From the NCBI GenBank assembly GCA_002070115.1, contig MWCO01000006.1:62001-126000 (forward strand): a DNA stretch of 64,000 nt. The letters run 5' to 3'. The notes under the pieces were generated by a model, which was not told where the DNA came from, ran no database searches, and saw only the letters and a list, made by a program, of their open reading frames with translations. Source of the stretch: Deltaproteobacteria bacterium ADurb.Bin207 (GTDB lineage Bacteria; Myxococcota_A; Polyangia; Polyangiales; Polyangiaceae). A program made the translations under genes and the position numbers. This document shows, one piece after another, positions 1 through 64,000 of the stretch (its first letter is position 1; each line of letters begins with the position of its first letter).

Positions 1-285
1 GCCGTGCTAACCCTTGGCGTCTTCGTCGTCGGTCGACAGGCCGATTCTCTTGCGCAACTTCCCGTCAAGGTATTCGGTCAGGCCATTCATGACGTTGGCG
101 TATTTCTATCGAAAATCGTCCCAAATTTGCACGTATACGTACCTGCCAGGCCCTTGCTGACGGGAGAAGCGGTCGATAGTCACCTTGGTCCGTACTTCGC
201 GATGTCCGGACTGCAAAGCCTTGGCTGGACCGTCGGGCTTCTCACCTTTTCGATTCTCATCTTCCAGAAACGTGATTTTCTGTGA
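1..285 (+). CDS. ABC-2 type transporter permease, C-terminal fragment
   Basis: The reading frame is open from the first base, so this is the end of a gene that starts left of the window. About 94 residues are visible. They contain a hydrophobic start, a loop with a Pro-rich LPV and VPARPLL stretch, a final membrane helix and a short charged tail ending QKRDFL. That tail is typical of the last helix of ABC-2 export permeases of the gliding or Na+ export type; the assignment is by pattern only. The stop codon overlaps the GTG start of the next gene by 4 bases (GTGA), so the two are probably translated together and may belong to one transport system. Confidence 0.6.
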   Translation, partial: AVLTLGVFVVGRQADSLAQLPVKVFGQAIHDVGVFLSKIVPNLHVYVPARPLLTGEAVDSHLGPYFAMSGLQSLGWTVGLLTFSILIFQKRDFL

Positions 286-938
286 CTACGATTCGACGCG
301 CGGCCCCTCATATCCTCGTGGCGCTAAGCCTCGCCATCGGCGCCGCAGGGTGGATGACCGCGCGCATGCTGCGACAGGGTGAACTCGAACTGCGTACCGC
401 ACAAGCCCTCGCCGCAACCGGAGAGCTGGAACAAGCCACCATTCACGCAAGAAAAGCCGCTTCCTACTTCGTTCCGAACGCTCCCCACGTCCCCGCCGCC
501 TATGCCCAACTCATCTCCATCGCGCAACTCGCCGAAGGAAGAGGCGATACCCAAACCGCTCTTTTTGCCTGGAATGCCGTTCGAACCGCCGCCTACTCCA
601 GTCGCTGGATTTCTGTCCCCCACCAGCAAGAAGTCGCCATCGCGGATGCCTCCATCGCAAGACTGACTTCTCGACAACCCGTCCCCTACGGAGCCAACCA
701 GGACCCGGATGCACGCCAAAAAAAAATGCTCGACTTGCTCAGCCGTCAAAATTACCCGCGTATGCCCTGGGTATTTGCGTTGCTCGGCGGATTTGTCGCC
801 GTATCCGTCGGTCTGCTGCACATCGGATGGCATGGACTCAACCACCCCAAGGCCAACACCTTGCCAAGACTCCGTGTCGGTATCGCCCTCACCGCTTTCG
901 GTCTCGTTGCCTGGGCCCTCGCCCTGTGGAACGCCTAA
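282..938 (+). CDS. Membrane protein of unknown function coupled to the ABC permease
   Basis: This is a 218-residue protein starting at a GTG that overlaps the stop of the upstream permease. It has one N-terminal membrane helix (about residues 9-28), a soluble middle of about 130 residues, and two C-terminal helices (about 163-182 and 197-216). The middle is Ala-rich and helical, with the feel of a single TPR-like hairpin pair (AQALAATGELEQATIHARKA), so it may hold a short helical repeat exposed outside the membrane. I do not recognise a family. The overlap suggests it serves the same ABC system as its neighbour, which is inference only. Confidence 0.7.
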   Translation: MTTIRRAAPHILVALSLAIGAAGWMTARMLRQGELELRTAQALAATGELEQATIHARKAASYFVPNAPHVPAAYAQLISIAQLAEGRGDTQTALFAWNAVRTAAYSSRWISVPHQQEVAIADASIARLTSRQPVPYGANQDPDARQKKMLDLLSRQNYPRMPWVFALLGGFVAVSVGLLHIGWHGLNHPKANTLPRLRVGIALTAFGLVAWALALWNA

Positions 939-942
939 ACTG

Positions 943-1836
943 TCAAAATATCCCCACCACCGACCAACCCAACCCCGTCGGCAGGCCCATCGGCATCCAA
1001 TACATCCCAGCGCAATCCATGGAAACGTCTTGCGGAACCGGAATCAACCACGCCGACGCCGTTCCCACCACCACTCCCCCAACCATCGCCCCGACCTCCA
1101 CCTCGGAAGGACGGTAGGAGTTCACGTTGTCCAGGTATAATCGTGGCAAACTCGCGCCCACAGCAGCGCCTACGACAGACCCGACGATCACATCCGAGAA
1201 ATAATGCTTCCCTGCTCGGACACGCAGGTTTGCTGTCGCACTCGCCATCGTGAGTTCTGCCCCCCATAACGTGGCACGGGAGACTTCATCATGGCTCTGA
1301 ACACCAAAAAGAAAGGAGCCCGCCACCGCCGCGGTAAAAACCATCGCTGAATGCCCCGAAAAAAACGATAGATGGGAGTCCTTGTCGTCGCTGTCCCTCC
1401 CGCGCAGCTCGGAGGAGTACACATAGGGTCTTGGACGCTGAACCAGATACTTCGCCGCTGACTGCAACAATAGGGTCACGGATAACGATTCGGCGTAAAT
1501 CATGCCTCGATGCGCCGCGGATTCGTTCATTCCATCGCCAACGACAGCCATCACTGGCGCCGCCACCGTCAACGCGGCAAGCATGTCGCTTCGCGCGGAA
1601 GCCCCCGCCGAATGACGCCCCCGAACCGATTCATCCCACGGTATTAATTCATGTTTCCACCGGGTCGTCGTATCCACCTCGAGGGTTGAGAAAGCCAACG
1701 AGCCCGCCACAAAAACGCCAGTCAAGGCAGCCTCTCGCCCGTAATGGACACGCCAGGGGGAATCGTCGGCCAGCGCTTGCCCCGGGATGACCCACCCCAA
1801 CGCAACCCAAACGACTCCTTTTCGCCAAATTCCCAT
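943..1836 (-). CDS. PAP2-superfamily phosphatase, secreted or membrane-bound
   Basis: A phosphatidic-acid-phosphatase-type (PAP2) enzyme, a family that removes phosphate from lipid or other phosphate esters at the outer face of the membrane. All three family motifs are visible, numbering from an upstream TTG: K130 with R137-P138, S161-G162-H163, and R206 with H212 and D216. A signal peptide or first helix ends near ALADD, and hydrophobic segments surround the motifs. I prefer the ATG at 1836. It shares one base with the stop of the upstream methyltransferase (TGATG), an arrangement typical of coupled translation. The natural substrate cannot be told from sequence. Confidence 0.85.
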   Translation of the reverse strand: MGIWRKGVVWVALGWVIPGQALADDSPWRVHYGREAALTGVFVAGSLAFSTLEVDTTTRWKHELIPWDESVRGRHSAGASARSDMLAALTVAAPVMAVVGDGMNESAAHRGMIYAESLSVTLLLQSAAKYLVQRPRPYVYSSELRGRDSDDKDSHLSFFSGHSAMVFTAAVAGSFLFGVQSHDEVSRATLWGAELTMASATANLRVRAGKHYFSDVIVGSVVGAAVGASLPRLYLDNVNSYRPSEVEVGAMVGGVVVGTASAWLIPVPQDVSMDCAGMYWMPMGLPTGLGWSVVGIF

Positions 1837-2576
1837 CAAGGTCGCCTTGCCCGTATCCAGGCGTGAAACGAGCCAAGAGCAAACGCACTCCCGGTCTGCG
1901 GATCGATGATCTGCACGTCTTCGAAGCCAATGGTTTCAAGGAATTCACGCCATTGCCGCACGGTATATAGCCTCATCGACGTGTGTTTTACGATGCGCTG
2001 GCCCTGTTCCTCAAAGGTCCACCGGGCGTCGATGCACTGCCGCAACCCATCGTAGCTCCGCTCTTGGGTAACCAACATCGAGCCTACACGATGGGTATCG
2101 CGCGGCTCGAAATTCAACAAAATCCCCTCCAAAGGTGAAATATCAATCAACATCACCCCCCCAGGACGAAGCAAATTCCAAAATGTCTCGATCTGGGCGC
2201 GATCCCCCGCGTTGTCGAAATAACCCACACTCCCCCACATACATAAAAGCGCGTCGAATGACTTTCCCAACCGAACGTCGCGCATATCCCCATGCTCGAA
2301 AACCGCCTGCACAGCCGCTTTCGACGCCCTCCTCTTCGCATGCTCCAGCAGGACTTCGGAGCGATCGATCCCGGTGACGTGAAAACCCCGACGCGCCAGT
2401 TCGATCGCGTGATCCCCTGGACCGCAAGGAATATCGACAACCGAACATCCCGTCGGCAAGTCGAGAAAAGCCACCACCGCCTCTGACTCCCGCGCAATAT
2501 CCCCCGGAGAACGGAAGGACAAATGCAACGGCACCCACGGGCCTTCAAAAAAACCATCGCTCCAATGGGGCGTCAT
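1836..2576 (-). CDS. Class I SAM-dependent methyltransferase
   Basis: A Rossmann-fold methyltransferase of about 246 residues. Motif I is clear (VVDIPCGPGDHAIELA), followed by an acidic end of strand 2 (TGIDRSEVLLEHAK), the GDMRD segment and a typical post-motif (LRPGGVMLIDISP). An upstream ATG at 2627 would add 17 residues (MYCATLF...) that do not look like the family. The ATG at 2576 begins MTPHWSDGFFEGPW, which does, so I chose it. Its stop is fused to the start of the PAP2 gene. The substrate is unknown; the middle resembles small-molecule methyltransferases of the ubiE/COQ5-like group. Confidence 0.8.
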   Translation of the reverse strand: MTPHWSDGFFEGPWVPLHLSFRSPGDIARESEAVVAFLDLPTGCSVVDIPCGPGDHAIELARRGFHVTGIDRSEVLLEHAKRRASKAAVQAVFEHGDMRDVRLGKSFDALLCMWGSVGYFDNAGDRAQIETFWNLLRPGGVMLIDISPLEGILLNFEPRDTHRVGSMLVTQERSYDGLRQCIDARWTFEEQGQRIVKHTSMRLYTVRQWREFLETIGFEDVQIIDPQTGSAFALGSFHAWIRARRP

Positions 2577-2601
2577 GGGGTTGAATGTAAACAAATCCTC
2601 G

Positions 2602-2630
2602 TTGACAAACAATGTGGCACAGTACATATC
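2602..2630 (+). promoter_or_regulatory. Candidate sigma70-type promoter for the carbohydrate-binding lipoprotein
   Basis: A perfect -35 hexamer TTGACA lies at 2602-2607. A weak -10 (TACATA or ACATAT) follows 15-17 bases later. A purine-rich CGAGG, a possible ribosome site, follows at about 2648, just before the signal-peptide-coding frame. The -35 is convincing and the -10 is poor. Confidence 0.4.
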
Positions 2631-2651
2631 GAACGTGCCTCACAACCGAGG

Positions 2652-3718
2652 TACGTTAGATCTCTTCTCTCTCGTATCGCTATCCTCGTTGGGCTGCTAG
2701 CTTGCTTGATGGCTTGCGGCGTCAAGGGGTCCCCACCGATGCGCTCACTTCCCAGGCAGCGAGTGTGCATCCACCACCATCCTTTCAGGCCGCATGGTCC
2801 AGCCTTTTCGTTCGAGGTACTTTCAACGACTGGGAAGCGACACCCATGCACCTGGAAGGGGACAACGAGTGGGCTGTTGAAATCGTTTCGAACACCTCCA
2901 AAACCGAAAGCTTCACGTTCGATGTTTTTGGTGACGGGCGCGTGACCTTGGGAGATGACGACGGCGACCAGACAGCGATTGTCCCCGCGGGCATCGATGC
3001 ATCGGCCCTGAACATGCTGCCAATACAACTATCCGTCGATGGACAATCTGGTCGCGTAAGCACCATTTATGTGGATGAGGAGCATGCAACTGCCCATGTG
3101 CCGGTTTGCTGTCTATCGAAAGGATCGGAAGCGACACTTTCTATCGATCGTGTGGTGAAGGAGCAACGCTGGAAGGGGGAAGTAACGTGGGTGGTCGATG
3201 GTAGTGTGGACCCGATCGTAACGCAGCTTCGGTGGGTCGAAGCCTCCCTCGAGGACATGGGGATGCTTGAAGTCGAGGTGTTTTCGGATCGTTGGGAGGC
3301 AGACCACCTGGTTACCTCTCCTTATTCGGACGTTGGTGTGTACCTTGGGGACTGGCCGGCCGGAAACCTGCTCGGGCATACCGGAAACACCGGCGAAGCA
3401 TTGTTCTATCTTGCCCCGGTCACGGTTGTTCTTCGCTCGCCTTACGATACGGGAATGGGTCGCGCCCTTTATCTCACCGGGGCCAGTTCTTATCTGGGCG
3501 ACTGGCAAACGGCAACGCGCATGGTTTGGGCCGATGGCCAACGGAAGTGGCAGCGGAGTCTACTGCTTGGCCTCCCTTTCAAGATCATGCTGGCGGATTG
3601 GTCGCAGGGCGAACACATCTCGACGAGTGAGGGGCAATGGGAGCAGGGGCCGAATCGCGTGGAGGAACCACCGCAGGGCACCTCGTGGAGCGAGATGACG
3701 GTATACCCGATTTTTTGA
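2652..3718 (+). pseudogene. Starch-binding-type lipoprotein, apparently split by a one-base frameshift
   Basis: The body (frame of 2702-3718, 338 residues) contains an N-terminal CBM48-like stretch (LFVRGTFNDWEATPMHL) and a C-terminal CBM20-like domain (ALYLTGASSYLGDWQTA...KIMLADWSQGEHISTS), both typical of glucan binding. In its own frame it has only a TTG start and no signal peptide. A good lipoprotein signal (SLLSRIAILVGLLACLMAC followed by GVKG) is encoded just upstream in another frame, at about 2658-2729. Adding one G to the run GGGG at 2726-2729 joins the two into ACGVKGVPTDALTSQ. That upstream frame also lacks an ATG, GTG or TTG near the signal; a GTT at 2655 stands where a start would fit. 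It may be a decaying gene, a sequencing error, or a real -1 frameshift site. Confidence 0.6.
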
Positions 3719-3808
3719 GCGTTTTTACCGTACGGAAAGAATAAGCCTGTCGGAGTTCATGAGTGGGCATGGACAAGCGCGTCGTGCTTGGTTATTACCA
3801 TAGGATTC

Positions 3809-5074
3809 ATGGCAAGCTGGTGGGAAAGCCAGTGGACATCGTTCGTATCGTCGTATGACGCCCCGACGGCGATGGTGCAATCCAATCCCAAGGCCATCCT
3901 GATTGGGATAGGAAGCCTTGTGGCCGGATATCTTGCGATTGGATATGTTCCGGCAATCGCATCGCTGGCTGGGCTTCGAGATCCTTGGATTCCCGCCCTA
4001 TTTGCTATTTTAGGAGCGTTTTGTTCCTACCTGGCATGGCGTCATCAAGCCACGGGTCCGATCGGCAGCACGTGCATGCTGTTGGACACGGCGCTGTATA
4101 CATCGTCGCTGACCCTCGCCGCCGTTCGTTCCGAATACCCGTTTTCGCTGGGATTTTCTATCGCTTTAGCCCTATTTTTGCTTGCGTTTCCTTCGCGTGT
4201 CTATTCTCTGACCTGGTTGATTGCGTTGGCGACAACCGGGCCATCGGTGGTCATCACCGCGCTGTGGGGGCATGATGCGACGGTGGCCCTGGTAGTATGG
4301 GCAGCTTGTTCTCTGGCGATCACCGCATCGTATCGAACGGGTCAGCAACGCGCGTTGGTCCAGCAGAACCTTCGTCTTCGAAATGCACTTGGCACCGCGG
4401 ATCAAGTCGCGGAACACACGATGGAAACGGCTTTGGCGGCGTCGTTGCTCGATATCGGCCATTTTTTGCACGAATTGCGGAATCTGCGCGCGGTCGAGCA
4501 GACGAATCTGCAATTCGTGAGAGAAGAAGGAAAGCTCGAAGGCGATGTCCTCGAAGCCTTGGACGATGCCATTGCAGCCCAGGACAAGGAAAACGCTCTC
4601 ATTTCGGAAGCGATCGAGCGTCTGCGAAGAAAAGCAACTCCAGCCAAGAAAAGCTTTTCCCTTCACGATGTACTATCCCGTTTCGTCCATGAACAGCCCG
4701 AGGGGCTTGCGTTGACGCTCGATTTTCAAGCGCCGCCTTTTCAGATGCAAGGTGACCCTCGGCATGTTCTAGCGGTGTTGAGCAACCTCATTCGCAATTC
4801 ACAGCGGGCTGGGGCCACACAGGCTCGAATTGCCCTGGAGGCGACGGCCAATGCGAAAGCCGTGGCGTTAGTGGTGGAGGACAATGGCCCCGGATTGCGG
4901 GAAAGCCAAATTCCTGAATTATTCAAACCATTTACGAGCTACGGGGAAGGATTGGGGCTGGGGTTGTATTTGACGAGCCGCTATGTCCAATTGTTGGGAG
5001 GACAGATTGAAGGTGAGAATCGACCGAGTGGCGGGGCTGTTTTTCGTATACTCCTACCGGGCAAACCGGTTTGA
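3809..5074 (+). CDS. Membrane sensor histidine kinase
   Basis: A 421-residue kinase starting at the ATG at 3809 (AGGA a few bases upstream); a TTG at 3788 would add 7 residues. About six membrane helices fill residues 25-175, with no large outside domain. A helical linker and a divergent phospho-acceptor helix follow, FLHELRN with His about 221, which lacks the usual Pro after Asn. The ATP-binding domain has an N box (SNLIRNS), a G1 box (VEDNGPG, about 356-362), an F box (LFKPFTS) and a G2 box (GEGLGLG). The lone receiver gene at 5145 lies 70 bases downstream and is its likely partner. The multi-helix input may sense a membrane or lipid signal. Confidence 0.85.
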   Translation: MASWWESQWTSFVSSYDAPTAMVQSNPKAILIGIGSLVAGYLAIGYVPAIASLAGLRDPWIPALFAILGAFCSYLAWRHQATGPIGSTCMLLDTALYTSSLTLAAVRSEYPFSLGFSIALALFLLAFPSRVYSLTWLIALATTGPSVVITALWGHDATVALVVWAACSLAITASYRTGQQRALVQQNLRLRNALGTADQVAEHTMETALAASLLDIGHFLHELRNLRAVEQTNLQFVREEGKLEGDVLEALDDAIAAQDKENALISEAIERLRRKATPAKKSFSLHDVLSRFVHEQPEGLALTLDFQAPPFQMQGDPRHVLAVLSNLIRNSQRAGATQARIALEATANAKAVALVVEDNGPGLRESQIPELFKPFTSYGEGLGLGLYLTSRYVQLLGGQIEGENRPSGGAVFRILLPGKPV

Positions 5075-5144
5075 ATCCAGGGTCATCCAGAAACCTGAAA
5101 TATCGATTTGAATATCGAAGTGGGGCTGGTATATTTGGAGAATC

Positions 5145-5516
5145 ATGGATCGAGGGGAACATGCACGGGTATTGCTTATCGTCGAGGATCGAGCGGATGT
5201 AGGCTTGGCGTTTCGGCGCTATTTCAGTCGCTACTTTGATTCCGTGCTGCTTGCCTCTACACCCGCGCAAGCCGAGTCGATTCTGCAAGGAGAGCCATCG
5301 CCCACCCATATGATTTGCGACCATTGGCTCGGGGAAGGCATTCCGGTGGGACTCATCCTTCTGTCGAAGTGGAGAGCGCAATTTCCAAGCCTGAAACGCT
5401 GTATCATCGTGTCTGGCTCCGAAATCGAACCGCTCAGCTTGCCTCCGGGCGTGGACGCGGTGTTCAACAAACCCGCCGACATGTCCCGGATCCGTGAGTT
5501 CTTGCTCGCTGCCTGA
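5145..5516 (+). CDS. Stand-alone response-regulator receiver domain
   Basis: A 123-residue receiver (REC) with no output domain. The acidic pair E14-D15, the phospho-acceptor D59 (CDHWLG), the switch Ser S90 (IIVSGSE) and the conserved Lys K109 (FNKPAD) are all present, so it should be phosphorylated. It follows the histidine kinase in the same direction. Such single-domain regulators act by binding another protein or pass phosphate along a relay; no DNA-binding part is seen here. AGAATC precedes the ATG, a poor ribosome site. Confidence 0.88.
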   Translation: MDRGEHARVLLIVEDRADVGLAFRRYFSRYFDSVLLASTPAQAESILQGEPSPTHMICDHWLGEGIPVGLILLSKWRAQFPSLKRCIIVSGSEIEPLSLPPGVDAVFNKPADMSRIREFLLAA

Positions 5517-5565
5517 TCGCCCCTGTTCGCTGTCCGAACCACCTCCAAATCACTACTTCATTGGA

Positions 5566-6162
5566 TCAATGGCCCCGATGGAGCCTCCCGAGCTTACGGA
5601 GCGAGGCCACCAAAATTGCCAGAATATCAAAAGAAATCGCAAGCGTAAATCCGAGAAAAAGAAAAAAACCAAATATCGCTCTAGCCCAAGCGTTAGGGGT
5701 TCCTCCAGATTCTTCCCGAAAATAATCGTAGGCGCTCGCCGCCAAAAAGACAGCCGTCATCCCGATACCATAGCTCCACCGGTGTTTCGGACGATATTCC
5801 ATGGCAAAAGCAACACCCAGGGTGATACCTAACCACATACCCGTACAGCGAGCACAAAGCGGAAAAACAACACCTGCCCACTGAAAACTTCGACCGGGAT
5901 CTTGATGGCAAAACGGCCCACACATGCCCGTGACGAACCCATGCCAGGCCTCGAGGTCAACCCCTAGAGCCATCAAGGGAAGATGACCAAAGGTGGCGAG
6001 CGCTAGGCCCACGGCGATGACCAGAACGAGCCGTCGGGACCAAGAAGGCACGGCGTTGCGCGCTTGCTCGAGAGCGTGGATCAAACAAGCAAAGACTTTC
6101 ACGATGAACCGAAACGGAGCACTAGCATTGCTGTTGGTGCAAGGGATGTAAAAAGCAACCAT
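5566..6162 (-). CDS. DUF2085 membrane protein
   Basis: A 198-residue membrane protein with the DUF2085 signature: CHQDPGRSF, then PLCARCTGMWLG about 15 residues later, within four to five helices. The His and three Cys of this family look like a metal or haem site, but its function is not known. It is divergent from the AAA+-like gene at 6195, with only 32 bases between starts, so their promoters must overlap or lie inside the genes. Confidence 0.8.
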   Translation of the reverse strand: MVAFYIPCTNSNASAPFRFIVKVFACLIHALEQARNAVPSWSRRLVLVIAVGLALATFGHLPLMALGVDLEAWHGFVTGMCGPFCHQDPGRSFQWAGVVFPLCARCTGMWLGITLGVAFAMEYRPKHRWSYGIGMTAVFLAASAYDYFREESGGTPNAWARAIFGFFLFLGFTLAISFDILAILVASLRKLGRLHRGH

Positions 6163-6194
6163 GCTTCCGGCCGGAGTGGAGCTAGGATGCCCCC

Positions 6195-8543
6195 GTGCAA
6201 GCTTTGCGAACGCGGTCGTTTTTCATTGCCATCGTAGCCCTGGGTTATGTGGTGTTCGCAGCGCTGCAATCCCGCGACGGCAGCGGAGCCGGATGGCTTG
6301 CCCTTCTGCTTTTTCCCTTCGCGCTCGCCGTAGTGTGGGTGAAAACCCAAGCGCCCACGCGCGGCGAGGATCCCATCGACCCGACCGTACGCTCGGCCAC
6401 GCGCGTCACCGCCGTGGGAACTGCGTTGCTCTTGTCTTCATGGACGGGTGAACCAGGGGTCGCCTCCTTGCTGACAGGAGCCAATGTCGGGACCGCTCTT
6501 GCCACCGTGGCGGCGCTTTTTTCCCTCGCCCGCATCTCGGGTCCGGGAGGATTGCTGCAACCGCCCGCCGCCTCAAAACGTCTCGATGCGACGTCGCTGG
6601 CTGCGATGGTATGGGGAACCGCGATCATGTTGCCTTTGGCGCGAGCGCTTGCGCCAGAGGCAACGACCATGCTCGATCCGTTGTCGGTCGATATTGCCAC
6701 GTTGGTGGCTTCCAGTGGAGCGCTTGGCCTGCTGATCGCCGCATCGTTTCGTGTGCGTGCGCTTCGACGTCTCGAGCTTGGCGTTTCCGACCGTGCCGGG
6801 GCCGCATTTGCCTTGTCGGTCGTTACCCTAGCCATAGCCATCCCTGCCTCACTGTTGCGGGTCGCGCCGCCGGATCGCGTCATGGCGGCCGCGGGCGTCA
6901 TTGCCGCGTGTTGCGTGCAGCTTGCCTGCGTCTCGCAGGAGCCCGGAAGCGTGGCCAAGACCATGCGGACGGCTTTGGGAATGGTTCTTCTCGGTGCTCC
7001 CGTGGGCTTGGCGGGCGTGGCCTTGAGTTTGCGCGCTCCCCAATCGACCGGACTGCTCATTTTGGTTGTCGGAGGCTTGTCGATCCTTGTGGGATTGGTG
7101 GCTCCAGCGCTGTCGAGACCGCTAGGACCGGCACGCTCCCGTTGGCTTCAGGCCATTCAAAAAGCCAATGAAGCGGCTTTGCATCCTGATCCGGACGTGG
7201 CCCTTCGAGACTCGCTCACCACCGTACGCTCCTTGTTGCCGGGGGACAGCGCATCGCCCACGATTTTTCAGGCCTCCCCACCGCAGATGCTCACGATCGA
7301 CCGGGCCGGTTATCTGCATACGCACGAAATCCAGGCTCCGATGACCTTGTATGACATTGCGCAAGCAGAGCCCGAGCGGGCGATTCGTACGGAAGTGCTT
7401 CGAGCGATGGAGGTGCGACGCGCCGAGCTTCGCCCCTTGGTCCAATGGATGGACGCAAGGGGAATGCTTAGTGTAACGCTCATCCGCGACGAGGATGGCC
7501 CGGTCGGCCTTCTCGGAATCCCACGCGGCAAGCGTCGGACCCCCATGAGTTTGGAAGAAGTTCGCGCCGTGCGGGTGCTGGCGGACCGCATCGGTGCCGT
7601 GCTTGGCGTTTCCTCGGCGCTCGCCCGATCTCGGCAACGGGAACTGGAACTGCGGCAACTGGCGGAACGACGGGCGGACGAGATCGATCGGCTACGGTTT
7701 CAATTGTCTGCGAAGAGCGGGCGAATGCGCGCCCATGCCGAACGGCTCGCCTTGCCTTTGCGCGCCACCACCTATAGCCCGGCGGCGGCCATGGCGCTCG
7801 AGCAGGTCCGACGACTGGGAGCGATGGACATTCCCGTGACGTTGCTGACTCCCCCCGGAGTCGATCCCATTGCCTGGGCCGCGGAAGCCCATCTGGCGAG
7901 TTCCCACGCATCCAGCCCTTTTGTGATTGTGTACGGTACCGACACTTCCGAACACGATATCGACCGCTGGCGAGCCGCCGACACTTCGCCTTTGTCTCTT
8001 GCGGATGGTGGAACCTTGTTCGTGATCGACATCGCCGCCCTTCCTCGAACCGTGCAAGACTACATCGCTTCTTGCCTGGCCGAGCGGATCGCACCAGGCC
8101 AAGTCACACCGCTGGATATCGTTCTCATGGTATCCGTTCCCGCAACCGCGGATGTGCTCGTCGCCGCGGCCAGACTCTCGTCCACACTGGCGGATTGGCT
8201 TGGAGACCGCGCCGTGCCGCTGCCGGAACTCGCCGCACGCCCCGAGGACCTGCGTGCGCTCGTGCTCGATCAACTCGCGCGGGCGGGTACACGTCTTCGC
8301 GGAGCCCCGCTTGGCATCGACGATCGCGCGCTCGCGCGATTGATGGAACACCAATGGCCCGGAAACGATGTCGAACTTGCCGACGTTCTGCTTCGCGCCA
8401 CCCTGGTAGCCCAGGAGAAGAGAGTGACGCTGGAGGATCTGCAAACTATTGGATTTATTATAGAATCTTCGAATGCGGAATCATCGGAGCCGCCGCCATC
8501 CCTCGCACCAACCATCCCCAAACCGCGTCGAAGACGCCATTGA
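6195..8543 (+). CDS. Multi-helix membrane protein with GAF-like and degenerate NtrC-type AAA+ domains
   Basis: A 782-residue protein with a GTG start. About eight to ten membrane helices (residues 8-308) precede a GAF-like region (about 330-475), a charged coiled coil (about 478-515) and a C-terminal region that follows the layout of sigma54-activator AAA+ domains. Recognisable pieces are SLADGGTLFVIDIAALP (601-617, Walker B region), LPELAARPEDLRAL (677-689) and WPGNDVELADVLLRA (721-735). The Walker A site is gone (LLTPPGVDP, 551-558, with no GxxGxGK), the DE of Walker B reads ID, no GAFTGA loop is present, and there is no HTH at the end. It should therefore not hydrolyse ATP or bind DNA. I infer a membrane-tethered signalling or scaffold role. 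The tail ends PKPRRRRH. Confidence 0.75.
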   Translation: MQALRTRSFFIAIVALGYVVFAALQSRDGSGAGWLALLLFPFALAVVWVKTQAPTRGEDPIDPTVRSATRVTAVGTALLLSSWTGEPGVASLLTGANVGTALATVAALFSLARISGPGGLLQPPAASKRLDATSLAAMVWGTAIMLPLARALAPEATTMLDPLSVDIATLVASSGALGLLIAASFRVRALRRLELGVSDRAGAAFALSVVTLAIAIPASLLRVAPPDRVMAAAGVIAACCVQLACVSQEPGSVAKTMRTALGMVLLGAPVGLAGVALSLRAPQSTGLLILVVGGLSILVGLVAPALSRPLGPARSRWLQAIQKANEAALHPDPDVALRDSLTTVRSLLPGDSASPTIFQASPPQMLTIDRAGYLHTHEIQAPMTLYDIAQAEPERAIRTEVLRAMEVRRAELRPLVQWMDARGMLSVTLIRDEDGPVGLLGIPRGKRRTPMSLEEVRAVRVLADRIGAVLGVSSALARSRQRELELRQLAERRADEIDRLRFQLSAKSGRMRAHAERLALPLRATTYSPAAAMALEQVRRLGAMDIPVTLLTPPGVDPIAWAAEAHLASSHASSPFVIVYGTDTSEHDIDRWRAADTSPLSLADGGTLFVIDIAALPRTVQDYIASCLAERIAPGQVTPLDIVLMVSVPATADVLVAAARLSSTLADWLGDRAVPLPELAARPEDLRALVLDQLARAGTRLRGAPLGIDDRALARLMEHQWPGNDVELADVLLRATLVAQEKRVTLEDLQTIGFIIESSNAESSEPPPSLAPTIPKPRRRRH

Positions 8544-8596
8544 CCGCTTTCGTTTCGTCGTCCGAATACGCCCCCGCCATCTCGAGATGCGGTCGC

Positions 8597-10057
8597 TCAG
8601 CGTTGCTGCCTGGAAGACGCGATCGCTTTTTCGTACACCGTTTCATAGCCTTTCGCCGAACGAAACCAGGAAAAATCCTGTCTCATAGCCCGGCGACGCA
8701 TCGTTTCGATATGGGTTCGTCGCTCCACCCAGGTGGATACGGCCCAGGCGAGGGTGTTGAGAAGCGATGGGGGATTGAGGTCGTAGAGTTTGAATCCAGT
8801 TCCTTGCCCCGTCGCTTCGTCGTAGTTGTCCACGGAGTCCTCGAGGCCACCGGTGGCGCGAACGATCGGCAGGGTACCGTACCGCAAGCTATACATTTGG
8901 TTCAGCCCACAAGGTTCGTAGCGCGATGGCATGACGAAAAAGTCGCAGCCGGCTTCGATGCGGTGGGCGAGGGCCGGATCGAATCCAAGCCATGCATGAA
9001 ATCGGTCAGGGCGCTGTCGTGAGGCCATTTCGAAAAAAGCTTCCGCGGGTGCATCGCCGGTGCCCAGCAACACCATCTGCACGTCCATGGATAGAAAGCG
9101 TCCAAGGGCATGAGCCAGCACGTCCAACCCCTTTTGATGGGTCAGACGTGTGACGAGTCCGAACAAGGGAACCTCCGGTCGTACGGCAAAACCTGCCTCT
9201 CGTTGCAAGACGGACTTGCAGATTGCCTTGCCCGACAGGTTATCCGCATCATAGGGCGATGGAATCCACGGGTCGATGGACGGGTTCCATGCCTTGTCAT
9301 CTATCCCGTTCAGGATACCCAACAGATCGGATGCGCGGGACCGCAACACACCATCGAGTCCGCATCCGAAAGCGGGGTGTTGGATCTCTTTCGCATACGT
9401 TGGGCTCACGGTCGTGAGCATGGAAGCGCCAAGGATGCCGCCTTTGAGCAGGTTGATCGCTCCGAAGTGCTCGAGGCTGTCGGCGCTGAGTTCTCGGGAA
9501 GGCAAACCGGTCAAGGCAAAATCATGCAACGGCGCGATGCCCTGGTATCCGACATTGTGCAAGGTAAATACCGTCGGCACAGGTTGGGATAAGTGCTTCG
9601 CAAACAGAATGGAAAGTGCCGTCGGCCAATCATTGGCATGAAGGACGTGAGGCGCGAAGCCGACATGGCGCGGCAGGTCGCAAGCGGCTCGACTCAACCA
9701 AGCGAAACGCAAAAGATTATCCTCGAAAGCGCCGCCTTTGGGTCCATACACACCCGATCGAGCATATAAATCCGGCTGATCGATCAAGTACAGAGGCACT
9801 CGTTCCGGCAGTTCCCCTTGCCAAACGCGAGCATCGAATACCGTATCGGCCAATCCAATTCGCAAAGACACCCCAATAGGATGCAAAGCGTCTCGATCCA
9901 CTTCGCCATACAAAGGCATCACGACCCGTATGTCGTAGCCCGCTCGACGAAGGGCAGCGGGCAAGGCCGAAGCGACATCTCCGAGCCCTCCTACTTGGGC
10001 GAAGGGCGTACATTCGGACGTTACGTACAAGATATTACGTTGGCTCATCGCGATCAT
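8597..10057 (-). CDS. glgA: Glycogen synthase (ADP-glucose type, GT5)
   Basis: A 486-residue GT5 glycogen/starch synthase that extends alpha-1,4-glucan from a nucleotide sugar. The N-terminal glucan and nucleotide loop reads QVGGLGDV (21-28), where many family members have KVGGLGDV. The C-terminal GT-B half has the donor-binding region FFVMPSRYEPCGLNQMYSLRYG followed by ATGGLEDSV. A second ATG at 10048 is an equally good start. It lies 70 bases after the GH57 branching enzyme in the same direction, so elongation and branching are probably co-expressed. No ADP-glucose pyrophosphorylase or phosphorylase gene is in the window. Confidence 0.93.
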   Translation of the reverse strand: MIAMSQRNILYVTSECTPFAQVGGLGDVASALPAALRRAGYDIRVVMPLYGEVDRDALHPIGVSLRIGLADTVFDARVWQGELPERVPLYLIDQPDLYARSGVYGPKGGAFEDNLLRFAWLSRAACDLPRHVGFAPHVLHANDWPTALSILFAKHLSQPVPTVFTLHNVGYQGIAPLHDFALTGLPSRELSADSLEHFGAINLLKGGILGASMLTTVSPTYAKEIQHPAFGCGLDGVLRSRASDLLGILNGIDDKAWNPSIDPWIPSPYDADNLSGKAICKSVLQREAGFAVRPEVPLFGLVTRLTHQKGLDVLAHALGRFLSMDVQMVLLGTGDAPAEAFFEMASRQRPDRFHAWLGFDPALAHRIEAGCDFFVMPSRYEPCGLNQMYSLRYGTLPIVRATGGLEDSVDNYDEATGQGTGFKLYDLNPPSLLNTLAWAVSTWVERRTHIETMRRRAMRQDFSWFRSAKGYETVYEKAIASSRQQR

Positions 10058-10127
10058 GAACGTCGCTGGAAGCGCTTCTCGAACCAGGCGAAGATTCCTT
10101 GGAAATAGCTTGTTTCGTATCTATCGA

Positions 10128-11711
10128 TCACGTTGCGAACACGCGGTAATCGAGGTTGGGGAAGAGATTGTCGCGACGTTCCACCTCAGCGAGATAATCT
10201 TCATCGATATCGCCATCTTCGAGGTTTTGGGTGAGTCGGTGGAATCGGTTGATATGGTCATTGGTACGCTGCGTGGCGTAAGCGACGGTGGTGCCACTTT
10301 TCATGATGAAAGCCCAATCGCTGGCTTGTGCGAGCATGAGTTCACGAGCGGCTTGATTGAGGACACGACGTTGCAAGTCGTCGGCCTGGGAGAAACGGCG
10401 GGCGAGTTCGACCATGCGTTCGCCCATTTTGTGAAGATGGCGATAAATCCACGCATTGGATTGGTTGCACCAATACTCGCCGTAGCCCCCCGCACCCCAG
10501 GAAGACATCGCTGGCGTTGCGACCTGATTGGTGGGATGCGCGTGCAAATAAGCACTGGGTGTGATGGGTGCGATCATGCCCTGATCGGTGTGGATTTTTC
10601 GCAACAGCATTTCGAGGAAGATGGGACCTTCGTACCACCAATGGCCAAATAGCTCGGCGTCATAAGGAGAAACGATGATGGGAGGCCGGTCCATCTGAGG
10701 ACGTAACGCGCGCACTTGTTGCTCTCGCTGTTCGAGAAAGTGCTGCGCATGCGCGTTGGCTCGCTGCCATGCCACATGCGGAACATACGGGTTTTTATTG
10801 TGCAAAGCGCCGTGGGTAATGGCGTGATACTTGACCCCCGTGAACGTCCGTATGCCATCGGGATGGATGTAGGGTCGCACGTATTCAATCGGCAGATCGA
10901 AACCGATGTCTCGATAAAAGTCTCGATAGTCCGGGTCACCCGGATACCCTTCCTTCGAACTCCACACCTGCCGCGAACTCGGAACGTCGCGACCAAAAGC
11001 AGCCACACCCGTGGGACAATAGATCGGGGCGTGAACGCCGTAGACCGGACGGCGATCGGCGAAGAGCAGTCCATGGGTATCCAGGAAAAAATAGCGGATA
11101 TTTTCTTCTCGCAGCAGTTCGTCCAAACCCGGCACGTATCCGCATTCCCCAAGCCACATTCCTTGCGTCCTGCGCCCAAAAGCACGTTCATATACATCCG
11201 CCGCCACATGCACCTGGGCTCGAATCGCCGCCCAATTTCGATCCATGAAAGGAATGAACGGATGGGTCGCCGTACACGTGATGACCTCCAGCTTCCCCGC
11301 ATCCTGCAACCCACGAAGCGGATGCACGAGATCGCCATCATAGCGTCGCCAATAGTCTCGGATTCGCACGAATCGATCCCGATACATCTGCGCAAGTCCG
11401 TGGAAACGACCGTCGTTACGGGTTCGATCCACCTCACTTTCCGCAAGCTCCACAAGCTTGTCGATCTTCGTCGCATACCGTTCTTTGAGAAGATCATCGG
11501 TGAGCATGCTCAACAGCGTGGGGCTCATCGAAAGGGTCAGACGATAGTCCACGTCATCGCGCAGCAGCCGTTCGAAAACGAGCAGCAACGGAACATACGT
11601 TTCCGTGATGGCCTCGAACAGCCATTCTTCTTCCATATAGGAAGGGGCCTCGGGATGACGCACGAACGGCAAGTGCGCGTGCAACACAAGCGCCAAATAC
11701 CCGTGTGCCAT
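10128..11711 (-). CDS. GH57-family 1,4-alpha-glucan branching enzyme
   Basis: A 527-residue GH57 enzyme matching the branching-enzyme group. It has HAH near the start (H12 and H14 from an upstream GTG), the nucleophile segment MWLGECGY with E190, and the acid segment SPYDAELFGHWW with D352. These positions fit the family closely (E183 and D354 in the well-studied archaeal enzyme, from memory). It transfers glucan pieces to make alpha-1,6 branches. I chose the ATG at 11711, which shares one base with the stop of the DUF4912 gene (TGATG). The three glycogen genes form an operon. Confidence 0.92.
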   Translation of the reverse strand: MAHGYLALVLHAHLPFVRHPEAPSYMEEEWLFEAITETYVPLLLVFERLLRDDVDYRLTLSMSPTLLSMLTDDLLKERYATKIDKLVELAESEVDRTRNDGRFHGLAQMYRDRFVRIRDYWRRYDGDLVHPLRGLQDAGKLEVITCTATHPFIPFMDRNWAAIRAQVHVAADVYERAFGRRTQGMWLGECGYVPGLDELLREENIRYFFLDTHGLLFADRRPVYGVHAPIYCPTGVAAFGRDVPSSRQVWSSKEGYPGDPDYRDFYRDIGFDLPIEYVRPYIHPDGIRTFTGVKYHAITHGALHNKNPYVPHVAWQRANAHAQHFLEQREQQVRALRPQMDRPPIIVSPYDAELFGHWWYEGPIFLEMLLRKIHTDQGMIAPITPSAYLHAHPTNQVATPAMSSWGAGGYGEYWCNQSNAWIYRHLHKMGERMVELARRFSQADDLQRRVLNQAARELMLAQASDWAFIMKSGTTVAYATQRTNDHINRFHRLTQNLEDGDIDEDYLAEVERRDNLFPNLDYRVFAT

Positions 11712-13636
11712 CACCCACCTCCCTTGGACGATTCGTTTTCGTCGTCATCATCAAGCGTGGCTGGGTAGGTAGCCTGCGCCACCCGTTCACTGGCACCCAC
11801 AGCCGTCCAGCTTCGATCGTCGAAGGCAAGCGCGTGGATTCCCAGTTCTGCCATCGAGACAGAATCGGAAATCGTATCTTGGGACGGTGGATGGGGCATG
11901 AGAGCAGATCCCAACGCTGTCTGTTCGCTTGCACCGGCAAAAGGAAGGGTAGGCTTGATGAATCGGGTCGATTCCCTCATGCCCAGAAGTTCACTGGCGC
12001 CGATCGAGCCACCGAGGTCGACCCACCATTTTCGTTTCTCTGACTCGCTCGCGCCCCCATAGTCATGAAGGAACGATTCGGATGCTTGCGCGAAGACTTC
12101 GGAAGCCTGCCATGACGACTCGCTGGCACCCATCCGCAGTTGCTCGCTGGCACCCATCCGCAGTTGCTCGCTGGCCCCGATAAAAACCCGTTCGCTGCCC
12201 TGTTCCAGAACCCATTCGGAAGCTCCCAGCCCGGCGAATTGCCATTCCGTAACACGCTCACTGGCACCCGCCAGACGCAGTTCACTAGCGCCAAGCCAGA
12301 TCCATTCCGAGCCTCCCAGCGCCAATTGCTCCTCGATGGCGTAGGAAATCCGTTCTGAACCTCCCAGTATCCAACGTTCGCTCGCGCCTTGCTCCACGTC
12401 TTGCCGCATCTCGGAAGCTCCAGTCCACGTACGCTCACGAACGAATCCTTCGTGCCAAATACGCTCCACGATGCTTTCCCAACGCTCCACCACGGATTCG
12501 ATCGTTTGCGCTCGATGCAGCCTCCAAGTTCCAAGAACCCGGCGAAAAGACGTTCCAAACGAGGCTCCGTGAATGACGATCTCCCAGGATCCAGCAGATT
12601 CCTTTTCGAAGCCACTATCCATATACGTATAGTCGACCCCGAGGAAACGAACGAGGACACGTCCGGGAGCCGCGCTATCTCCGGGATAGGGCGCCCAATC
12701 CCACGTGGTGAGCACTTGTTCACGCGACCAGGCCACGTTGTGAAGCGGACGAATCCACTCGAAAGCCCGCTCATCGCCTTGCCACTCTGTCCGCCAACTT
12801 TCGGTCATCCAGGGAATCGATGAACGCGGCGGCGTTATCTCGAATCGTCGAGACGCGCGCGAAAACCAACGAAATACTTTCCTCTCCGACCAGGTTCTCG
12901 ACTGTATTTCTTGGCGCTCCACATGCCGCTCCATGATCACACGGGTGGCGCCGGAAGACCGCGGATATGCGTCGGAATACGGAGGCTGAAGCGGGACGGG
13001 AATGTCCGGGGCCGGGCCCGAATAGCGCGATACATAGGCAGCGGAGGCCGGCAACGACGCCTGTTTCGATGGCTCGTCTTCGACCGTAAGCCACTCCACG
13101 GACACTTCTTCGACAGGACGCTTACGCGGGAAATCCGTACGACCCGAGCGAGCCATGGGCTGAAAATCACCCAGCCGCGACTTGATGCCCACCTCGACAT
13201 GACAACTCGAGCGAGGCTTACCCACATGCACGAACCAATCGCGAGTCGTACGCTCGATCGCAATATCGAAATAACTCAACGCATTGCAGCCATCGAAATC
13301 CCGCCCCGATGTGTCGTACACCCGCAAACAACACCACGTATCGTGGGCCCCACGACCAAGACGCTGCCGCGCCTGGTCGATCGCATCATCGGTGACTTCC
13401 CAGTAGACGTAGAGCCAGTCCGGATCGCGCGCCATCGCGGTGATGCGGTTTTCGCCATATCCCCAGGGAATGTCCTCGGATGGAAACCAACCATTGCCCA
13501 CACCCAGATCGAACTTGGCCTTGCCCGACGCGTGCGCACCACGATCCACATCATGATCCCGAGCCGGATGCGTACCGTTGTGCGAGGGCTCTTGACCCAC
13601 ACGTAAACCGTTAGGCTTGTTCCTGGTCATGGTCAC
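11711..13636 (-). CDS. DUF4912 protein with C-terminal GASE repeats
   Basis: A 641-residue protein. Residues about 48-185 form a DUF4912 domain (GWFPSEDIPWGYGENRITAM, then DPDWLYVYWEV). A Pro/Ser-rich linker and a Trp/Glu/Arg-rich middle (about 228-400) follow. Residues 406-617 carry 12 exact GASE motifs and five variants (GGSE, QASE, GSE), most often 8 residues apart. The tail is acidic (LDDDDENESSKGGG). There is no signal peptide or membrane helix. It is the first gene of the glycogen operon and is fused by stop/start overlap to the branching enzyme, so it probably acts on or around glycogen. That is inference from context. An ATG at 13630 is an alternative start. Confidence 0.85.
   Translation of the reverse strand: MTMTRNKPNGLRVGQEPSHNGTHPARDHDVDRGAHASGKAKFDLGVGNGWFPSEDIPWGYGENRITAMARDPDWLYVYWEVTDDAIDQARQRLGRGAHDTWCCLRVYDTSGRDFDGCNALSYFDIAIERTTRDWFVHVGKPRSSCHVEVGIKSRLGDFQPMARSGRTDFPRKRPVEEVSVEWLTVEDEPSKQASLPASAAYVSRYSGPAPDIPVPLQPPYSDAYPRSSGATRVIMERHVERQEIQSRTWSERKVFRWFSRASRRFEITPPRSSIPWMTESWRTEWQGDERAFEWIRPLHNVAWSREQVLTTWDWAPYPGDSAAPGRVLVRFLGVDYTYMDSGFEKESAGSWEIVIHGASFGTSFRRVLGTWRLHRAQTIESVVERWESIVERIWHEGFVRERTWTGASEMRQDVEQGASERWILGGSERISYAIEEQLALGGSEWIWLGASELRLAGASERVTEWQFAGLGASEWVLEQGSERVFIGASEQLRMGASEQLRMGASESSWQASEVFAQASESFLHDYGGASESEKRKWWVDLGGSIGASELLGMRESTRFIKPTLPFAGASEQTALGSALMPHPPSQDTISDSVSMAELGIHALAFDDRSWTAVGASERVAQATYPATLDDDDENESSKGGG
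11786..12421 (-). repeat. GASE repeat-coding region
   Basis: Codons for residues 406-617 of the DUF4912 protein. GASE starts at residues 406, 417, 449, 457, 471, 487, 495, 503, 528, 546, 568 and 614. Variants start at 425, 441, 479, 510 and 517. From 417 to 517 the steps are 8, 16, 8, 8, 14, 8, 8, 8, 8, 7 and 7, so the basic unit is an octad of the form G-A-S-E-x-hydrophobic-x-x. Confidence 0.9.
12119..12166 (-). repeat. Perfect 24-bp tandem repeat inside the GASE region
   Basis: Two identical 24-base units (12119-12142 and 12143-12166) each encode one octad, GASEQLRM. Identity at the DNA level, while the other octads differ, points to a recent duplication of one repeat unit. Confidence 0.9.
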
Positions 13637-13811
13637 TGCCTGCCGAAAGGATGCCGTCGCTTGGGTTTGCGCTCAGTGTAACTCTTTTCACCCACGACAA
13701 GCGCGGTAGAAGAGAAAACCGCGTTTGCTGGACTCCTCGAGTCGAAAAACGTGAAAGGATACCTCGGCACACCCTTTCCGCAGCATCCCCGCAAACCGTG
13801 GGGGGCTAGCA

Positions 13812-13845
13812 TGATAACCAATTGTTTTTATTAGATAAATTTATA
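13812..13845 (+). repeat. AT-rich dispersed element, copy 1
   Basis: TAAC at 13814-13817, four bases, then TGTTTTTAT; a second AT-rich stretch runs into the stop of the FG-GAP lipoprotein. The rest of the 212-base gap to the DUF4912 start shows nothing else clear. Confidence 0.5.
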
Positions 13846-13848
13846 TAT

Positions 13849-16101
13849 TCACTTGACACTCGGGCACGCCACTCCCCCCGCATGGGCGTCGTTGTTATCC
13901 TCCACGCATTCCATCATGCCCGCGGCCGCCGTGCTGCCATCCACCACCACATAAAACTGGAAGGGAGGCACATGATTCGCAGCTTCGAAAAGCACGCTGA
14001 CCACCTCGGATTGTCCAGGGAGCAAACTCTTGGTCGTGTATCCCTCCCCCACAAACACGCCTGACGCATCCGCGCCCAAGAAAAACTTCGCCTGCACGCC
14101 AGCCGGCACACCCAAGGAACCCGCGTTTTTTACCCGCGCCCGCAACTCCAGCCCCAGGGGGCACGAGGCCGACGACACCTCCAAATCCACCCGCAGATCC
14201 GGAGCATTGAATACACCAGCCCCCTGCGTGGACACACGATAGTTGTTGAACCCTACCGGCGGTTTCCAACTTGCCGGCTCGGGCTTCGGAAGCACGCCAT
14301 CGGCAAGAATATTCGTAATATGATAGGCATGCTGATTCCAGATTCGCCGCGTTCGCACCCATTTGTCGTTCGCATCCCCATAGACAAACACCCCGCGACG
14401 AGCTTTTTCGCTCATCCCATACCCTGGGCATGTTCCCGGACCATGATTCCGATCATTGGAAACCACCACGATCTCCGTCCGATTATCCCCATCCACATCC
14501 ACGATCACCGGATACTCGTGGATGGTCGCTGAACTCGATGCGGTTTCAAACAGCACGTCTCCGTTTTTCCCGCTGTAAACCCGCATATAGCACTCATCCC
14601 CATACACCACTTCCGCCGCCCCATCCCCCTCGAAGTCAAACACCGTGGAACCCGTCACATTCGACGACAAGTCTTGGGTCTCTTTCGACCATTTCACCGA
14701 TAGCGAAGGGGAAGGCTGGGATTCATACTCGAAAACGGCGTAAGCAGTGCCGTTGGCGGAGGCGATTTCCATTCTCCCGTCCCCATCGAAGTCAGCCACC
14801 GTGGGCGGACCACCCCGCCCGTTGCCAGGCATTTTTACCGTCGCCAGCATCTTTCCCGTGGCCGCATCGTGAACGCGTACCTGCCCTTGAGAAATCACGA
14901 TGAGTTCCGGCTTACCATCCTCATCGAGATCCGAAATCGCAGGATACCCATCGGACATCCCGTTTTCCCAGATCACGTCGCCCGTCACCGACCACGCCGC
15001 CGCACCCGTCACCACGTCCTGGTTTCCATCCCCATCCACATCGGCAATGATGCTCACCGCCCCATAATTCGCATCATTCGCCCCCGCTCGACCACGCCCT
15101 TGCCCCGATCGAACTCGCCCCTGCGCATCCAACACAACCCCACCCATCACGATCTCCGGCGAACCATCCCCATCCATATGAGCAATCGCCGTCGTTACGC
15201 TGTTCATCGCCTCGGTATACGGGGTCTGACCATCCGCCAATGTCGATCGCCAATACAACGATCCATCGGCTCGAAACGCAATGGCTCCGCCTCCCATTTT
15301 CGGTGCCACGATCTCCACCACCCCATCGCCATCCAAATCCGCCGCCGCTGGCGTTCCCCGAGGATTGACTTCATTGCCCGCAGCATACACGTCCGCCGAC
15401 GCATCCCATTTTTCGACCCCTGTCTTGCCATCGAGCGCTCGTAAGTACCCAGGGTTGTTGGATTCATACGTCTCGCTCGTGACGATGACCACATCCGGAA
15501 CGTTGTCTTGATCCAGATCCACAACCACAGGCATGTTGATGACTTGGTTGGCCGAAGGTTGGATCGTCGACCCGGTCCACGACCACTTCACGACCGGATT
15601 GAACGGCAAGGTAGGGGGACGGTATTCACATAAATCCTCGCCTGAAGGCTGAGGGAGACACCGACCCAGGGTAGGCTCACAAAACTCCCCCTCGTCACAA
15701 TCGTATGAGTCCTTGCACGACACACCGGGCGTCACACATTCATCCGAAAGACAGACGTCGCCTGCAGTACAGCAAGTCGTTGCGTCGACACCGCATCGAA
15801 TCCCCGAATCACAGGCAGGCATGCACGCGCCGTCCACACACTCTTGCCCCACCTCGCAGCAAACACCGTTCGTGCCGCAAAGAACGTTGGAAGGACATTC
15901 TTCTTCGAGGAATCCCCCGGTACCGCCCGCTCCTCCCATTCCTCCCGTCACGGCCCCCGCTCCCGTCCCGCCCTGCGCGGCCTCAACACCCCCGTCTGTC
16001 GTGGTGCCTCCTACTCCACCATTATCTTGTGCGCTGTCTTCACTGCCAGAACACGCCACCACCAACCCTACAGGAATGCAAAGCCAACCGATTTTTCGCA
16101 T
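13849..16101 (-). CDS. Cell-surface lipoprotein with FG-GAP/VCBS repeats and a CARDB-like domain
   Basis: A 750-residue protein with a lipoprotein signal (MRKIGWLCIPVGLVVAC, lipid Cys about 17) and a Gly/Thr/Ala-rich spacer. A Cys-rich segment follows (about 70-155) with CCEVGQEC and CCTAGDVC type pairs. Next comes a long series of calcium-loop-like repeats (DLDQDNVPDVVIV, DLDGDGVVEIVAP, DVDGDGNQDVVTG, DFDGDGRMEIASA, DVDGDNRTEIVVV), as in FG-GAP beta-propellers. The last part (about 635-735) resembles a CARDB adhesion domain. It probably sits on the outer membrane surface and binds calcium and a partner or glycan. It is divergent from the CapA-like gene. Confidence 0.85.
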   Translation of the reverse strand: MRKIGWLCIPVGLVVACSGSEDSAQDNGGVGGTTTDGGVEAAQGGTGAGAVTGGMGGAGGTGGFLEEECPSNVLCGTNGVCCEVGQECVDGACMPACDSGIRCGVDATTCCTAGDVCLSDECVTPGVSCKDSYDCDEGEFCEPTLGRCLPQPSGEDLCEYRPPTLPFNPVVKWSWTGSTIQPSANQVINMPVVVDLDQDNVPDVVIVTSETYESNNPGYLRALDGKTGVEKWDASADVYAAGNEVNPRGTPAAADLDGDGVVEIVAPKMGGGAIAFRADGSLYWRSTLADGQTPYTEAMNSVTTAIAHMDGDGSPEIVMGGVVLDAQGRVRSGQGRGRAGANDANYGAVSIIADVDGDGNQDVVTGAAAWSVTGDVIWENGMSDGYPAISDLDEDGKPELIVISQGQVRVHDAATGKMLATVKMPGNGRGGPPTVADFDGDGRMEIASANGTAYAVFEYESQPSPSLSVKWSKETQDLSSNVTGSTVFDFEGDGAAEVVYGDECYMRVYSGKNGDVLFETASSSATIHEYPVIVDVDGDNRTEIVVVSNDRNHGPGTCPGYGMSEKARRGVFVYGDANDKWVRTRRIWNQHAYHITNILADGVLPKPEPASWKPPVGFNNYRVSTQGAGVFNAPDLRVDLEVSSASCPLGLELRARVKNAGSLGVPAGVQAKFFLGADASGVFVGEGYTTKSLLPGQSEVVSVLFEAANHVPPFQFYVVVDGSTAAAGMMECVEDNNDAHAGGVACPSVK

Positions 16102-16193
16102 CTGGACAGTTTGACCCGCTCATCTGCGGTCGGTCAAGCGACAGCCGCGTTCGGTGGCTTCATCCGCCTTGGGAAAAGGCCCGAGGGAGCCTG

Positions 16194-16225
16194 TTATTCA
16201 TAAGTTATTTCAAATAGTTAGACAA
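16194..16225 (-). repeat. AT-rich dispersed element, copy 2
   Basis: Reading leftward: TAAC at 16220-16217, TATT, then TGAAATAAC. It lies between the divergent FG-GAP lipoprotein and CapA-like genes, pointing at the former about 95 bases before its ATG. Confidence 0.5.
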
Positions 16226-16296
16226 ATACCGAGCCCGGACTGGGGTCTCGTTGCCCCCGGCCAATCATTGCGTTTCGCCTCCATTCTGACAAGCTG

Positions 16297-17436
16297 ATGC
16301 CAACCATGCGAAGACCAATGCTATTTTTCATGCTGCTCGGGGCATTGGTTCATTGCGAGGAGAAAAAACAACCCCCGACTGCCTCCGCGCCCAGTGTTAC
16401 AACGCTCCCTGCCGCGTCTCTCAGCGCATCCGCCAGCGCCATCGCAGCCGTTGCCCAACCGCCTCGGCCCGTTGTCCTTGTCGCCGGCGGCGATATCGAT
16501 CTGTCTCGGAATACCGGCCAGCGCATTTTGAAAAATCCCGAGCTGAATCCCTTTTCCAACCTTCAATCCTGGCTGCGCGCCGCGGATATCCGCTTTGCCA
16601 ACCTCGAATCGCCGTTATGCGATCTCGGCGGGAAAACCGTTTCCGAACACAATCGCCTCATCTTCGCGGGCCCCCCTTCTGGAGCCGACGTTCTGGCGCG
16701 CGGCCATTTCGATATCGTATCCACTGCCAACAACCATATTTGGGACTTCGGAAAGCGCTGCCTCGAAGAGACCTTGTTTCATGTGAAGCGCGTGGGCATT
16801 CAAGCGGTGGGTACCGACGCGCAAGGCAAAGACCCGCTGCGGCCCGTCATCCTCGAGCGAAATGGGCAGCATTTCGCGTTTTTTGCGGTAACTGGTATTT
16901 TCAACCACGGTCGTCTGAGAGACCATGTGGCCAAACCCTATATCGCCGATGCCGATATGGGCGCGTTGTCCCAGCGTATCACTGAAGTGAAACCAAAGGT
17001 CGATTGGGTCATCGTCTCGGTGCATATCGGCGAGGAATATATTCACATTCCGATCGAAGCCACCCGTTACGCTCTCATCGGGGCCGCCCAGGCGGGCGCG
17101 GATCTGGTGCTCGGGCACCACAGCCACACGCCCCAACGTGTGGAATTTCATAAACAAATTCCGGTGGTGATGAGTCTTGGGAATTTCGTATTTCACCAGC
17201 ATCGCGACCACCCGTGGACCGGCTGGAGCTATCTCGCACGGGTAACCTTTCCCCCCAAAGGCCCCTTGACCATCGAAGCCTGCCCGTTTTTCATCTTCGA
17301 TGCCTCGCCCCAACCCCTCACGCAAGCTCAGCAGACCGCTTATTTCCAGCACTGGGATGCCATCTCCCGCGCCCCCAGGGCAGCCATTCGCGGCGCGCGT
17401 TCCGCCGACGGATGCGTAGCCCTGCTTTCGCCGTGA
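16297..17436 (+). CDS. CapA/PgsA-like metallophosphatase-fold protein, exported
   Basis: A 379-residue protein with an N-terminal hydrophobic signal ending GALVHCEE (possible lipid Cys at 20, though the lipobox is poor), an Ala/Ser-rich spacer, then a CapA domain. Conserved pieces are VAGGDIDLSRN, ADIRFANLESPL, DIVSTANNHIWDFG, VIVSVHIGEEY and ADLVLGHHSHTPQ. This is the order of metal-binding motifs in the poly-gamma-glutamate capsule CapA family, distant relatives of calcineurin-like phosphatases. No capB or capC gene is nearby, so a capsule role is not supported here. A catalytic role on a surface polymer or phosphoester is possible. Confidence 0.82.
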   Translation: MPTMRRPMLFFMLLGALVHCEEKKQPPTASAPSVTTLPAASLSASASAIAAVAQPPRPVVLVAGGDIDLSRNTGQRILKNPELNPFSNLQSWLRAADIRFANLESPLCDLGGKTVSEHNRLIFAGPPSGADVLARGHFDIVSTANNHIWDFGKRCLEETLFHVKRVGIQAVGTDAQGKDPLRPVILERNGQHFAFFAVTGIFNHGRLRDHVAKPYIADADMGALSQRITEVKPKVDWVIVSVHIGEEYIHIPIEATRYALIGAAQAGADLVLGHHSHTPQRVEFHKQIPVVMSLGNFVFHQHRDHPWTGWSYLARVTFPPKGPLTIEACPFFIFDASPQPLTQAQQTAYFQHWDAISRAPRAAIRGARSADGCVALLSP

Positions 17437-17505
17437 CTCATCGAAATACCCACCACCCACCGTGACTTGGCCGTTTGGACTTCCCGCGACTACGATTCAC
17501 TTTCG

Positions 17506-18510
17506 ATGCGTTGGATTCTTCGGTTCGTCGTTCTGCTTGTTTTTGTCGGCTGCGATCAACGCCCGCCGCAACCACACCAGGAGCCCTCGGCCGAACCGTC
17601 GCCCCCAGAAAACCCCGCTTGTGCGCGGCATGGCGAGTCGCCGTTTTGCTCGGACCACGAGATCATGCAGTGTCAGAAGGGGGTTCCTACAGTTCTTTCC
17701 AAATGCTCCACGATCGAACGCTGTGATAAAGGAAAATGCGTAGCAAATTGCCCCGAAGGAGAGGTATTCATTCCCGCCACCGGCCCCGACGGATTCACGA
17801 TGGGTCGTGATCGTCTCAAAGGAAAAGACACGCCTCATACCGTGGTGCTCACCCGGCCGTTTTGTATGGACGAGACCGAAGTCACCTCGGGCGCTTACGC
17901 AAAATGCGTGCAGGAAGGTGCTTGCGCGGAACCTTACCGATGGGATCCGTGGGCAAGCTATCCTCGATTTCCAGATCAACCAGTCAATCTTGTGAATTTG
18001 AATAAAGCGGAGGCCTACTGCGCCTGGAAAGGCAAAAGAATCCCCACCGAAGCCCAATGGGAATGGGCCGCCAGTGGCGGGGAAAGTATCGAATGGCCCT
18101 GGGGCAACGAAGAGCCAACGTGCGAAAATCAACTCATGGACTTCACACCCTTCGGCGCTCCCAAATCCGCCCCGGGAGGCGACGTGGGGTGCCGCGGCGG
18201 CGGTCCCTCCGACGTCAAAACCTTTCCCCGTGGCGCCAAAGTCTGGCCGTCGGGAAAAATCTACGATCTTGCGGGCAATGTCTGGGAATGGACACGAGAT
18301 ATGTCAGCGCCATATCCCAAAGAAAAACAAGTCGATCCAGAGATCAAAGAAATACCGGGCAAACCTGATAATACGGTGTACGTGATCCGCGGAGGCGGTT
18401 GGAATCGCTCGGCCCTGGGATGCACCGTATGGTTTCGCGCGGAAGCCACACGAAACTATCAGGTTCCAGGACTCGGCTTTCGGTGCATTCGCGAAGCCGA
18501 ACCGCGGTGA
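17506..18510 (+). CDS. Lipoprotein with formylglycine-generating-enzyme (SUMF1) fold
   Basis: Start chosen at the ATG at 17506, which gives a clean lipoprotein signal (MRWILRFVVLLVFVGC, lipid Cys 16); an upstream start would only add residues before it. After a Pro-rich spacer and a small Cys-rich part (about 35-85) comes a FGE-sulfatase domain: FTMGRDRLKG, CMDETEVTSGAYAKCV, RIPTEAQWEWAASGG, GNVWEWTRD, VIRGGGWNRSA and GLGFRCI. True enzymes modify sulfatases; many lipoprotein members in this group are thought to be non-enzymatic binding domains. No sulfatase gene is in the window. Confidence 0.87.
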   Translation: MRWILRFVVLLVFVGCDQRPPQPHQEPSAEPSPPENPACARHGESPFCSDHEIMQCQKGVPTVLSKCSTIERCDKGKCVANCPEGEVFIPATGPDGFTMGRDRLKGKDTPHTVVLTRPFCMDETEVTSGAYAKCVQEGACAEPYRWDPWASYPRFPDQPVNLVNLNKAEAYCAWKGKRIPTEAQWEWAASGGESIEWPWGNEEPTCENQLMDFTPFGAPKSAPGGDVGCRGGGPSDVKTFPRGAKVWPSGKIYDLAGNVWEWTRDMSAPYPKEKQVDPEIKEIPGKPDNTVYVIRGGGWNRSALGCTVWFRAEATRNYQVPGLGFRCIREAEPR

Positions 18511-18528
18511 TCCTGCGGCCAACCGCCA

Positions 18529-19359
18529 TCAATTCTTCAAATCCGCCGCATAATCAACCCCGTTCTGAAACACCCGCAACCCTTGCCCCTCACGCTGAAG
18601 CGTACCTTCCAGCTTCTTTCTCGCCCAGTGGGGATGGTTGATCCCGTACAAATACGCGTCGGGATGAGGCATCAGCCCCAATAACCTGCCCGTGGGATCA
18701 CAAACGCCCGCCACCGCATCCGGCGAACCGTTTGGATTATCCGGCCACCTTTGTGTCGGCTTGCCTTGTTCGTCCACATAACGCAGGGCCACCAGATGCT
18801 CATCTCGAAGACGATCTAGCAACTCATTGTTTTGTAAAAGGAATTTTCCCTCTCCATGCCGTGCGGGCAGTTCCATTTCATCGATTCCCCGGGTCCACAC
18901 ACACGGTGATTCCAGATCCACCTTTACCCTCACCCACGCGTTTCGGTACCCCAATCGATCATTGGCAGCGACCGTCGCCACGGGCTGACCATACCCCCTG
19001 TCGAAGCCCGGCAAGAGCCCAAGCTTGACCATGGTCTGAAAGCCGTTGCAGACACCGAGCATCAATCCCCCTTCGCTCACGAACCGCATGATTCGGTCGA
19101 ATAGGTGGTAGCGCAATCGATTCGCCCATACGACACCCGCGGCAATATGGTCTCCGAAAGAGAATCCGCCCACCATGGCGATGATGTGGTAGTCAGTAAG
19201 GGGGCGTTTCGACAGGAGCACATCCGATAGATGCTTCTGCTCCACCTGAGCCCCACACAACCGAAATCCGTGGGTTGTTTCCGCTTCGCAGTTGAGCCCG
19301 AACCCCGTCAGCACGAGCACTCGGACATTGTTTCGCCGCGCTTCGACATCAGATCGCAT
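18529..19359 (-). CDS. purQ: FGAM synthase glutamine amidotransferase subunit PurQ
   Basis: A class I glutamine amidotransferase that supplies ammonia for step four of purine synthesis. The start at 19359 overlaps the purL stop by 11 bases; a longer frame from 19422 would add unlikely residues. The nucleophile is C104 (GVCNGFQTM). The His of the triad is in GLMPHPDAY, where the usual acidic residue after HP is Glu; here it is Asp. At 276 residues it is longer than the small Bacillus-type PurQ (about 227) and closer to the form that pairs with large PurL proteins. Confidence 0.92.
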   Translation of the reverse strand: MRSDVEARRNNVRVLVLTGFGLNCEAETTHGFRLCGAQVEQKHLSDVLLSKRPLTDYHIIAMVGGFSFGDHIAAGVVWANRLRYHLFDRIMRFVSEGGLMLGVCNGFQTMVKLGLLPGFDRGYGQPVATVAANDRLGYRNAWVRVKVDLESPCVWTRGIDEMELPARHGEGKFLLQNNELLDRLRDEHLVALRYVDEQGKPTQRWPDNPNGSPDAVAGVCDPTGRLLGLMPHPDAYLYGINHPHWARKKLEGTLQREGQGLRVFQNGVDYAADLKN

Positions 19360-22327
19360 GGAACGTCTCCTGGAAGGCATGAACCAAGGTATCCACGGCG
19401 GTTTGGAGCACCTTATTGCCACGGTGTTTCACCTCCACCATGGCGTCAGGGGTCGTAACCCCGAGCAGGCTGTGGGAGCCCGAGGGCAAAATCGCTTCAA
19501 GTTGCTTTATTTTCGATGGATCCACGGTCACCACGAACCTTCCGGTGCTTTCCGAAAAGAGAGCGGCAGGGGTCGTCAACGATCGCAAGCGCTCATCCTC
19601 ATCCAGGTCCAGGACAAGGCCGAGTCTCCCAGCCATGGCCGACCGTGCGAGGGCCACCGCGAGGCCACCTCGGGTGACGGCATGACAAGAGAGCAATAAC
19701 TCGTTTTCGATGGCCGTCTGCACGGCGCGGTACAGCGGTAGGGTTTCTTCGAAATAGACTTTGGGCACGGCATTTCCCACCGCGCCCAGCATCCGGAAAT
19801 ACTCCGAGCCGCCGAGTTCATCGCGCGTGGCACCTAAAAGCAGCACTTTCGCTCCGACGGTCTTCACATCCATCGACACGGCCTTGGTAACATCGTCAAT
19901 TTTCGCGATGACGCTGAAAAGCAGGGTTGGTGGGATTGAGATCTTGACACCTCCCATCATCGAGTCGTTTTTCATGGAGTCTTTTCCGGAAATACAAGGC
20001 ACACCGTACGTTTCGCAGGCTTTGGCGAGGGCGGTGGCCGAGCGCACCAACTGGGCGAGCTTGTGTTGTCCATCGGGCGTGATGTCGCTTTGCACCGGAT
20101 CGGGCCAGCAATAGTTGTCCAAGCCCGCCATGTGGTCGAGGCGTGCGCCGGTTCCGACCGCTTTTCGAACGGCTTCATCGACCGCCGCGGCGGTTGCCCA
20201 ATACGCATCGATATCGGCATAGTGGGGATGCACCCCTTCGGAAAGCACCACCCCGTCGAAGCTTCCATGAGAAACGAGAAAGACCGCCGCATCCGAAGGC
20301 ATGTCGCCTCGAACCCCCACGAACGGCTTGATAACGGACAATCCCTTGACCTCGTGGTCATAATGGCGAGCCTTTTCCTCACCCGATGCCAAGTTGGGTT
20401 GCCCGAGCAAAGAAACCAAGACCTCGGAATAATCCTTCCGTTCGGCGAGCAAAGGCTCTTCGTGACGCGGAGGCTGCCAACGGGCCGTCAATCGCATGGC
20501 TGGCAGGCCATCGTGCAAGAACGCCAACGGCAAGTACACCACGGTATCGTCAGCGTATTTCACGTGAAAATAGCCGGAATCGGTGAAGACCCCCAGATCG
20601 GAGGCCTCCACGTTGCGATGTCGAGCCAGGTCCATGAACGCTTCGAGGTGTTCGGGCGCCACCGCGAGGGTCATGCGCTCCTGGGCTTCGGATATCAGGA
20701 TTTCCCAAGGGTCGAGTCCCGGATACTTGAGCGGAGCTTTCGCAAGATCGAGCTGCGCGCCACCACTCGCCACACACATCTCTCCCACCGACGAACTCAA
20801 TCCTCCCGCCCCATTATCCGTTATCGCATGATACAAGCCTCGATCCCGCGCTTCGATCAGAAAATCGAACATGATTTTTTGCGTGATCGGATCGCCGATC
20901 TGCACGGCTTGCACCGGCGACGACTCATCCAATTGAGCGGAAGAAAATGTGGCACCGTGAATGCCATCTTTGCCGATGCGCCCCCCACACATCACGATCC
21001 TATCTCCGGGACGAGCCGCCTTGAGGTGCGTCGGACGACCGGCGCTCATCACGGGCATCTTGCCGACGGTTCCGCAAAACACGAGGGGTTTGCCCAAAAA
21101 TCGATCGTCGAATAGCTCCCAGCCGCGTCCATAAGGAATTCCCGATTGATTTCCACCATCGATCACGCCGCGATGAACTCCATCGCGGATACGTCGTGGG
21201 TGCAGAAGCCCGCGAGGAATCTGCCTATCCGTACGGGGATCGGCGAGGCAATAGCCCCATACATTGACGAGCAGGTCAGCTCCAAGTCCCGTACCGAAGG
21301 TGTCTCGATTGACACCCACCACACCGGTCATCGCTCCTCCATACGGGTCCAGAGCAGAGGGGGAATTATGCGTTTCGACCTTGTAAACGAGGTGATAATC
21401 GTCGTTGAACGCGATGACCCCGGCGTTGTCGTGGAATACCGAGACCAGCCAGCTTTCTCCCCGCCGCGTTTCCTGCTGTTTTCGAATTCGTTCCGTGGGC
21501 TCCCGGATATAGGTTTTGAACAGCGATTCGATGGTTTTGGACTCTTGTCCCTGCTCGTAGTAGTCGATGGTGGCATTGAAAATTTTGTGCTTGCAGTGTT
21601 CGCTCCACGTTTGGGCGAGACACTCGAGTTCGGCATCCGTAGGGAAGGCGCCGAGACCCACGACCGTTCGCGCTCGCAAAAAATCCGGCTCTTCATAAGC
21701 CTCGCGAATCGCTTTCATCTCCTCGAGCGATAGCGACAGGATGCGTTCTTTGGAGAGTCGTTCTAGCTTCTGATCCGATCCGGATAGATCGATCGCTCCA
21801 CAAACCGGTGTATGAGTGCTATTGATAACAGGAATAGACAGATCAATCGGACTTGCCAGATAATCGGATTGGGATAGTATGAAGAACCGTTCGATCAAGG
21901 AGTTGGCAAGGAGTTCCGTCGCAATCCGGTGGGCCTGTTGTTCGTTCACCCCGGATAAAAAGGTCAGACGCGAGGTAAAAACGGCGGAGGATGGTGCCAG
22001 GCTGCGACCCGCCATGTCTTGGAGCAAAACCAACGCGCTCTTTCCAACGGCATCGGTCACGCCGGGCCGATAACCAACACTCACAACGAAATCGAAGGGC
22101 GCGGGAGCCAATCGACCGACCGCGCCCTGTTGGGTGACCGGGTCCGCAAGGTGATCGCATGCGCGAATGACTTCCTGCTCCGATAGATCCGCCTCGATCG
22201 TGTACACGTCGAAACAGCGAACCTCGCGAATCGGAATGGATAGAAACGAGCGGATGGTCGATAGGGTGTCCATCCCCCGTGGGTCGGGGAAGCCAGGGCG
22301 ATAACCAACCTCGATGCGATGGGTCAT
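19349..22327 (-). CDS. purL: FGAM synthase large subunit: PurS-PurS-PurL fusion
   Basis: A 992-residue phosphoribosylformylglycinamidine synthase. Residues 1-155 hold two PurS-like units, each beginning VGYRPG (7-12 and 84-89), fused to the catalytic PurL body. Body motifs include LAQTWSEHCKHKIFNA, VHTHN-type VETHNSPSALDPYGGAMTG, GAGGLSSSVGEM and ISGKDSMKND. It makes FGAM from FGAR, ATP and ammonia passed from PurQ. With PurS built in and PurQ separate, it is intermediate between the three-subunit and single-chain enzymes. No separate purS gene is in this cluster. Confidence 0.94.
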   Translation of the reverse strand: MTHRIEVGYRPGFPDPRGMDTLSTIRSFLSIPIREVRCFDVYTIEADLSEQEVIRACDHLADPVTQQGAVGRLAPAPFDFVVSVGYRPGVTDAVGKSALVLLQDMAGRSLAPSSAVFTSRLTFLSGVNEQQAHRIATELLANSLIERFFILSQSDYLASPIDLSIPVINSTHTPVCGAIDLSGSDQKLERLSKERILSLSLEEMKAIREAYEEPDFLRARTVVGLGAFPTDAELECLAQTWSEHCKHKIFNATIDYYEQGQESKTIESLFKTYIREPTERIRKQQETRRGESWLVSVFHDNAGVIAFNDDYHLVYKVETHNSPSALDPYGGAMTGVVGVNRDTFGTGLGADLLVNVWGYCLADPRTDRQIPRGLLHPRRIRDGVHRGVIDGGNQSGIPYGRGWELFDDRFLGKPLVFCGTVGKMPVMSAGRPTHLKAARPGDRIVMCGGRIGKDGIHGATFSSAQLDESSPVQAVQIGDPITQKIMFDFLIEARDRGLYHAITDNGAGGLSSSVGEMCVASGGAQLDLAKAPLKYPGLDPWEILISEAQERMTLAVAPEHLEAFMDLARHRNVEASDLGVFTDSGYFHVKYADDTVVYLPLAFLHDGLPAMRLTARWQPPRHEEPLLAERKDYSEVLVSLLGQPNLASGEEKARHYDHEVKGLSVIKPFVGVRGDMPSDAAVFLVSHGSFDGVVLSEGVHPHYADIDAYWATAAAVDEAVRKAVGTGARLDHMAGLDNYCWPDPVQSDITPDGQHKLAQLVRSATALAKACETYGVPCISGKDSMKNDSMMGGVKISIPPTLLFSVIAKIDDVTKAVSMDVKTVGAKVLLLGATRDELGGSEYFRMLGAVGNAVPKVYFEETLPLYRAVQTAIENELLLSCHAVTRGGLAVALARSAMAGRLGLVLDLDEDERLRSLTTPAALFSESTGRFVVTVDPSKIKQLEAILPSGSHSLLGVTTPDAMVEVKHRGNKVLQTAVDTLVHAFQETFHAI

Positions 22328-22485
22328 GGCCGCTTGCTAGCGGAGCTTTCGGCAGAGGGGAACCATCGAAAGACGAGGTTTCGAACAGGAAAACAAGTGA
22401 TATTGCAAAGTCACCGTGAGCCAGGAATCTGGCGGGATTCATAAAGATCGGGAACTCGAAACAATGGCGGTTGTCGCTTCCACCC

Positions 22486-22866
22486 ATGGGACATTGGAAC
22501 ATGCCGCTGCTCGCGGTGTGCGTCGCCTCATTGTCTTCGGCGGCCACCGCTTCTCCTATCACCTCCGTCGCTCCCCATGCCTTGGATGAGACCAGCCCAC
22601 CGCCCGCTCAATGCGTGCAAGCATCGCAATCGATGCATCCATCCCGCGATGACACCTTGATCATCACCCTCGACAACGAGTGCAGCGTCGCCGTGAATTG
22701 CTCCGTGTCGTGGGTGGTTCGTTGCAAGGATGGTCAGGAGCATTCCTATTCCCGTTCGGCGCGTTTGCCATCAGGCGAAAAGCGCTCGTTCGAAGCGTCC
22801 GCATCCGTTTGTTCCGAAGCTGGTTGGCGCATCACGCCACCACGATGGGAATGCCAATCAAAGTGA
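22486..22866 (+). CDS. Small secreted protein of unknown function
   Basis: A 126-residue protein from the ATG at 22486 (a TTG at 22471 and an ATG at 22501 are alternatives). A signal peptide (NMPLLAVCVASLSSAATASP) is followed by about 100 residues with six Cys, including NECSVAVNCSVSW, VRCKDG, SVCSEAGW and WECQSK. This suggests a small disulfide-bonded beta fold in the periplasm or outside. I recognise no family. Its stop is 5 bases from the stop of the opposing cyclase gene. Confidence 0.55.
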   Translation: MGHWNMPLLAVCVASLSSAATASPITSVAPHALDETSPPPAQCVQASQSMHPSRDDTLIITLDNECSVAVNCSVSWVVRCKDGQEHSYSRSARLPSGEKRSFEASASVCSEAGWRITPPRWECQSK

Positions 22867-22870
22867 GCGA

Positions 22871-23515
22871 TCAGTTCCGAACGAGAATCGCGCGGGCAGG
22901 TCCACCATCGCCATCCTCCAGCTTCAGAGGCAAACAGAAAAGCTCATAATCACCCGGCTGCACCAGCGTCAGGTCCAATCCTTCGAGGACCAACACCGCG
23001 GGATGCCGCGTCAATAACATTCGATGAACCGGCATCGTCGGACTATCGAACGCTTCCACGGAAGGCGAATCGATGCCGATCAAACGAACTCCTTGCGATC
23101 GCAGCCAGCACGCGGCATCGAGGGTCAGGTGAGCGTATCGTCGATCGAACGGACGGTCCGCCCAGCCCTCGCTGTCCGTACGCAATAGCCATCGCTCCAC
23201 GCCAAGACCATCGCAACCGCGAACAACGGCTTCATCGATACGACAACCCCGCCCTCGCAGGTCAAAGACTCGCGCAGGACCGCAAAGCGTTGACAGGTCG
23301 AGCCGATCCACGCTTTGCCCTTGGTTGTCGAAATGGCGAGGAGGGTCGATATGCGTGCCCGTATGCGTGCCGAAACTGAGCGCAGATGTATTGTAAGTAT
23401 CTAAATTTGCTTCTATTTTTTGAGTGAGGGGCCTGCAGCGAAACGGTGGATCCCCCTCGTACACGGTCATCGCCGGACGAAGCGCAAGGGTGATGTCGAT
23501 GATTTGCCTGGCCAT
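22871..23515 (-). CDS. Cyclase-family metal-dependent hydrolase (kynurenine formamidase-like)
   Basis: A 214-residue protein of the cyclase/arylformamidase family. The metal-binding signature HTGTHIDPPRHF is complete, with a Asp/Glu-rich N-terminal strand (IIDITLALRPAM) and later GIDSPSVEAFDSP and LEGLDLTLVQPGDYELFCLPLKL, all as in KynB-type enzymes. It may open N-formylkynurenine or a similar amide; no other tryptophan-degradation gene is present, so the substrate is open. The ATG at 23515 is preferred to a GTG at 23527. A short AT-rich stretch inside the gene (about 23388-23425) resembles the dispersed element. Confidence 0.85.
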   Translation of the reverse strand: MARQIIDITLALRPAMTVYEGDPPFRCRPLTQKIEANLDTYNTSALSFGTHTGTHIDPPRHFDNQGQSVDRLDLSTLCGPARVFDLRGRGCRIDEAVVRGCDGLGVERWLLRTDSEGWADRPFDRRYAHLTLDAACWLRSQGVRLIGIDSPSVEAFDSPTMPVHRMLLTRHPAVLVLEGLDLTLVQPGDYELFCLPLKLEDGDGGPARAILVRN

Positions 23516-23648
23516 GGGTGAACTCACTGGATTGGAAACCCACTATTTGTAGCGCGATGCGTGGATTTCGAGCCTGGGATCGAACTCGAAGCGTGGAGAT
23601 ACAGACTCACGACAACCGTTTTTTTGGCGTGGTACGTCTTCAGAACGC

Positions 23649-24458
23649 TTACCAATCCGTCGATTGCCGACTTTGCCTCAACAACTCGACCAGCCTGGCA
23701 TGCAAATGCCCATTGGTCGCCACGATATGTCCGTCCAGCACATTGTCGGGCTGCCCATCCAGCGCCGTCGCCATGCCCCCCGCAGCCCGAACCATCACCA
23801 CGCCCGCCGCGATATCCCATGGCCGGAGTTTTTTCTCCCAATAGCCATCGTAGGAGCCATCAGAAACGAGACAAAGGTCGATAGCCGCTGAACCACATCG
23901 TCGAATCCCTACCGCGCGTTTCTGTAAATATGCGAATTCTCGTATATTATTATCGGGGCTCGTCTGCCGATCATAAGGGAATCCCGTGGCGAGCAGGGCA
24001 TCGTCGATGCTGGACCGATCGCTTACGCTACAGGGCTCACCGTTGCGAAGCGTCAGGCCACCTTCCCAGCCTATCCATTCGATATCGAGGGCGGGCGCGA
24101 CGACAGCGCCGACGACCGGGACTCCTTGCTCGATCAGGGCGATGGATACGGCCCAAAACGGATGGCCATGCGCGAAGTTGGTGGTTCCATCGATGGGGTC
24201 GGCGCACCAATAGCGGTCGTGGGAGGCCGAACCACCACCTTCCTCGGCCACGATAGGGATGGTTGGGTCCGCGGATTGCAAAGATTTTCGCAAGGCATCT
24301 TCGGCGGCGAAGTCGAGGGGGGTCACCAGTTCGGCCCCTTGTTTGCGTTCGATTCTCGCGTGGGAGCGGAACCCTTTGAGGGCCACTTGCCCTGCGGCAT
24401 GGGCGGCCTCGCGAGCGATAAGGGCATGATGTCGAGCTTGTCGTGGCGTCATGGTCAT
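23649..24458 (-). CDS. Inositol monophosphatase-family phosphatase
   Basis: A 269-residue member of the inositol monophosphatase family. Metal-binding motifs are visible: VAEEGGG, then ADPIDGTTNFAHGHPFWAVSIAL, and late KLRPWDIAAGVVMVRAAGG. Substrate could be inositol phosphate, a sugar phosphate such as histidinol or fructose-1,6-bisphosphate, or PAP; sequence alone does not decide. Its ATG overlaps the stop of mpl by 4 bases (ATGA), so the two are coupled. Confidence 0.88.
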   Translation of the reverse strand: MTMTPRQARHHALIAREAAHAAGQVALKGFRSHARIERKQGAELVTPLDFAAEDALRKSLQSADPTIPIVAEEGGGSASHDRYWCADPIDGTTNFAHGHPFWAVSIALIEQGVPVVGAVVAPALDIEWIGWEGGLTLRNGEPCSVSDRSSIDDALLATGFPYDRQTSPDNNIREFAYLQKRAVGIRRCGSAAIDLCLVSDGSYDGYWEKKLRPWDIAAGVVMVRAAGGMATALDGQPDNVLDGHIVATNGHLHARLVELLRQSRQSTDW

Positions 24459-25915
24459 CGGGAAAGGGCCTGGATCAATCGGTTGTGGATACCGCCGAAG
24501 GCGCCGTTGGACAAAAGTGCGATGGTATCGCCTGGGCGGGCTTCGCGAACGAGCAAGTCGATGATTTCGTCAATGCTTTCCGGATGGCGTGCCCACTGTC
24601 CCTGGCGTTGAAGCTCGTCGATGATGCGAGGGACATCGAGCCGTTCGCTTTGCGCGATATCGGGACGGCCCAAGGGTGCAATCACCACGTGGGAGGCGGC
24701 AGTGAAGGCTTGGGCGTAAGCATCTTGATGGAGGGCACGGCACGCCGTGGCACTTCGAGGTTCAAAAACAGCGAATAGGGAGCCTTGGGGGTGGCGGGCG
24801 CGCAGCCCTCGCAAGGTTTCCTCCACCGCGGTGGGGTGGTGCGCGAAATCATCATAAATATTGATACGATTGGGAGTCCCCACCAAATCCTGCCGTCGAC
24901 GTACCCCCTGGAATCGGGTCAACGATTCGCGGACCTGATGGACGGACACACCGAAGCCTTGCATGGCGACCGCGGCCGCGGCGATGGCATTGCTCACGTT
25001 ATACGAGCCGGGCATGGGCAGCGCGAACCGACCGGAAGCCACGCCCCCGATGAATAGGTCGAAGGCTTGACCGGTAGCATCCGCTCCCGCAAGGGCACCA
25101 AGGTAATGGGGCGTGCAACCATGCCAATTTTCACCTTGTAATGCATACCAAATCACTTCACAGCGGGCATGCTGGCTCACCACATCCACCACAGTCTGGC
25201 TCGCAGCCGAGGCCACCAACAATCCGCTGCTGGGAATCCGCTCCACGAACGTCGCGAACGCATGAAGATACGCCTCGAACGTCGGATAAATATCGATGTG
25301 ATCGTATTCGATCGACGTGATGACGGCGATTTCGGGCCGATAGTGCCAGAATTTTGGGGTTTTTTCGAAAAAAGCCGTGTCGTATTCGTCGCCTTCAATC
25401 ACGAAAGGCGTTCGACGGGTCGGCATGGGATGATCGGCCAACGGCAAGCCAGGACCTTTTCGAGAGGGGATACGAAAACTGTGTTCGAAGTTTTTGGGCA
25501 ACCCGCCGATGAGCATGCCAGGGTCTTTGCCCGCGTCGAATAACAGCCACGCGGCCAGGGAAGAAGTCGTGGTTTTTCCATGAGTTCCGGCAATCACGAC
25601 CGGCGTCTTCGCCTCGAGCACGAGGTCGGCAAGACCGTGGGCCATATCCGTATACGGCAGGCCGCGATCGATGGCAGCGCGCGCTTCCGGGTTGTTGGAT
25701 CGACAAACGTTGCCGATGACGACGAGATCCGGGGCGGGGTCGAGGTGGGCGGGATCGAAGCCCTGCATGAGGCGAATACCCCATTTTTCCAAAGCAGGTC
25801 CCATGGGAGGGTCGAAGCGCACGTCGGAGCCGGAAACATCATGCCCAAGCTCTTTGAACAAACCCGCGAGGGCACCCATACCGGTTCCAGCGACAGCAAT
25901 CAGATGCACGTGCAT
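24455..25915 (-). CDS. mpl: UDP-N-acetylmuramate:L-Ala-gamma-D-Glu-meso-DAP ligase
   Basis: A Mur ligase of about 486 residues from the ATG at 25915 (an upstream start at 25963 adds 16 residues of no family character). It starts with a Rossmann segment (HLIAVAGTGMGALAGLFKELGHDVSGSD). The Mur P-loop GTHGKTTTSS follows, then VIEGDEYDTAFFEKTPKF, which is diagnostic for Mpl rather than MurC. Mpl joins recycled murein tripeptide to UDP-MurNAc in cell-wall recycling. It is divergent from the acetyltransferase gene. Confidence 0.93.
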   Translation of the reverse strand: MHVHLIAVAGTGMGALAGLFKELGHDVSGSDVRFDPPMGPALEKWGIRLMQGFDPAHLDPAPDLVVIGNVCRSNNPEARAAIDRGLPYTDMAHGLADLVLEAKTPVVIAGTHGKTTTSSLAAWLLFDAGKDPGMLIGGLPKNFEHSFRIPSRKGPGLPLADHPMPTRRTPFVIEGDEYDTAFFEKTPKFWHYRPEIAVITSIEYDHIDIYPTFEAYLHAFATFVERIPSSGLLVASAASQTVVDVVSQHARCEVIWYALQGENWHGCTPHYLGALAGADATGQAFDLFIGGVASGRFALPMPGSYNVSNAIAAAAVAMQGFGVSVHQVRESLTRFQGVRRRQDLVGTPNRINIYDDFAHHPTAVEETLRGLRARHPQGSLFAVFEPRSATACRALHQDAYAQAFTAASHVVIAPLGRPDIAQSERLDVPRIIDELQRQGQWARHPESIDEIIDLLVREARPGDTIALLSNGAFGGIHNRLIQALSR

Positions 25916-26036
25916 GGGGCTGCACGTTGTATCCGTTTTGGACGGCTGGCAAGCTTTCGTCATGGTTTACCGAAGAGGCCGGAGGGCCGGATCGAGAGCC
26001 AACGGAAGCGAAGGTGGGAAAAGGTGAGTTGGCAGG

Positions 26037-26065
26037 TTGTTGGGGCGAGACAACTCACGTATAAT
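26037..26065 (+). promoter_or_regulatory. Sigma70-type promoter for the acetyltransferase gene
   Basis: Perfect -10 TATAAT at 26060-26065, 17 bases after TTGTTG at 26037-26042. Transcription would start near 26072 and give a leader of about 90 bases that holds an AT-rich element. Confidence 0.6.
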
Positions 26066-26101
26066 TCACGAATCCGATAGCACGGGGCTCAAACACTGCA
26101 A

Positions 26102-26135
26102 ATCATATGTGATTTCAGCATGTTACAAATATTTC
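26102..26135 (-). repeat. AT-rich dispersed element, copy 3
   Basis: Reading leftward: TAAC at 26125-26122, ATGC, then TGAAATCAC. It sits in the leader of the acetyltransferase mRNA and upstream of mpl. Confidence 0.45.
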
Positions 26136-26160
26136 ATCCGGATGGGAGGAGACCTACGAG

Positions 26161-26763
26161 ATGCAAACGCTGGCGCATTATCCCAAAACGGTGTCCATCG
26201 TCGATGGGCAGGTGGTGATTCGTCCGATGGCGCAGGAGGATTTTGATGGTGTACGGAGGTTTTTCGAGCAGTTGCCACGGCAGGATCGGCTGTTTCTTCG
26301 GCACGACGTGCTTCGACCGGAGGTATTTTCCCGTTGGTTTGCGGAATTGGATTACGGCAAGAAGTTGCCGTTGATGGCGCTACATGGGGAGCAAATCGTC
26401 GGGCATGCGTTGCTCGATGGCGAGCAGCGCAGTTGGTCTCCCCACGTGGCGGAAATCCGGGTGGTGGTGGCCGATGCGTTCAAAAAGCGGGCGGTGGGGA
26501 CGGTGTTGGCGCGGGAGCTATTCGATCAAGCGATGGCCCGGGGGTATGAGAAAGCCATGGCGAGCATGATGGACTCGCAGAAAGCCGCTCGCAGGATGTT
26601 CGAGCGCATGGGTTTCCGTGTGGAAGCGGAACTCAAGGACCATGTCAAAGACCTGGATGGCAAGAAGCACAACCTCGTTCTCATGTCATGCATGCTGGAG
26701 GATGCGTGGGAAAAGATGTCCGAGTTGCTGCAGGACTTCTCGCCCTGGGTGGGCTGGCATTGA
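26161..26763 (+). CDS. GNAT-family N-acetyltransferase
   Basis: A 200-residue acetyltransferase. The GNAT core runs from VVIRPMAQEDFDGVRRFFEQL through HVAEIRVVVADAFKKRAVGTVLARELFDQA (acetyl-CoA-binding region) to the AARRMFERMGFRVEAE motif B. The usual Q/RxxGxG/A loop reads KKRAVGT. It resembles the GNAT modules fused to acyl-CoA synthetase-like lysine acetyltransferases, but here it stands alone. A strong GGGAGGAG lies ahead of the ATG, and a good promoter is at 26037-26065. The substrate is unknown. Confidence 0.85.
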   Translation: MQTLAHYPKTVSIVDGQVVIRPMAQEDFDGVRRFFEQLPRQDRLFLRHDVLRPEVFSRWFAELDYGKKLPLMALHGEQIVGHALLDGEQRSWSPHVAEIRVVVADAFKKRAVGTVLARELFDQAMARGYEKAMASMMDSQKAARRMFERMGFRVEAELKDHVKDLDGKKHNLVLMSCMLEDAWEKMSELLQDFSPWVGWH

Positions 26764-26966
26764 GGTGACCCAACCGATGAAGCAATGCGCTGCGCGCATG
26801 CAGCAATCCTTTGCGTGGGTGCATCGAAACCGATCTTGCCGCAAGTGCGATCCTTGTGGCGTTAGTCAGCGAAAAGTGGCACTGAGTGTTCTCAGTTTCG
26901 TTCTCATGCGTCCACGTCATACCCATCGAATTCAGCTCACCCCACGACGTTTCGAGCGAGGGACCC

Positions 26967-28325
26967 ATGGCTGCTAGTCGTCCAAAGCGACCGTCTGGAA
27001 AGCTCGCAACCCTTGTCCTTGCCCTTCTTGCTGTGGGTTTCGCCAGCAGTGTGTATCTGACGAACCTGTATATCGAGGCCACGGAAGCCTTGAAGGGAGG
27101 GACCAAACTCGACAGTTTTTGCAACCTGAGCCAGGGGGTCAATTGTGAAACCGTAGCCGCCAGCGAGTATTCGGCGTTTTTGGGAATCCCCATATCCGTA
27201 TGGGGACTCGAGTATTTCGGTCTTGCGATCGCGATCGTGCTCGCCTCCCACTATCGTCTGCTTTCGCTAAAGCGATGGGATTCGCTGCTATTCGCGCTGT
27301 CATGCACGGGCGTGCCCGTTACCATCGTTCTTGGCTATATTTCGGTCACCATCATTCAATCCGTCTGCATCATGTGCGTGACGGTCTATGTGGTGAACAC
27401 CGCGATGGTGTTGTTGCTGGCGGGGCTGAACCGCAGCCGACTGAAAGAGTTCGTGCGAGAGGGGCCGATGGAACTGTTGGCGCTGGCGACCCACGCCAAC
27501 CATCGGGTCGTCACGGTGTTTGCGGTGATTCTCGGTCTATCGCAATTCCTATGGGTTCCAAGGCTTTTCGCACGTCCGACCCATGGTGAGGATGCAGCCT
27601 CGACATTGGCCGCGGTATCCAACGCCAAGACAGGAACGTGGAAAGAATTACCGGCATCGCGTAACACGCTGGGGCCTGTGAATGCGCCGATTCGCATCGA
27701 GGAATTCACGGACTTCCAATGTCCTTTCTGTGGCAGGGCCCACGATGTGCTGCTCGAGGTGGTGACGCGTTATCCCGGTAAAATCCACTTGATTCACCGG
27801 GACTTTCCGCTCGATCACCATTGCAATCCGGCGATTCCGGAGCCGTTCCATCCCGATGCCTGTGGAGCGGCTTACTTTGCGCGATGCGCCGCGGATCAAG
27901 ACCTGTTCTGGCCGTACGAGGCCCTGCTCTTTCACAACCAACGAAAGCTGAAAAAAGCGGCCATGCTATCGTTCGCTCAGACCGTGGGATTGGATACCAC
28001 GGCATTGCAAACCTGCGTCGAATCCAAAGTCACCCATCAGGCCGTGCTTGCGGACATCGACGAAGGGATCAAGCGCGGAGTGGCCGGAACGCCAGCGTTT
28101 TTCGTCAATGGCGAAGCTATCGTCGGCGCACGTCCCATCGAGTTTTGGGAAGAAAAAATCCAAACCTTGTTGGGCTTGGCTCCGCCTGCTTCCGCTTCTT
28201 CCGCAACGCTTTCGACCAGCGCCGCCCCTCCATCTTCCGCGCTTCCGGCCATGAGTGCAGCGCCTTCCGCCAGCAACCCGCACCCCTCCCCCGCGGCTTC
28301 CGCATCGGTCACCCCATCGCCTTGA
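26967..28325 (+). CDS. VKOR-DsbA fusion, membrane disulfide-forming enzyme
   Basis: A 452-residue fusion from the ATG at 26967. Residues 12-200 are a vitamin K epoxide reductase (VKOR) membrane domain with C52 and C60 in the loop (SFCNLSQGVNC), the FLGIPISVWG signature and the active CIMC pair (C134, C137). Residues 230-400 are a DsbA-like thioredoxin fold with CPFC (C252-C255) and the cis-Pro region AGTPAFFVNGE. A Pro/Ala/Ser-rich tail of about 50 residues ends the protein. VKOR re-oxidises the DsbA part using quinone, so one chain can make disulfides in exported proteins, fitting the many Cys-rich lipoproteins encoded here. Confidence 0.93.
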   Translation: MAASRPKRPSGKLATLVLALLAVGFASSVYLTNLYIEATEALKGGTKLDSFCNLSQGVNCETVAASEYSAFLGIPISVWGLEYFGLAIAIVLASHYRLLSLKRWDSLLFALSCTGVPVTIVLGYISVTIIQSVCIMCVTVYVVNTAMVLLLAGLNRSRLKEFVREGPMELLALATHANHRVVTVFAVILGLSQFLWVPRLFARPTHGEDAASTLAAVSNAKTGTWKELPASRNTLGPVNAPIRIEEFTDFQCPFCGRAHDVLLEVVTRYPGKIHLIHRDFPLDHHCNPAIPEPFHPDACGAAYFARCAADQDLFWPYEALLFHNQRKLKKAAMLSFAQTVGLDTTALQTCVESKVTHQAVLADIDEGIKRGVAGTPAFFVNGEAIVGARPIEFWEEKIQTLLGLAPPASASSATLSTSAAPPSSALPAMSAAPSASNPHPSPAASASVTPSP

Positions 28326-28406
28326 ATCCTTCGCGGCTTCCGCAAGGACGCACGGGATTCATGTCGAGGCTCCCAGCGATTTGGATTTTCTCAAGCCTGT
28401 CCCGGA

Positions 28407-28448
28407 TCTGATATTTATACAATAAAATCAGTTAGTTACACTAATATC
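28407..28448 (-). repeat. AT-rich dispersed element, copy 4
   Basis: Reading leftward: TAAC at 28438-28435, TAAC as the four-base spacer, then TGATTTTAT. It lies between two converging genes (VKOR-DsbA and the isomerase), where no promoter is expected. Confidence 0.5.
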
Positions 28449-28495
28449 CGAAAATGGATGAGCGGTGCGCAACGGTCCGTTTTGCCGCTTCGGCT

Positions 28496-29221
28496 CTAGG
28501 GTTCCGTCGTCACGCGGAGGGATTCGATCACCACATCTTCGACGGGCACGTCTTCGTAGATGCCCACGGTATGCGTGGCCACGGCTTCGATTTCGTCGAC
28601 TATGTCCATTCCTTCCACGACGTTTCCGAAGACGGCATACCCCGCAGGCGAGGATTGGCCTGGGTCGAGGAACGTATTGTCCACGGTATTGATGAAGAAC
28701 TGGGAGGTAGCGGAATCCGGCTGGTTGGTGCGTGCCATGGCAATGGTTCCGCGAAGATTGGACAGGCCCGAGGCGGAAGCTTCATTGACGATGGGCGGGA
28801 AAAGGGGCGCCCGTGTTTTCATACCTGGCTCCATGCCTCCCCCCTGAATCATGAAGCCGGCGATCACCCGGTGGAAAATCAATCCATCGAAAAACTGCGC
28901 GTCGGCATAGCGCTGGAAATTCTCTACGGTGATGGGAGAAGCATCATCAGCAAGCTTCACACGAATCGTTCCTTTGGACGTGACGATCGTCGCGAAGAGC
29001 GAAGGTTCTGAGGATTCCGCGGGCACATCCGGCGACACGTCGGGGGAGACATTTTGATCGGGGGTGACATCGGCATGACTGTCGGGTTTGGCGTCGGGCG
29101 GAGCCATGTCGGTTGCCGCATCATGGGTGGTTTCCGCATCGCGTTGCGTGGAGTCCTCGGAGGTGGAGCAGCCGAAAAATCCGAAAGAGGCAATGAAAAA
29201 GCTGGCAAAAAGCGTGCGCAT
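28496..29221 (-). CDS. Cyclophilin-type peptidyl-prolyl isomerase, lipoprotein
   Basis: A 241-residue protein from the ATG at 29221 with a lipoprotein signal (RTLFASFFIASFGFFGC). An Asp/Pro-rich spacer of about 55 residues repeats VSPDVSPDVP-like units. Then comes a cyclophilin domain: TSKGTIRVKL, VENFQRYADAQFFDGLIFHRVIAGFMIQGG, GTIAMARTNQPDSATSQFFINTVDN and GYAVFGNVVEGMDIVDEI. Catalytic Arg and Phe positions (FHRV, QFFIN) are kept. It folds proline-containing proteins in the periplasm. It is the last gene of the 32602-28496 operon. Confidence 0.92.
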   Translation of the reverse strand: MRTLFASFFIASFGFFGCSTSEDSTQRDAETTHDAATDMAPPDAKPDSHADVTPDQNVSPDVSPDVPAESSEPSLFATIVTSKGTIRVKLADDASPITVENFQRYADAQFFDGLIFHRVIAGFMIQGGGMEPGMKTRAPLFPPIVNEASASGLSNLRGTIAMARTNQPDSATSQFFINTVDNTFLDPGQSSPAGYAVFGNVVEGMDIVDEIEAVATHTVGIYEDVPVEDVVIESLRVTTEP

Positions 29222-29254
29222 GAAGACCTCGCGGGACAAGGGGTTGGGTAAGGA

Positions 29255-30508
29255 TCAACGAAGGCGGAAGATCTGTCTTGCTTGCCAGGCGGGCAAGGCA
29301 CGCAAGTCCATCCAGACTTCCCGAGCCGATGAATATCGATAAGCATCGCGTCGGCGCAGCATTTTCGCAACGATATTCCCGAATGGGGTAGCGAGTTGCT
29401 CGGCTCGTTGTCGAGCGACGCCTTCGGATATTTGATGTACGAGCATTTCGTAGGGGATATTGCGGTCGAGAGGTGGCGAGCCGGTGATCATCCAGTACAT
29501 CATCATGCCGAGTTGATACAGATCGCTTTGTTTGCTCGTATATCCGGCGGCGATGAGTTCGGGAGCCATGATGGCGTGGTGTACGATTTCGGGGCGTACG
29601 GTGGGAGCGCCGCGCAATTCTGCCGAGATGCCGAAGTCGGAGAGTTTGACGATGGGCCGGTCGGCTTGTTGGATGAGCACGTTGCCGGGATGCAGATCAT
29701 CGTGAACGATATCCCAATCGTGAAGATACTGGACGGCGGCGAGCATTTGCCGGGATAACTCGATGGCAAGTTCCTCTTGCAAGGGCTGCTCGAGCATGTC
29801 GTGCAAGGTATGATCACACCATTCGAGGGCGACACAAAACGAGCCTTCCCATTCGAACGCATCGTGGATGTATACGACATTGGGATGGCGGAGTTGGAGC
29901 AAGCGCCGGACTTCACTGGCCCAGTCTTCCCTTACCCGCTCGATGGGACGGCCGGAAGGTCGAAGGACCTTGAGGGCGTAGCGTTGGTCGAACGGTCCGA
30001 GGCATTCGAAGACGGCCCCGAAAGCTCCCGCGCCAACCCGTGGACCCACCCTATAATCACCTCGTTGGGAACGGACGGTCGTGGCGGAAGCGGGGGGAGC
30101 AAAGACAGGTACGGATGCGGTTGTGGGGTGGACGATCGGATGCGTTGTCGTGGAACGAGGCGACGTCAGGTCGGCGGTGTTGGGCCAGGTCGGTCGGTTT
30201 GGAAGGGCAAGGCTTGCGGGTTGTGGCGCAAGCGGAGGTGCAGTTGGTGCGTGGGGATAGGAACCGACGGTGGACGTGGCGGTCACGGAGGCAACGATTT
30301 CGGGCGAGCGGGAGATGGGCCCGGGATGGGGGATGGCATGGGGTGGGTGAACGGCTGGAGGGATAATGGGGGTACGGTGGACCATTCGCGGGGTTGCGAT
30401 GGGAGTGGAGACAGGAGGCGGTAGGGTTTCGTCGGGATGCAGGGATGGGGGGGTCGTGGGAAGCGAGGTCTTTTCGTAAACTGGGGGGGGAGGGATGGTA
30501 CCGGCCAC
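29255..30508 (-). CDS. Ser/Thr protein kinase with long Pro-rich N-terminus
   Basis: A 417-residue kinase. The first 145 residues are Pro/Thr/His-rich and probably disordered. The kinase domain fills the rest and ends almost at the C-terminus: GAGAFGAVFE (Gly loop), YALKVL (ATP Lys), VHDDLHPGNVLI (catalytic loop, HDD instead of HRD but with Asp and Asn kept), LSDFGIS and MAPELIAAGY. Catalysis is likely. The missing Arg of HRD means it may not need activation-loop phosphorylation. No membrane helix or sensor domain is present. It sits in an operon with cell-envelope proteins. Confidence 0.88.
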   Translation of the reverse strand: MAGTIPPPPVYEKTSLPTTPPSLHPDETLPPPVSTPIATPRMVHRTPIIPPAVHPPHAIPHPGPISRSPEIVASVTATSTVGSYPHAPTAPPLAPQPASLALPNRPTWPNTADLTSPRSTTTHPIVHPTTASVPVFAPPASATTVRSQRGDYRVGPRVGAGAFGAVFECLGPFDQRYALKVLRPSGRPIERVREDWASEVRRLLQLRHPNVVYIHDAFEWEGSFCVALEWCDHTLHDMLEQPLQEELAIELSRQMLAAVQYLHDWDIVHDDLHPGNVLIQQADRPIVKLSDFGISAELRGAPTVRPEIVHHAIMAPELIAAGYTSKQSDLYQLGMMMYWMITGSPPLDRNIPYEMLVHQISEGVARQRAEQLATPFGNIVAKMLRRRDAYRYSSAREVWMDLRALPAWQARQIFRLR

Positions 30509-30547
30509 CCGACAATCATAGCCGAGTACCGCTCGGGAACCAGAGCC

Positions 30548-31849
30548 TCAATACCCTCGTCGTGCGAGAAGGAGTTGGCCGGGCTCCAATTCGAATTCGG
30601 TGTAGGTCACGAGACAGACCGAGGTATCTTCCCTTGTTCGTAAGACACGGACTTCCCCTATGACTTCGGTGGGGAACTTTTGACCTCGGGCAGTATCGGG
30701 GATTCGTTCGATATCGGCGGAATGCAATCGATACGCGACCCGGGAGGAGGCCATGGGGCGACCATCCTCGAGGCTCTGGTCCCAACGGTCTCCCCGAGCT
30801 ACGGCAAAAAAGCGGTTTCCTGGCCTAAGCCCATCTTTTTCGCCCTTATCGATGAAAACCACCTGGTGTTGACCGATCAATTCCCGCGGTTGAATCGCCC
30901 CGGTGATCTGTGCCCAGATGTCGCGGTCGTTGCGTACCGGGGGAACGACATCGAAACGTCGACCGATGGGGCCGACTTTTTCGCCACGCTCGATGATGTC
31001 GAGGGATTCGATGATATCAGCGCGGGCGATGCGCGTTTTTGGGTTCCAGGAATTGACTTTGACGGTTCCTTTGATGTGAACCACGTGTCCTTTGCCCTTG
31101 CCGGCCTCGGGTTCACGCGATGCACGAAAAAGCGTGAGTTCTTGACCGATGCGGACATCGTGGCCCTCCTCGATTTTGAGATAAGCCTCGTTTCCATCGG
31201 AAAGCAGCATCTGGTCGTTGGGACTGCCCACGAGCGTGCCCCAGACTTCTTTGGATTCATCGCCTACGAATCCGTAATCGCGCAGGAAGATGGTGTCGGG
31301 AGCGACGAAGTGTTGTTGCCGGAGGAATCCGCCTCCGGTGGGTTCGGCACGGGTCGTGGGGGCGCTTTGGCGCATACGAAGCCGGTCCCCTGGATAAATC
31401 CAATGGGGATTTTCCACCTGGGGGTTGTACGACCACACTTTCGGCCACGCGTAGGGGTTGTCGTAGTAACGGTCACACAGATCCCAAAGGGTGTCGCCCC
31501 TTCGGACCGTGTGATAGGCAGGCACCGAAGAAGGGCGATCGGAAAGAGTGAACGAGGCGTTGCTACCGCCTCGAACGGATTCACTTCGCCCCGATCCGGA
31601 TAAGTCGAAACCATAGGAGCCGCCTTCACTCGGCTCGACGGGTCCTTGGGGTACGCCCCAAGGGGTGAAGGTCGTGGTCGTTGTGGTCGTTGGCGGCGGC
31701 GGATTGACCACGACCGTGGTATTTCCCCCTCCCGCGGGAACTTGAACGGTTCCTTCCTCGGGGGCCTCCTGGGCGAAGGCGGGTATGCACCACAGCACGG
31801 ATCCAACTGTCGAGACGATATTGATGGTCAGGAATCTGACGTTTCCCAT
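30548..31849 (-). CDS. Secreted LysM peptidoglycan-binding protein
   Basis: A 433-residue protein with a signal peptide (ending AFAQEAPEEG), a Thr/Gly-rich region, and one LysM domain at about 112-165 (YHTVRRGDTLWDLCDRYY, then PHWIYPGDRLRM). About 250 residues of beta-rich sequence without a known name follow. I chose the ATG at 31849, preceded by AAGGTG; a GTG at 31852 is also possible. Only 12 bases separate it from the CpoB-like gene, so both likely work at the cell wall. Confidence 0.87.
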   Translation of the reverse strand: MGNVRFLTINIVSTVGSVLWCIPAFAQEAPEEGTVQVPAGGGNTTVVVNPPPPTTTTTTTFTPWGVPQGPVEPSEGGSYGFDLSGSGRSESVRGGSNASFTLSDRPSSVPAYHTVRRGDTLWDLCDRYYDNPYAWPKVWSYNPQVENPHWIYPGDRLRMRQSAPTTRAEPTGGGFLRQQHFVAPDTIFLRDYGFVGDESKEVWGTLVGSPNDQMLLSDGNEAYLKIEEGHDVRIGQELTLFRASREPEAGKGKGHVVHIKGTVKVNSWNPKTRIARADIIESLDIIERGEKVGPIGRRFDVVPPVRNDRDIWAQITGAIQPRELIGQHQVVFIDKGEKDGLRPGNRFFAVARGDRWDQSLEDGRPMASSRVAYRLHSADIERIPDTARGQKFPTEVIGEVRVLRTREDTSVCLVTYTEFELEPGQLLLARRGY

Positions 31850-31861
31850 CACCTTACTCCC

Positions 31862-32602
31862 TCAATCCCTCGGGATTTTACCGGCGGCTTCACTGCTGGG
31901 GTGGTTTTTTCTGAGTTGTTCGAAGGTTTTTGCCGCTTTTTCTTTTTCACCCATCCGACGTTGGGATAGCCCCAGTTTCAACAAGGCGTCGGGAATCTTA
32001 TTTCCATAAGGAAAACGCGCTATTAGGCCTTCGAACTGTTCGACGGCGCGGACGAAATTCCCCATGGCGTAGTAGCATTCGCCTCGCCAGTACATCGCGT
32101 TATCGGCATGGGTATGTCCGGGATAGCGGACCAAGAAGCTGGACAAGGCTTCCAAGGCTTCTTCGTATCGTTTTTTTCCTACCAATTCGAGGGCGAAGTC
32201 GTAGTCCCGCAGGGCCTGGGCGTCGCGAGATCCCGGCGCGGATTCGCTACCTCGTTGAACCGTGGGAGTTCGATTGCCTTCCACACGAATGACCGTGGGC
32301 GGCTCATCTTCCTGTTGGGGCGGTGTGGTCGTGTCTTCCGGCGGTTCTTCGCCCGGAGCAAGCCGAATGACGGGCAGGTCCCCGGGTCGGCCGCGTTGTC
32401 CTTTGGACGGCGTATTTTCGGCGGCTCCAGCCAGTTCGAGATTGGTCAGCCGCTCGTCGAGCCGCTCCTGATTGTTCCGAAGTCCGTAGATTTCACGGCG
32501 CATTTCCTCCATTTGGCGTTGGACGGAAGCATTCGTGCCTGAACAGCCGAGAGATAGGGCTGGCAGGACGACACACCAAGCAAGGCGATACGGAATCCTC
32601 AT
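31862..32602 (-). CDS. CpoB/YbgF-like TPR lipoprotein
   Basis: A 246-residue lipoprotein (signal MRIPYRLAWCVVLPALSLGC) with a coiled-coil segment (about 28-58, RQMEEMRREIYGLRNNQERL) and a C-terminal set of three TPR-like repeats (about 130-245, e.g. GKKRYEEALEALSSFLVRYPGH and MGNFVRAVEQFEGLIARFPYG). This is the CpoB/YbgF layout, a protein that links Tol-Pal to wall synthesis in E. coli. No tol or pal gene is in the window, so this copy may be a paralogue with another role. Confidence 0.85.
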   Translation of the reverse strand: MRIPYRLAWCVVLPALSLGCSGTNASVQRQMEEMRREIYGLRNNQERLDERLTNLELAGAAENTPSKGQRGRPGDLPVIRLAPGEEPPEDTTTPPQQEDEPPTVIRVEGNRTPTVQRGSESAPGSRDAQALRDYDFALELVGKKRYEEALEALSSFLVRYPGHTHADNAMYWRGECYYAMGNFVRAVEQFEGLIARFPYGNKIPDALLKLGLSQRRMGEKEKAAKTFEQLRKNHPSSEAAGKIPRD

Positions 32603-32691
32603 CCGATCCGAAGCCTACGGCGAATGGGAGGGATGGGCCAATTTCGCGGGGAAAGAATGGGGGAGAAGCTCCGCGCCGGGTCGCGGCCTTT

Positions 32692-35600
32692 TCAGGAACA
32701 ACCCAGGGAATTGCCGCAATTCAGGCAGCGATAACAGGAACCATTTCTTACGGTGATATGCCCACAGGAATCGCAAACCGGCGCATCGCCCATCATTTCG
32801 TCGAGAGATTGGCTCAAGGCACTTTCGTACGACGGTTTCGATGGTTCGGGCAATGCCAGTTGAGGACTCGATTCCGGAGGCGGCAACGAAGCGGTCAAGT
32901 CCTTATGCGCTTTGGTATCCGATGGGTCTTCGATGCTGTGCTGGAGCGGAGCGGGAGGGATGTGAGCCAGGTCATAGCGTTGCAGGTATTCCACGCCGAG
33001 CACGCGAAAGATGTAGTCCACGATGGAGGTGGCAAACTTCACGTTGTCGTGTCCTTGCACCGCCCCATGCGGCTCGAAGCGTGTGAAAGAGAATTGGTCG
33101 ACGAAGGTCGACAAGGGCACGCCATGCTGCAATCCGATCGAAATCGCCATGGAAAAGCAGTTCATCAACGAGCGGAAGGCAGCGCCTTCTTTGTGCATGT
33201 CGATGAAGATTTCGCCGAGCGTACCATCGGCATATTCACCCGTTCGAAGATAGACTTTATGCCCTCCCACCCGCGCTTCCTGCGTGAATCCCGTACGTTT
33301 TTTGGGAAGGCGAATCCGAACGCTGGGGCCGTGGGGCTCGGCACTGGCCACCACTTCCGCGCCAGTCGTGAGCACCATCCGGTCGGCTTTCGTGCTTTTT
33401 TCTTCCTTGGTTTGCTTGGCTTGCAAGGGCTGCGATGCTTTCGACCCATCGCGATAAATCGCCACGGCTTTGAGTCCCAACCGCCAGGCCAGCGAGTAGA
33501 TTTCCAGAACGTCCTCACGGGTGGCCTCGTTCGGCATGTTCACCGTCTTGGAGATCGCACCAGACAAGAAAGGCTGCACCGCCGCCATCATGCGGATATG
33601 CGATTCTGGGCGTAAAAACCGTTGTCCTTTCGTCCCGCATCGATTCGCACAATCAAAGACGGCAACATCTTGCTCTCGCAAGTCCGGTGCGCCCTCGATC
33701 GTCATGCATCCCACGACGACATCGCTTGCTTCTTCGAGCTGTCGTGCGGAAAACCCCAGTTTGCGAAGGAGCGCGGAGGGGTTTGGCTCGTGAACGCCGA
33801 GCCGGATGTAGGCATCACCTATGACCCGCGGAGCGAACGCCTGGGAGAGTTCGAAAACGCCGGGGAGTGCCTCCTCGATACGTTCGACCTCATGAGGCGT
33901 CAAACCGGCGGTAATCAGAGCATCTCGGTGAATGTGGGGCGCATTTTTTAGCGTGGCCGTACCGGACAAATACGACACCATTCGATCCACTTGTTCGCGG
34001 GTATACCCGAGACGCGAAAGCGCGGCAGGAACCGATTGATTGACAATTTTGAAGTAGCCCCCTCCGGCCAGTTTCTTGAACTTGACCAAAGCAAAGTCCG
34101 GCTCGATGCCCGTGGTATCACAATCCATCAGCAATCCGATGGTGCCCGTGGGAGCTAGCACCGTGGTTTGTGCGTTGCGATACCCGTATTCCACTCCCCT
34201 ACGAAGCGCGCGATCCCACGTTTCCCACGCGCATTCCAATAAATCACTTGGACAATAGGCCCGATCGATCCGCTGGGCGGCTTGCCTATGCATACCGATG
34301 ACGTGCAGCATCGGCTCGCGGTTTTCGGCAAAGCCCTCAAACGGGCCTTTGACCGCGGCGATTTCGGCGGAAACCGCGTAGGCCTCGCCCGTCATCACCG
34401 CCGTTATCGCGGCAGCCACGGTCCGACCTGCTGCCGAATCATAAGAAAGGCCCATCAACATCAACAGGGTGCCAAGGTTTGCGTAACCAAGGCCAAGTGG
34501 GCGAAATTTATGAGAATTTTCAGCAATCGCCGCGGTCGGATAGGATGAAAAATCCACCAAGATCTCCTGCGCGAGCAGAAAGACCCGAACCGCATGCCGA
34601 AAGGACACAAGGTCGAGCTGCCCGTCTTGCTGGATGAAACGGGTCAGGTTCAGCGATGCGAGATTGCAGGCGGAATTATCGAGAAACATATACTCCGAGC
34701 ACGGATTCGAAGCGTTGATGCGACCGCTGTTGGGACACGTATGCCAACGATTGATGGTCGAATCGAATTGCACCCCAGGGTCCGCGCACGCCCACGCCGC
34801 ATCACCGATTTTTTTCCAAAGCCAGCGCGCATCCAACTCGTCGACTGTCGCCTTCGTCGTACGAGCCACCGTTTTCCAGATCCCTCCTTTTTCCACCGCA
34901 TCCATGAAAGTATCGGTGACGCGCACCGAGTTGTTGGCGTTCTGCCCACTGATGGTCTTGTACGCTTCCCCATTGAAGTCGGCCTCATATCCCTGCGCAA
35001 TCAAAGCGCGCGCCTTTTCCTCCTCACGCACTTTCCAATCGATGAAATCGACAATCTCAGGGTGGTCGAGGTCGATACACACCATCTTGGCGGCCCGACG
35101 AGTCGTTCCCCCGGACTTGGTAGCCCCCGCGGCTCGATCGAATACATCCAAAAAACTCATCAAGCCCGAACTGGTCCCTCCCCCCGACAGCTTCTCCTGT
35201 CGCGCTCGCAACGCGCTGAAATTCGTCCCCGTTCCCGAACCGTACTTGAAAAGCTTAGCCTCCGTTTTCAGCATCTCATAGATGCCCATCAAGTCATCGT
35301 CGATGTGCAGGATGAAACAGGCCGAACATTGGGGATGCTCGAAAGCATTGTCGATTTCACACGCCTTTCGTTGGGATTCATCCCAGGCATACACCCCACG
35401 ATTGCCCCGAATCCCATAACGATGCCACAGCCCACAATTGAACCAGACCGGCGAATTGAAAGCCCCCATCTGATGAACCAACAGATGCGTCAACTCCGCC
35501 TCAAAAGCATCGGCATCCGCGGCCGTGGCAAAATACCCGCCGAATTGCTCCCCCGCCTGCCGAATCGTCACCGCCAAACGCTCGATCACCTGCCTCACCG

Positions 35601-35862
35601 AAGTCTCCCCTCGATTGGGATCTCCCCCTATCCCGGCTTTCCTAAAATACTTGGATACCACGATATCCGTGGCAAGCTGCGACCACGACTCCGGCACCTC
35701 CACGTCGTCGAGTTGAAACACGATCGTCCCATCCGGATTGGCAATCGTACTCGTACGCTTCTCCCACACCACCGCATCGAGTGGATTCTCACCCGCGACA
35801 GTGAAGTGGCGCGGAACAGAGAGACCCGCCCTCTGTTCCCTGTCGTATTGCGCGCTTTCCAT
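32692..35862 (-). CDS. nrdJ: Adenosylcobalamin-dependent (class II) ribonucleotide reductase
   Basis: About 1056 residues from the ATG at 35862 (GGTGAT just ahead); frames from 35874 and 35925 are longer alternatives. It makes deoxynucleotides with B12 as radical source and so works with or without oxygen. Visible parts: [50 protein letters not shown] (active-site Cys and NxCxE radical region) and [22 protein letters not shown]. The C-terminus has CDSC and CLNC Cys pairs of a zinc-ribbon type that serve re-reduction. No class I genes are in the window. Confidence 0.95.
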
Positions 35863-35964
35863 ATTTATCACCATTTCCCTTGTTTCAGATTCCAGAAACC
35901 GCCCATGGCCGAAAGGGATTGGCAAGCGGTTCCTATAGGGGGAGGAAGGGCTATTACACTACTG

Positions 35965-35993
35965 GTTGTGGTTACTCAAGCACCAACCACAAC
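35965..35993. promoter_or_regulatory. Perfect 9-bp inverted repeat in the nrdJ/aspartoacylase divergent gap
   Basis: GTTGTGGTT (35965-35973) and AACCACAAC (35985-35993) are perfect inverted halves with 11 bases between them. They lie about 100 bases before nrdJ and 79 before the opposing gene, the right place for an operator. The half-sites do not match the NrdR box I know (ACACWATATATWGTGT type). Confidence 0.5.
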
Positions 35994-36071
35994 ATAATGA
36001 GGTTTCCACCCTAAGTCGTCGATCAACAAAGCGCTTTTCTTCTCCGCCGCTCTCTTGCAAGGTCCCCCCTC

Positions 36072-37010
36072 ATGGTCTGGAAACGTCGCATGCTCTGGAA
36101 TCGGGTGCTGATCGAGAGCCGTAAACCGGAAGTCTGCCACGTGGCGATATTGGCGGGGGTTCATGGCGATGAGCAGGCTGGGTTTCGCGCGTTTGAACGA
36201 TTGCTGGTTCGGTTGAGCCGTGAGCCTCTGCTGCAAGGACGAGTGTCGTTGATTCCTGGCAACCTGCTCGCCGCTTCGCGAAAACGGCCTACCCGATGTG
36301 CCGCCGGACAAGACATGAATCGCCTCTTCGCCGAACCACACGTTCTCGCCCAGCAAGGTCTCGTACCGTCCGGACCCGACTGGCAACGAGCCCAAGAACT
36401 CACCCACTACCTTCGCGACGTGGACGTGCTGCTCGACCTTCATTCAACCTCGGCGCCAAGCAAACCCTTTGTCGTCATCGACAAGGTGGATGATCGAATG
36501 CGCGCGTTGCTCGCCGGAATGCCCGTGCAGCGGATCGACTACAGCTACCGGGGAGTGCTTCCAGGAACGACTATGGAGTACGTCGAACGTCATGGTGGTC
36601 GTGCCATCACGGTGGAGTGTGGAGAGCATCGTCAAGCCTCCGGTACGGGCGCGAAAGTGGCATTTGCCAGCGCGATTGCCTTGCTGCGAAACCTTGGCAT
36701 GCTCGAGCCGGGACCCAATCCGATCGTCACCTCCATTCCCACCGTGCGTTTGATAACGCGAGGGTTGATTCGACATCCGGCTTCCTTACAGTACGAACCT
36801 TGGTTCAAAAGCGGGGCGAAAGTCGCTCCCGGACAACGGCTCGCCCACGATCGCACCGGAGAGTACCGAGCCCCCTCTGCTGAACAGCTCGCCTCGATGT
36901 TGAACGACAACGTTCCTGACCACCTCATCGCCATCATGGTCACAGCTCCCACCCGCGTGGCGCGGGTCAAGCCCCATGACGCATATTTGCTTGGAATTAT
37001 CGATAGTTAG
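36072..37010 (+). CDS. Succinylglutamate desuccinylase/aspartoacylase-family zinc hydrolase
   Basis: A 312-residue zinc carboxypeptidase-fold protein. Ligand and catalytic motifs are in order: AGVHGDEQAG (His and Glu), GQDMNRLF (substrate Arg), LLDLHSTS (third ligand His) and ITVECGEH (catalytic Glu region). The AstE/AspA family removes acyl groups from amino acids such as N-succinylglutamate. No arginine-succinyl pathway genes are present, so the substrate is open. The last codons (GIIDS, at about 36990-37010) run through an AT-rich stretch. Confidence 0.88.
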   Translation: MVWKRRMLWNRVLIESRKPEVCHVAILAGVHGDEQAGFRAFERLLVRLSREPLLQGRVSLIPGNLLAASRKRPTRCAAGQDMNRLFAEPHVLAQQGLVPSGPDWQRAQELTHYLRDVDVLLDLHSTSAPSKPFVVIDKVDDRMRALLAGMPVQRIDYSYRGVLPGTTMEYVERHGGRAITVECGEHRQASGTGAKVAFASAIALLRNLGMLEPGPNPIVTSIPTVRLITRGLIRHPASLQYEPWFKSGAKVAPGQRLAHDRTGEYRAPSAEQLASMLNDNVPDHLIAIMVTAPTRVARVKPHDAYLLGIIDS

Positions 37011-37131
37011 AAGAATTCCCCCTCGACGTCGATCGGACCATTTCCATCATCACCCCTGGCACGAGAGTTGGACGAGCGAGTGGGGGAAGGGTATGGTTGT
37101 TCCAGATCAGTCGAGAACCGCGAGGTGCATA

Positions 37132-37752
37132 ATGGGTATATCGAATCTTTGGCTTGGGCTATCCGTTTCGCTTGCCGTCGTTGCGCTAAGCGCCTGCAGC
37201 GGTAGCTCGGAAGACTCGGAAGGGGCCGCGGGAGCTGGAGGAAAAATCCTCGACTCAGGCCAGACCGACACGGAGGAAGCATCGACGAATACGGATACGG
37301 GAACCGATGTCGTGATGCCCGAAACAGGTCAGGACGTGACTACGGATACCGTTTCCGATGTATCCGCCGACCAATCCGTGACCCCTGAGACGTCCGTGCC
37401 TGACGCACCGGTCAGCGACGGTAGTCTATTCGATCTCACGATGCCGGATGTAGCGCTCAACGAGTCGGGTGCGACGTTGCAGGGGTGTTACGACTGCGCG
37501 GTGGACCACTGCACCACGGAGATGCAAGCGTGTGAGGACGACGACAAATGTCGGTCGATACTGCTTTGTTTGTTTGAGGATCAGTGTTTTGGAGGGCCGA
37601 ACGGAATCGATATTGGCTGCGGATGGGGATGTGCTTCGAAGCATGGGGTGACGAGCCCAGCGGACCCATCGGTAGGCATTGCCATGGAGGCCGGAAAATG
37701 CATTTCGGCAGCCTGTGGGGACGATTGCGCATTGCCGGAAGGTGGAATCTGA
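37132..37752 (+). CDS. Lipoprotein with Asp/Thr-rich spacer and Cys-rich domain
   Basis: 206 residues from the ATG at 37132 (GAGG ahead). Lipoprotein signal GLSVSLAVVALSAC, then a spacer of about 75 residues rich in Asp, Thr, Val and Ser. A C-terminal domain has at least 12 Cys (GCYDCAVDHC, MQACEDDDKC, LLCLFEDQC, IGCGWGCAS, KCISAACGDDC). Such spacers plus compact disulfide domains are common among myxobacterial surface lipoproteins. Function unknown. The frame open from 36976 is an artefact of no upstream stop. Confidence 0.75.
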   Translation: MGISNLWLGLSVSLAVVALSACSGSSEDSEGAAGAGGKILDSGQTDTEEASTNTDTGTDVVMPETGQDVTTDTVSDVSADQSVTPETSVPDAPVSDGSLFDLTMPDVALNESGATLQGCYDCAVDHCTTEMQACEDDDKCRSILLCLFEDQCFGGPNGIDIGCGWGCASKHGVTSPADPSVGIAMEAGKCISAACGDDCALPEGGI

Positions 37753-37772
37753 GGATGCTGTGACCTGAATCG

Positions 37773-39281
37773 TCAGGTCGATCGACGCGCTCGATGGGTG
37801 GCTACCCACGCGGAGAGTCGGGATGCATCGAGACAATCCGCGTGAGCCGTGGCCGCCATCTTTCGTTCGAGTCCGACCGCCGCCATGGCGACAGCCACAG
37901 CAAGCGGTTCGGTCATCTCTTCGTGGGGCACATCGAATCCCATGAGTTGATCGCGATGGGCATCGATGAATCCCGTATCATAAACCCCCTGGATAAAGCC
38001 CGGATGATTCATCAATCGTTCATGGAAGGCGAGGTTCGTTCGGATTCCCGTGATCACATATTCGTGTAGGGCGCGTCGCATACGTGCGATGGCTTGCTCT
38101 CGGGTGGGAGCCCAGACGGCGAGTTTGGAAATGAGAGGGTCGTAATCGCTGGAGATGGTGCAACCAGGATAAGCGCCGCTATCGTCACGCACGCCGGGTC
38201 CTGCTGGAGCGCGGAGTTGTTCGATGGTGCCGGGGCTGGGCAAGAAGTCGTTGGCGGGGTCTTCGGCGTAGACGCGACATTCGATGGATGCGCCATGTCG
38301 TTGAATTTGTTCCTGATTCCATGACAGGGGCTCTCCAGCCGCCACACGAATCATTTCTCGAACCAGGTCGGTACCCGTGACCCATTCGGTAATCGGATGC
38401 TCGACCTGCAGACGCGTATTCATTTCGAGGAAGTAGAAAGACTGGTCCGCGGATAGGAGAAACTCGAACGTGCCGGCGGAAAAATAGTTCACGGCTTTGG
38501 CGCCCTGCACGGCTACTTTTCCCATCTTTTCGACGATATCCTGCGTCAGCACGGGGCAAGGGGTTTCCTCGACGACTTTTTGGTGTCGTCGTTGGATGGA
38601 GCAATCGCGTTCGAAAAGATGAACGACGTTGCCGAAGCGGTCACCGAGGACTTGGATTTCGACGTGGCGAGGTTTGACGATGGCCTTTTCGAGGTAGACC
38701 GTATCGTCGCCAAAGGCTTTTTTTGATTCGCTTTTTGCGCGTTCCCAAGCGTTTGCCATCTCGTCTTCGGAAGCTACGAGGCGCATGCCTTTGCCGCCAC
38801 CGCCGGCGGCCGCTTTGAGCATGACGGGATATCCGAGCTGTTGCGCGTGTTCGGTGGCTTCTTGCACGGTGGCGCAACGGGCGCCGGGAACCACGGGCAC
38901 GCCTGCTTTTTCCATGAGTTCTCGCGCCGCGGTTTTCGAACCCATGGCGGCAATCGCGGAAGCCGGAGGCCCGATGAAAACGATGCCGTTATCCTCACAC
39001 GCCTGAGCAAAAGCCGCGTTTTCCGAAAGAAAACCGTACCCAGGATGCACCGCTTGCGCACGAGTTTTTTGGACGGCTTCGAGGATTCGATCCACGCGAA
39101 GATAGCTCGATGACGCGGGCGCCTCTCCCACGGATACGGCTTCATCGGCCATTCTTACGTGCAATGCGGCACGATCCACATCGCTATACACGGCGACAGA
39201 GCGAATTCCCATGTCTCGTAGGGTTCGGATCACCCGGCAAGCGATTTCGCCCCGATTGGCGACAAGCACCTTGTTGAACAT
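37773..39281 (-). CDS. accC: Acetyl-CoA carboxylase biotin carboxylase subunit
   Basis: A 502-residue biotin carboxylase from the ATG at 39281: FNKVLVANRGEIACRVIRT, VHPGYGFLSENA, an ATP-grasp Gly loop (KAAAGGGGKGMRLV), the ERDCSIQRRHQKVVEETP motif, EMNTRLQVEHPITE and a C-terminal lid. It carboxylates biotin on a carrier protein. It is about 50 residues longer than E. coli AccC and has no fused biotin domain; no accB or carboxyltransferase gene is nearby. It could serve acetyl-, propionyl- or another acyl-CoA carboxylase. Confidence 0.9.
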   Translation of the reverse strand: MFNKVLVANRGEIACRVIRTLRDMGIRSVAVYSDVDRAALHVRMADEAVSVGEAPASSSYLRVDRILEAVQKTRAQAVHPGYGFLSENAAFAQACEDNGIVFIGPPASAIAAMGSKTAARELMEKAGVPVVPGARCATVQEATEHAQQLGYPVMLKAAAGGGGKGMRLVASEDEMANAWERAKSESKKAFGDDTVYLEKAIVKPRHVEIQVLGDRFGNVVHLFERDCSIQRRHQKVVEETPCPVLTQDIVEKMGKVAVQGAKAVNYFSAGTFEFLLSADQSFYFLEMNTRLQVEHPITEWVTGTDLVREMIRVAAGEPLSWNQEQIQRHGASIECRVYAEDPANDFLPSPGTIEQLRAPAGPGVRDDSGAYPGCTISSDYDPLISKLAVWAPTREQAIARMRRALHEYVITGIRTNLAFHERLMNHPGFIQGVYDTGFIDAHRDQLMGFDVPHEEMTEPLAVAVAMAAVGLERKMAATAHADCLDASRLSAWVATHRARRST

Positions 39282-39425
39282 GGCGGGTTTCTTACCTCGG
39301 TTTGGATTCGGTCCCAAGTGTTGGTGAACAAAGACGCGCCGCCGGTCGCGGCTGCCAGGTCTTGCGGCCTGTCGCCATGCACAACCGGTTCCACCGCATA
39401 AAAAACTGCTTTAGGCTGCAGGGCC

Positions 39426-40820
39426 ATGGCTACCCCGCCTGAAATCCCTTCCCCGTCGTCCGAACCCACCGTGTGGTCCGTGGCGGAACTGGATCGAAGA
39501 CTTCGGTTCGCCGCGGAAAAAGTGAGTGGGGGCGTTTGGGTCCAGGGGGAAGTCCAGGCCGTAAAAACAGCTAGTTCGGGCCATATGTACTTCACGCTCA
39601 AAGACGAGCAACAAGACGCGATGATCGAAGCCGTGGCCTATCGCGATGACGCCCTGCGAGTCCGTCGTGTCCTGGTCGACGGGACGCGAATCATGGCTCG
39701 TGGAAAAGCGACGGTATGGGCGCCTCGGGGCAAACTTCAGTTCGTCGTGGAAGCCGCGCGTCCCGTGGGAAAAGGCGCGCTGCTCGAAGCGTTGGAGCGA
39801 CTCAAAGAAAAATTGCGAGCAGAAGGGCTATTCGACCCTGCTCGCAAACGCCCCATCCCCACCGATGCACACCGCATCGGTGTGGTCACGAGCGCTTCAG
39901 GCGCCGTCATCCACGATATCATTCGTGTCGCGTTCCGCCGGGGCTCCCCCAATATCCTGCTAGCTCCCGCACAAGTGCAAGGCGAAGAGGCGCCACGCAG
40001 TCTCATGGCCGCGCTCGGCATGCTGCAACGCGTGCAAGGACTCGACGTGATCATCGTGGGCCGAGGAGGCGGCTCGCTGGAAGACTTGATGGCGTTCAAC
40101 GATGAACGCCTGGTACGGTTCGTCGCTGCCTGTCCAATCCCCACCATATCCGCCGTCGGACACGAATTGGATGTCACCCTATTGGATTGGGTAGCGGATG
40201 CACGAGCCGCCACACCATCGCAAGCCGCGGAAATGGTGGTTGCGGACCGACAGCAAAGCGCACGCTCGCTTACCCATCTTCGAACACGAATGCAGCGTGC
40301 GATGACGACACACCTTCGTGAGGACAGGATAGCATTCGAAAAGCTGCAAACTCGGCTGGGCGATCCCAAACGCTCGTTGGATGAACGTGCACAGGGACTC
40401 GATGACCTGATACAACGCGCGCAAGGGGCCCTTCGGGCCAAGCAGATCTCGAGTCGTAGCAGGCTAGAGCAATGGGAAAAGAGGCTGATCGCGCGGCATC
40501 CGTCGACGGTATTGGCAAAGACGCGAGGCGATCTCGATTCGCTGCGGCTTCGCATCGCTTCGGCGATGCAGGCCAAGATGCAATCCCAACAAGCCGCGTT
40601 ATCCAAAACCAGCGCCCGGCTCGAAGCCTTGTCACCCCTCGCCGTCTTGGCCCGCGGTTATGCCATCGTGGCTCGGCCCGACGGCCAAACGTTGATGGAT
40701 GCCTCCCACGTTGCTGTTGCGGATATGGTCACGGTGCGGCTATCCAAAGGGCGATTGAGCGCGGAAGTCGTAGCTGTCACCTCCGAAGACTCGTCGGAAC
40801 AGGTGCCACTAATCACGTAG
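39426..40820 (+). CDS. xseA: Exodeoxyribonuclease VII large subunit
   Basis: A 464-residue XseA. An OB-fold N-terminus (WSVAELDRRLRFAAEKVSGG, VWVQGEV...HMYFTLKDEQ) is followed by the nuclease core: VVTSASGAVIHDI, RGGGSLEDLMAFNDERLV and PTISAVGHELDVTLLDWVADARAATPSQAAE. A long coiled coil (about 275-400) binds XseB subunits. The enzyme degrades single-stranded DNA from both ends. No xseB is directly downstream; the next gene is dus. Confidence 0.94.
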   Translation: MATPPEIPSPSSEPTVWSVAELDRRLRFAAEKVSGGVWVQGEVQAVKTASSGHMYFTLKDEQQDAMIEAVAYRDDALRVRRVLVDGTRIMARGKATVWAPRGKLQFVVEAARPVGKGALLEALERLKEKLRAEGLFDPARKRPIPTDAHRIGVVTSASGAVIHDIIRVAFRRGSPNILLAPAQVQGEEAPRSLMAALGMLQRVQGLDVIIVGRGGGSLEDLMAFNDERLVRFVAACPIPTISAVGHELDVTLLDWVADARAATPSQAAEMVVADRQQSARSLTHLRTRMQRAMTTHLREDRIAFEKLQTRLGDPKRSLDERAQGLDDLIQRAQGALRAKQISSRSRLEQWEKRLIARHPSTVLAKTRGDLDSLRLRIASAMQAKMQSQQAALSKTSARLEALSPLAVLARGYAIVARPDGQTLMDASHVAVADMVTVRLSKGRLSAEVVAVTSEDSSEQVPLIT

Positions 40821-41041
40821 CCCATTGTAATTACATATTAATTATCCCATTCCACCCTAGGGATGGCCACGCCTCACGCTTCGATTTTTTCCTCACCGCT
40901 CGAATCCGCGAGGTTCCATGATACCCAAGGCACCAAGGCCGCCCCAACGTTACGACCCGAGGATAGACGATTTCGACAGGGTCATGGTCCTTCGCAAGCA
41001 GCCCATTTCCCATTGTCGATGATGTTGAAAAGCGCGCTCCC

Positions 41042-41995
41042 ATGACAGCTCCCATCCTGCTTCTTGCCCCCATGCAGGGAATTACCGATTCGATATTTCG
41101 CGAGGCATTGACCCAACTCGGAGGTATCGATACTTGCGTGAGCGTGTACGCGCGGGTCAGCCATTTGCCTCTGCCCGCGCATTCGTTGCTTCGCATCTGT
41201 CCCGAAATGGCCACGGGAGGACGCACACGCCACGGTACCGCGGTCGTGCTCCAATTGCTCGGAAGCGATCCATCGCTCATGGCCGAAACCGCCCGGCGCG
41301 CGGTGGATGCGGGTGCCATGGGAATCGATCTCAATTTCGGTTGCCCCGTATCGAGGGTCAATCGGCACGATGGGGGCGCGGCGTTGCTCGAAGAGCCTCG
41401 TCGCATCACACGCGTCATTCGCGCGGTGCGAGATGCGGTACCGTCGTCCATTGCCCTATCGGCCAAGGTGCGGGCCGGCTGGTCTCGTACCGACGAAGCC
41501 CCCGCGATTGCGCAGGCCGTGGAGCAAGGCGGCGCGGGATGGCTCACCATGCATGGGCGTACGCGAAAACAGCTCTACGAGGGAAAAGCGGATTGGGAAG
41601 CGATCGGCAAAGCGCGTCGCGCGGTGACGATTCCCGTGGTGGCGAATGGGGATATTCGAAGCGTGGAAGATATGACCCGATGTGCGGAGCAAACCGGCTG
41701 CGAACGTTTCATGATCGGCCGGGGGGCCCTTGCGAAGCCTGAGTTATTTCGGTGGCTCAAAGGATTGTCGGAAGTGCCCTGGCAGCCTCGACATCGCCTG
41801 GCCTGGCTCGTTTCCTACGGTGATGCGTGCGTGGCCAAGGGGCTGGGGGAACGGACGGTGGCGGGTCGCGCCAAAGCGATCCTGCGGCATATGTCAGAGG
41901 TAAACGATTGTATTTACGATATTTTTATTAGACAGCGCCAACACGACTCGTGGCTGGAACTGCGACAAGGGATCCTTCAGGACACTTCAGCGTAA
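41042..41995 (+). CDS. dus: tRNA-dihydrouridine synthase
   Basis: A 317-residue FMN enzyme that reduces uridines in the tRNA D-loop. Motifs: LAPMQGITDSIFREAL, DLNFGCPVSRVNRHDGGAALL (catalytic Cys), AKVRAGW, LTMHGRTRKQLYEGKADW and VVANGDIRSVEDM, plus MIGRGALAKP. The pattern is closest to DusC-like members, but subtype is uncertain. The 221-base gap before it holds an AT-rich stretch right after the xseA stop (40825-40850) and no gene. Confidence 0.92.
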   Translation: MTAPILLLAPMQGITDSIFREALTQLGGIDTCVSVYARVSHLPLPAHSLLRICPEMATGGRTRHGTAVVLQLLGSDPSLMAETARRAVDAGAMGIDLNFGCPVSRVNRHDGGAALLEEPRRITRVIRAVRDAVPSSIALSAKVRAGWSRTDEAPAIAQAVEQGGAGWLTMHGRTRKQLYEGKADWEAIGKARRAVTIPVVANGDIRSVEDMTRCAEQTGCERFMIGRGALAKPELFRWLKGLSEVPWQPRHRLAWLVSYGDACVAKGLGERTVAGRAKAILRHMSEVNDCIYDIFIRQRQHDSWLELRQGILQDTSA

Positions 41996-42058
41996 TTCGC
42001 AATCACCACATCCATCACGGGGGAAGATGCGATGGGTAGAAAGACGGAGATGGCAGAC

Positions 42059-42787
42059 TCAAGGGTCGATCAGGTTGTGTAAAGCGATCAGCAGCGCATC
42101 GGCTTGTTGGTCGAGGACGGATTCGCTGATGCCGAGATGGCGAGCAGCGGAAGCGTCGTCTACGGCGCCCTCTTCGAGCAGAAACCTGATGTAACGCGAT
42201 TGGATATCGGAAAACGAGCGCGCGAGACGGTCGAAGTCGATGGCCCGATCGACATCGGCATGCGCTTGTTCGAGTGCATCGAGCAAGGCGATGGCGCGCT
42301 GTTGCAGGGGGTTCTGCAGCGGGGAGGAGGGATGGTCGGAAGGTGGAGGCTGCTCATCGAGTGGCCCATGGTTAGGCAGTTGAAGTACATAAGCGAGAGC
42401 CTGTTCTCCGAGGACGAGTTGGTAGTCGCCCCAATCGACCACGGATGGACCGGCGCGTTGCAGCAGATAGCCAACGACGGATACTTGCAGGGGATGTTCC
42501 AAGCCGGTGCCACGAATTCGGTCGAGAGCAATGGACGAGCGACACGATCGAAGTCGTTCGACAATGGGATCGGCAGCGTGACCGCGCGGGGAAAGAATGC
42601 CACGCATCTGCGTCGTGGTGGGAATGGGGCCTCCTGGTTCGATGGTGCCGCACGTACCGATTCGCTCTTCGTCGCCTTCGGGCCCACGCGCTCGTGCCCA
42701 GGCGTCGAGGACATCGTTGGCATCATCGATGAGGGCGAGAGTCTCTTTCATAGACCGGGTGGAGTAGATGAACCACGTCCAGCTCAT
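42059..42787 (-). CDS. Hypothetical protein with possible C-terminal HTH
   Basis: A 242-residue protein with a strong AGGAGA six bases ahead of the ATG at 42787. The middle (VVGYLLQRAGPSVVDWGDYQLVLG and ALAYVLQLPNH) is hydrophobic but not membrane-like. A Pro/Ser linker and a helical C-terminus follow, ending ARHLGISESVLDQQADALLIAL, which could be a small helix-turn-helix. I recognise no family. A 252-residue frame on the opposite strand is a shadow. It follows the pseudokinase gene in the same direction. Confidence 0.6.
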   Translation of the reverse strand: MSWTWFIYSTRSMKETLALIDDANDVLDAWARARGPEGDEERIGTCGTIEPGGPIPTTTQMRGILSPRGHAADPIVERLRSCRSSIALDRIRGTGLEHPLQVSVVGYLLQRAGPSVVDWGDYQLVLGEQALAYVLQLPNHGPLDEQPPPSDHPSSPLQNPLQQRAIALLDALEQAHADVDRAIDFDRLARSFSDIQSRYIRFLLEEGAVDDASAARHLGISESVLDQQADALLIALHNLIDP

Positions 42788-42846
42788 GGCGTTCTCCTGA
42801 ATGGCAATTCGGCGTGGGTTTCGTTCGCGGCACCATGCGATGAACT

Positions 42847-42886
42847 TGTTGTAACCAACTGAAATTTATATTGATTTTATATGAAC
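42847..42886 (+). repeat. AT-rich dispersed element, copy 5
   Basis: TAAC at 42852-42855, CAAC, then TGAAATTTATA. It lies just after the pseudokinase stop and before the hypothetical gene, pointing against both. Confidence 0.5.
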
Positions 42887-42915
42887 ACCAAGCGTTCGGA
42901 CGCGTGATGATCGCC

Positions 42916-45255
42916 TCATGGGGGAGCGCAGCGAGCGGGCGGTATTCTCCCCGCGAATTCTTCGAAGGTCGCGCGCTGATGCGAATTGAGCAAGCCTTGG
43001 TACCGATAAGGTCGAGGACGATCATGGGCGTACAAGCATCGGACGGATTCCTCGAAGCGGGAAATTCGCTGTCCGAGATGTGGTTGTGTGCATGGTCCAC
43101 GACTGGCGTCCTGAAGGACATCGACCATGGAAGCGCAGGGTTCTCCGGGTTCTGGCAATACGAGGGGTGCGGCGCCTGGACAGCAAGCGTTACGAATCAT
43201 GGTCACGACGACGAGTTCGTACCAACTCAGCGAGGACCACAGGCGCATGCCGTCGGTGACGCTGCCGGCCCCTGCATGAATGATTTGTTGGTGCAGCATC
43301 ACCGCGGATTTGCGTGGGTTATCGTTGGCGCAAAGGAAGTCGAAGGAAACGGTGCGGATGAAGGTATTTGGGGGAAAGAAGTCCTGCGCACACGCATTCA
43401 GTTGCTCTTCGGAAAGGGCAGTGGGGGGAGCGCTGGCAGAAGCCATCATTTCGGCAGAAGCGCTGGCGGAAGCCTGCTCCGGCGCGGACGAGCTTGATGC
43501 CGGCGCTGGAGGGATTTCGTTCGATGCCGGATTGGTGGCAGCGTGGGAGGTGTCGTCAGCGGGGTGGAAGAGCGATCGGAACACACGTGGCAACGAGGAG
43601 ATGGGAGCGGGCAGGGTTCCTCCGGAAACCACGACAGCAAGGATGAAAGAGAGGGTGGCCGCGATGACCATCAGCAGCAAACCTCCGAACACCCATCGCA
43701 AGGCACTGCTTTTCTTGGAAGTGGGTTCTGGGTCGGAGAGTGAGGCCCTTACGGCAGCGGGATCGATCCAGTCCTGTTCCGGCACAAGGGGCTCCGTTGC
43801 CAAGGGCAAGCTTTCCGGATCGATGACAGGCGGGGTAGGCTCGGACGGTCCCCACCCTTTTTGTGGGCCAGAAACGGGGAAAGCGGGCGCGGCGGCAAGG
43901 ACCTGATCGTCCATGGCGATCGCGTCAGACGGTGGAGCGACCGGGTCAAGCGGTGGAGCGATCGCAGCAGGCGGTGGTAAAGCTGCGTTTAGATTACTGT
44001 TTTCGTCTGCTCCCTGAGGATCGCTTTGTTCCCTGGACATCGCTCGAAACGAATCGATGACTTGTGGATCCATGGAACGGGTCACACTCGGCATGGGCGC
44101 GCGTGCCGATTCGGCTTCGATCCGCTCGAGCATCGCGCCGAGTTCGGGAGTGGACATCACGTTGGTGGGAAGCTGATCTTGCAACGTCGCATCATCGTCG
44201 GGATGACCGAGGGGAGAACCGAATGTGGCAATCGCGGCGGCCACATTGGCTTTCGCATCGAGCAGAATCGTCGCTTGATCATCGTCATCGTCGTTGTCCG
44301 CGTTTGACGAACTGGCGTTATTTCCTGAAGAAAAGATCGAGGCAACGGCAAGCGTACGATGTCCTTCCGCGACGTCTTCGTCATCGATGGGCGGGGGCGG
44401 CAAGCTGGTGAAGGGCGCGGAGATGGAGACGCGTTCTTGATGTTCGGAGGGATGTTCACGCAGCCATGCGGTCAAGACATTTTCGAGAACCGCGGCGGAG
44501 GTTTGCCTTGCGTTGCGATCCGGATGGAACCCGAGTCGAATGATTTCTTGCAGGTCGGGATCATCGACACCGTGGACGACCAAGTTGGGGACGGTGCCGG
44601 ACAAGATGGAAGCGGCCAGTTCTTCGCGAGTTTTTCCCTCGAAGGGGGCATCGCCGGTCATAGCGGCAAATAAGGTGGAATAAAGCGCCCAAACATCGTC
44701 ATCGGTGCTCGGTCCACCTCCTCGGACACGTTCTGGCGAGCAGTAGGCGCCGTTGGCGGCGGCCCGCAGGTTGGTGAGCACGGGCACGACACCGCCATCG
44801 TTACGCAACACGACCATGCTTCGAGGAGACAGGGCTCCATGAACGCTTCCTTTGGCATGCAGCGCCTGCAGGGCATTGGCGATATTGGCCACCACACCTA
44901 CGGCGCGATGCAGGGACAGCGGGGTGGATTCCAACCGCTCATGCAGTGTTTGACCCGCGATATGTTCGGCTACCGCGATGGCCATACCGGGTCGTAATGC
45001 CACACGACCTGGGATTTGGCCGGGAGAGATGTCATCGAATAGGTCGAGCAGCGTGGCAAGATGAAGGTGGGTCAGTCCCAATCCGTTTTTCAAACCCGCC
45101 ACGCGAATGGGTGTCACGGAAGACACCACGACTGTGCGCCCCGCGACGGAATCCGACGCGAGCCATATCAGACCCGAGGAGGCTCCTCGTAGCCCCCGCA
45201 GGTAGCGGTAACGCCCGGCGAGTGGCAGCGGTGCATCCATACGAGGAGACATCTT
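42916..45255 (-). CDS. Membrane pseudokinase with Cys-rich outer domain
   Basis: 779 residues from the ATG at 45255; a longer frame starts at 45321. Residues 10-275 have the fold of a Ser/Thr kinase but without catalysis. The ATP Lys is lost (RTVVVSSV), the catalytic loop reads HGALSPRSMVV (138-148, no Asp), and the DFG site reads LTNL. The structural CSPERVRG and DDVWAL parts remain. A long acidic and Pro-rich linker leads to one membrane helix (about 530-555). The outer domain has about 10 Cys (DFFPPNTFIR, DFLCAND, NACCPGAAP, EPCASM). It may act as a scaffold or receptor for one of the active kinases. It is downstream of tRNA-Cys. Confidence 0.85.
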   Translation of the reverse strand, partial: KMSPRMDAPLPLAGRYRYLRGLRGASSGLIWLASDSVAGRTVVVSSVTPIRVAGLKNGLGLTHLHLATLLDLFDDISPGQIPGRVALRPGMAIAVAEHIAGQTLHERLESTPLSLHRAVGVVANIANALQALHAKGSVHGALSPRSMVVLRNDGGVVPVLTNLRAAANGAYCSPERVRGGGPSTDDDVWALYSTLFAAMTGDAPFEGKTREELAASILSGTVPNLVVHGVDDPDLQEIIRLGFHPDRNARQTSAAVLENVLTAWLREHPSEHQERVSISAPFTSLPPPPIDDEDVAEGHRTLAVASIFSSGNNASSSNADNDDDDDQATILLDAKANVAAAIATFGSPLGHPDDDATLQDQLPTNVMSTPELGAMLERIEAESARAPMPSVTRSMDPQVIDSFRAMSREQSDPQGADENSNLNAALPPPAAIAPPLDPVAPPSDAIAMDDQVLAAAPAFPVSGPQKGWGPSEPTPPVIDPESLPLATEPLVPEQDWIDPAAVRASLSDPEPTSKKSSALRWVFGGLLLMVIAATLSFILAVVVSGGTLPAPISSLPRVFRSLFHPADDTSHAATNPASNEIPPAPASSSSAPEQASASASAEMMASASAPPTALSEEQLNACAQDFFPPNTFIRTVSFDFLCANDNPRKSAVMLHQQIIHAGAGSVTDGMRLWSSLSWYELVVVTMIRNACCPGAAPLVLPEPGEPCASMVDVLQDASRGPCTQPHLGQRISRFEESVRCLYAHDRPRPYRYQGLLNSHQRATFEEFAGRIPPARCAPP

Positions 45256-45373
45256 CTCACAATGATGCGGGATGAGGCAAAGTGCTTTGCTCACCGCGCG
45301 TTTTTGCGCGACGACGTCCATTTCCTACACCACGGCACATCACCGCGTGATACGAAAAACCCCTCGAATACGA

Positions 45374-45448
45374 TGGAGGCGAGGACCGGATTCGAACCGG
45401 CGTTTGACGGTTTTGCAAACCGTTGCCTAACCACTTGGCTACCTCGCC
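45374..45448 (-). tRNA. tRNA-Cys (anticodon GCA)
   Basis: A 75-base gene including CCA at the 3' end. The acceptor stem GGCGAGG pairs with CCTCGCC, the D arm is GCC...GGC, the anticodon stem ACGGT/ACCGT holds the loop TTGCAAA, and the T arm has TTCGAAT. All stems pair. No other tRNA is nearby. A protein frame on the plus strand that crosses it is not real. Confidence 0.97.
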
Positions 45449-45472
45449 AGACTCAGCAGAGCCGGGCCGCGT

Positions 45473-45500
45473 TATTTATCAATCGCACGTGCAATGTCAA
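45473..45500 (-). promoter_or_regulatory. Sigma70-type promoter for tRNA-Cys
   Basis: Reading leftward: perfect TTGACA (45500-45495), 16 bases, TAAATA (45478-45473). Transcription would begin roughly 15-20 bases ahead of the mature tRNA. Confidence 0.55.
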
Positions 45501-45576
45501 GCGTTGGCTGCATCCTTGCGTGGTAATCTCATCCCGACGGCCATCGGTCATCCGCAATTCTCCGATACCGAACGAA

Positions 45577-45984
45577 ATGTTGAAGCTAGGCCCCAGAAAA
45601 AAAATCGATCCGAACAAGATTCCGAAACGTTCCCAACCGCAGCCGGCTCATTGCGGGTTTTGCCAGAAAAAAATACCTCGACCGAAGCCGGATTGCCGTT
45701 TTTCCTCGACACTCGTCGGAACCTGTAGCCATTGCGGCGCCTGGTTCATCGATGACAGCACCGGAAAACTCGGCGGAGAAGCGTGGGTCGTCGGACTTAC
45801 TCTCGTGGCCGGCCCCGGTGGGCAAGCCATGCAAATGCGAGAGGGGATCGACTTCGAACAATGCATGCTCGCTTATGACAGCCGACGCCACGAGGTGGAT
45901 CCCCACCGGGATGCCAAACGCTATGGAGTCGGAAGAATGTGGTACTTTCGCGCGCTTGACGCAAACCACGCACCGGCCGTTTGA
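45577..45984 (+). CDS. Small zinc-ribbon-like protein coupled to lutA
   Basis: 135 residues from the ATG at 45577. A basic N-terminus is followed by two Cys pairs, C26-GF-C29 and C50-SH-C53, with C40 between them, the spacing of a zinc ribbon. The rest (GEAWVVGLTLVAGPGGQAMQ, then AYDSRRHEVDPHRDAKRYGVGRMWYFRA) may be a small beta domain. No family recognised. Its TGA overlaps the TTG start of lutA (TTGA), so it is the first gene of a three-gene overlapping unit. Confidence 0.7.
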   Translation: MLKLGPRKKIDPNKIPKRSQPQPAHCGFCQKKIPRPKPDCRFSSTLVGTCSHCGAWFIDDSTGKLGGEAWVVGLTLVAGPGGQAMQMREGIDFEQCMLAYDSRRHEVDPHRDAKRYGVGRMWYFRALDANHAPAV

Positions 45985-46724
45985 CATCTCCCCTCACACC
46001 AACGACAACTGCCCTCGTGCGACTCGGCCTTTTCATCCCCTGTTTCGTCGACAGCTTCTATCCCTCCGTGGCCATCGCCACGGTCCACATTCTCGAGCAT
46101 CTCGGGCTGCGGCCCGAGTATCCCGAACAACAAACTTGCTGCGGCCAACCTCATTTCAATGCGGGTCATCGAGAACAAGCTCGCGAATTGGCCCGGCATT
46201 TCTGCGAGGTGTTTCGCCCCTTCGATGCCATCGTTTGCCCGTCCGGTTCTTGCACCGCCATGGTGCGCCACCATTACCCACAGCTCGTGGATTCTCCCGT
46301 GAGCCACCGGGTTTTCGAACTCTGCGAATTCCTCGTGAATCAAGTGGGCGTCACGGACCTGGGCGCTTGTTTCGAGGGTCGCGCCGCCCTGCATATCGGA
46401 TGTCACGCCCTTCGGGAACTGCGGATCGAAAACGCCGTGCATACGCTGATGCGCTCGGTCCAAGGCCTGTGTGTCGTACCCACCCCTTCCGACTCGTTTT
46501 GCTGCGGTTTTGGCGGAACCTTCTCCGTCAAATTCCCCGAAATCTCCACGGCCATGGGGCAGCGAAAACTCGGGCCCATTCGCCAGGCCGACGTCGATTT
46601 CGTCATCTCCACCGACTCGAGTTGCTCGATGCACCTTGGTGGACTGCTCGACCGTCAAAAAATCCCTCGCCCCAAACTCGTGCATGTCGCTGAAGTGCTG
46701 GCTTCCGGCCTGGAGGCAACATGA
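45981..46724 (+). CDS. lutA: LutA/YkgE-type (Fe-S)-binding protein
   Basis: A 247-residue protein with two Cys-Cys-Gly domains: IPCFVDSFYP...TCCGQPHFNAG and HIGCHALRE...FCCGFGGTFSVKFPEIS. These are heterodisulfide-reductase-like iron-sulfur motifs of the lactate-oxidation LutABC complex. The start is a TTG overlapping the upstream stop, and the stop overlaps the next ATG (ATGA). With the LutB-LutC fusion downstream it should form an L-lactate dehydrogenase. No lactate permease is in the window. Confidence 0.9.
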   Translation: MTSPLTPTTTALVRLGLFIPCFVDSFYPSVAIATVHILEHLGLRPEYPEQQTCCGQPHFNAGHREQARELARHFCEVFRPFDAIVCPSGSCTAMVRHHYPQLVDSPVSHRVFELCEFLVNQVGVTDLGACFEGRAALHIGCHALRELRIENAVHTLMRSVQGLCVVPTPSDSFCCGFGGTFSVKFPEISTAMGQRKLGPIRQADVDFVISTDSSCSMHLGGLLDRQKIPRPKLVHVAEVLASGLEAT

Positions 46725-48745
46725 GCGCCCATGGTTTTCGACAAGCCTCAATCGCCAAACTCAACGAACCCGGGCTTGGCGACAAAGTCCATAAAGCCAC
46801 CCTGCACACCACCCACGGACGCGACCGGCTGGTCGAATCAATGCCGGACTGGGATAGCCTCCGTCACCGCGCCCGAGAGGCTCGACTGCGCGCCCTCGAC
46901 CATCATGATGCCTTGCTCGAAACTTTCATGCGGGCGCTCAAGGCCCGCGGAATCGGACTCAGCCTCGCCAAGACACCCACGGAAGCATGTGAAATTATTA
47001 CTGATTTAGTAAATGCGACAGGGAAAAAGGTCATCAAAAGCAAGTCCATGACCTCGGAGGAAATCAATCTCAATCACGCCCTCGAACAAGCTGGCGCCCA
47101 AGTCACCGAAACCGATCTCGGAGAGTTGATCGTCCAACTTGCCGAACAAGCTCCTTCGCATGTCACCGCTCCCGCCATTCATCTTTCCACCGAGGATATC
47201 GCTCGCATTTTCCGAGACAAACTCGGCATGCAGGTGCCTGCTTGGATCGACGATCCTGCGCTCGTGGATGACCAAACCCGCAATCGTCTTGCCCGGGATC
47301 TATCCCTCACGGCACGAAAGCACCTTCGTGAACGCTTTCTTCAAGCGGATGTGGGTATCTCTGGCGCCAACTTCCTCGTGGCGGAAACCGGTACGGTCGT
47401 CTTGCTCGAAAACGAGGGAAATATCCTTTTAACCACCGCTCTGCCCAAACGTCATATCGTCTTGGCGGGTGTCGACAAGCTCATCGAGACGGAGAAAGAT
47501 CTGGGGGTATTGCTGCGGCTACTTCCCGTTTCCGCGACGGCACAACGGCAGAGCTGTTATGTGTCTCTTCTTGCGGATGCGCATCCGGACATGCATGTGG
47601 TTTTGCTCGATCATGGTCGAAGCAAGCTGATGGCGGACACGCAACTGCGCGATGTTCTTACGTGCATTCGCTGCGGAGCTTGCATGAACGTATGCCCGGT
47701 GTATCGCAACGTGGGGGGACACGCTTACGGTGCGGCGTATCCCGGACCGATTGGCGCGCTATTGATGCCCCATCTCGAGGGCATGGACCGGTTTGGAGAC
47801 CTGCCGTTCGCATCCTCGCTTTGCGGTGCTTGTACCCAAGCCTGTCCCGTGCAGATCCCCTTGCACGACCATCTGCTCACGATGCGCGCTCGGATCGTGC
47901 AAAAAGGAGGTCCGGATTCGCTTCGATGGCCCCTGCGTCTGGCTTCTTCCGCGATGCACAAGGCAAGCCGCATGGATCGGGGAACCCGTCTTTATCCGCT
48001 GGTTCGCAAGTTCGCTGCGTTGCATCCCACCGGCAAAGCATGGCTCGAATCCCGAACACTTCCACCACCGGCCAAAGAATCCTTTCGACGATGGTGGCAG
48101 CGCCAGCACGTGGATCGCCCTGCTACCGACACCAGTGAGTCCTGGAAAAAATCGGCGATGACCGAAAAAGCTTCCGCGCCGGAGCCTGTCGATTCACCCG
48201 ATGACTTGCTTCCCCTCTTTCAGCAACGGATGCTCGAACTCGGTCCGGAAAACACGAGCGAGATTCAGCTCTTCGATGCAGCATTGGTGGCCGAAGAATA
48301 CTTGCGAATCCGCATGGAAGAGCATGACCCGCATACGATTGCCATCCAAGGAGAGACGACGGAAAAACGAGAATATACGTTGGGGATCACGCGCGCCGAG
48401 ATGCTGATCGCGGATACGGGGGGCGTGTTGGTAGATATGCGAGATCGATCCCAGGGTCATCCGATCATGCTTGCGGAAACCCATATCGTGGTGGCCCGGC
48501 CCAGTCAGATCGTGCCCACCGTGGCGCATGCACTGGTCGCTCGCTCCGTGAAACGCAAGTCTGGCGCGTGGGGCGACTATCAGGTGCTGGTGACCGGTCC
48601 AAGCCGAACCGCGGATGTGGAAAAGGTCCTGGTCATTCCCGCGCACGGACCAAGAAAACTCGTCGTGGTGCTTTGCGAAGAACCGGTGGACCTTTCGTCG
48701 TTGCGTAAACCCCCGGAGGCAAATCGAGATGCGGTGGACCGCTAA
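46721..48745 (+). CDS. LutB-LutC fusion, lactate utilisation iron-sulfur protein
   Basis: A 674-residue protein. Residues 1-470 are LutB: an N-terminal lactate-utilisation domain (GISGANFLVAETGTVVLLENEG) and two 4Fe-4S sites (CIRCGACMNVCPVY and CGACTQACPVQ). Residues about 500-665 are LutC-like (LGITRAEMLIADTGGVLVDM, HIVVARPSQIVPTVAHAL, TGPSRTADVEKVLVIPAHGPRKLVVVL). In most bacteria LutB and LutC are separate. The fused gene is coupled to lutA. Its stop overlaps that of the opposing phosphoesterase by 4 bases. It probably passes lactate electrons to the quinone pool. Confidence 0.92.
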   Translation: MSAHGFRQASIAKLNEPGLGDKVHKATLHTTHGRDRLVESMPDWDSLRHRAREARLRALDHHDALLETFMRALKARGIGLSLAKTPTEACEIITDLVNATGKKVIKSKSMTSEEINLNHALEQAGAQVTETDLGELIVQLAEQAPSHVTAPAIHLSTEDIARIFRDKLGMQVPAWIDDPALVDDQTRNRLARDLSLTARKHLRERFLQADVGISGANFLVAETGTVVLLENEGNILLTTALPKRHIVLAGVDKLIETEKDLGVLLRLLPVSATAQRQSCYVSLLADAHPDMHVVLLDHGRSKLMADTQLRDVLTCIRCGACMNVCPVYRNVGGHAYGAAYPGPIGALLMPHLEGMDRFGDLPFASSLCGACTQACPVQIPLHDHLLTMRARIVQKGGPDSLRWPLRLASSAMHKASRMDRGTRLYPLVRKFAALHPTGKAWLESRTLPPPAKESFRRWWQRQHVDRPATDTSESWKKSAMTEKASAPEPVDSPDDLLPLFQQRMLELGPENTSEIQLFDAALVAEEYLRIRMEEHDPHTIAIQGETTEKREYTLGITRAEMLIADTGGVLVDMRDRSQGHPIMLAETHIVVARPSQIVPTVAHALVARSVKRKSGAWGDYQVLVTGPSRTADVEKVLVIPAHGPRKLVVVLCEEPVDLSSLRKPPEANRDAVDR

Positions 48746-49905
48746 GCGCTCGGAGCATCGGTGCAACGCGCGCACACCAAGGTGATCACGCCGACTTCCG
48801 GAGGAACGCCAACGCGAATCGGAAGTCCGGTACAGCCCAATCCTCCACTCACCACCAAGGTAGACCGTCCGTTTCGATATACACCCAGGCTATAGCGATT
48901 CGCCCTTTTGGTAAGGTTGACGTGCCGAGCAAGTCCGGGAAGGGCAAGCTGTCCGCCATGGGTGTGACCGCTGAGCATCAAGCTCACGCCCAAGCGGGCG
49001 GCATCATCGAAAACGATGGGATCGTGCGCGAGAAGTATCGTACATCGGTCGTGCCGTTGCGATAGGGTGACAGCCAAATCACCACGGCCCGTCCACACAT
49101 CGTCCATGCCTGCGATCAGCAGCGGGGCATCGTTGCGGGTTAGCAATACCTGCTCATTTCGCAACACACGAACGCGGTGTCGTTCGAGTAGTTCGAAAAG
49201 CGGCATCCCATTGCCGAAGTAGTCATGGTTGCCTGGCACGAAAAATACGCCGTCGGGACTACGCAAGGTCCCGAGAAGACTCGCGATGGATTCATGGAAT
49301 TGGACACCGCTCGTCACGACATCGCCGGTGATGACGGTCAGGTCGACGGGAACGGCTCGAACGCGTTCGAGCCAGTTAGCCACCTGGGAAGGAGGCGTAA
49401 ATCCGCCCAGATGGATATCGGAAATATGGGCGATCCGATATCCTTCGAAGGCCGCGGGTAATCCGTAAACGGATAATGTCAAATGCCGAATCCTGAGCCG
49501 TCGAGAGGTGACGAACGAACCCCATCCGAACACCCACAAGGCCATGAAATACGCCACGAAAGGGCCGAGCCAAAGATCTATTTTCCATTGTAAATTCAAT
49601 ATATTGAACAACCATCCCACGGCACTGACGTGAACGGATGCAACATGAACGAAATACGGGCGCTCCAGGGCATCGACACGCCATGCTGGCCGTGGTTTAT
49701 CCGGAAGCGGATAGAATACAAGAGGTTCGAGAAGCGCGTAAGCAAGGAGCACGGCCCCCATCGCCACGCCATAGGACAGCAGACCAAGCCAGCGAACCAA
49801 GGCCAGGGCCAACGCGATGGCCCAAGGAAGGTGAATGGCAATCGTCCAGATCGACACGATCCGCACCATTTTCGCATGCCATGGACCCTTGTTTTCCTTC
49901 GCCAT
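48742..49905 (-). CDS. Membrane-anchored metallophosphoesterase
   Basis: 387 residues from the ATG at 49905; a TTG at 49932 is another start. About four helices (to residue 145) precede a calcineurin-like phosphoesterase: AHISDIHLGGFT (D-x-H), ITGDVVTSG, FVPGNHDYFG (GNHD), LLAHDPIVFD and LSGHTHGGQLALPG. This is the YkuE-like layout. Members act on lipid or nucleotide phosphates, and the substrate here is unknown. An AT-rich stretch inside the helix-coding part (about 49587-49620) shares a 15-base core with the element after recA. Confidence 0.88.
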   Translation of the reverse strand: MAKENKGPWHAKMVRIVSIWTIAIHLPWAIALALALVRWLGLLSYGVAMGAVLLAYALLEPLVFYPLPDKPRPAWRVDALERPYFVHVASVHVSAVGWLFNILNLQWKIDLWLGPFVAYFMALWVFGWGSFVTSRRLRIRHLTLSVYGLPAAFEGYRIAHISDIHLGGFTPPSQVANWLERVRAVPVDLTVITGDVVTSGVQFHESIASLLGTLRSPDGVFFVPGNHDYFGNGMPLFELLERHRVRVLRNEQVLLTRNDAPLLIAGMDDVWTGRGDLAVTLSQRHDRCTILLAHDPIVFDDAARLGVSLMLSGHTHGGQLALPGLARHVNLTKRANRYSLGVYRNGRSTLVVSGGLGCTGLPIRVGVPPEVGVITLVCARCTDAPSA

Positions 49906-49978
49906 CAGATAAGGGGAATCCGACAACGGCAAGGGCTGGCTAGCATCCCACCGCTTCCTCGCCTTGCGTCACCAACCA

Positions 49979-51946
49979 TCATTGCACTCCCACGACAAGG
50001 CCGTCGTCACCAAGGACAAGAACACCGGAAGACGTGGCACCCACCCCGATCAACCGAGCGGGAATCGGCGTCGATGGACTCACGCGAACCCATGTCGTCC
50101 CGTCGTGACGCAACACGCGTCCTTCCTCCCCGACGGCCCATAAGGCGCCATCGAAACCCATGGTAACGGCTGTCAGGTCCCGGGTGGTTTGGACAGGTTC
50201 GATCCATACACGCATGGAAGGGGAAATATGCAAGGCGTGTCCACCGCTTCCTACGATAGCCAGCCCGTCGTTGGGACGGGCGGCCATGGCTCGCAAGTGT
50301 CCCGTTCGCTCCCACGCCATCGGTTCGAGGATGGAGGATTGCCAAAGGAAAAGCGCTCCTCCATCTCCGCAAACGATGAGCTTTCCCCCTGCGGTTCGTT
50401 GGATGGCGCGCAGCACGGTGGGCGTATCGATCCGTTGGATTTCCGATTCCCGTTGTCGAGAAAGATGCAAGAAAAAGCCACCTCCCGCGGTGTTTTCCCC
50501 CACCAAAAACGCTTCGTCGGGACGATCCATCCACGCGCCGAATACCCTCAGATCCGGTTGTCGTAGGGGCCACCATACCGGTCGCCCATCCGGAAATAGC
50601 GTCACGACCATCCCGTGGTCGCCCATCAACAAACTGCAGCCATCGGGCGTGCGAATCATGGCACGAACGTCTGGCATAAAAAGGCCCGGGGGAGTTGGAA
50701 GCACGGACCAAGACCGTTGGGACCAACGATACAGTCCCTCCGGTCCCACAGCCAATACCGTCCCATCTCCTCCAAATAGCGCGCTTCGAAGACCCAATTG
50801 TGAAAGGGCGTCGGAAAGCACGATCAGCCGCGGCCCATGACCCAACCGAGTAGGAGCATCCGTGAGACTGCTGTTGTCCGGATGACTCTGCCGTCGGTCC
50901 AAAACTCCCGACACCTCGGCACGGTTCAAGCCGATCCCGCTCAATTTCACGGTGCGACGCTCTCCCCCGTGCAAGACAGGTTCGACTTCCGACCAAAACG
51001 CGCGGCAGGTTGGCTGCCGATTCGAGGGGTCAGGCTGAAGCCCTTGGGTAATCGCTCGATCCAAACGCTGAATGAGATCATCCTGGCCTTGAAGTTCGAG
51101 GGAGAGGTTATTCGCACAATCCGCGAGGGAAGGACGCGCCCCCATGATGATTTGCGTAATCACACGCAGGGGCGGATCACCGTCCGCATAGGGAAACGCG
51201 GCGCGCCCCGCCAAACACTCGAATAAAATCGCCGCAAGACTAAAAACGTCGGATTGTTCGGAAACCCTTTCATTGCCGTGTTCGTATTGTTCCGGAGGCG
51301 CATAACCCAACGTCGCTCCCGCAAACGCCGTGGTCTGGTTCATCTTCAAGTCCACCAGCTTGACCAACCCAAAGTCCGTTACCTTGACCACCTCCTGTCG
51401 CGATTGAGACATGAGCAGAATATTCGAAGGCTTCAAATCCCGATGCACGATGCGATGGGCGTGAACCGTTTCCAAAGCCCGTACCACCTGACGAAGGATC
51501 CGCCGCACTCGCCCCACCGAAAGCCCCTTGCCAGGCGAACCGTCAATCACATCCGCCAGCGTGATGCCATCGACATACTCCAACACCGTAAACGGAAGAT
51601 CCAGCACCCGCGCGCTCGCCCCTTCGCCAACATGAAAACGCGTGATGCCATGATCGTAGAATCGAACCACGTGCGGACAGGGCGTGGGCTGCATCCCCAT
51701 CATACGCAGCACTTCTGCTTCCCGCTGAAACCTTCGCAGCGCCTCCGGATTGACGCTATCGGGTCGAAGAAGCTTGACCACGACCCACATGCCATCCGGC
51801 TCATCGTAATTCGCTTTGTATACCCAGCCCTGCCCCCCCTCGCCGAGCAGATCACGCAAATAATACCGGACACCTCGGCTTCCTGTCAGGAAACCACCCA
51901 CGACTTGATCACGGAGAGCTTCGAGTTGAGCTTCCTCGGGAAGCAT
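49979..51946 (-). CDS. Ser/Thr kinase with C-terminal propeller-like domain
   Basis: A 655-residue kinase with a full catalytic set: GEGGQGWVYK (35-44), K58 (VVVKLL), VHRDLKPSN with D170, and DFG at 191-193 followed by TLGYAPPEQY. Residues about 370-655 repeat short strands and Gly turns such as DALSQLGLRSALFGGDGTVLAV, VRAMIRTPDGCSLLMG and VTMGFDGALWAVGEEGRVLRHDG, and look like a beta-propeller of about six blades. No membrane helix is seen, so it should be a cytoplasmic kinase with a built-in binding platform. Confidence 0.9.
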   Translation of the reverse strand: MLPEEAQLEALRDQVVGGFLTGSRGVRYYLRDLLGEGGQGWVYKANYDEPDGMWVVVKLLRPDSVNPEALRRFQREAEVLRMMGMQPTPCPHVVRFYDHGITRFHVGEGASARVLDLPFTVLEYVDGITLADVIDGSPGKGLSVGRVRRILRQVVRALETVHAHRIVHRDLKPSNILLMSQSRQEVVKVTDFGLVKLVDLKMNQTTAFAGATLGYAPPEQYEHGNERVSEQSDVFSLAAILFECLAGRAAFPYADGDPPLRVITQIIMGARPSLADCANNLSLELQGQDDLIQRLDRAITQGLQPDPSNRQPTCRAFWSEVEPVLHGGERRTVKLSGIGLNRAEVSGVLDRRQSHPDNSSLTDAPTRLGHGPRLIVLSDALSQLGLRSALFGGDGTVLAVGPEGLYRWSQRSWSVLPTPPGLFMPDVRAMIRTPDGCSLLMGDHGMVVTLFPDGRPVWWPLRQPDLRVFGAWMDRPDEAFLVGENTAGGGFFLHLSRQRESEIQRIDTPTVLRAIQRTAGGKLIVCGDGGALFLWQSSILEPMAWERTGHLRAMAARPNDGLAIVGSGGHALHISPSMRVWIEPVQTTRDLTAVTMGFDGALWAVGEEGRVLRHDGTTWVRVSPSTPIPARLIGVGATSSGVLVLGDDGLVVGVQ

Positions 51947-52033
51947 GACCCGCCCATGCTAATACACCAAGGGCCACGTTCGAAGATGCTTGTTCGGAAT
52001 CTAGCCCCGCTGTCGAGAAGACAGAGCCCTACT

Positions 52034-52070
52034 ATGAAATTTCATTTTATATTCAAATAGTTACAACAAA
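52034..52070 (-). repeat. AT-rich dispersed element, copy 6
   Basis: Reading leftward: TAAC at 52063-52060, TATT, then TGAATATAA. It lies between hemB and the kinase-propeller gene, about 90 bases ahead of the latter and pointing at it. It is nearly the same as copy 2 through TAACTATTTGAA. Confidence 0.5.
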
Positions 52071-52144
52071 CCCGGCCATGCACGGGGAAAACGATTCTCC
52101 ACGACAGGCGTCGAAAACCCGACCGCTTCGAGGGGATGGGGACG

Positions 52145-53122
52145 CTACTGTCGCAGCCACCTTGCCGCTTGACGCGCATAATAGGTGAGGATCACATCGG
52201 CCCCGGCGCGACGAATTCCCAGCAGGCTTTCGAGAACGACGCGTTTTTCTTCGAGCCACCCGTTTTGGCTGGCGGCTTTGAGCATGGCGTATTCACCGCT
52301 GACCTGGTACGCGGCGACAGGCAAGGTGGTGTACTCGCGCACTCGGTGGATCACATCGAGATAAGGTCCGGCGGGTTTGACCATGACCATATCGGCGCCT
52401 TCGCTCTCATCGAGGGCGAGTTCACGCAACGCCTCCCGAGCATTGGCGGGATCCATCTGGTACGTTTTTTTGTCACCAAATTTGGGGGCCGAATCCAACG
52501 CATCCCGGAACGGACCATAAAAAGCCGATGCGTACTTGGCCGTATACGACAGGATCGAAACATCGGTGAATCCCGCGTCGTCGAGCGTATCGCGAATCGC
52601 TGCCACCCGACCATCCATCATGTCGCTCGGCGCAATGATATCCGCACCGGCCTGCGCCTGACACAGCGCCTGCTTGCACAAGACTTCCACCGTCTCATCG
52701 TTGAGGATCTTGCCTCCCTGCACAATGCCGTCGTGCCCATCGGACGAATAGGGGTCCAAGGCGACATCGGTGACGACAATCAACTCGGGGAAACGGTTTT
52801 TGAGCGCACGGATAGCCCGTGGAACCAGACCATCGGCACGGTAGGCCTCCTCCCCTTGGCTGGACTTGAGTTCATCCGCAATGGCCGGAAATAATACCAT
52901 CGCACTAACACCCTCGGATAACGCACCTTCCGCTTCGGCAAGCAGCGCTTCGAGACTCAGCCGCGCGCAGCCAGGCATCGATGCAATGGGTTGCGTCCCC
53001 TTCCCATCATGGATGAAAACCGGATAGACGAGGTGTTGGGGAGCCAAGACGGTTTCACGGTGAAAAGCACGAATGGCTTCGGACTTGCGGTTGCGGCGGG
53101 GTCGAGAAATGAGATCCATCAT
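52145..53122 (-). CDS. hemB: Delta-aminolevulinic acid dehydratase (porphobilinogen synthase)
   Basis: About 325 residues from the ATG at 53122; a TTG at 53161 would add 13. It joins two 5-aminolevulinate molecules into porphobilinogen for haem and B12 synthesis. Active-site lysines are in YTAKYASAFYGPF and MVMVKPAGPYLD. The zinc-site Cys cluster of other HemB types is replaced: DVALDPYSSDGHDG has Asp/Ala where they have Cys, so this is the magnesium-type enzyme. B12 made downstream would serve NrdJ. Confidence 0.93.
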   Translation of the reverse strand: MMDLISRPRRNRKSEAIRAFHRETVLAPQHLVYPVFIHDGKGTQPIASMPGCARLSLEALLAEAEGALSEGVSAMVLFPAIADELKSSQGEEAYRADGLVPRAIRALKNRFPELIVVTDVALDPYSSDGHDGIVQGGKILNDETVEVLCKQALCQAQAGADIIAPSDMMDGRVAAIRDTLDDAGFTDVSILSYTAKYASAFYGPFRDALDSAPKFGDKKTYQMDPANAREALRELALDESEGADMVMVKPAGPYLDVIHRVREYTTLPVAAYQVSGEYAMLKAASQNGWLEEKRVVLESLLGIRRAGADVILTYYARQAARWLRQ

Positions 53123-53235
53123 GAGGTCGGCTAGCGTATCGACACCGTAAGCATCGGGCAAGAGCAGATGCTCGGCATCGATGCACCGCGCGGCGTAAGC
53201 CCCGCTCCAGATATCGTCTCGTCATGCCCGGACAC

Positions 53236-53270
53236 ACAAATATTACATAAATTCAACAGGTTATCATGGA
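53236..53270 (-). repeat. AT-rich dispersed element, copy 7
   Basis: Reading leftward: TAAC at 53263-53260, CTGT, then TGAATTTAT. It is about 115 bases ahead of hemB and faces copy 8 across the same 317-base gap, which otherwise holds a Pro/Gly-coding-like GC-rich stretch but no gene. Confidence 0.5.
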
Positions 53271-53399
53271 TTCACGACACCTCGGCCCCGACCCTTCTGC
53301 CCATCGGCCCCGACGCTTCCCCCAAACCCGGATTCCGCACACCAAAGCTGAGATTTCGGGGGGGCCCAAGGGCCGAAATGCGCCGTCCACGCCTTGTGG

Positions 53400-53437
53400 T
53401 TATCGTGTAATATATTGAATTTATTGAATATTTATCC
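53400..53437 (+). repeat. AT-rich dispersed element, copy 8
   Basis: TAAT at 53408-53411, ATAT, then TGAATTTAT. It abuts the recA stop, running against recA. Confidence 0.5.
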
Positions 53438-53439
53438 TT

Positions 53440-54450
53440 CTAGGCAGCGAGAGAATTCGATAAACCCGCTACCCGGATGGCATCGGAGAGGGCAAGTCGA
53501 AGGTCTTCCCGTACCAGCAACGTTTCACGACTTTTTTCTCGACCCTGCCCAAGGTTCTCCGAACCGAAAGAAAAGAAGGAACCGGCTTTGGTCACGACGC
53601 CCGAGCGCATCCCCATATCAAGCAGGTCGGAAACGCTATCGATGCCCGTGCCCCATCGGATATCGAACTCGGCTTCCTGGAACGGACGGGCCAGCTTGTT
53701 TTTTACGACTTTGACACGGGTTTTTGAGCCCACGACGGTATCACTTACTTTGAGTTGGCCGATTCGTCGCACGTCCAGGCGCACACTGGCGTAAAATTTC
53801 AGGGCATTTCCGCCGGTGGTCGTCTCGGGGCTTCCAAAAACGACACCGATTTTTTGCCGCAATTGATTGATGAACATCAGGGTAGTGCCCGTACGATGCG
53901 CGGCGGCCGTCAGTTTTCGAAGGGCTTGGCTCATCAGGCGGGCCTGAAGGCCCATATGCTGATCTCCCATATCCCCTTCGATCTCGGCTTTGGGGGTAAG
54001 AGCGGCCACCGAATCGACCACGACCAGATCGACCGTCTCCGAGCGCGTCAACATCTCCACGATTTCAAGGGCTTGCTCCCCATTATCCGGCTGGCTGACC
54101 AGCAACTTCTCCGTGTCCACACCAAGCGTTCGCGCGTAGCTCACGTCGAAAGCGTGTTCCGCGTCGATGAAGGCGGCAATTCCGCCGTTCGCCTGCGCCT
54201 GGGCAATGGCGTGAAGCGTCAACGTGGTCTTTCCGCTCGCTTCGGGACCGTAGATCTCCACGATGCGTCCTCGCGGATATCCACCCACACCCAGCGCCTC
54301 GTCCAAGGCAAGGGATCCACTTCGAATCACCGCGATGTCCGCGGTCGTCTGCTCATCCCCAAGCTGCATGATCGCCCCTTTTCCAAAGGCTTTTTCGATG
54401 CCACTCACCAACCCACGAATACTGTTGAGCTTTTCTTCTAGATGCAACAT
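53440..54450 (-). CDS. recA: Recombinase A
   Basis: A 336-residue RecA from the ATG at 54450, with AAGGAGA eight bases ahead. It has the P-loop GPEASGKTT (68-76), [18 protein letters not shown] (Walker B and loop L1), the L2 segment [30 protein letters not shown] and a short C-terminal domain. It pairs and exchanges DNA strands and triggers LexA cleavage. The 92 bases ahead of it, after the comM stop, show no LexA box that I can recognise. Confidence 0.97.
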
Positions 54451-54542
54451 GACTTTTTCTCCTTGTAGGGAACGCGGCGTTGCGCAAACGCATACCTGTC
54501 CCCTGCTCATGTGATTTCCGCCGAGCCCCAACGCCCGGACGG

Positions 54543-56075
54543 TCAACCCAGCACGGGCCCTCGGTCGAGAACCCGCCCTTGAATCGCCTCGGCAATATGA
54601 ACGGAGCGCACATCGGGACTCGATTCCAAGTCCGCGATCGTTCGGGCCAAACGAAGGATTTTTCCGTAGGCCCGGGCCGACAGGCCAAGCCGCTCGGCGG
54701 CAGCGATCAGCAGTTTCATCCCTTGCGCATCGGGCAGGGCCACGGCATCCAGTTCTCGCGAGGATAGAGCGCCGTTACAGCGGCTTTCCACCTGCCCCGT
54801 CTCGAGCCGCCGTGCCTGGATCGCTCTTGCGGCCATGACCCGAGCACGTACGGTCGCCGAGCTTTCTCCGCAGGGCCTTTCGCGAAGGAAAGTCACATCG
54901 ACCGGCGGCACATGCACGTGCAGGTCAATCCGATCCAGCAAAGGGCCCGAGAGTTTTGCGCGATACGCGTGAATCCGATGCTCTCCACACTGACACCGGC
55001 CACTGGAATCCCCCGCGTACCCGCACGGGCAAGGGTTGACCGCGGCCACGAGCATCGGGCGCGCGGGATAGGTTGCCCTTTCCTTGGCTCTTGCGATGGT
55101 CAACTGGCCATCTTCCAGGGGTTGGCGAAGGGCCTCGATGGCGCTGCGGCGAAACTCCGCCAATTCATCGAGAAACAACACCCCCTGGTGGGCAAGGGAA
55201 ACCTCTCCGGGACGCGGTGGCGCACCTCCACCCACCAATCCGGCGTCGCTCACCGTATGATGAGGCGCTCGAAAAGGTCGAATCGTCACCAACCCTGAAT
55301 CCGAGGGCAACAGCCCCGCCACCGAATGAATCGCGGTCACCTCGAGCGCTTCGGAATAGGTCAGCGGCGGCATGATCGAGGGAAGTCGCCTCGCCAACAT
55401 GGTCTTGCCTCCCCCAGGAGGCCCAATCATCAACAAATGATGACCTCCCGCGGCCGCGATTTCCAGCGCTCGACGCGCTCCCGGTTGCCCCTTGACATCG
55501 ATGAGGTCAAGCCGTTCATCAAATGAAGGAGCGAAAACCACGGCCTGCGGTGATGGCAGCGGGCTCTGTCCGCGCAAATGCTCCCGCACATCGTGCAGCG
55601 TATCGGCCACCTTGACATCGATGCCGTCCACGGCGCTCGCTTCCCGACCATTGCCCGCAGGAACGATCGCGTGGCGCATCCCGTTGTTTCGAGCGGCCAT
55701 CAGTTGAGGCAGCACGCCTCGTACCGGGCGAACCGCCCCATGAAGGGACAGTTCCCCAAGAAGCAACGTATCATGCAATGATTCTCGATTCACATGCCCC
55801 AGCGCCGCCAACGCGGCAGAAGCAATCGCCAAATCAAAAGCACTCCCCGGTTTCCGCAGGTCGGCGGGAGCCAAGTTGACAACCAATCGTTGCTGCCCGA
55901 TGTTGAGCCCCAATTGATTGAGGGCGGAGCGCACCCGCACGTAGCTTTCGCGGACGCTGGCCTCGGGCAAGCCGACCAATTCGAACTTCGGAACCCCGCG
56001 AAAAGACTCAACTTCTACGCGGACCGGCTGCGCGTTCATTCCCAACAATACCGTGGTATGGGCAGTAGCAAGCAT
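54543..56075 (-). CDS. comM: YifB/ComM-family Mg-chelatase-like AAA+ ATPase
   Basis: About 510 residues from the ATG at 56075 ([18 protein letters not shown]); longer frames to 56171 lack family sequence. A Lon-protease-like N-terminal domain ([22 protein letters not shown]) is followed by the Mg-chelatase AAA+ core: [19 protein letters not shown] (Walker A), GGHHLLMIG and LFLDELAEF (Walker B). A zinc-like [15 protein letters not shown] loop and a helical C-terminus follow. Family members help branch migration during natural transformation. It is upstream of recA in the same direction, a fitting pair. Confidence 0.93.
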
Positions 56076-56202
56076 ATCCCCCGCTCTATCAAACGTCGTG
56101 CCATCGGAACCCCACGAAAATTCGCGGTGTTTACCGTAGTTTCCCCCAAAAGCCTGGTGGCGGTTCGCCACCCCAATCCGGAAAAACCGATGGGGTAGCC
56201 AC

Positions 56203-56236
56203 TTTGTAACCTATTGGATTTATGTATGAATTATCG
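56203..56236 (+). repeat. AT-rich dispersed element, copy 9
   Basis: TAAC at 56207-56210, CTAT, then TGGATTTAT. It is inside the 331-base divergent gap between comM and the hypothetical gene at 56407; I see no gene or clear promoter in the rest. Confidence 0.5.
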
Positions 56237-56406
56237 TTTTTCGACCATTCGCCACCCCCACTCTGGCCACCGCCACCCCATCCCTTGCCCTCAACATGAC
56301 GTTGCGCCTTGGCCCCACAACGCGGTACCCTTCCCATGGACGACGACATGCCTCATTTCCTGTTCCACCATGCTGCGGTACACCTTTTTGTCCCAGGATA
56401 TCGCTC

Positions 56407-56985
56407 ATGACGATGCCCCTCACCAGCCCTTTCACCGCCTGTTCCGTGCCAGGATCCACGCGGGATTTCATCGCGCAACGACGAGCGTTGCCCTGGTTCC
56501 ACCATGGGGTTTTGCATCTATTCATCGACCACTGCCAAAAGGCTTGCGTGGGAGACCTTCCCTTCCTCTCCTACGAACTCGGAACGCGTCCGATCGCCGG
56601 ACCTTTGCAACAACCCCTGCTCACCCAAACCCACGCCATCGTCGAAGCAAACCTTGCCCCGACATGGACCCATCGCGGCTTCGTCCAACCGCGCCGAAAA
56701 TGGCATCGTGTCGCGAATTGGATGGGCTTTCGCGAAATCACTTTTCCCGAAGATCCCCTCTTCCACCAACGATTCCGCGTAACGTCGTCCAGCCCCAACC
56801 CCCACCAGCAGCTTCACGACGGCCTCCGGCGCGCTTTGCTCGATACGCGCCTTATCTCTCTGGCCTGGTCCGAAACAAGGGTAGCCATCCATCGTCCCGG
56901 GCCGCTGAGCCAAGAAAAAAGGGAATCATTTCAACATAGTAGCATTAAGTTGCTCACTTCCTTCCTGCCCTGCCCCCCTGCATAA
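56407..56985 (+). CDS. Hypothetical protein
   Basis: 192 residues from the ATG at 56407 (a second ATG at 56413). No signal peptide. The sequence is a mix of beta strands and helices: FYSY-type GDLPFLSYELGTRP, WHRVANWMGFREITFPEDPLF, FRVTSSSPNPHQQLHDGLRRALLD and LAWSETRVAIHRPGPLS. Hydrophobic patches and the WHxxANWxGF stretch suggest a folded domain rather than a random frame. I do not recognise the family. The rhodanese gene follows 55 bases later. Confidence 0.6.
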   Translation: MTMPLTSPFTACSVPGSTRDFIAQRRALPWFHHGVLHLFIDHCQKACVGDLPFLSYELGTRPIAGPLQQPLLTQTHAIVEANLAPTWTHRGFVQPRRKWHRVANWMGFREITFPEDPLFHQRFRVTSSSPNPHQQLHDGLRRALLDTRLISLAWSETRVAIHRPGPLSQEKRESFQHSSIKLLTSFLPCPPA

Positions 56986-57040
56986 AAACATTCGACCGCC
57001 CCACCTTGCCACGACCCGTTGCCTGCCCAAGAAGGCAGCC

Positions 57041-57406
57041 ATGGAGCCCTGGATCGTTCCCCTTTTCGTCGTGATCGCCCTGCTTTTGCTGTGGAAAATG
57101 GCGGGAGCTTATCGTTCTCCCAAACAACTCCAAGCCATTGCGGAAGCCTTGCGCTCGGGTGCCACGCTCATCGATGTTCGCTCCGAAGCCGAGTTTGCCT
57201 CGGGTCATCTTCCAGGGGCCATCCATATCCCCGTCAACGATCTTCATCCCGAACGGCTGAAGGACAAAACCAGACCGGTCGTGGTTTATTGCGCTTCCGG
57301 CGCGCGAAGCGCCTATGCCGCGAAAACCTTGCGAAAAGCAGGCTTCACGGCCCTCGACCTCGGCCCCATGTTCAACGGCAGAAAAGTGCTTCCGCAATCC
57401 CCCTGA
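57041..57406 (+). CDS. Membrane-anchored rhodanese-like sulfurtransferase domain
   Basis: A 121-residue protein with one N-terminal membrane helix (about 4-23) and a single rhodanese domain: LIDVRSEAEFASGHLPGAIHIPVNDL and YCASGARSAYAAKTLRKAGF. The active-site Cys (VVVYCASGAR) is present, so sulfur transfer or thiol redox at the membrane is possible. The domain faces the cytoplasm or periplasm depending on helix orientation, which I cannot decide. Confidence 0.88.
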   Translation: MEPWIVPLFVVIALLLLWKMAGAYRSPKQLQAIAEALRSGATLIDVRSEAEFASGHLPGAIHIPVNDLHPERLKDKTRPVVVYCASGARSAYAAKTLRKAGFTALDLGPMFNGRKVLPQSP

Positions 57407-57593
57407 ACATCCTTTCGATTTGACGGCGAATCATCTCGAGAGCGCCGCCGCCGTCGCGACCCCAAAAGCCCCTATACCATTGTTTTTACAACATTTTCCC
57501 CTTGTCGACCGACTTCCCAAGGAACAACCAAGATTTGCTTGTGTCCGTGGTCTTACCGTTCCGGTACGCTAGAGCCATTGGAGGGTCCATCTC

Positions 57594-60500
57594 ATGCCAT
57601 CGTGTTCTCGAATCGTGCATTCGGTTCTCGTTGTCTTCCTGTTGCTCATCATCGGTTCGTGCGGACCGAAACAATCATTGGCTCCCCAATCCCAAACATT
57701 CGGTGAAATTCGGGCGATCCGAGGCGCCATCACGGTAGCACCCGCCGGTGCCTCCTCTCGATCGATACTACCTCGTGAACGCCTCACCGATGGTTCCACC
57801 ATCGAAGTTGCCCCCAACGCTCTAGCATGGCTTCGTCGCGATGGCGGTTCCACCGTGCTCCTGCGAGGTCCGGCCACGGTCGTATTTGGTGTCGATGATA
57901 TCCATGTAAAAAAGGGTCAGGTCTTCATCGACTCTCCCGATGATCAGGTCACGACCATCACGTCTGCGGTGGGCTCGTTATACCTATCCCGTGTGCGCGC
58001 GAGTCTCGAGATAGGCGAGGAAACCGAGGCTTATGTATTGTCCGGAGAAGTGCGGACGCCGGATGGAATCCGGGCGGGGCCCGGCGAGCGTATGTCACTC
58101 GCTCGGGATCGTAAGCCATTGGTGCAACCGGCGCTCGCGTGGGTAGACTGGACAGGAGGTCTGGCCACGACGGATCGAGGCGCGGAGCCTGCTCCTTTTG
58201 GGGTAGGGACGGTGGGAGCGCGTTTGCCGGGAGAACAAGGGCAGCCTCGTACGCCTCTTGCCATTCGTCGCATGGAAGTGCGCGTATCGGTCGAAGGAGA
58301 TCTTGCGATCACGGAAGTCGATCAGATGTTTTTCAACGGGGCATCGCAAACCGTGGAAGGCGTTTACACGTTTCGTGTTCCCATCGGCGCATCGTTGACT
58401 CGCTTTGGCGTAGATCGAGAAGGTGTCATCGTCTGGGGTCGCGTCAAGGAAAAAATGGCGGCCGCGGCTCAATACGCTTCCCATGTTTATGAAGGTTCCA
58501 AGGAAGACCCGGCTTTGCTCGAGTGGGACTCCCCTGGAGTCTATCGCACTCGTCTTTACCCGATTGCTGCCGGCGCTACCCGTCGTGTCGTGGTTCGTTA
58601 TACGCAATGGCTTGGACGCACGGGAAGCCGTGGTGAGCGACGTTTGTACACGTTTCCGATGGCCGCGGAAGGCGCGGAAGAGACTCTTCCTCATATCGAA
58701 TTTTTCGGAGCGACCTTCGACTTGGGTCGAGCGGGGGCGAAAGAGGTTCGCACGGGAATGCAAGGTGTGATCGAGAAGGATAAGGTTGTGATTCGCGCTC
58801 ACGATTTGGTGCCCCGCGCGGATCTTGCGGTGGAATTATTCGACGATGGGGCGAAGGGTTCACAAGCCTACCTTGCCCCGCATACGGTGGATTTCGAATT
58901 GGTTGCGCCCACGGATCGGGCGGAAGCGAGAAAACGAGCGATCGAGGAGGCTTCTTATCTGGCGATCCCCATTCGCGCCTCGGATATTCCAAAACAGGAA
59001 GGGGGACTCGACCTCGTCATGGTGGTGGATAGCTCCGCGGGTATGGATAACGCCTCGATGGTGGTGACCCGAGCGGCGGTTCATGCGCTTTTGTCACACC
59101 TGGGCGAGCAAGATCGCGCCCTGCTCGTTGCCGGGGATACCACGTTACGTCCTGTGGTTCGCGGCTGGGATAAGCTTCGTCCGGTGACCGAAGCGGTTCG
59201 CAAAGACGCTTCGATCGGGCTTGCCACGCTGGAGCGGGGGGGCGCCACGGATTTGGGGGCAATGATTGCGCAAGCCGCAGCAAGCTTGGATCCCGCGCGT
59301 CGGGGGGTTCTGATCTACATCGGTGATGGTAAACCCACCGTGGGGGAACTGGCTCTGGTGGACTTGAAAGAGCGGCTTGCCAAACTTCCGCGCCCTGTCC
59401 GCACTTTCGGGCTGGGCGTTGGGCAAGATGCGGATATGTCTATTATCGAAGGGCTGGTGGAGGCCGGGTTCGCGGAACGGTTGGATGACGCCGCCGACGC
59501 GGCTCGAACCGCCTTGCGATTGCTCGAAGAAGCGGAACGCCCCGCCTGGCTCGGCGTGAACGTGGACCTGGGGCCCGCTGTCGAACGGCTCGTACCCCGC
59601 GAACTCAAAACCCTCATCGCCGACGAAAGCGTCATCGTCGTGGGCCGACTCACCGGTGATCCCCCCAAAACCATCCGAATTACCACGCCCGCGGGGGATA
59701 ACACCCTCGCCATTAGCCCTCAACGTCTCGCGGATTTTGGTGACTTACAAGCTCGCTGGTCCACGGGCCGGTTGCGGCAATTGCTCGCGGACGGTGTGGG
59801 AAGAGCCGCACTCGTCGATCTCGGCGTTCGCGGTGGGATCATCACACCATACACATCGCTCTATGTGCCAACAACTCAGGAAATGTCGTCGGATGAGTTG
59901 GAGCAGCTTCGAAAAAATCAGCGAAATCTCGACAAAAACCCCCGTGGCGCCCTGCTTCCCACCGAACCGGAAAGCAAGTATGCCTGGCTTAACTCGTTGC
60001 TGCTTGCCGGATGCCAGTCGAAATCGGAAAAGACGGCCACCATGGAAGCGGCGCCGCTCGCCGAGGTGGCGCCCGGCGACATCCCGGAGACCGTAAAACT
60101 CGAGCAACAGCAGGATTATGCCGAAAAGAAGGCCGAGGAGGGCAGTGGGCGACGCAAAAGCTCGACATTCGCAGCTAGAGGGCCCACTGACTCAAGCGGC
60201 GAGACGGCGAAGGTCAGTGCGCTAAGCGAGAAGGACCGTGGAGGTGCCCCGTCACCGCCACCCCAAGCCCAACCAGCACCCCTGTCCACCACCACCGCCG
60301 AGGCGGTAGCCGGATCTGCCATACAAACAGGTTCCGACAACGACGACAAAACGGCTGATTCGATGCTCGGCATTATGAATATCGGAGCAGGCGGCGGAGG
60401 CAAAGGAGAAGGCATCGGTCAAGGGTTTGGTTCCGGACATGGGCGGCTGGGAGGTTCGCACCAGAGCCAATCCGGCAAGGTGAAAATGGATGTCGCTGAC

Positions 60501-62228
60501 GCCACCGGTCCGCTTCCCAGGCCCGTCATCGAACGAATCTTCCGCCAAAACTACGGGGCCTTTCGCATGTGTTACGAAACGGGGCTCCAATCCAATCCCA
60601 ACCTCCGTGGACGCATCAACCTACGTTTCGACATTGGCGCCGACGGCTCCCTATCCAACATAAGGGATGCGGATACGGGATTTCCCGATGCTGGTGTCGT
60701 TTCCTGCGTATTGCGAGCGTGTGAGCGACTGTCGTTTCCTGCCTCTTCGGGACCGGTTGCCGCGACGTATACCATCACTTTCTCTCCCCCCGAAGGTTTG
60801 GTAAAACCATCGCAACCCCTGAATATCCATCAGTTTATTGTCAACCTCAACCTCCCCCACCAGGTAGTTCCTTGCGCGCAAGGGTCCAAGCTCCCCCTGG
60901 CGGATCGTGTGGCCCTATGGCGTGAACGGCTCGGAAACGCAAGGGGCGAGCCGCAGGCCGTCGCTTCCGTCTACCACCAAGCCATCAATCAGTGTGAAGC
61001 ATCCGCGTGGCCGGAACGAAGCCGGCTTCTGTCCATGATGCTCGATGCCTTGCCTACCGTGGAAAAACGAGTTGCGCTCTGGAGGCTCATGCAAGCCCAA
61101 CGAAGCGTGGCGGATTCACTTTACCGCGGCATCTTGTCACGCATCCGCAAAACCGACGAGATGCGACAATTGCATCAAGCGCTTGGCCTGCGCTCCGTCG
61201 ACCCTGGATTGCTCGAGGAATTGATGAAAAAAGAGCCCAATCCGGCGGCTCGGGCCGTCATGCTTCGAGACCTTCGCCTTCAATGGCCAGATGATTCAAC
61301 CCTTTCGCTCGCACTTCTTCACGCCCTGGAAGATGCCAACGACGATAGCGCGGCTCGTGTTTTGGGCCGCCAACTGCGCAACCGCCCTGATGCAGATGCC
61401 CACGTGCTCACCGAAGTGGGCGAACTTTACTTGCGGCTTGCCAAGCGATCAGCGTCGAAAGAGCTGGCATCGGAAGACGAGGCGGAAGCACGAAGAGCTT
61501 TCGGCGAAATCGTCGAATATTCACCCGACGAGCCTGTGGCAAGACGCAGGCTGGGGGATCTGCTTCGGAGCCATGGTTGGTTTGCGGAAGCGGCGCGGCA
61601 ATACGAAACCCTGGCCCGGCTCGCGCCGGACGAAACCGGGGTCTTTTTGCTCCAAGCCTCGGCGGCCCAGGGGCTTGGCAAGCTCGACGAAGCCGTACGA
61701 TGGGCTGAAAAAGCGAGTAACGACGGGGCTCCGGGGGGTGATGCACAAGGGCTGGCCCGCACCGCGCGCTCTCTTGCCGCGGTTTTCCTTGCCTGGGGAC
61801 GAGTGCAAGCCGCAGCGGAAAACCGGAATGACGAATTCGAATTGCTTCGACAACGCACCATGCGGCTGCTTTCCCAAGACGATCGTTCCGAAAACACCGC
61901 GCGCGCCGTGCTGGTATGGTCCCATCCCGAACTGCATCCCACGCTGTGGAGCAACGCTCTCGGCTCGATGATGCCAGCGCCCGAAGGCGACATGACCTTG
62001 GGCCTTTCCCAGGTCATCCTGCCGCGAAGAGATGGAATGGTACTAGAAATTCGTATTGAAAAACGCGATCTTACAAACATCGCCCGCCTCGGGGCCCAGG
62101 CTCTTCTCACCGTTATCTTCCAAGAGGGCAAAGCCGACGAAAAAGTCGTTCGGGTGCCCGTCGTCTTCAACCCCGAAGGTCCTGCCGCACTCCGCTTCCG
62201 CGTCGACGGAATGGAGGTGAAGCCATGA
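57594..62228 (+). CDS. Giant lipoprotein: FecR-like, VIT, VWA, AgmX/PglI-type and TPR domains
   Basis: A 1544-residue protein with GGAGG ahead of the ATG. Lipoprotein signal (lipid Cys 23, LIIGSC), FecR-like domain (about 36-185), VIT domain (about 220-356) and VWA domain (about 471-645). The VWA metal site reads D479-S-S-A-G483 where DxSxS is usual, so the last Ser is lost. Later come a Pro/Ser/Gly linker, an AgmX/PglI C-terminal-type domain (about 975-1065, MCYETGLQSNPNLRGRINLRFDIGADG) and helical TPR-like repeats (about 1080-1440). A final beta-rich part ends the protein. The AgmX/PglI name comes from Myxococcus motility proteins. It overlaps the next gene by 4 bases. Confidence 0.88.
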   Translation: MPSCSRIVHSVLVVFLLLIIGSCGPKQSLAPQSQTFGEIRAIRGAITVAPAGASSRSILPRERLTDGSTIEVAPNALAWLRRDGGSTVLLRGPATVVFGVDDIHVKKGQVFIDSPDDQVTTITSAVGSLYLSRVRASLEIGEETEAYVLSGEVRTPDGIRAGPGERMSLARDRKPLVQPALAWVDWTGGLATTDRGAEPAPFGVGTVGARLPGEQGQPRTPLAIRRMEVRVSVEGDLAITEVDQMFFNGASQTVEGVYTFRVPIGASLTRFGVDREGVIVWGRVKEKMAAAAQYASHVYEGSKEDPALLEWDSPGVYRTRLYPIAAGATRRVVVRYTQWLGRTGSRGERRLYTFPMAAEGAEETLPHIEFFGATFDLGRAGAKEVRTGMQGVIEKDKVVIRAHDLVPRADLAVELFDDGAKGSQAYLAPHTVDFELVAPTDRAEARKRAIEEASYLAIPIRASDIPKQEGGLDLVMVVDSSAGMDNASMVVTRAAVHALLSHLGEQDRALLVAGDTTLRPVVRGWDKLRPVTEAVRKDASIGLATLERGGATDLGAMIAQAAASLDPARRGVLIYIGDGKPTVGELALVDLKERLAKLPRPVRTFGLGVGQDADMSIIEGLVEAGFAERLDDAADAARTALRLLEEAERPAWLGVNVDLGPAVERLVPRELKTLIADESVIVVGRLTGDPPKTIRITTPAGDNTLAISPQRLADFGDLQARWSTGRLRQLLADGVGRAALVDLGVRGGIITPYTSLYVPTTQEMSSDELEQLRKNQRNLDKNPRGALLPTEPESKYAWLNSLLLAGCQSKSEKTATMEAAPLAEVAPGDIPETVKLEQQQDYAEKKAEEGSGRRKSSTFAARGPTDSSGETAKVSALSEKDRGGAPSPPPQAQPAPLSTTTAEAVAGSAIQTGSDNDDKTADSMLGIMNIGAGGGGKGEGIGQGFGSGHGRLGGSHQSQSGKVKMDVADATGPLPRPVIERIFRQNYGAFRMCYETGLQSNPNLRGRINLRFDIGADGSLSNIRDADTGFPDAGVVSCVLRACERLSFPASSGPVAATYTITFSPPEGLVKPSQPLNIHQFIVNLNLPHQVVPCAQGSKLPLADRVALWRERLGNARGEPQAVASVYHQAINQCEASAWPERSRLLSMMLDALPTVEKRVALWRLMQAQRSVADSLYRGILSRIRKTDEMRQLHQALGLRSVDPGLLEELMKKEPNPAARAVMLRDLRLQWPDDSTLSLALLHALEDANDDSAARVLGRQLRNRPDADAHVLTEVGELYLRLAKRSASKELASEDEAEARRAFGEIVEYSPDEPVARRRLGDLLRSHGWFAEAARQYETLARLAPDETGVFLLQASAAQGLGKLDEAVRWAEKASNDGAPGGDAQGLARTARSLAAVFLAWGRVQAAAENRNDEFELLRQRTMRLLSQDDRSENTARAVLVWSHPELHPTLWSNALGSMMPAPEGDMTLGLSQVILPRRDGMVLEIRIEKRDLTNIARLGAQALLTVIFQEGKADEKVVRVPVVFNPEGPAALRFRVDGMEVKP

Positions 62229-64000
62229 GTACCCGAATTTTTCACGTTACCAGGTGGTTGTGGCTCACCCTGCTTGTCGTATTTGCCTCTTGCAAAAAAG
62301 ACGGAACCATCGAAGCCTCCGTCGCGGACCTGCAGGTCGTTCACGAAGGCGTCTCGCTGAACGGCAGTGATCGGCTTCAAACCCACCGCGTGGGGGATGC
62401 GGGGGTCATCGAAACCAAGCCTGAGGGGCGAGCCCGCCTGCGTCTTGACGATGGCACGGTGGCGATCGTGGATGGAAATACCAAGGTGACGCTGACCGCG
62501 GGAACGCTTCGACTCGAGCGGGGGCGTCTGTTTCTCGTAGGTGCCATCGGAGCCCGGACGACCATCGAATTGGGGGAGGCTTCGGCGATCATGACAGGCG
62601 GTCACGCGGGTATCGAGCGCGATGCCCAGGACACGAAAAAAGCGTCCGTCTACGCTGCTTCCGGAGAGCTTGTGGTGCAGGCGGCGGGCAAGGACCACAC
62701 CGTGCAAACGGGGGAAACGGCTTCCATCGAAGGGACCGTGGTCAAAGTCGCGCCAGCCCGCGTTTTTGACGATTGGACGGGAGGACTGGTAGCGCCTTGG
62801 AGCGCGACCGGGTCGATGCGTCGGGCGGTGGGAACCTTATGGGGCAGCTCGGGGGCCACAGTCGGCGATCCAGGATCACCCTTGACCCTTCGATCACAAA
62901 ACGTTGCGGCTACTGTGATTGGGGAAACGGCGTCCACGGTCGTGCATTCGACGTTTTTCCATGCGGGAAGCGAGCCTGTGTGGGGAGATTTTCGCATGGC
63001 GCTACCCGCGGGAGCGATCGTATCCGGATTTGCCGCGGGAGTGGGTGATTCTCTTCGTGAAGGCCGTATCGGGTTGAAAGACACGAATTTCTCGGCAACG
63101 ACTTCGGAACCGACGCTCGAATGGGCGGGCGATGGCTGGGTTCGTGGCACGTTGCGGGGTATTTCCCCCGGGTCCGTGGTGCATGTGGTGGTGCGCTATG
63201 CGCAATGGTTGCCGCGTCGCAAAACCAACGATGGCGTGGTGGTGGAGTATCGGTTCCCGCTCGCTTCCGATGCGGAGCCTCCGTTGATTGGTGAATTCTC
63301 GGTGCAGGTGGATACCACGGTGACGCCTCCCCGTTCGATTCGCTGTGGCCATGGGGCGACCGTCGAAAACGGCGTTGTGATGCTGCGCAAGTCGGACTTC
63401 CGCCCTTCGGCGGACTTCGTGGTGGAGCTGGAGATGGCGCCTGATAAAAGCCCGGCACGGCTTTATATGGCGGAGGGCGACGACGATGATGAAGCAGGCT
63501 CTTACGTCCTCGTTCGGGCGGAGGCACCGGAGCCCGAGCGAAAGCGGGGTGCTCGGCTTGCGATCGTCCTGGATACTTCTTCGAGCATGGATGCGGGAGC
63601 TTTCGATGCGGCAAGAAATTTCGTGGAAACCTTGGTTCGTTCCCTGGGTCCCAACGACCAGGCGGTGGTGTTGGGCGCCAACATTGCCGCGCAATCCGTG
63701 GGGCCGGAAGCGATCGGCGCCATGGATGAAGCGCGTCAAAAAGCGGTGATCACAGCGCTCGGGGGTCTCGAACCCGCTGGTGCTTCCGACCTCGGACTGG
63801 CCATCGAAGCCGCCGCGGATCGTCTCGATCCCAAAGACCCCGCGGGCCTGGTCGTCTATGTAGGAGATGGCTGGCCTTCCGTGGGGGATCTGCAAGCAAG
63901 GGAAATCAGAGCGCGTCTGGCGCGTCGAACCGGAGGATCCCCACGGCTCGGCGCGATATCCGTGGGTTCGCGCTCGAATCGCTTTGGTCTCATGGCGCTG
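62225..64000 (+). CDS. FecR/VIT/VWA lipoprotein, cut by the window end
   Basis: The frame is open from the ATG at 62225 (ATGA overlap with the previous stop) to the last base, 592 residues. The layout copies the upstream gene: lipoprotein signal with Cys 23 (VVFASC), FecR-like domain (GRARLRLDDGTVAIVDGNTK), VIT-like domain (about 190-350) and VWA domain from about 436. Here the metal site is complete (LDTSSSMD, DxSxS), followed by GASDLGLAIEAAADRLD and VVYVGDGWPS. The C-terminal half lies outside the window. Confidence 0.88.
   Translation, partial: MSTRIFHVTRWLWLTLLVVFASCKKDGTIEASVADLQVVHEGVSLNGSDRLQTHRVGDAGVIETKPEGRARLRLDDGTVAIVDGNTKVTLTAGTLRLERGRLFLVGAIGARTTIELGEASAIMTGGHAGIERDAQDTKKASVYAASGELVVQAAGKDHTVQTGETASIEGTVVKVAPARVFDDWTGGLVAPWSATGSMRRAVGTLWGSSGATVGDPGSPLTLRSQNVAATVIGETASTVVHSTFFHAGSEPVWGDFRMALPAGAIVSGFAAGVGDSLREGRIGLKDTNFSATTSEPTLEWAGDGWVRGTLRGISPGSVVHVVVRYAQWLPRRKTNDGVVVEYRFPLASDAEPPLIGEFSVQVDTTVTPPRSIRCGHGATVENGVVMLRKSDFRPSADFVVELEMAPDKSPARLYMAEGDDDDEAGSYVLVRAEAPEPERKRGARLAIVLDTSSSMDAGAFDAARNFVETLVRSLGPNDQAVVLGANIAAQSVGPEAIGAMDEARQKAVITALGGLEPAGASDLGLAIEAAADRLDPKDPAGLVVYVGDGWPSVGDLQAREIRARLARRTGGSPRLGAISVGSRSNRFGLMAL

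Follow-up and report, generated by a model that had tools for sequence, protein, structure and literature searches.

Two described protein systems and one widespread gene pair offer the closest comparisons for the locus reported here. Ice nucleation proteins carry a repeat that forms a beta-solenoid with a 16-residue coil, AGYGSTQTAGEESSLT (PMC9418140), and the sheets of plant LESV and ESV1 expose aromatic and acidic strips (PMC10219597). Across the phylum Myxococcota, genes for proteins with the domain DUF4912 commonly lie directly before a gene for a GH57 branching enzyme. DUF4912 has no function assigned in Pfam, and a literature search on it returned only a passing mention, in a study of cotton callus. 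Beyond Myxococcota, the domain gives matches in Thermotoga maritima and Synechococcus elongatus. Here we describe a DUF4912 protein of such a pair that ends in an array of octads, G-[AG]-S-E-x-x-hydrophobic-x (the GASE array), encoded in a window of 64,000 nucleotides (positions 62,001 to 126,000 of contig MWCO01000006.1) from Deltaproteobacteria bacterium ADurb.Bin207. The new part is the undescribed repeat domain on the DUF4912 partner of GH57, the pairing itself being widespread. As the array is kept in all close relatives, it provides a handle on the function of a domain that adjoins branching enzymes throughout the phylum.

Like the ice nucleation repeat, the array is built of octads in which Ser recurs at every eighth residue, and in some members two octads may pair into a unit of 16 residues. 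However, the ice nucleation repeat reads AGYGSTxT and extends over about 65 coils, whereas the array reads GASExxhx, counts 5–25 octads, has hexad steps intermixed and sits in a glycogen operon. It gave no profile match to the ice nucleation family in Pfam and was rejected as a member, although the ice nucleation solenoid may be regarded as its nearest analogue in shape. RTX, hexapeptide and pentapeptide solenoids were also rejected, given no Pfam match and a dominant GASE step of 8. In proposed role, the nearest analogue would be plant LESV/ESV1 (PMC10219597), likewise non-enzymatic, with Trp and acidic residues, and proposed to organise alpha-glucan; here the motif differs, LESV/ESV1 are described without DUF4912, and the array was compared with them by description, from sequence alone. 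The other Myxococcota DUF4912–GH57 loci share the domain and mostly its position directly upstream of GH57, but most of these relatives lack octads and finish in a short tail or, as in L093, in a weakly matching Glucodextran_B-like domain.

Glycogen operon and layout of the octad protein

On the minus strand, which the initial annotation left unstated, the genes run from the DUF4912 octad gene through the GH57 gene to glgA (Table 1), and the stop of the DUF4912 gene overlaps the start of the GH57 gene. The overlap with a GH57 branching enzyme and the glycogen synthase thereafter, both proposed in the initial annotation, are thereby confirmed by coordinates and by the models PF03065, PF09210 and TIGR02095. 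NCBIfam branching-enzyme models match the GH57 protein as well, but below their cut-off. The octad gene starts with GTG or, equally possibly, with an ATG two codons downstream, and its protein has no second copy elsewhere in its own genome. Flanking the operon are a regulator-like gene, convergent to glgA, in which the ATPase part looks degenerate, and, upstream, a gene for an FG-GAP repeat lipoprotein-like product, for which no match was seen beside the octad gene of the relatives inspected.

Table 1. Features of the glycogen operon and its flanks, in window coordinates
Feature	Position	Strand	Basis
Regulator-like protein	6195..8543	+	weak sigma-54 interaction domain, AAA lid match
Glycogen synthase GlgA, ADP-glucose type	8597..10057	-	TIGR02095, 522 bits, over cut-off
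GH57 glycogen branching enzyme	10128..11714	-	PF03065 (Glyco_hydro_57) and PF09210 (BE_C)
DUF4912 protein gene with GASE octad array	11711..13636	-	ORF and translation, 641 aa
GASE octad array, residues 406-617	11786..12421	-	12 GASE, 2 GGSE and variants
Sole DNA-level tandem in the gene, 24 bp x 2.4, GASEQLRM units	12119..12175	-	Tandem Repeats Finder
Pro-rich linker and Trp-rich middle domain, residues 179-405	12422..13102	-	kept in octad-clade homologues
DUF4912 domain, residues 60-178	13103..13459	-	Pfam PF16258, E 2.1e-27
FG-GAP repeat lipoprotein-like gene	13849..16101	-	

The DUF4912 domain scores 96.2 bits with PF16258, above the curated cut-off of 29.4. The linker and middle domain have no Pfam match, and the middle domain ends in a conserved W...VLxxW block. 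It lies between DUF4912 and the array, and the order of DUF4912, middle region and repeat that had been read from the letters stands. Pfam gave nothing besides DUF4912 for the window protein up to an E value of 1, and neither NCBIfam nor PADLOC matched the octad protein. Up to an E value of 10, no match was obtained in a PDB sequence search with the full protein and the array profile, or in Pfam with three octad arrays of relatives. There is no Pfam or NCBIfam model for the array and no paper was found that describes it, in agreement with the earlier statement that the repeat is undescribed.

Motif count, selection and periodicity

Numbered from the GTG, the first GASE stands at residue 406. 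The window array comprises 14 G[AG]SE motifs, besides the close variants QGSE and QASE, with steps of 8 residues most frequent and others of 7, 11, 14, 16 and more. Counting reproduced the initial observation of 12 exact GASE and close variants over residues 406–617 with a main step of 8. The array is regular to about residue 510 and degenerate beyond, where steps of 7, 11, 18, 22 and 46 occur. In 20,000 shuffles of the 225-residue region, a mean of 0.05 and a maximum of 2 GASE were found. Among members the octad consensus is G at position 1 (96%), A or G at 2, S at 3 (99%), E at 4 (92%), any residue at 5 and 6, a hydrophobic residue or Ala at 7 (about 90%) and any residue at 8, and the number of motif matches in complete arrays ranges between about 5 (L096) and 25, usually 9–18.

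In the window, the motif Ser is encoded by 10 AGY and 4 TCN codons, both classes being present in most other members, the 14 motifs are spelled by 13 distinct 12-mers, and exact DNA repetition in the gene is limited to the one tandem of Table 1. Hence, the protein sequence has been selected rather than recently copied.

Across a larger protein set, 8 is by far the commonest step, and 6, 7 and 16 come next. Steps between motifs after the first were even in 97 cases and odd in 10. When step 8 is left out, the split is 30 to 10, with a p value of 0.001 that overstates the significance, the proteins being related. Octad similarity was higher at lag 2 than at lag 1, both over all proteins (2.46 versus -0.16 BLOSUM units, 0 of 2,000 shuffles) and with one representative per group (1.99 versus 0.23, 48 of 3,000 shuffles). 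This 16-residue alternation shows plainly in family f20 and also in L050 and L054. Neither the window protein nor three relatives (L049, L051 and L052) have it, and a universal 16-residue period was therefore rejected. At synonymous sites, the two lags have the same identity (0.630 versus 0.631), with no lag-2 excess, which rules out recent 48-nt duplication as the source of the period.

Spread of the array and linkage to GH57

Octad arrays are found at the same place in at least 25 genomes from two families of one Myxococcota class, of which eight belong to the family of the window, the window genome included, and 17 to a second family, a number reached with a profile of DUF4912 and the middle domain. 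The repeat is thus kept in homologues with the same operon, a point that the initial annotation had left to be decided. In the window and 23 homologous loci, the GH57 gene lies directly downstream on the same strand, its start at an offset of -4 to +6 nt relative to the stop of the DUF4912 gene in 24 of 24 readable junctions, and glgA comes next in 21 of these loci. Genomes of genus g31 have no glgA beside the pair in the 1.7 to 5.2 kb visible. In one locus of this genus (L191, 1192–4791), the branching enzyme is flanked by genes that, by the look of their sequence, are phosphoglucomutase-like and GH13/CBM48-like.

With the GH57 protein as query against 318 genomes of the class, the array was present in all 24 genomes that have a GH57 at least 62% identical and a readable upstream gene; G108, for which the GH57 also reaches 62% but the contig ends upstream, was left out of this count. 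No DUF4912 was detected adjoining the next GH57, at 60% identity (G551), and GH57 proteins at 57% identity or less are partnered by repeat-less DUF4912 proteins, where examined. As all testable close GH57 relatives have the array, it arose and stays with one GH57 clade, and the co-occurrence search suggested earlier thus finds it strictly with that clade and usually also with glgA. Homologues without the repeat are common, as had been considered, but they are not otherwise identical to the octad loci, given that repeat-less pairs occur only at greater distance. The octad proteins group together in the DUF4912 domain tree as a single clade (support 100/98), which includes L095, a gene cut by the contig end with its array on another contig.

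Searching genomes of the order (184) and of the phylum (379) for three consecutive octads revealed no diverged octads outside the octad protein family, and the plasmid collection gave no match for the feature. The idea that unrelated proteins contain the same octads was rejected, as the outside matches traced to low-complexity sequence or to DNA tandems, exact or nearly so, and in some cases to the wrong frame; all six outside loci that were translated were of the exact-tandem or low-complexity kind.

A second DUF4912 lineage has no GH57 neighbour and is referred to here as the Rho_N/TPR type, after weak N-terminal matches to Rho_N and TPR in one protein, L120. At their C-termini, its proteins carry between one and three G[AGS]S[DE] motifs, frequently 8 residues apart; the motif is present in 11 of 12 proteins, with 18 motifs observed against 0.44 expected from shuffles. 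Terminal motifs are carried by L057, L059, L060, L116, L120, L121, L123, L124, L127 and L129, and an example with two motifs exactly 8 apart is GGASELPRGGASEQVRPG. Judging from these motifs, G[AGS]S[DE] may be an old partner of DUF4912 that was amplified next to GH57, possibly from an ancestral short octad, while the two lineages lie so far apart in the tree that an independent origin of the motif is equally possible.

Other C-termini were seen as well. L092 (ORF ending at 1515) is a DUF4912 protein of another family, also before GH57, with TPGS[VI] every 5 residues in the slot of the octads. In L093, residues 373–427 weakly match Glucodextran_B (E 0.0002, below the cut-off), and the ends of L094 and L177 look similar. 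The end of L093 indicates that the C-terminal slot of DUF4912 holds different modules in different clades.

Candidate structure and role of the array

AlphaFold with three-sequence input gave a mean pLDDT of 30 for the full window protein and 28 for the most regular array (L013), without confident strands in either array, which says little about the array since the DUF4912 domain itself reached only about 50–60. Foldseek on the low-confidence full-protein model returned mostly weak fibronectin-III-like matches (best E 0.04), presumably from the DUF4912 part. In a charge-hydropathy plot, eight of nine arrays are folded-like, with 24–30% large hydrophobics, the exception being a remnant of 27 residues, truncated at a contig gap. 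The predominance of even steps, together with the 16-residue period seen in one family, speaks for beta structure, and two octads per structural unit would fit part of the family.

Apart from the Rho_N/TPR lineage, DUF4912 genes in the phylum as a rule immediately precede GH57, and we therefore read the octad protein as a branching accessory; since repeat-less DUF4912 proteins hold the same position, it is the base module that appears tied to branching. Our preferred reading, which we put forward tentatively and short of calling it probable, is that the protein partners the GH57 branching enzyme without catalytic activity of its own, with a beta-structured array as a multivalent surface for glucan or enzymes. 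The two genes are probably translationally coupled, and DUF4912 would be the ancestral module travelling with GH57, whose C-terminus would have expanded to the octad array in one clade. Most likely the array would fold as a beta-structured rod or sheet, each octad contributing one short strand and a turn at the Gly, and octads pairing into units in one family at least. Such an array could repeatedly display the side chains of Glu and of aromatic residues or Arg, and its surface would receive alpha-glucan chains or the two enzymes, whereby synthesis and branching would be kept at the growing particle. Weighing against this reading are the low pLDDT of both models, the lack of the alternation in the window protein, L049, L051 and L052, the uneven aromatic content among members and the g31 loci with no adjoining glgA. 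That the octads constitute a new beta-solenoid or beta-sheet class, templating alpha-glucan or anchoring branching enzyme and synthase on the particle in analogy to LESV/ESV1, is doubtful. If the scaffold reading were true, it would mean a new repeat fold, a dedicated non-enzymatic way of shaping glycogen and a tool for alpha-glucan engineering.

The array could instead be a disordered, multivalent low-complexity tail with GASE serving as the short linear motif that a partner recognises, whether DUF4912 of the same protein, GH57 or some other protein, and with copy number tuning avidity or condensation around glycogen. We regard this as quite possible, given that copy number ranges between about 5 and 25, that steps of 6, 7, 8 and 9 coexist, that pLDDT is low and that the lineage without a GH57 neighbour bears one to three motifs in 11 of 12 proteins. 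However, the arrays are rich in W, L, M and V, poor in Pro and folded-like in charge and hydropathy, their alternation and even spacing call for a structural explanation, and the paired motifs of the Rho_N/TPR lineage are often exactly 8 apart too.

An alpha-glucan-binding surface, which like the Trp-rich LESV/ESV1 sheets would align chains and alter polymer packing, would agree with the Trp-rich middle domain, the Trp/Glu-rich octads of several members, the aromatic and acidic strips of those sheets (PMC10219597) and the glycogen operon, but the aromatics are confined to octad positions 5–7, with a content that is high in some members but low in others such as L054, and in family f20 positions 5 and 6 are mostly Arg. 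This unevenness makes a fixed aromatic strip for glucan binding doubtful, and we consider such a surface distinctly unlikely. It is highly improbable that the array is a passenger, a slippage-born repeat merely tolerated in a dispensable tail: although its length varies, the window tail degenerates after residue 510 and more distant DUF4912 proteins manage without it, Ser and Glu are nearly invariant despite many synonymous changes, every testable clade member has the array, and the octad matches outside the family are of the DNA-tandem and low-complexity kind.

Following the array, the last 20 residues in family f20 (L166–L175) form a common tail around YPSPDS...K, and a YP or YS stretch related to this tail is visible in the window protein and in L049.
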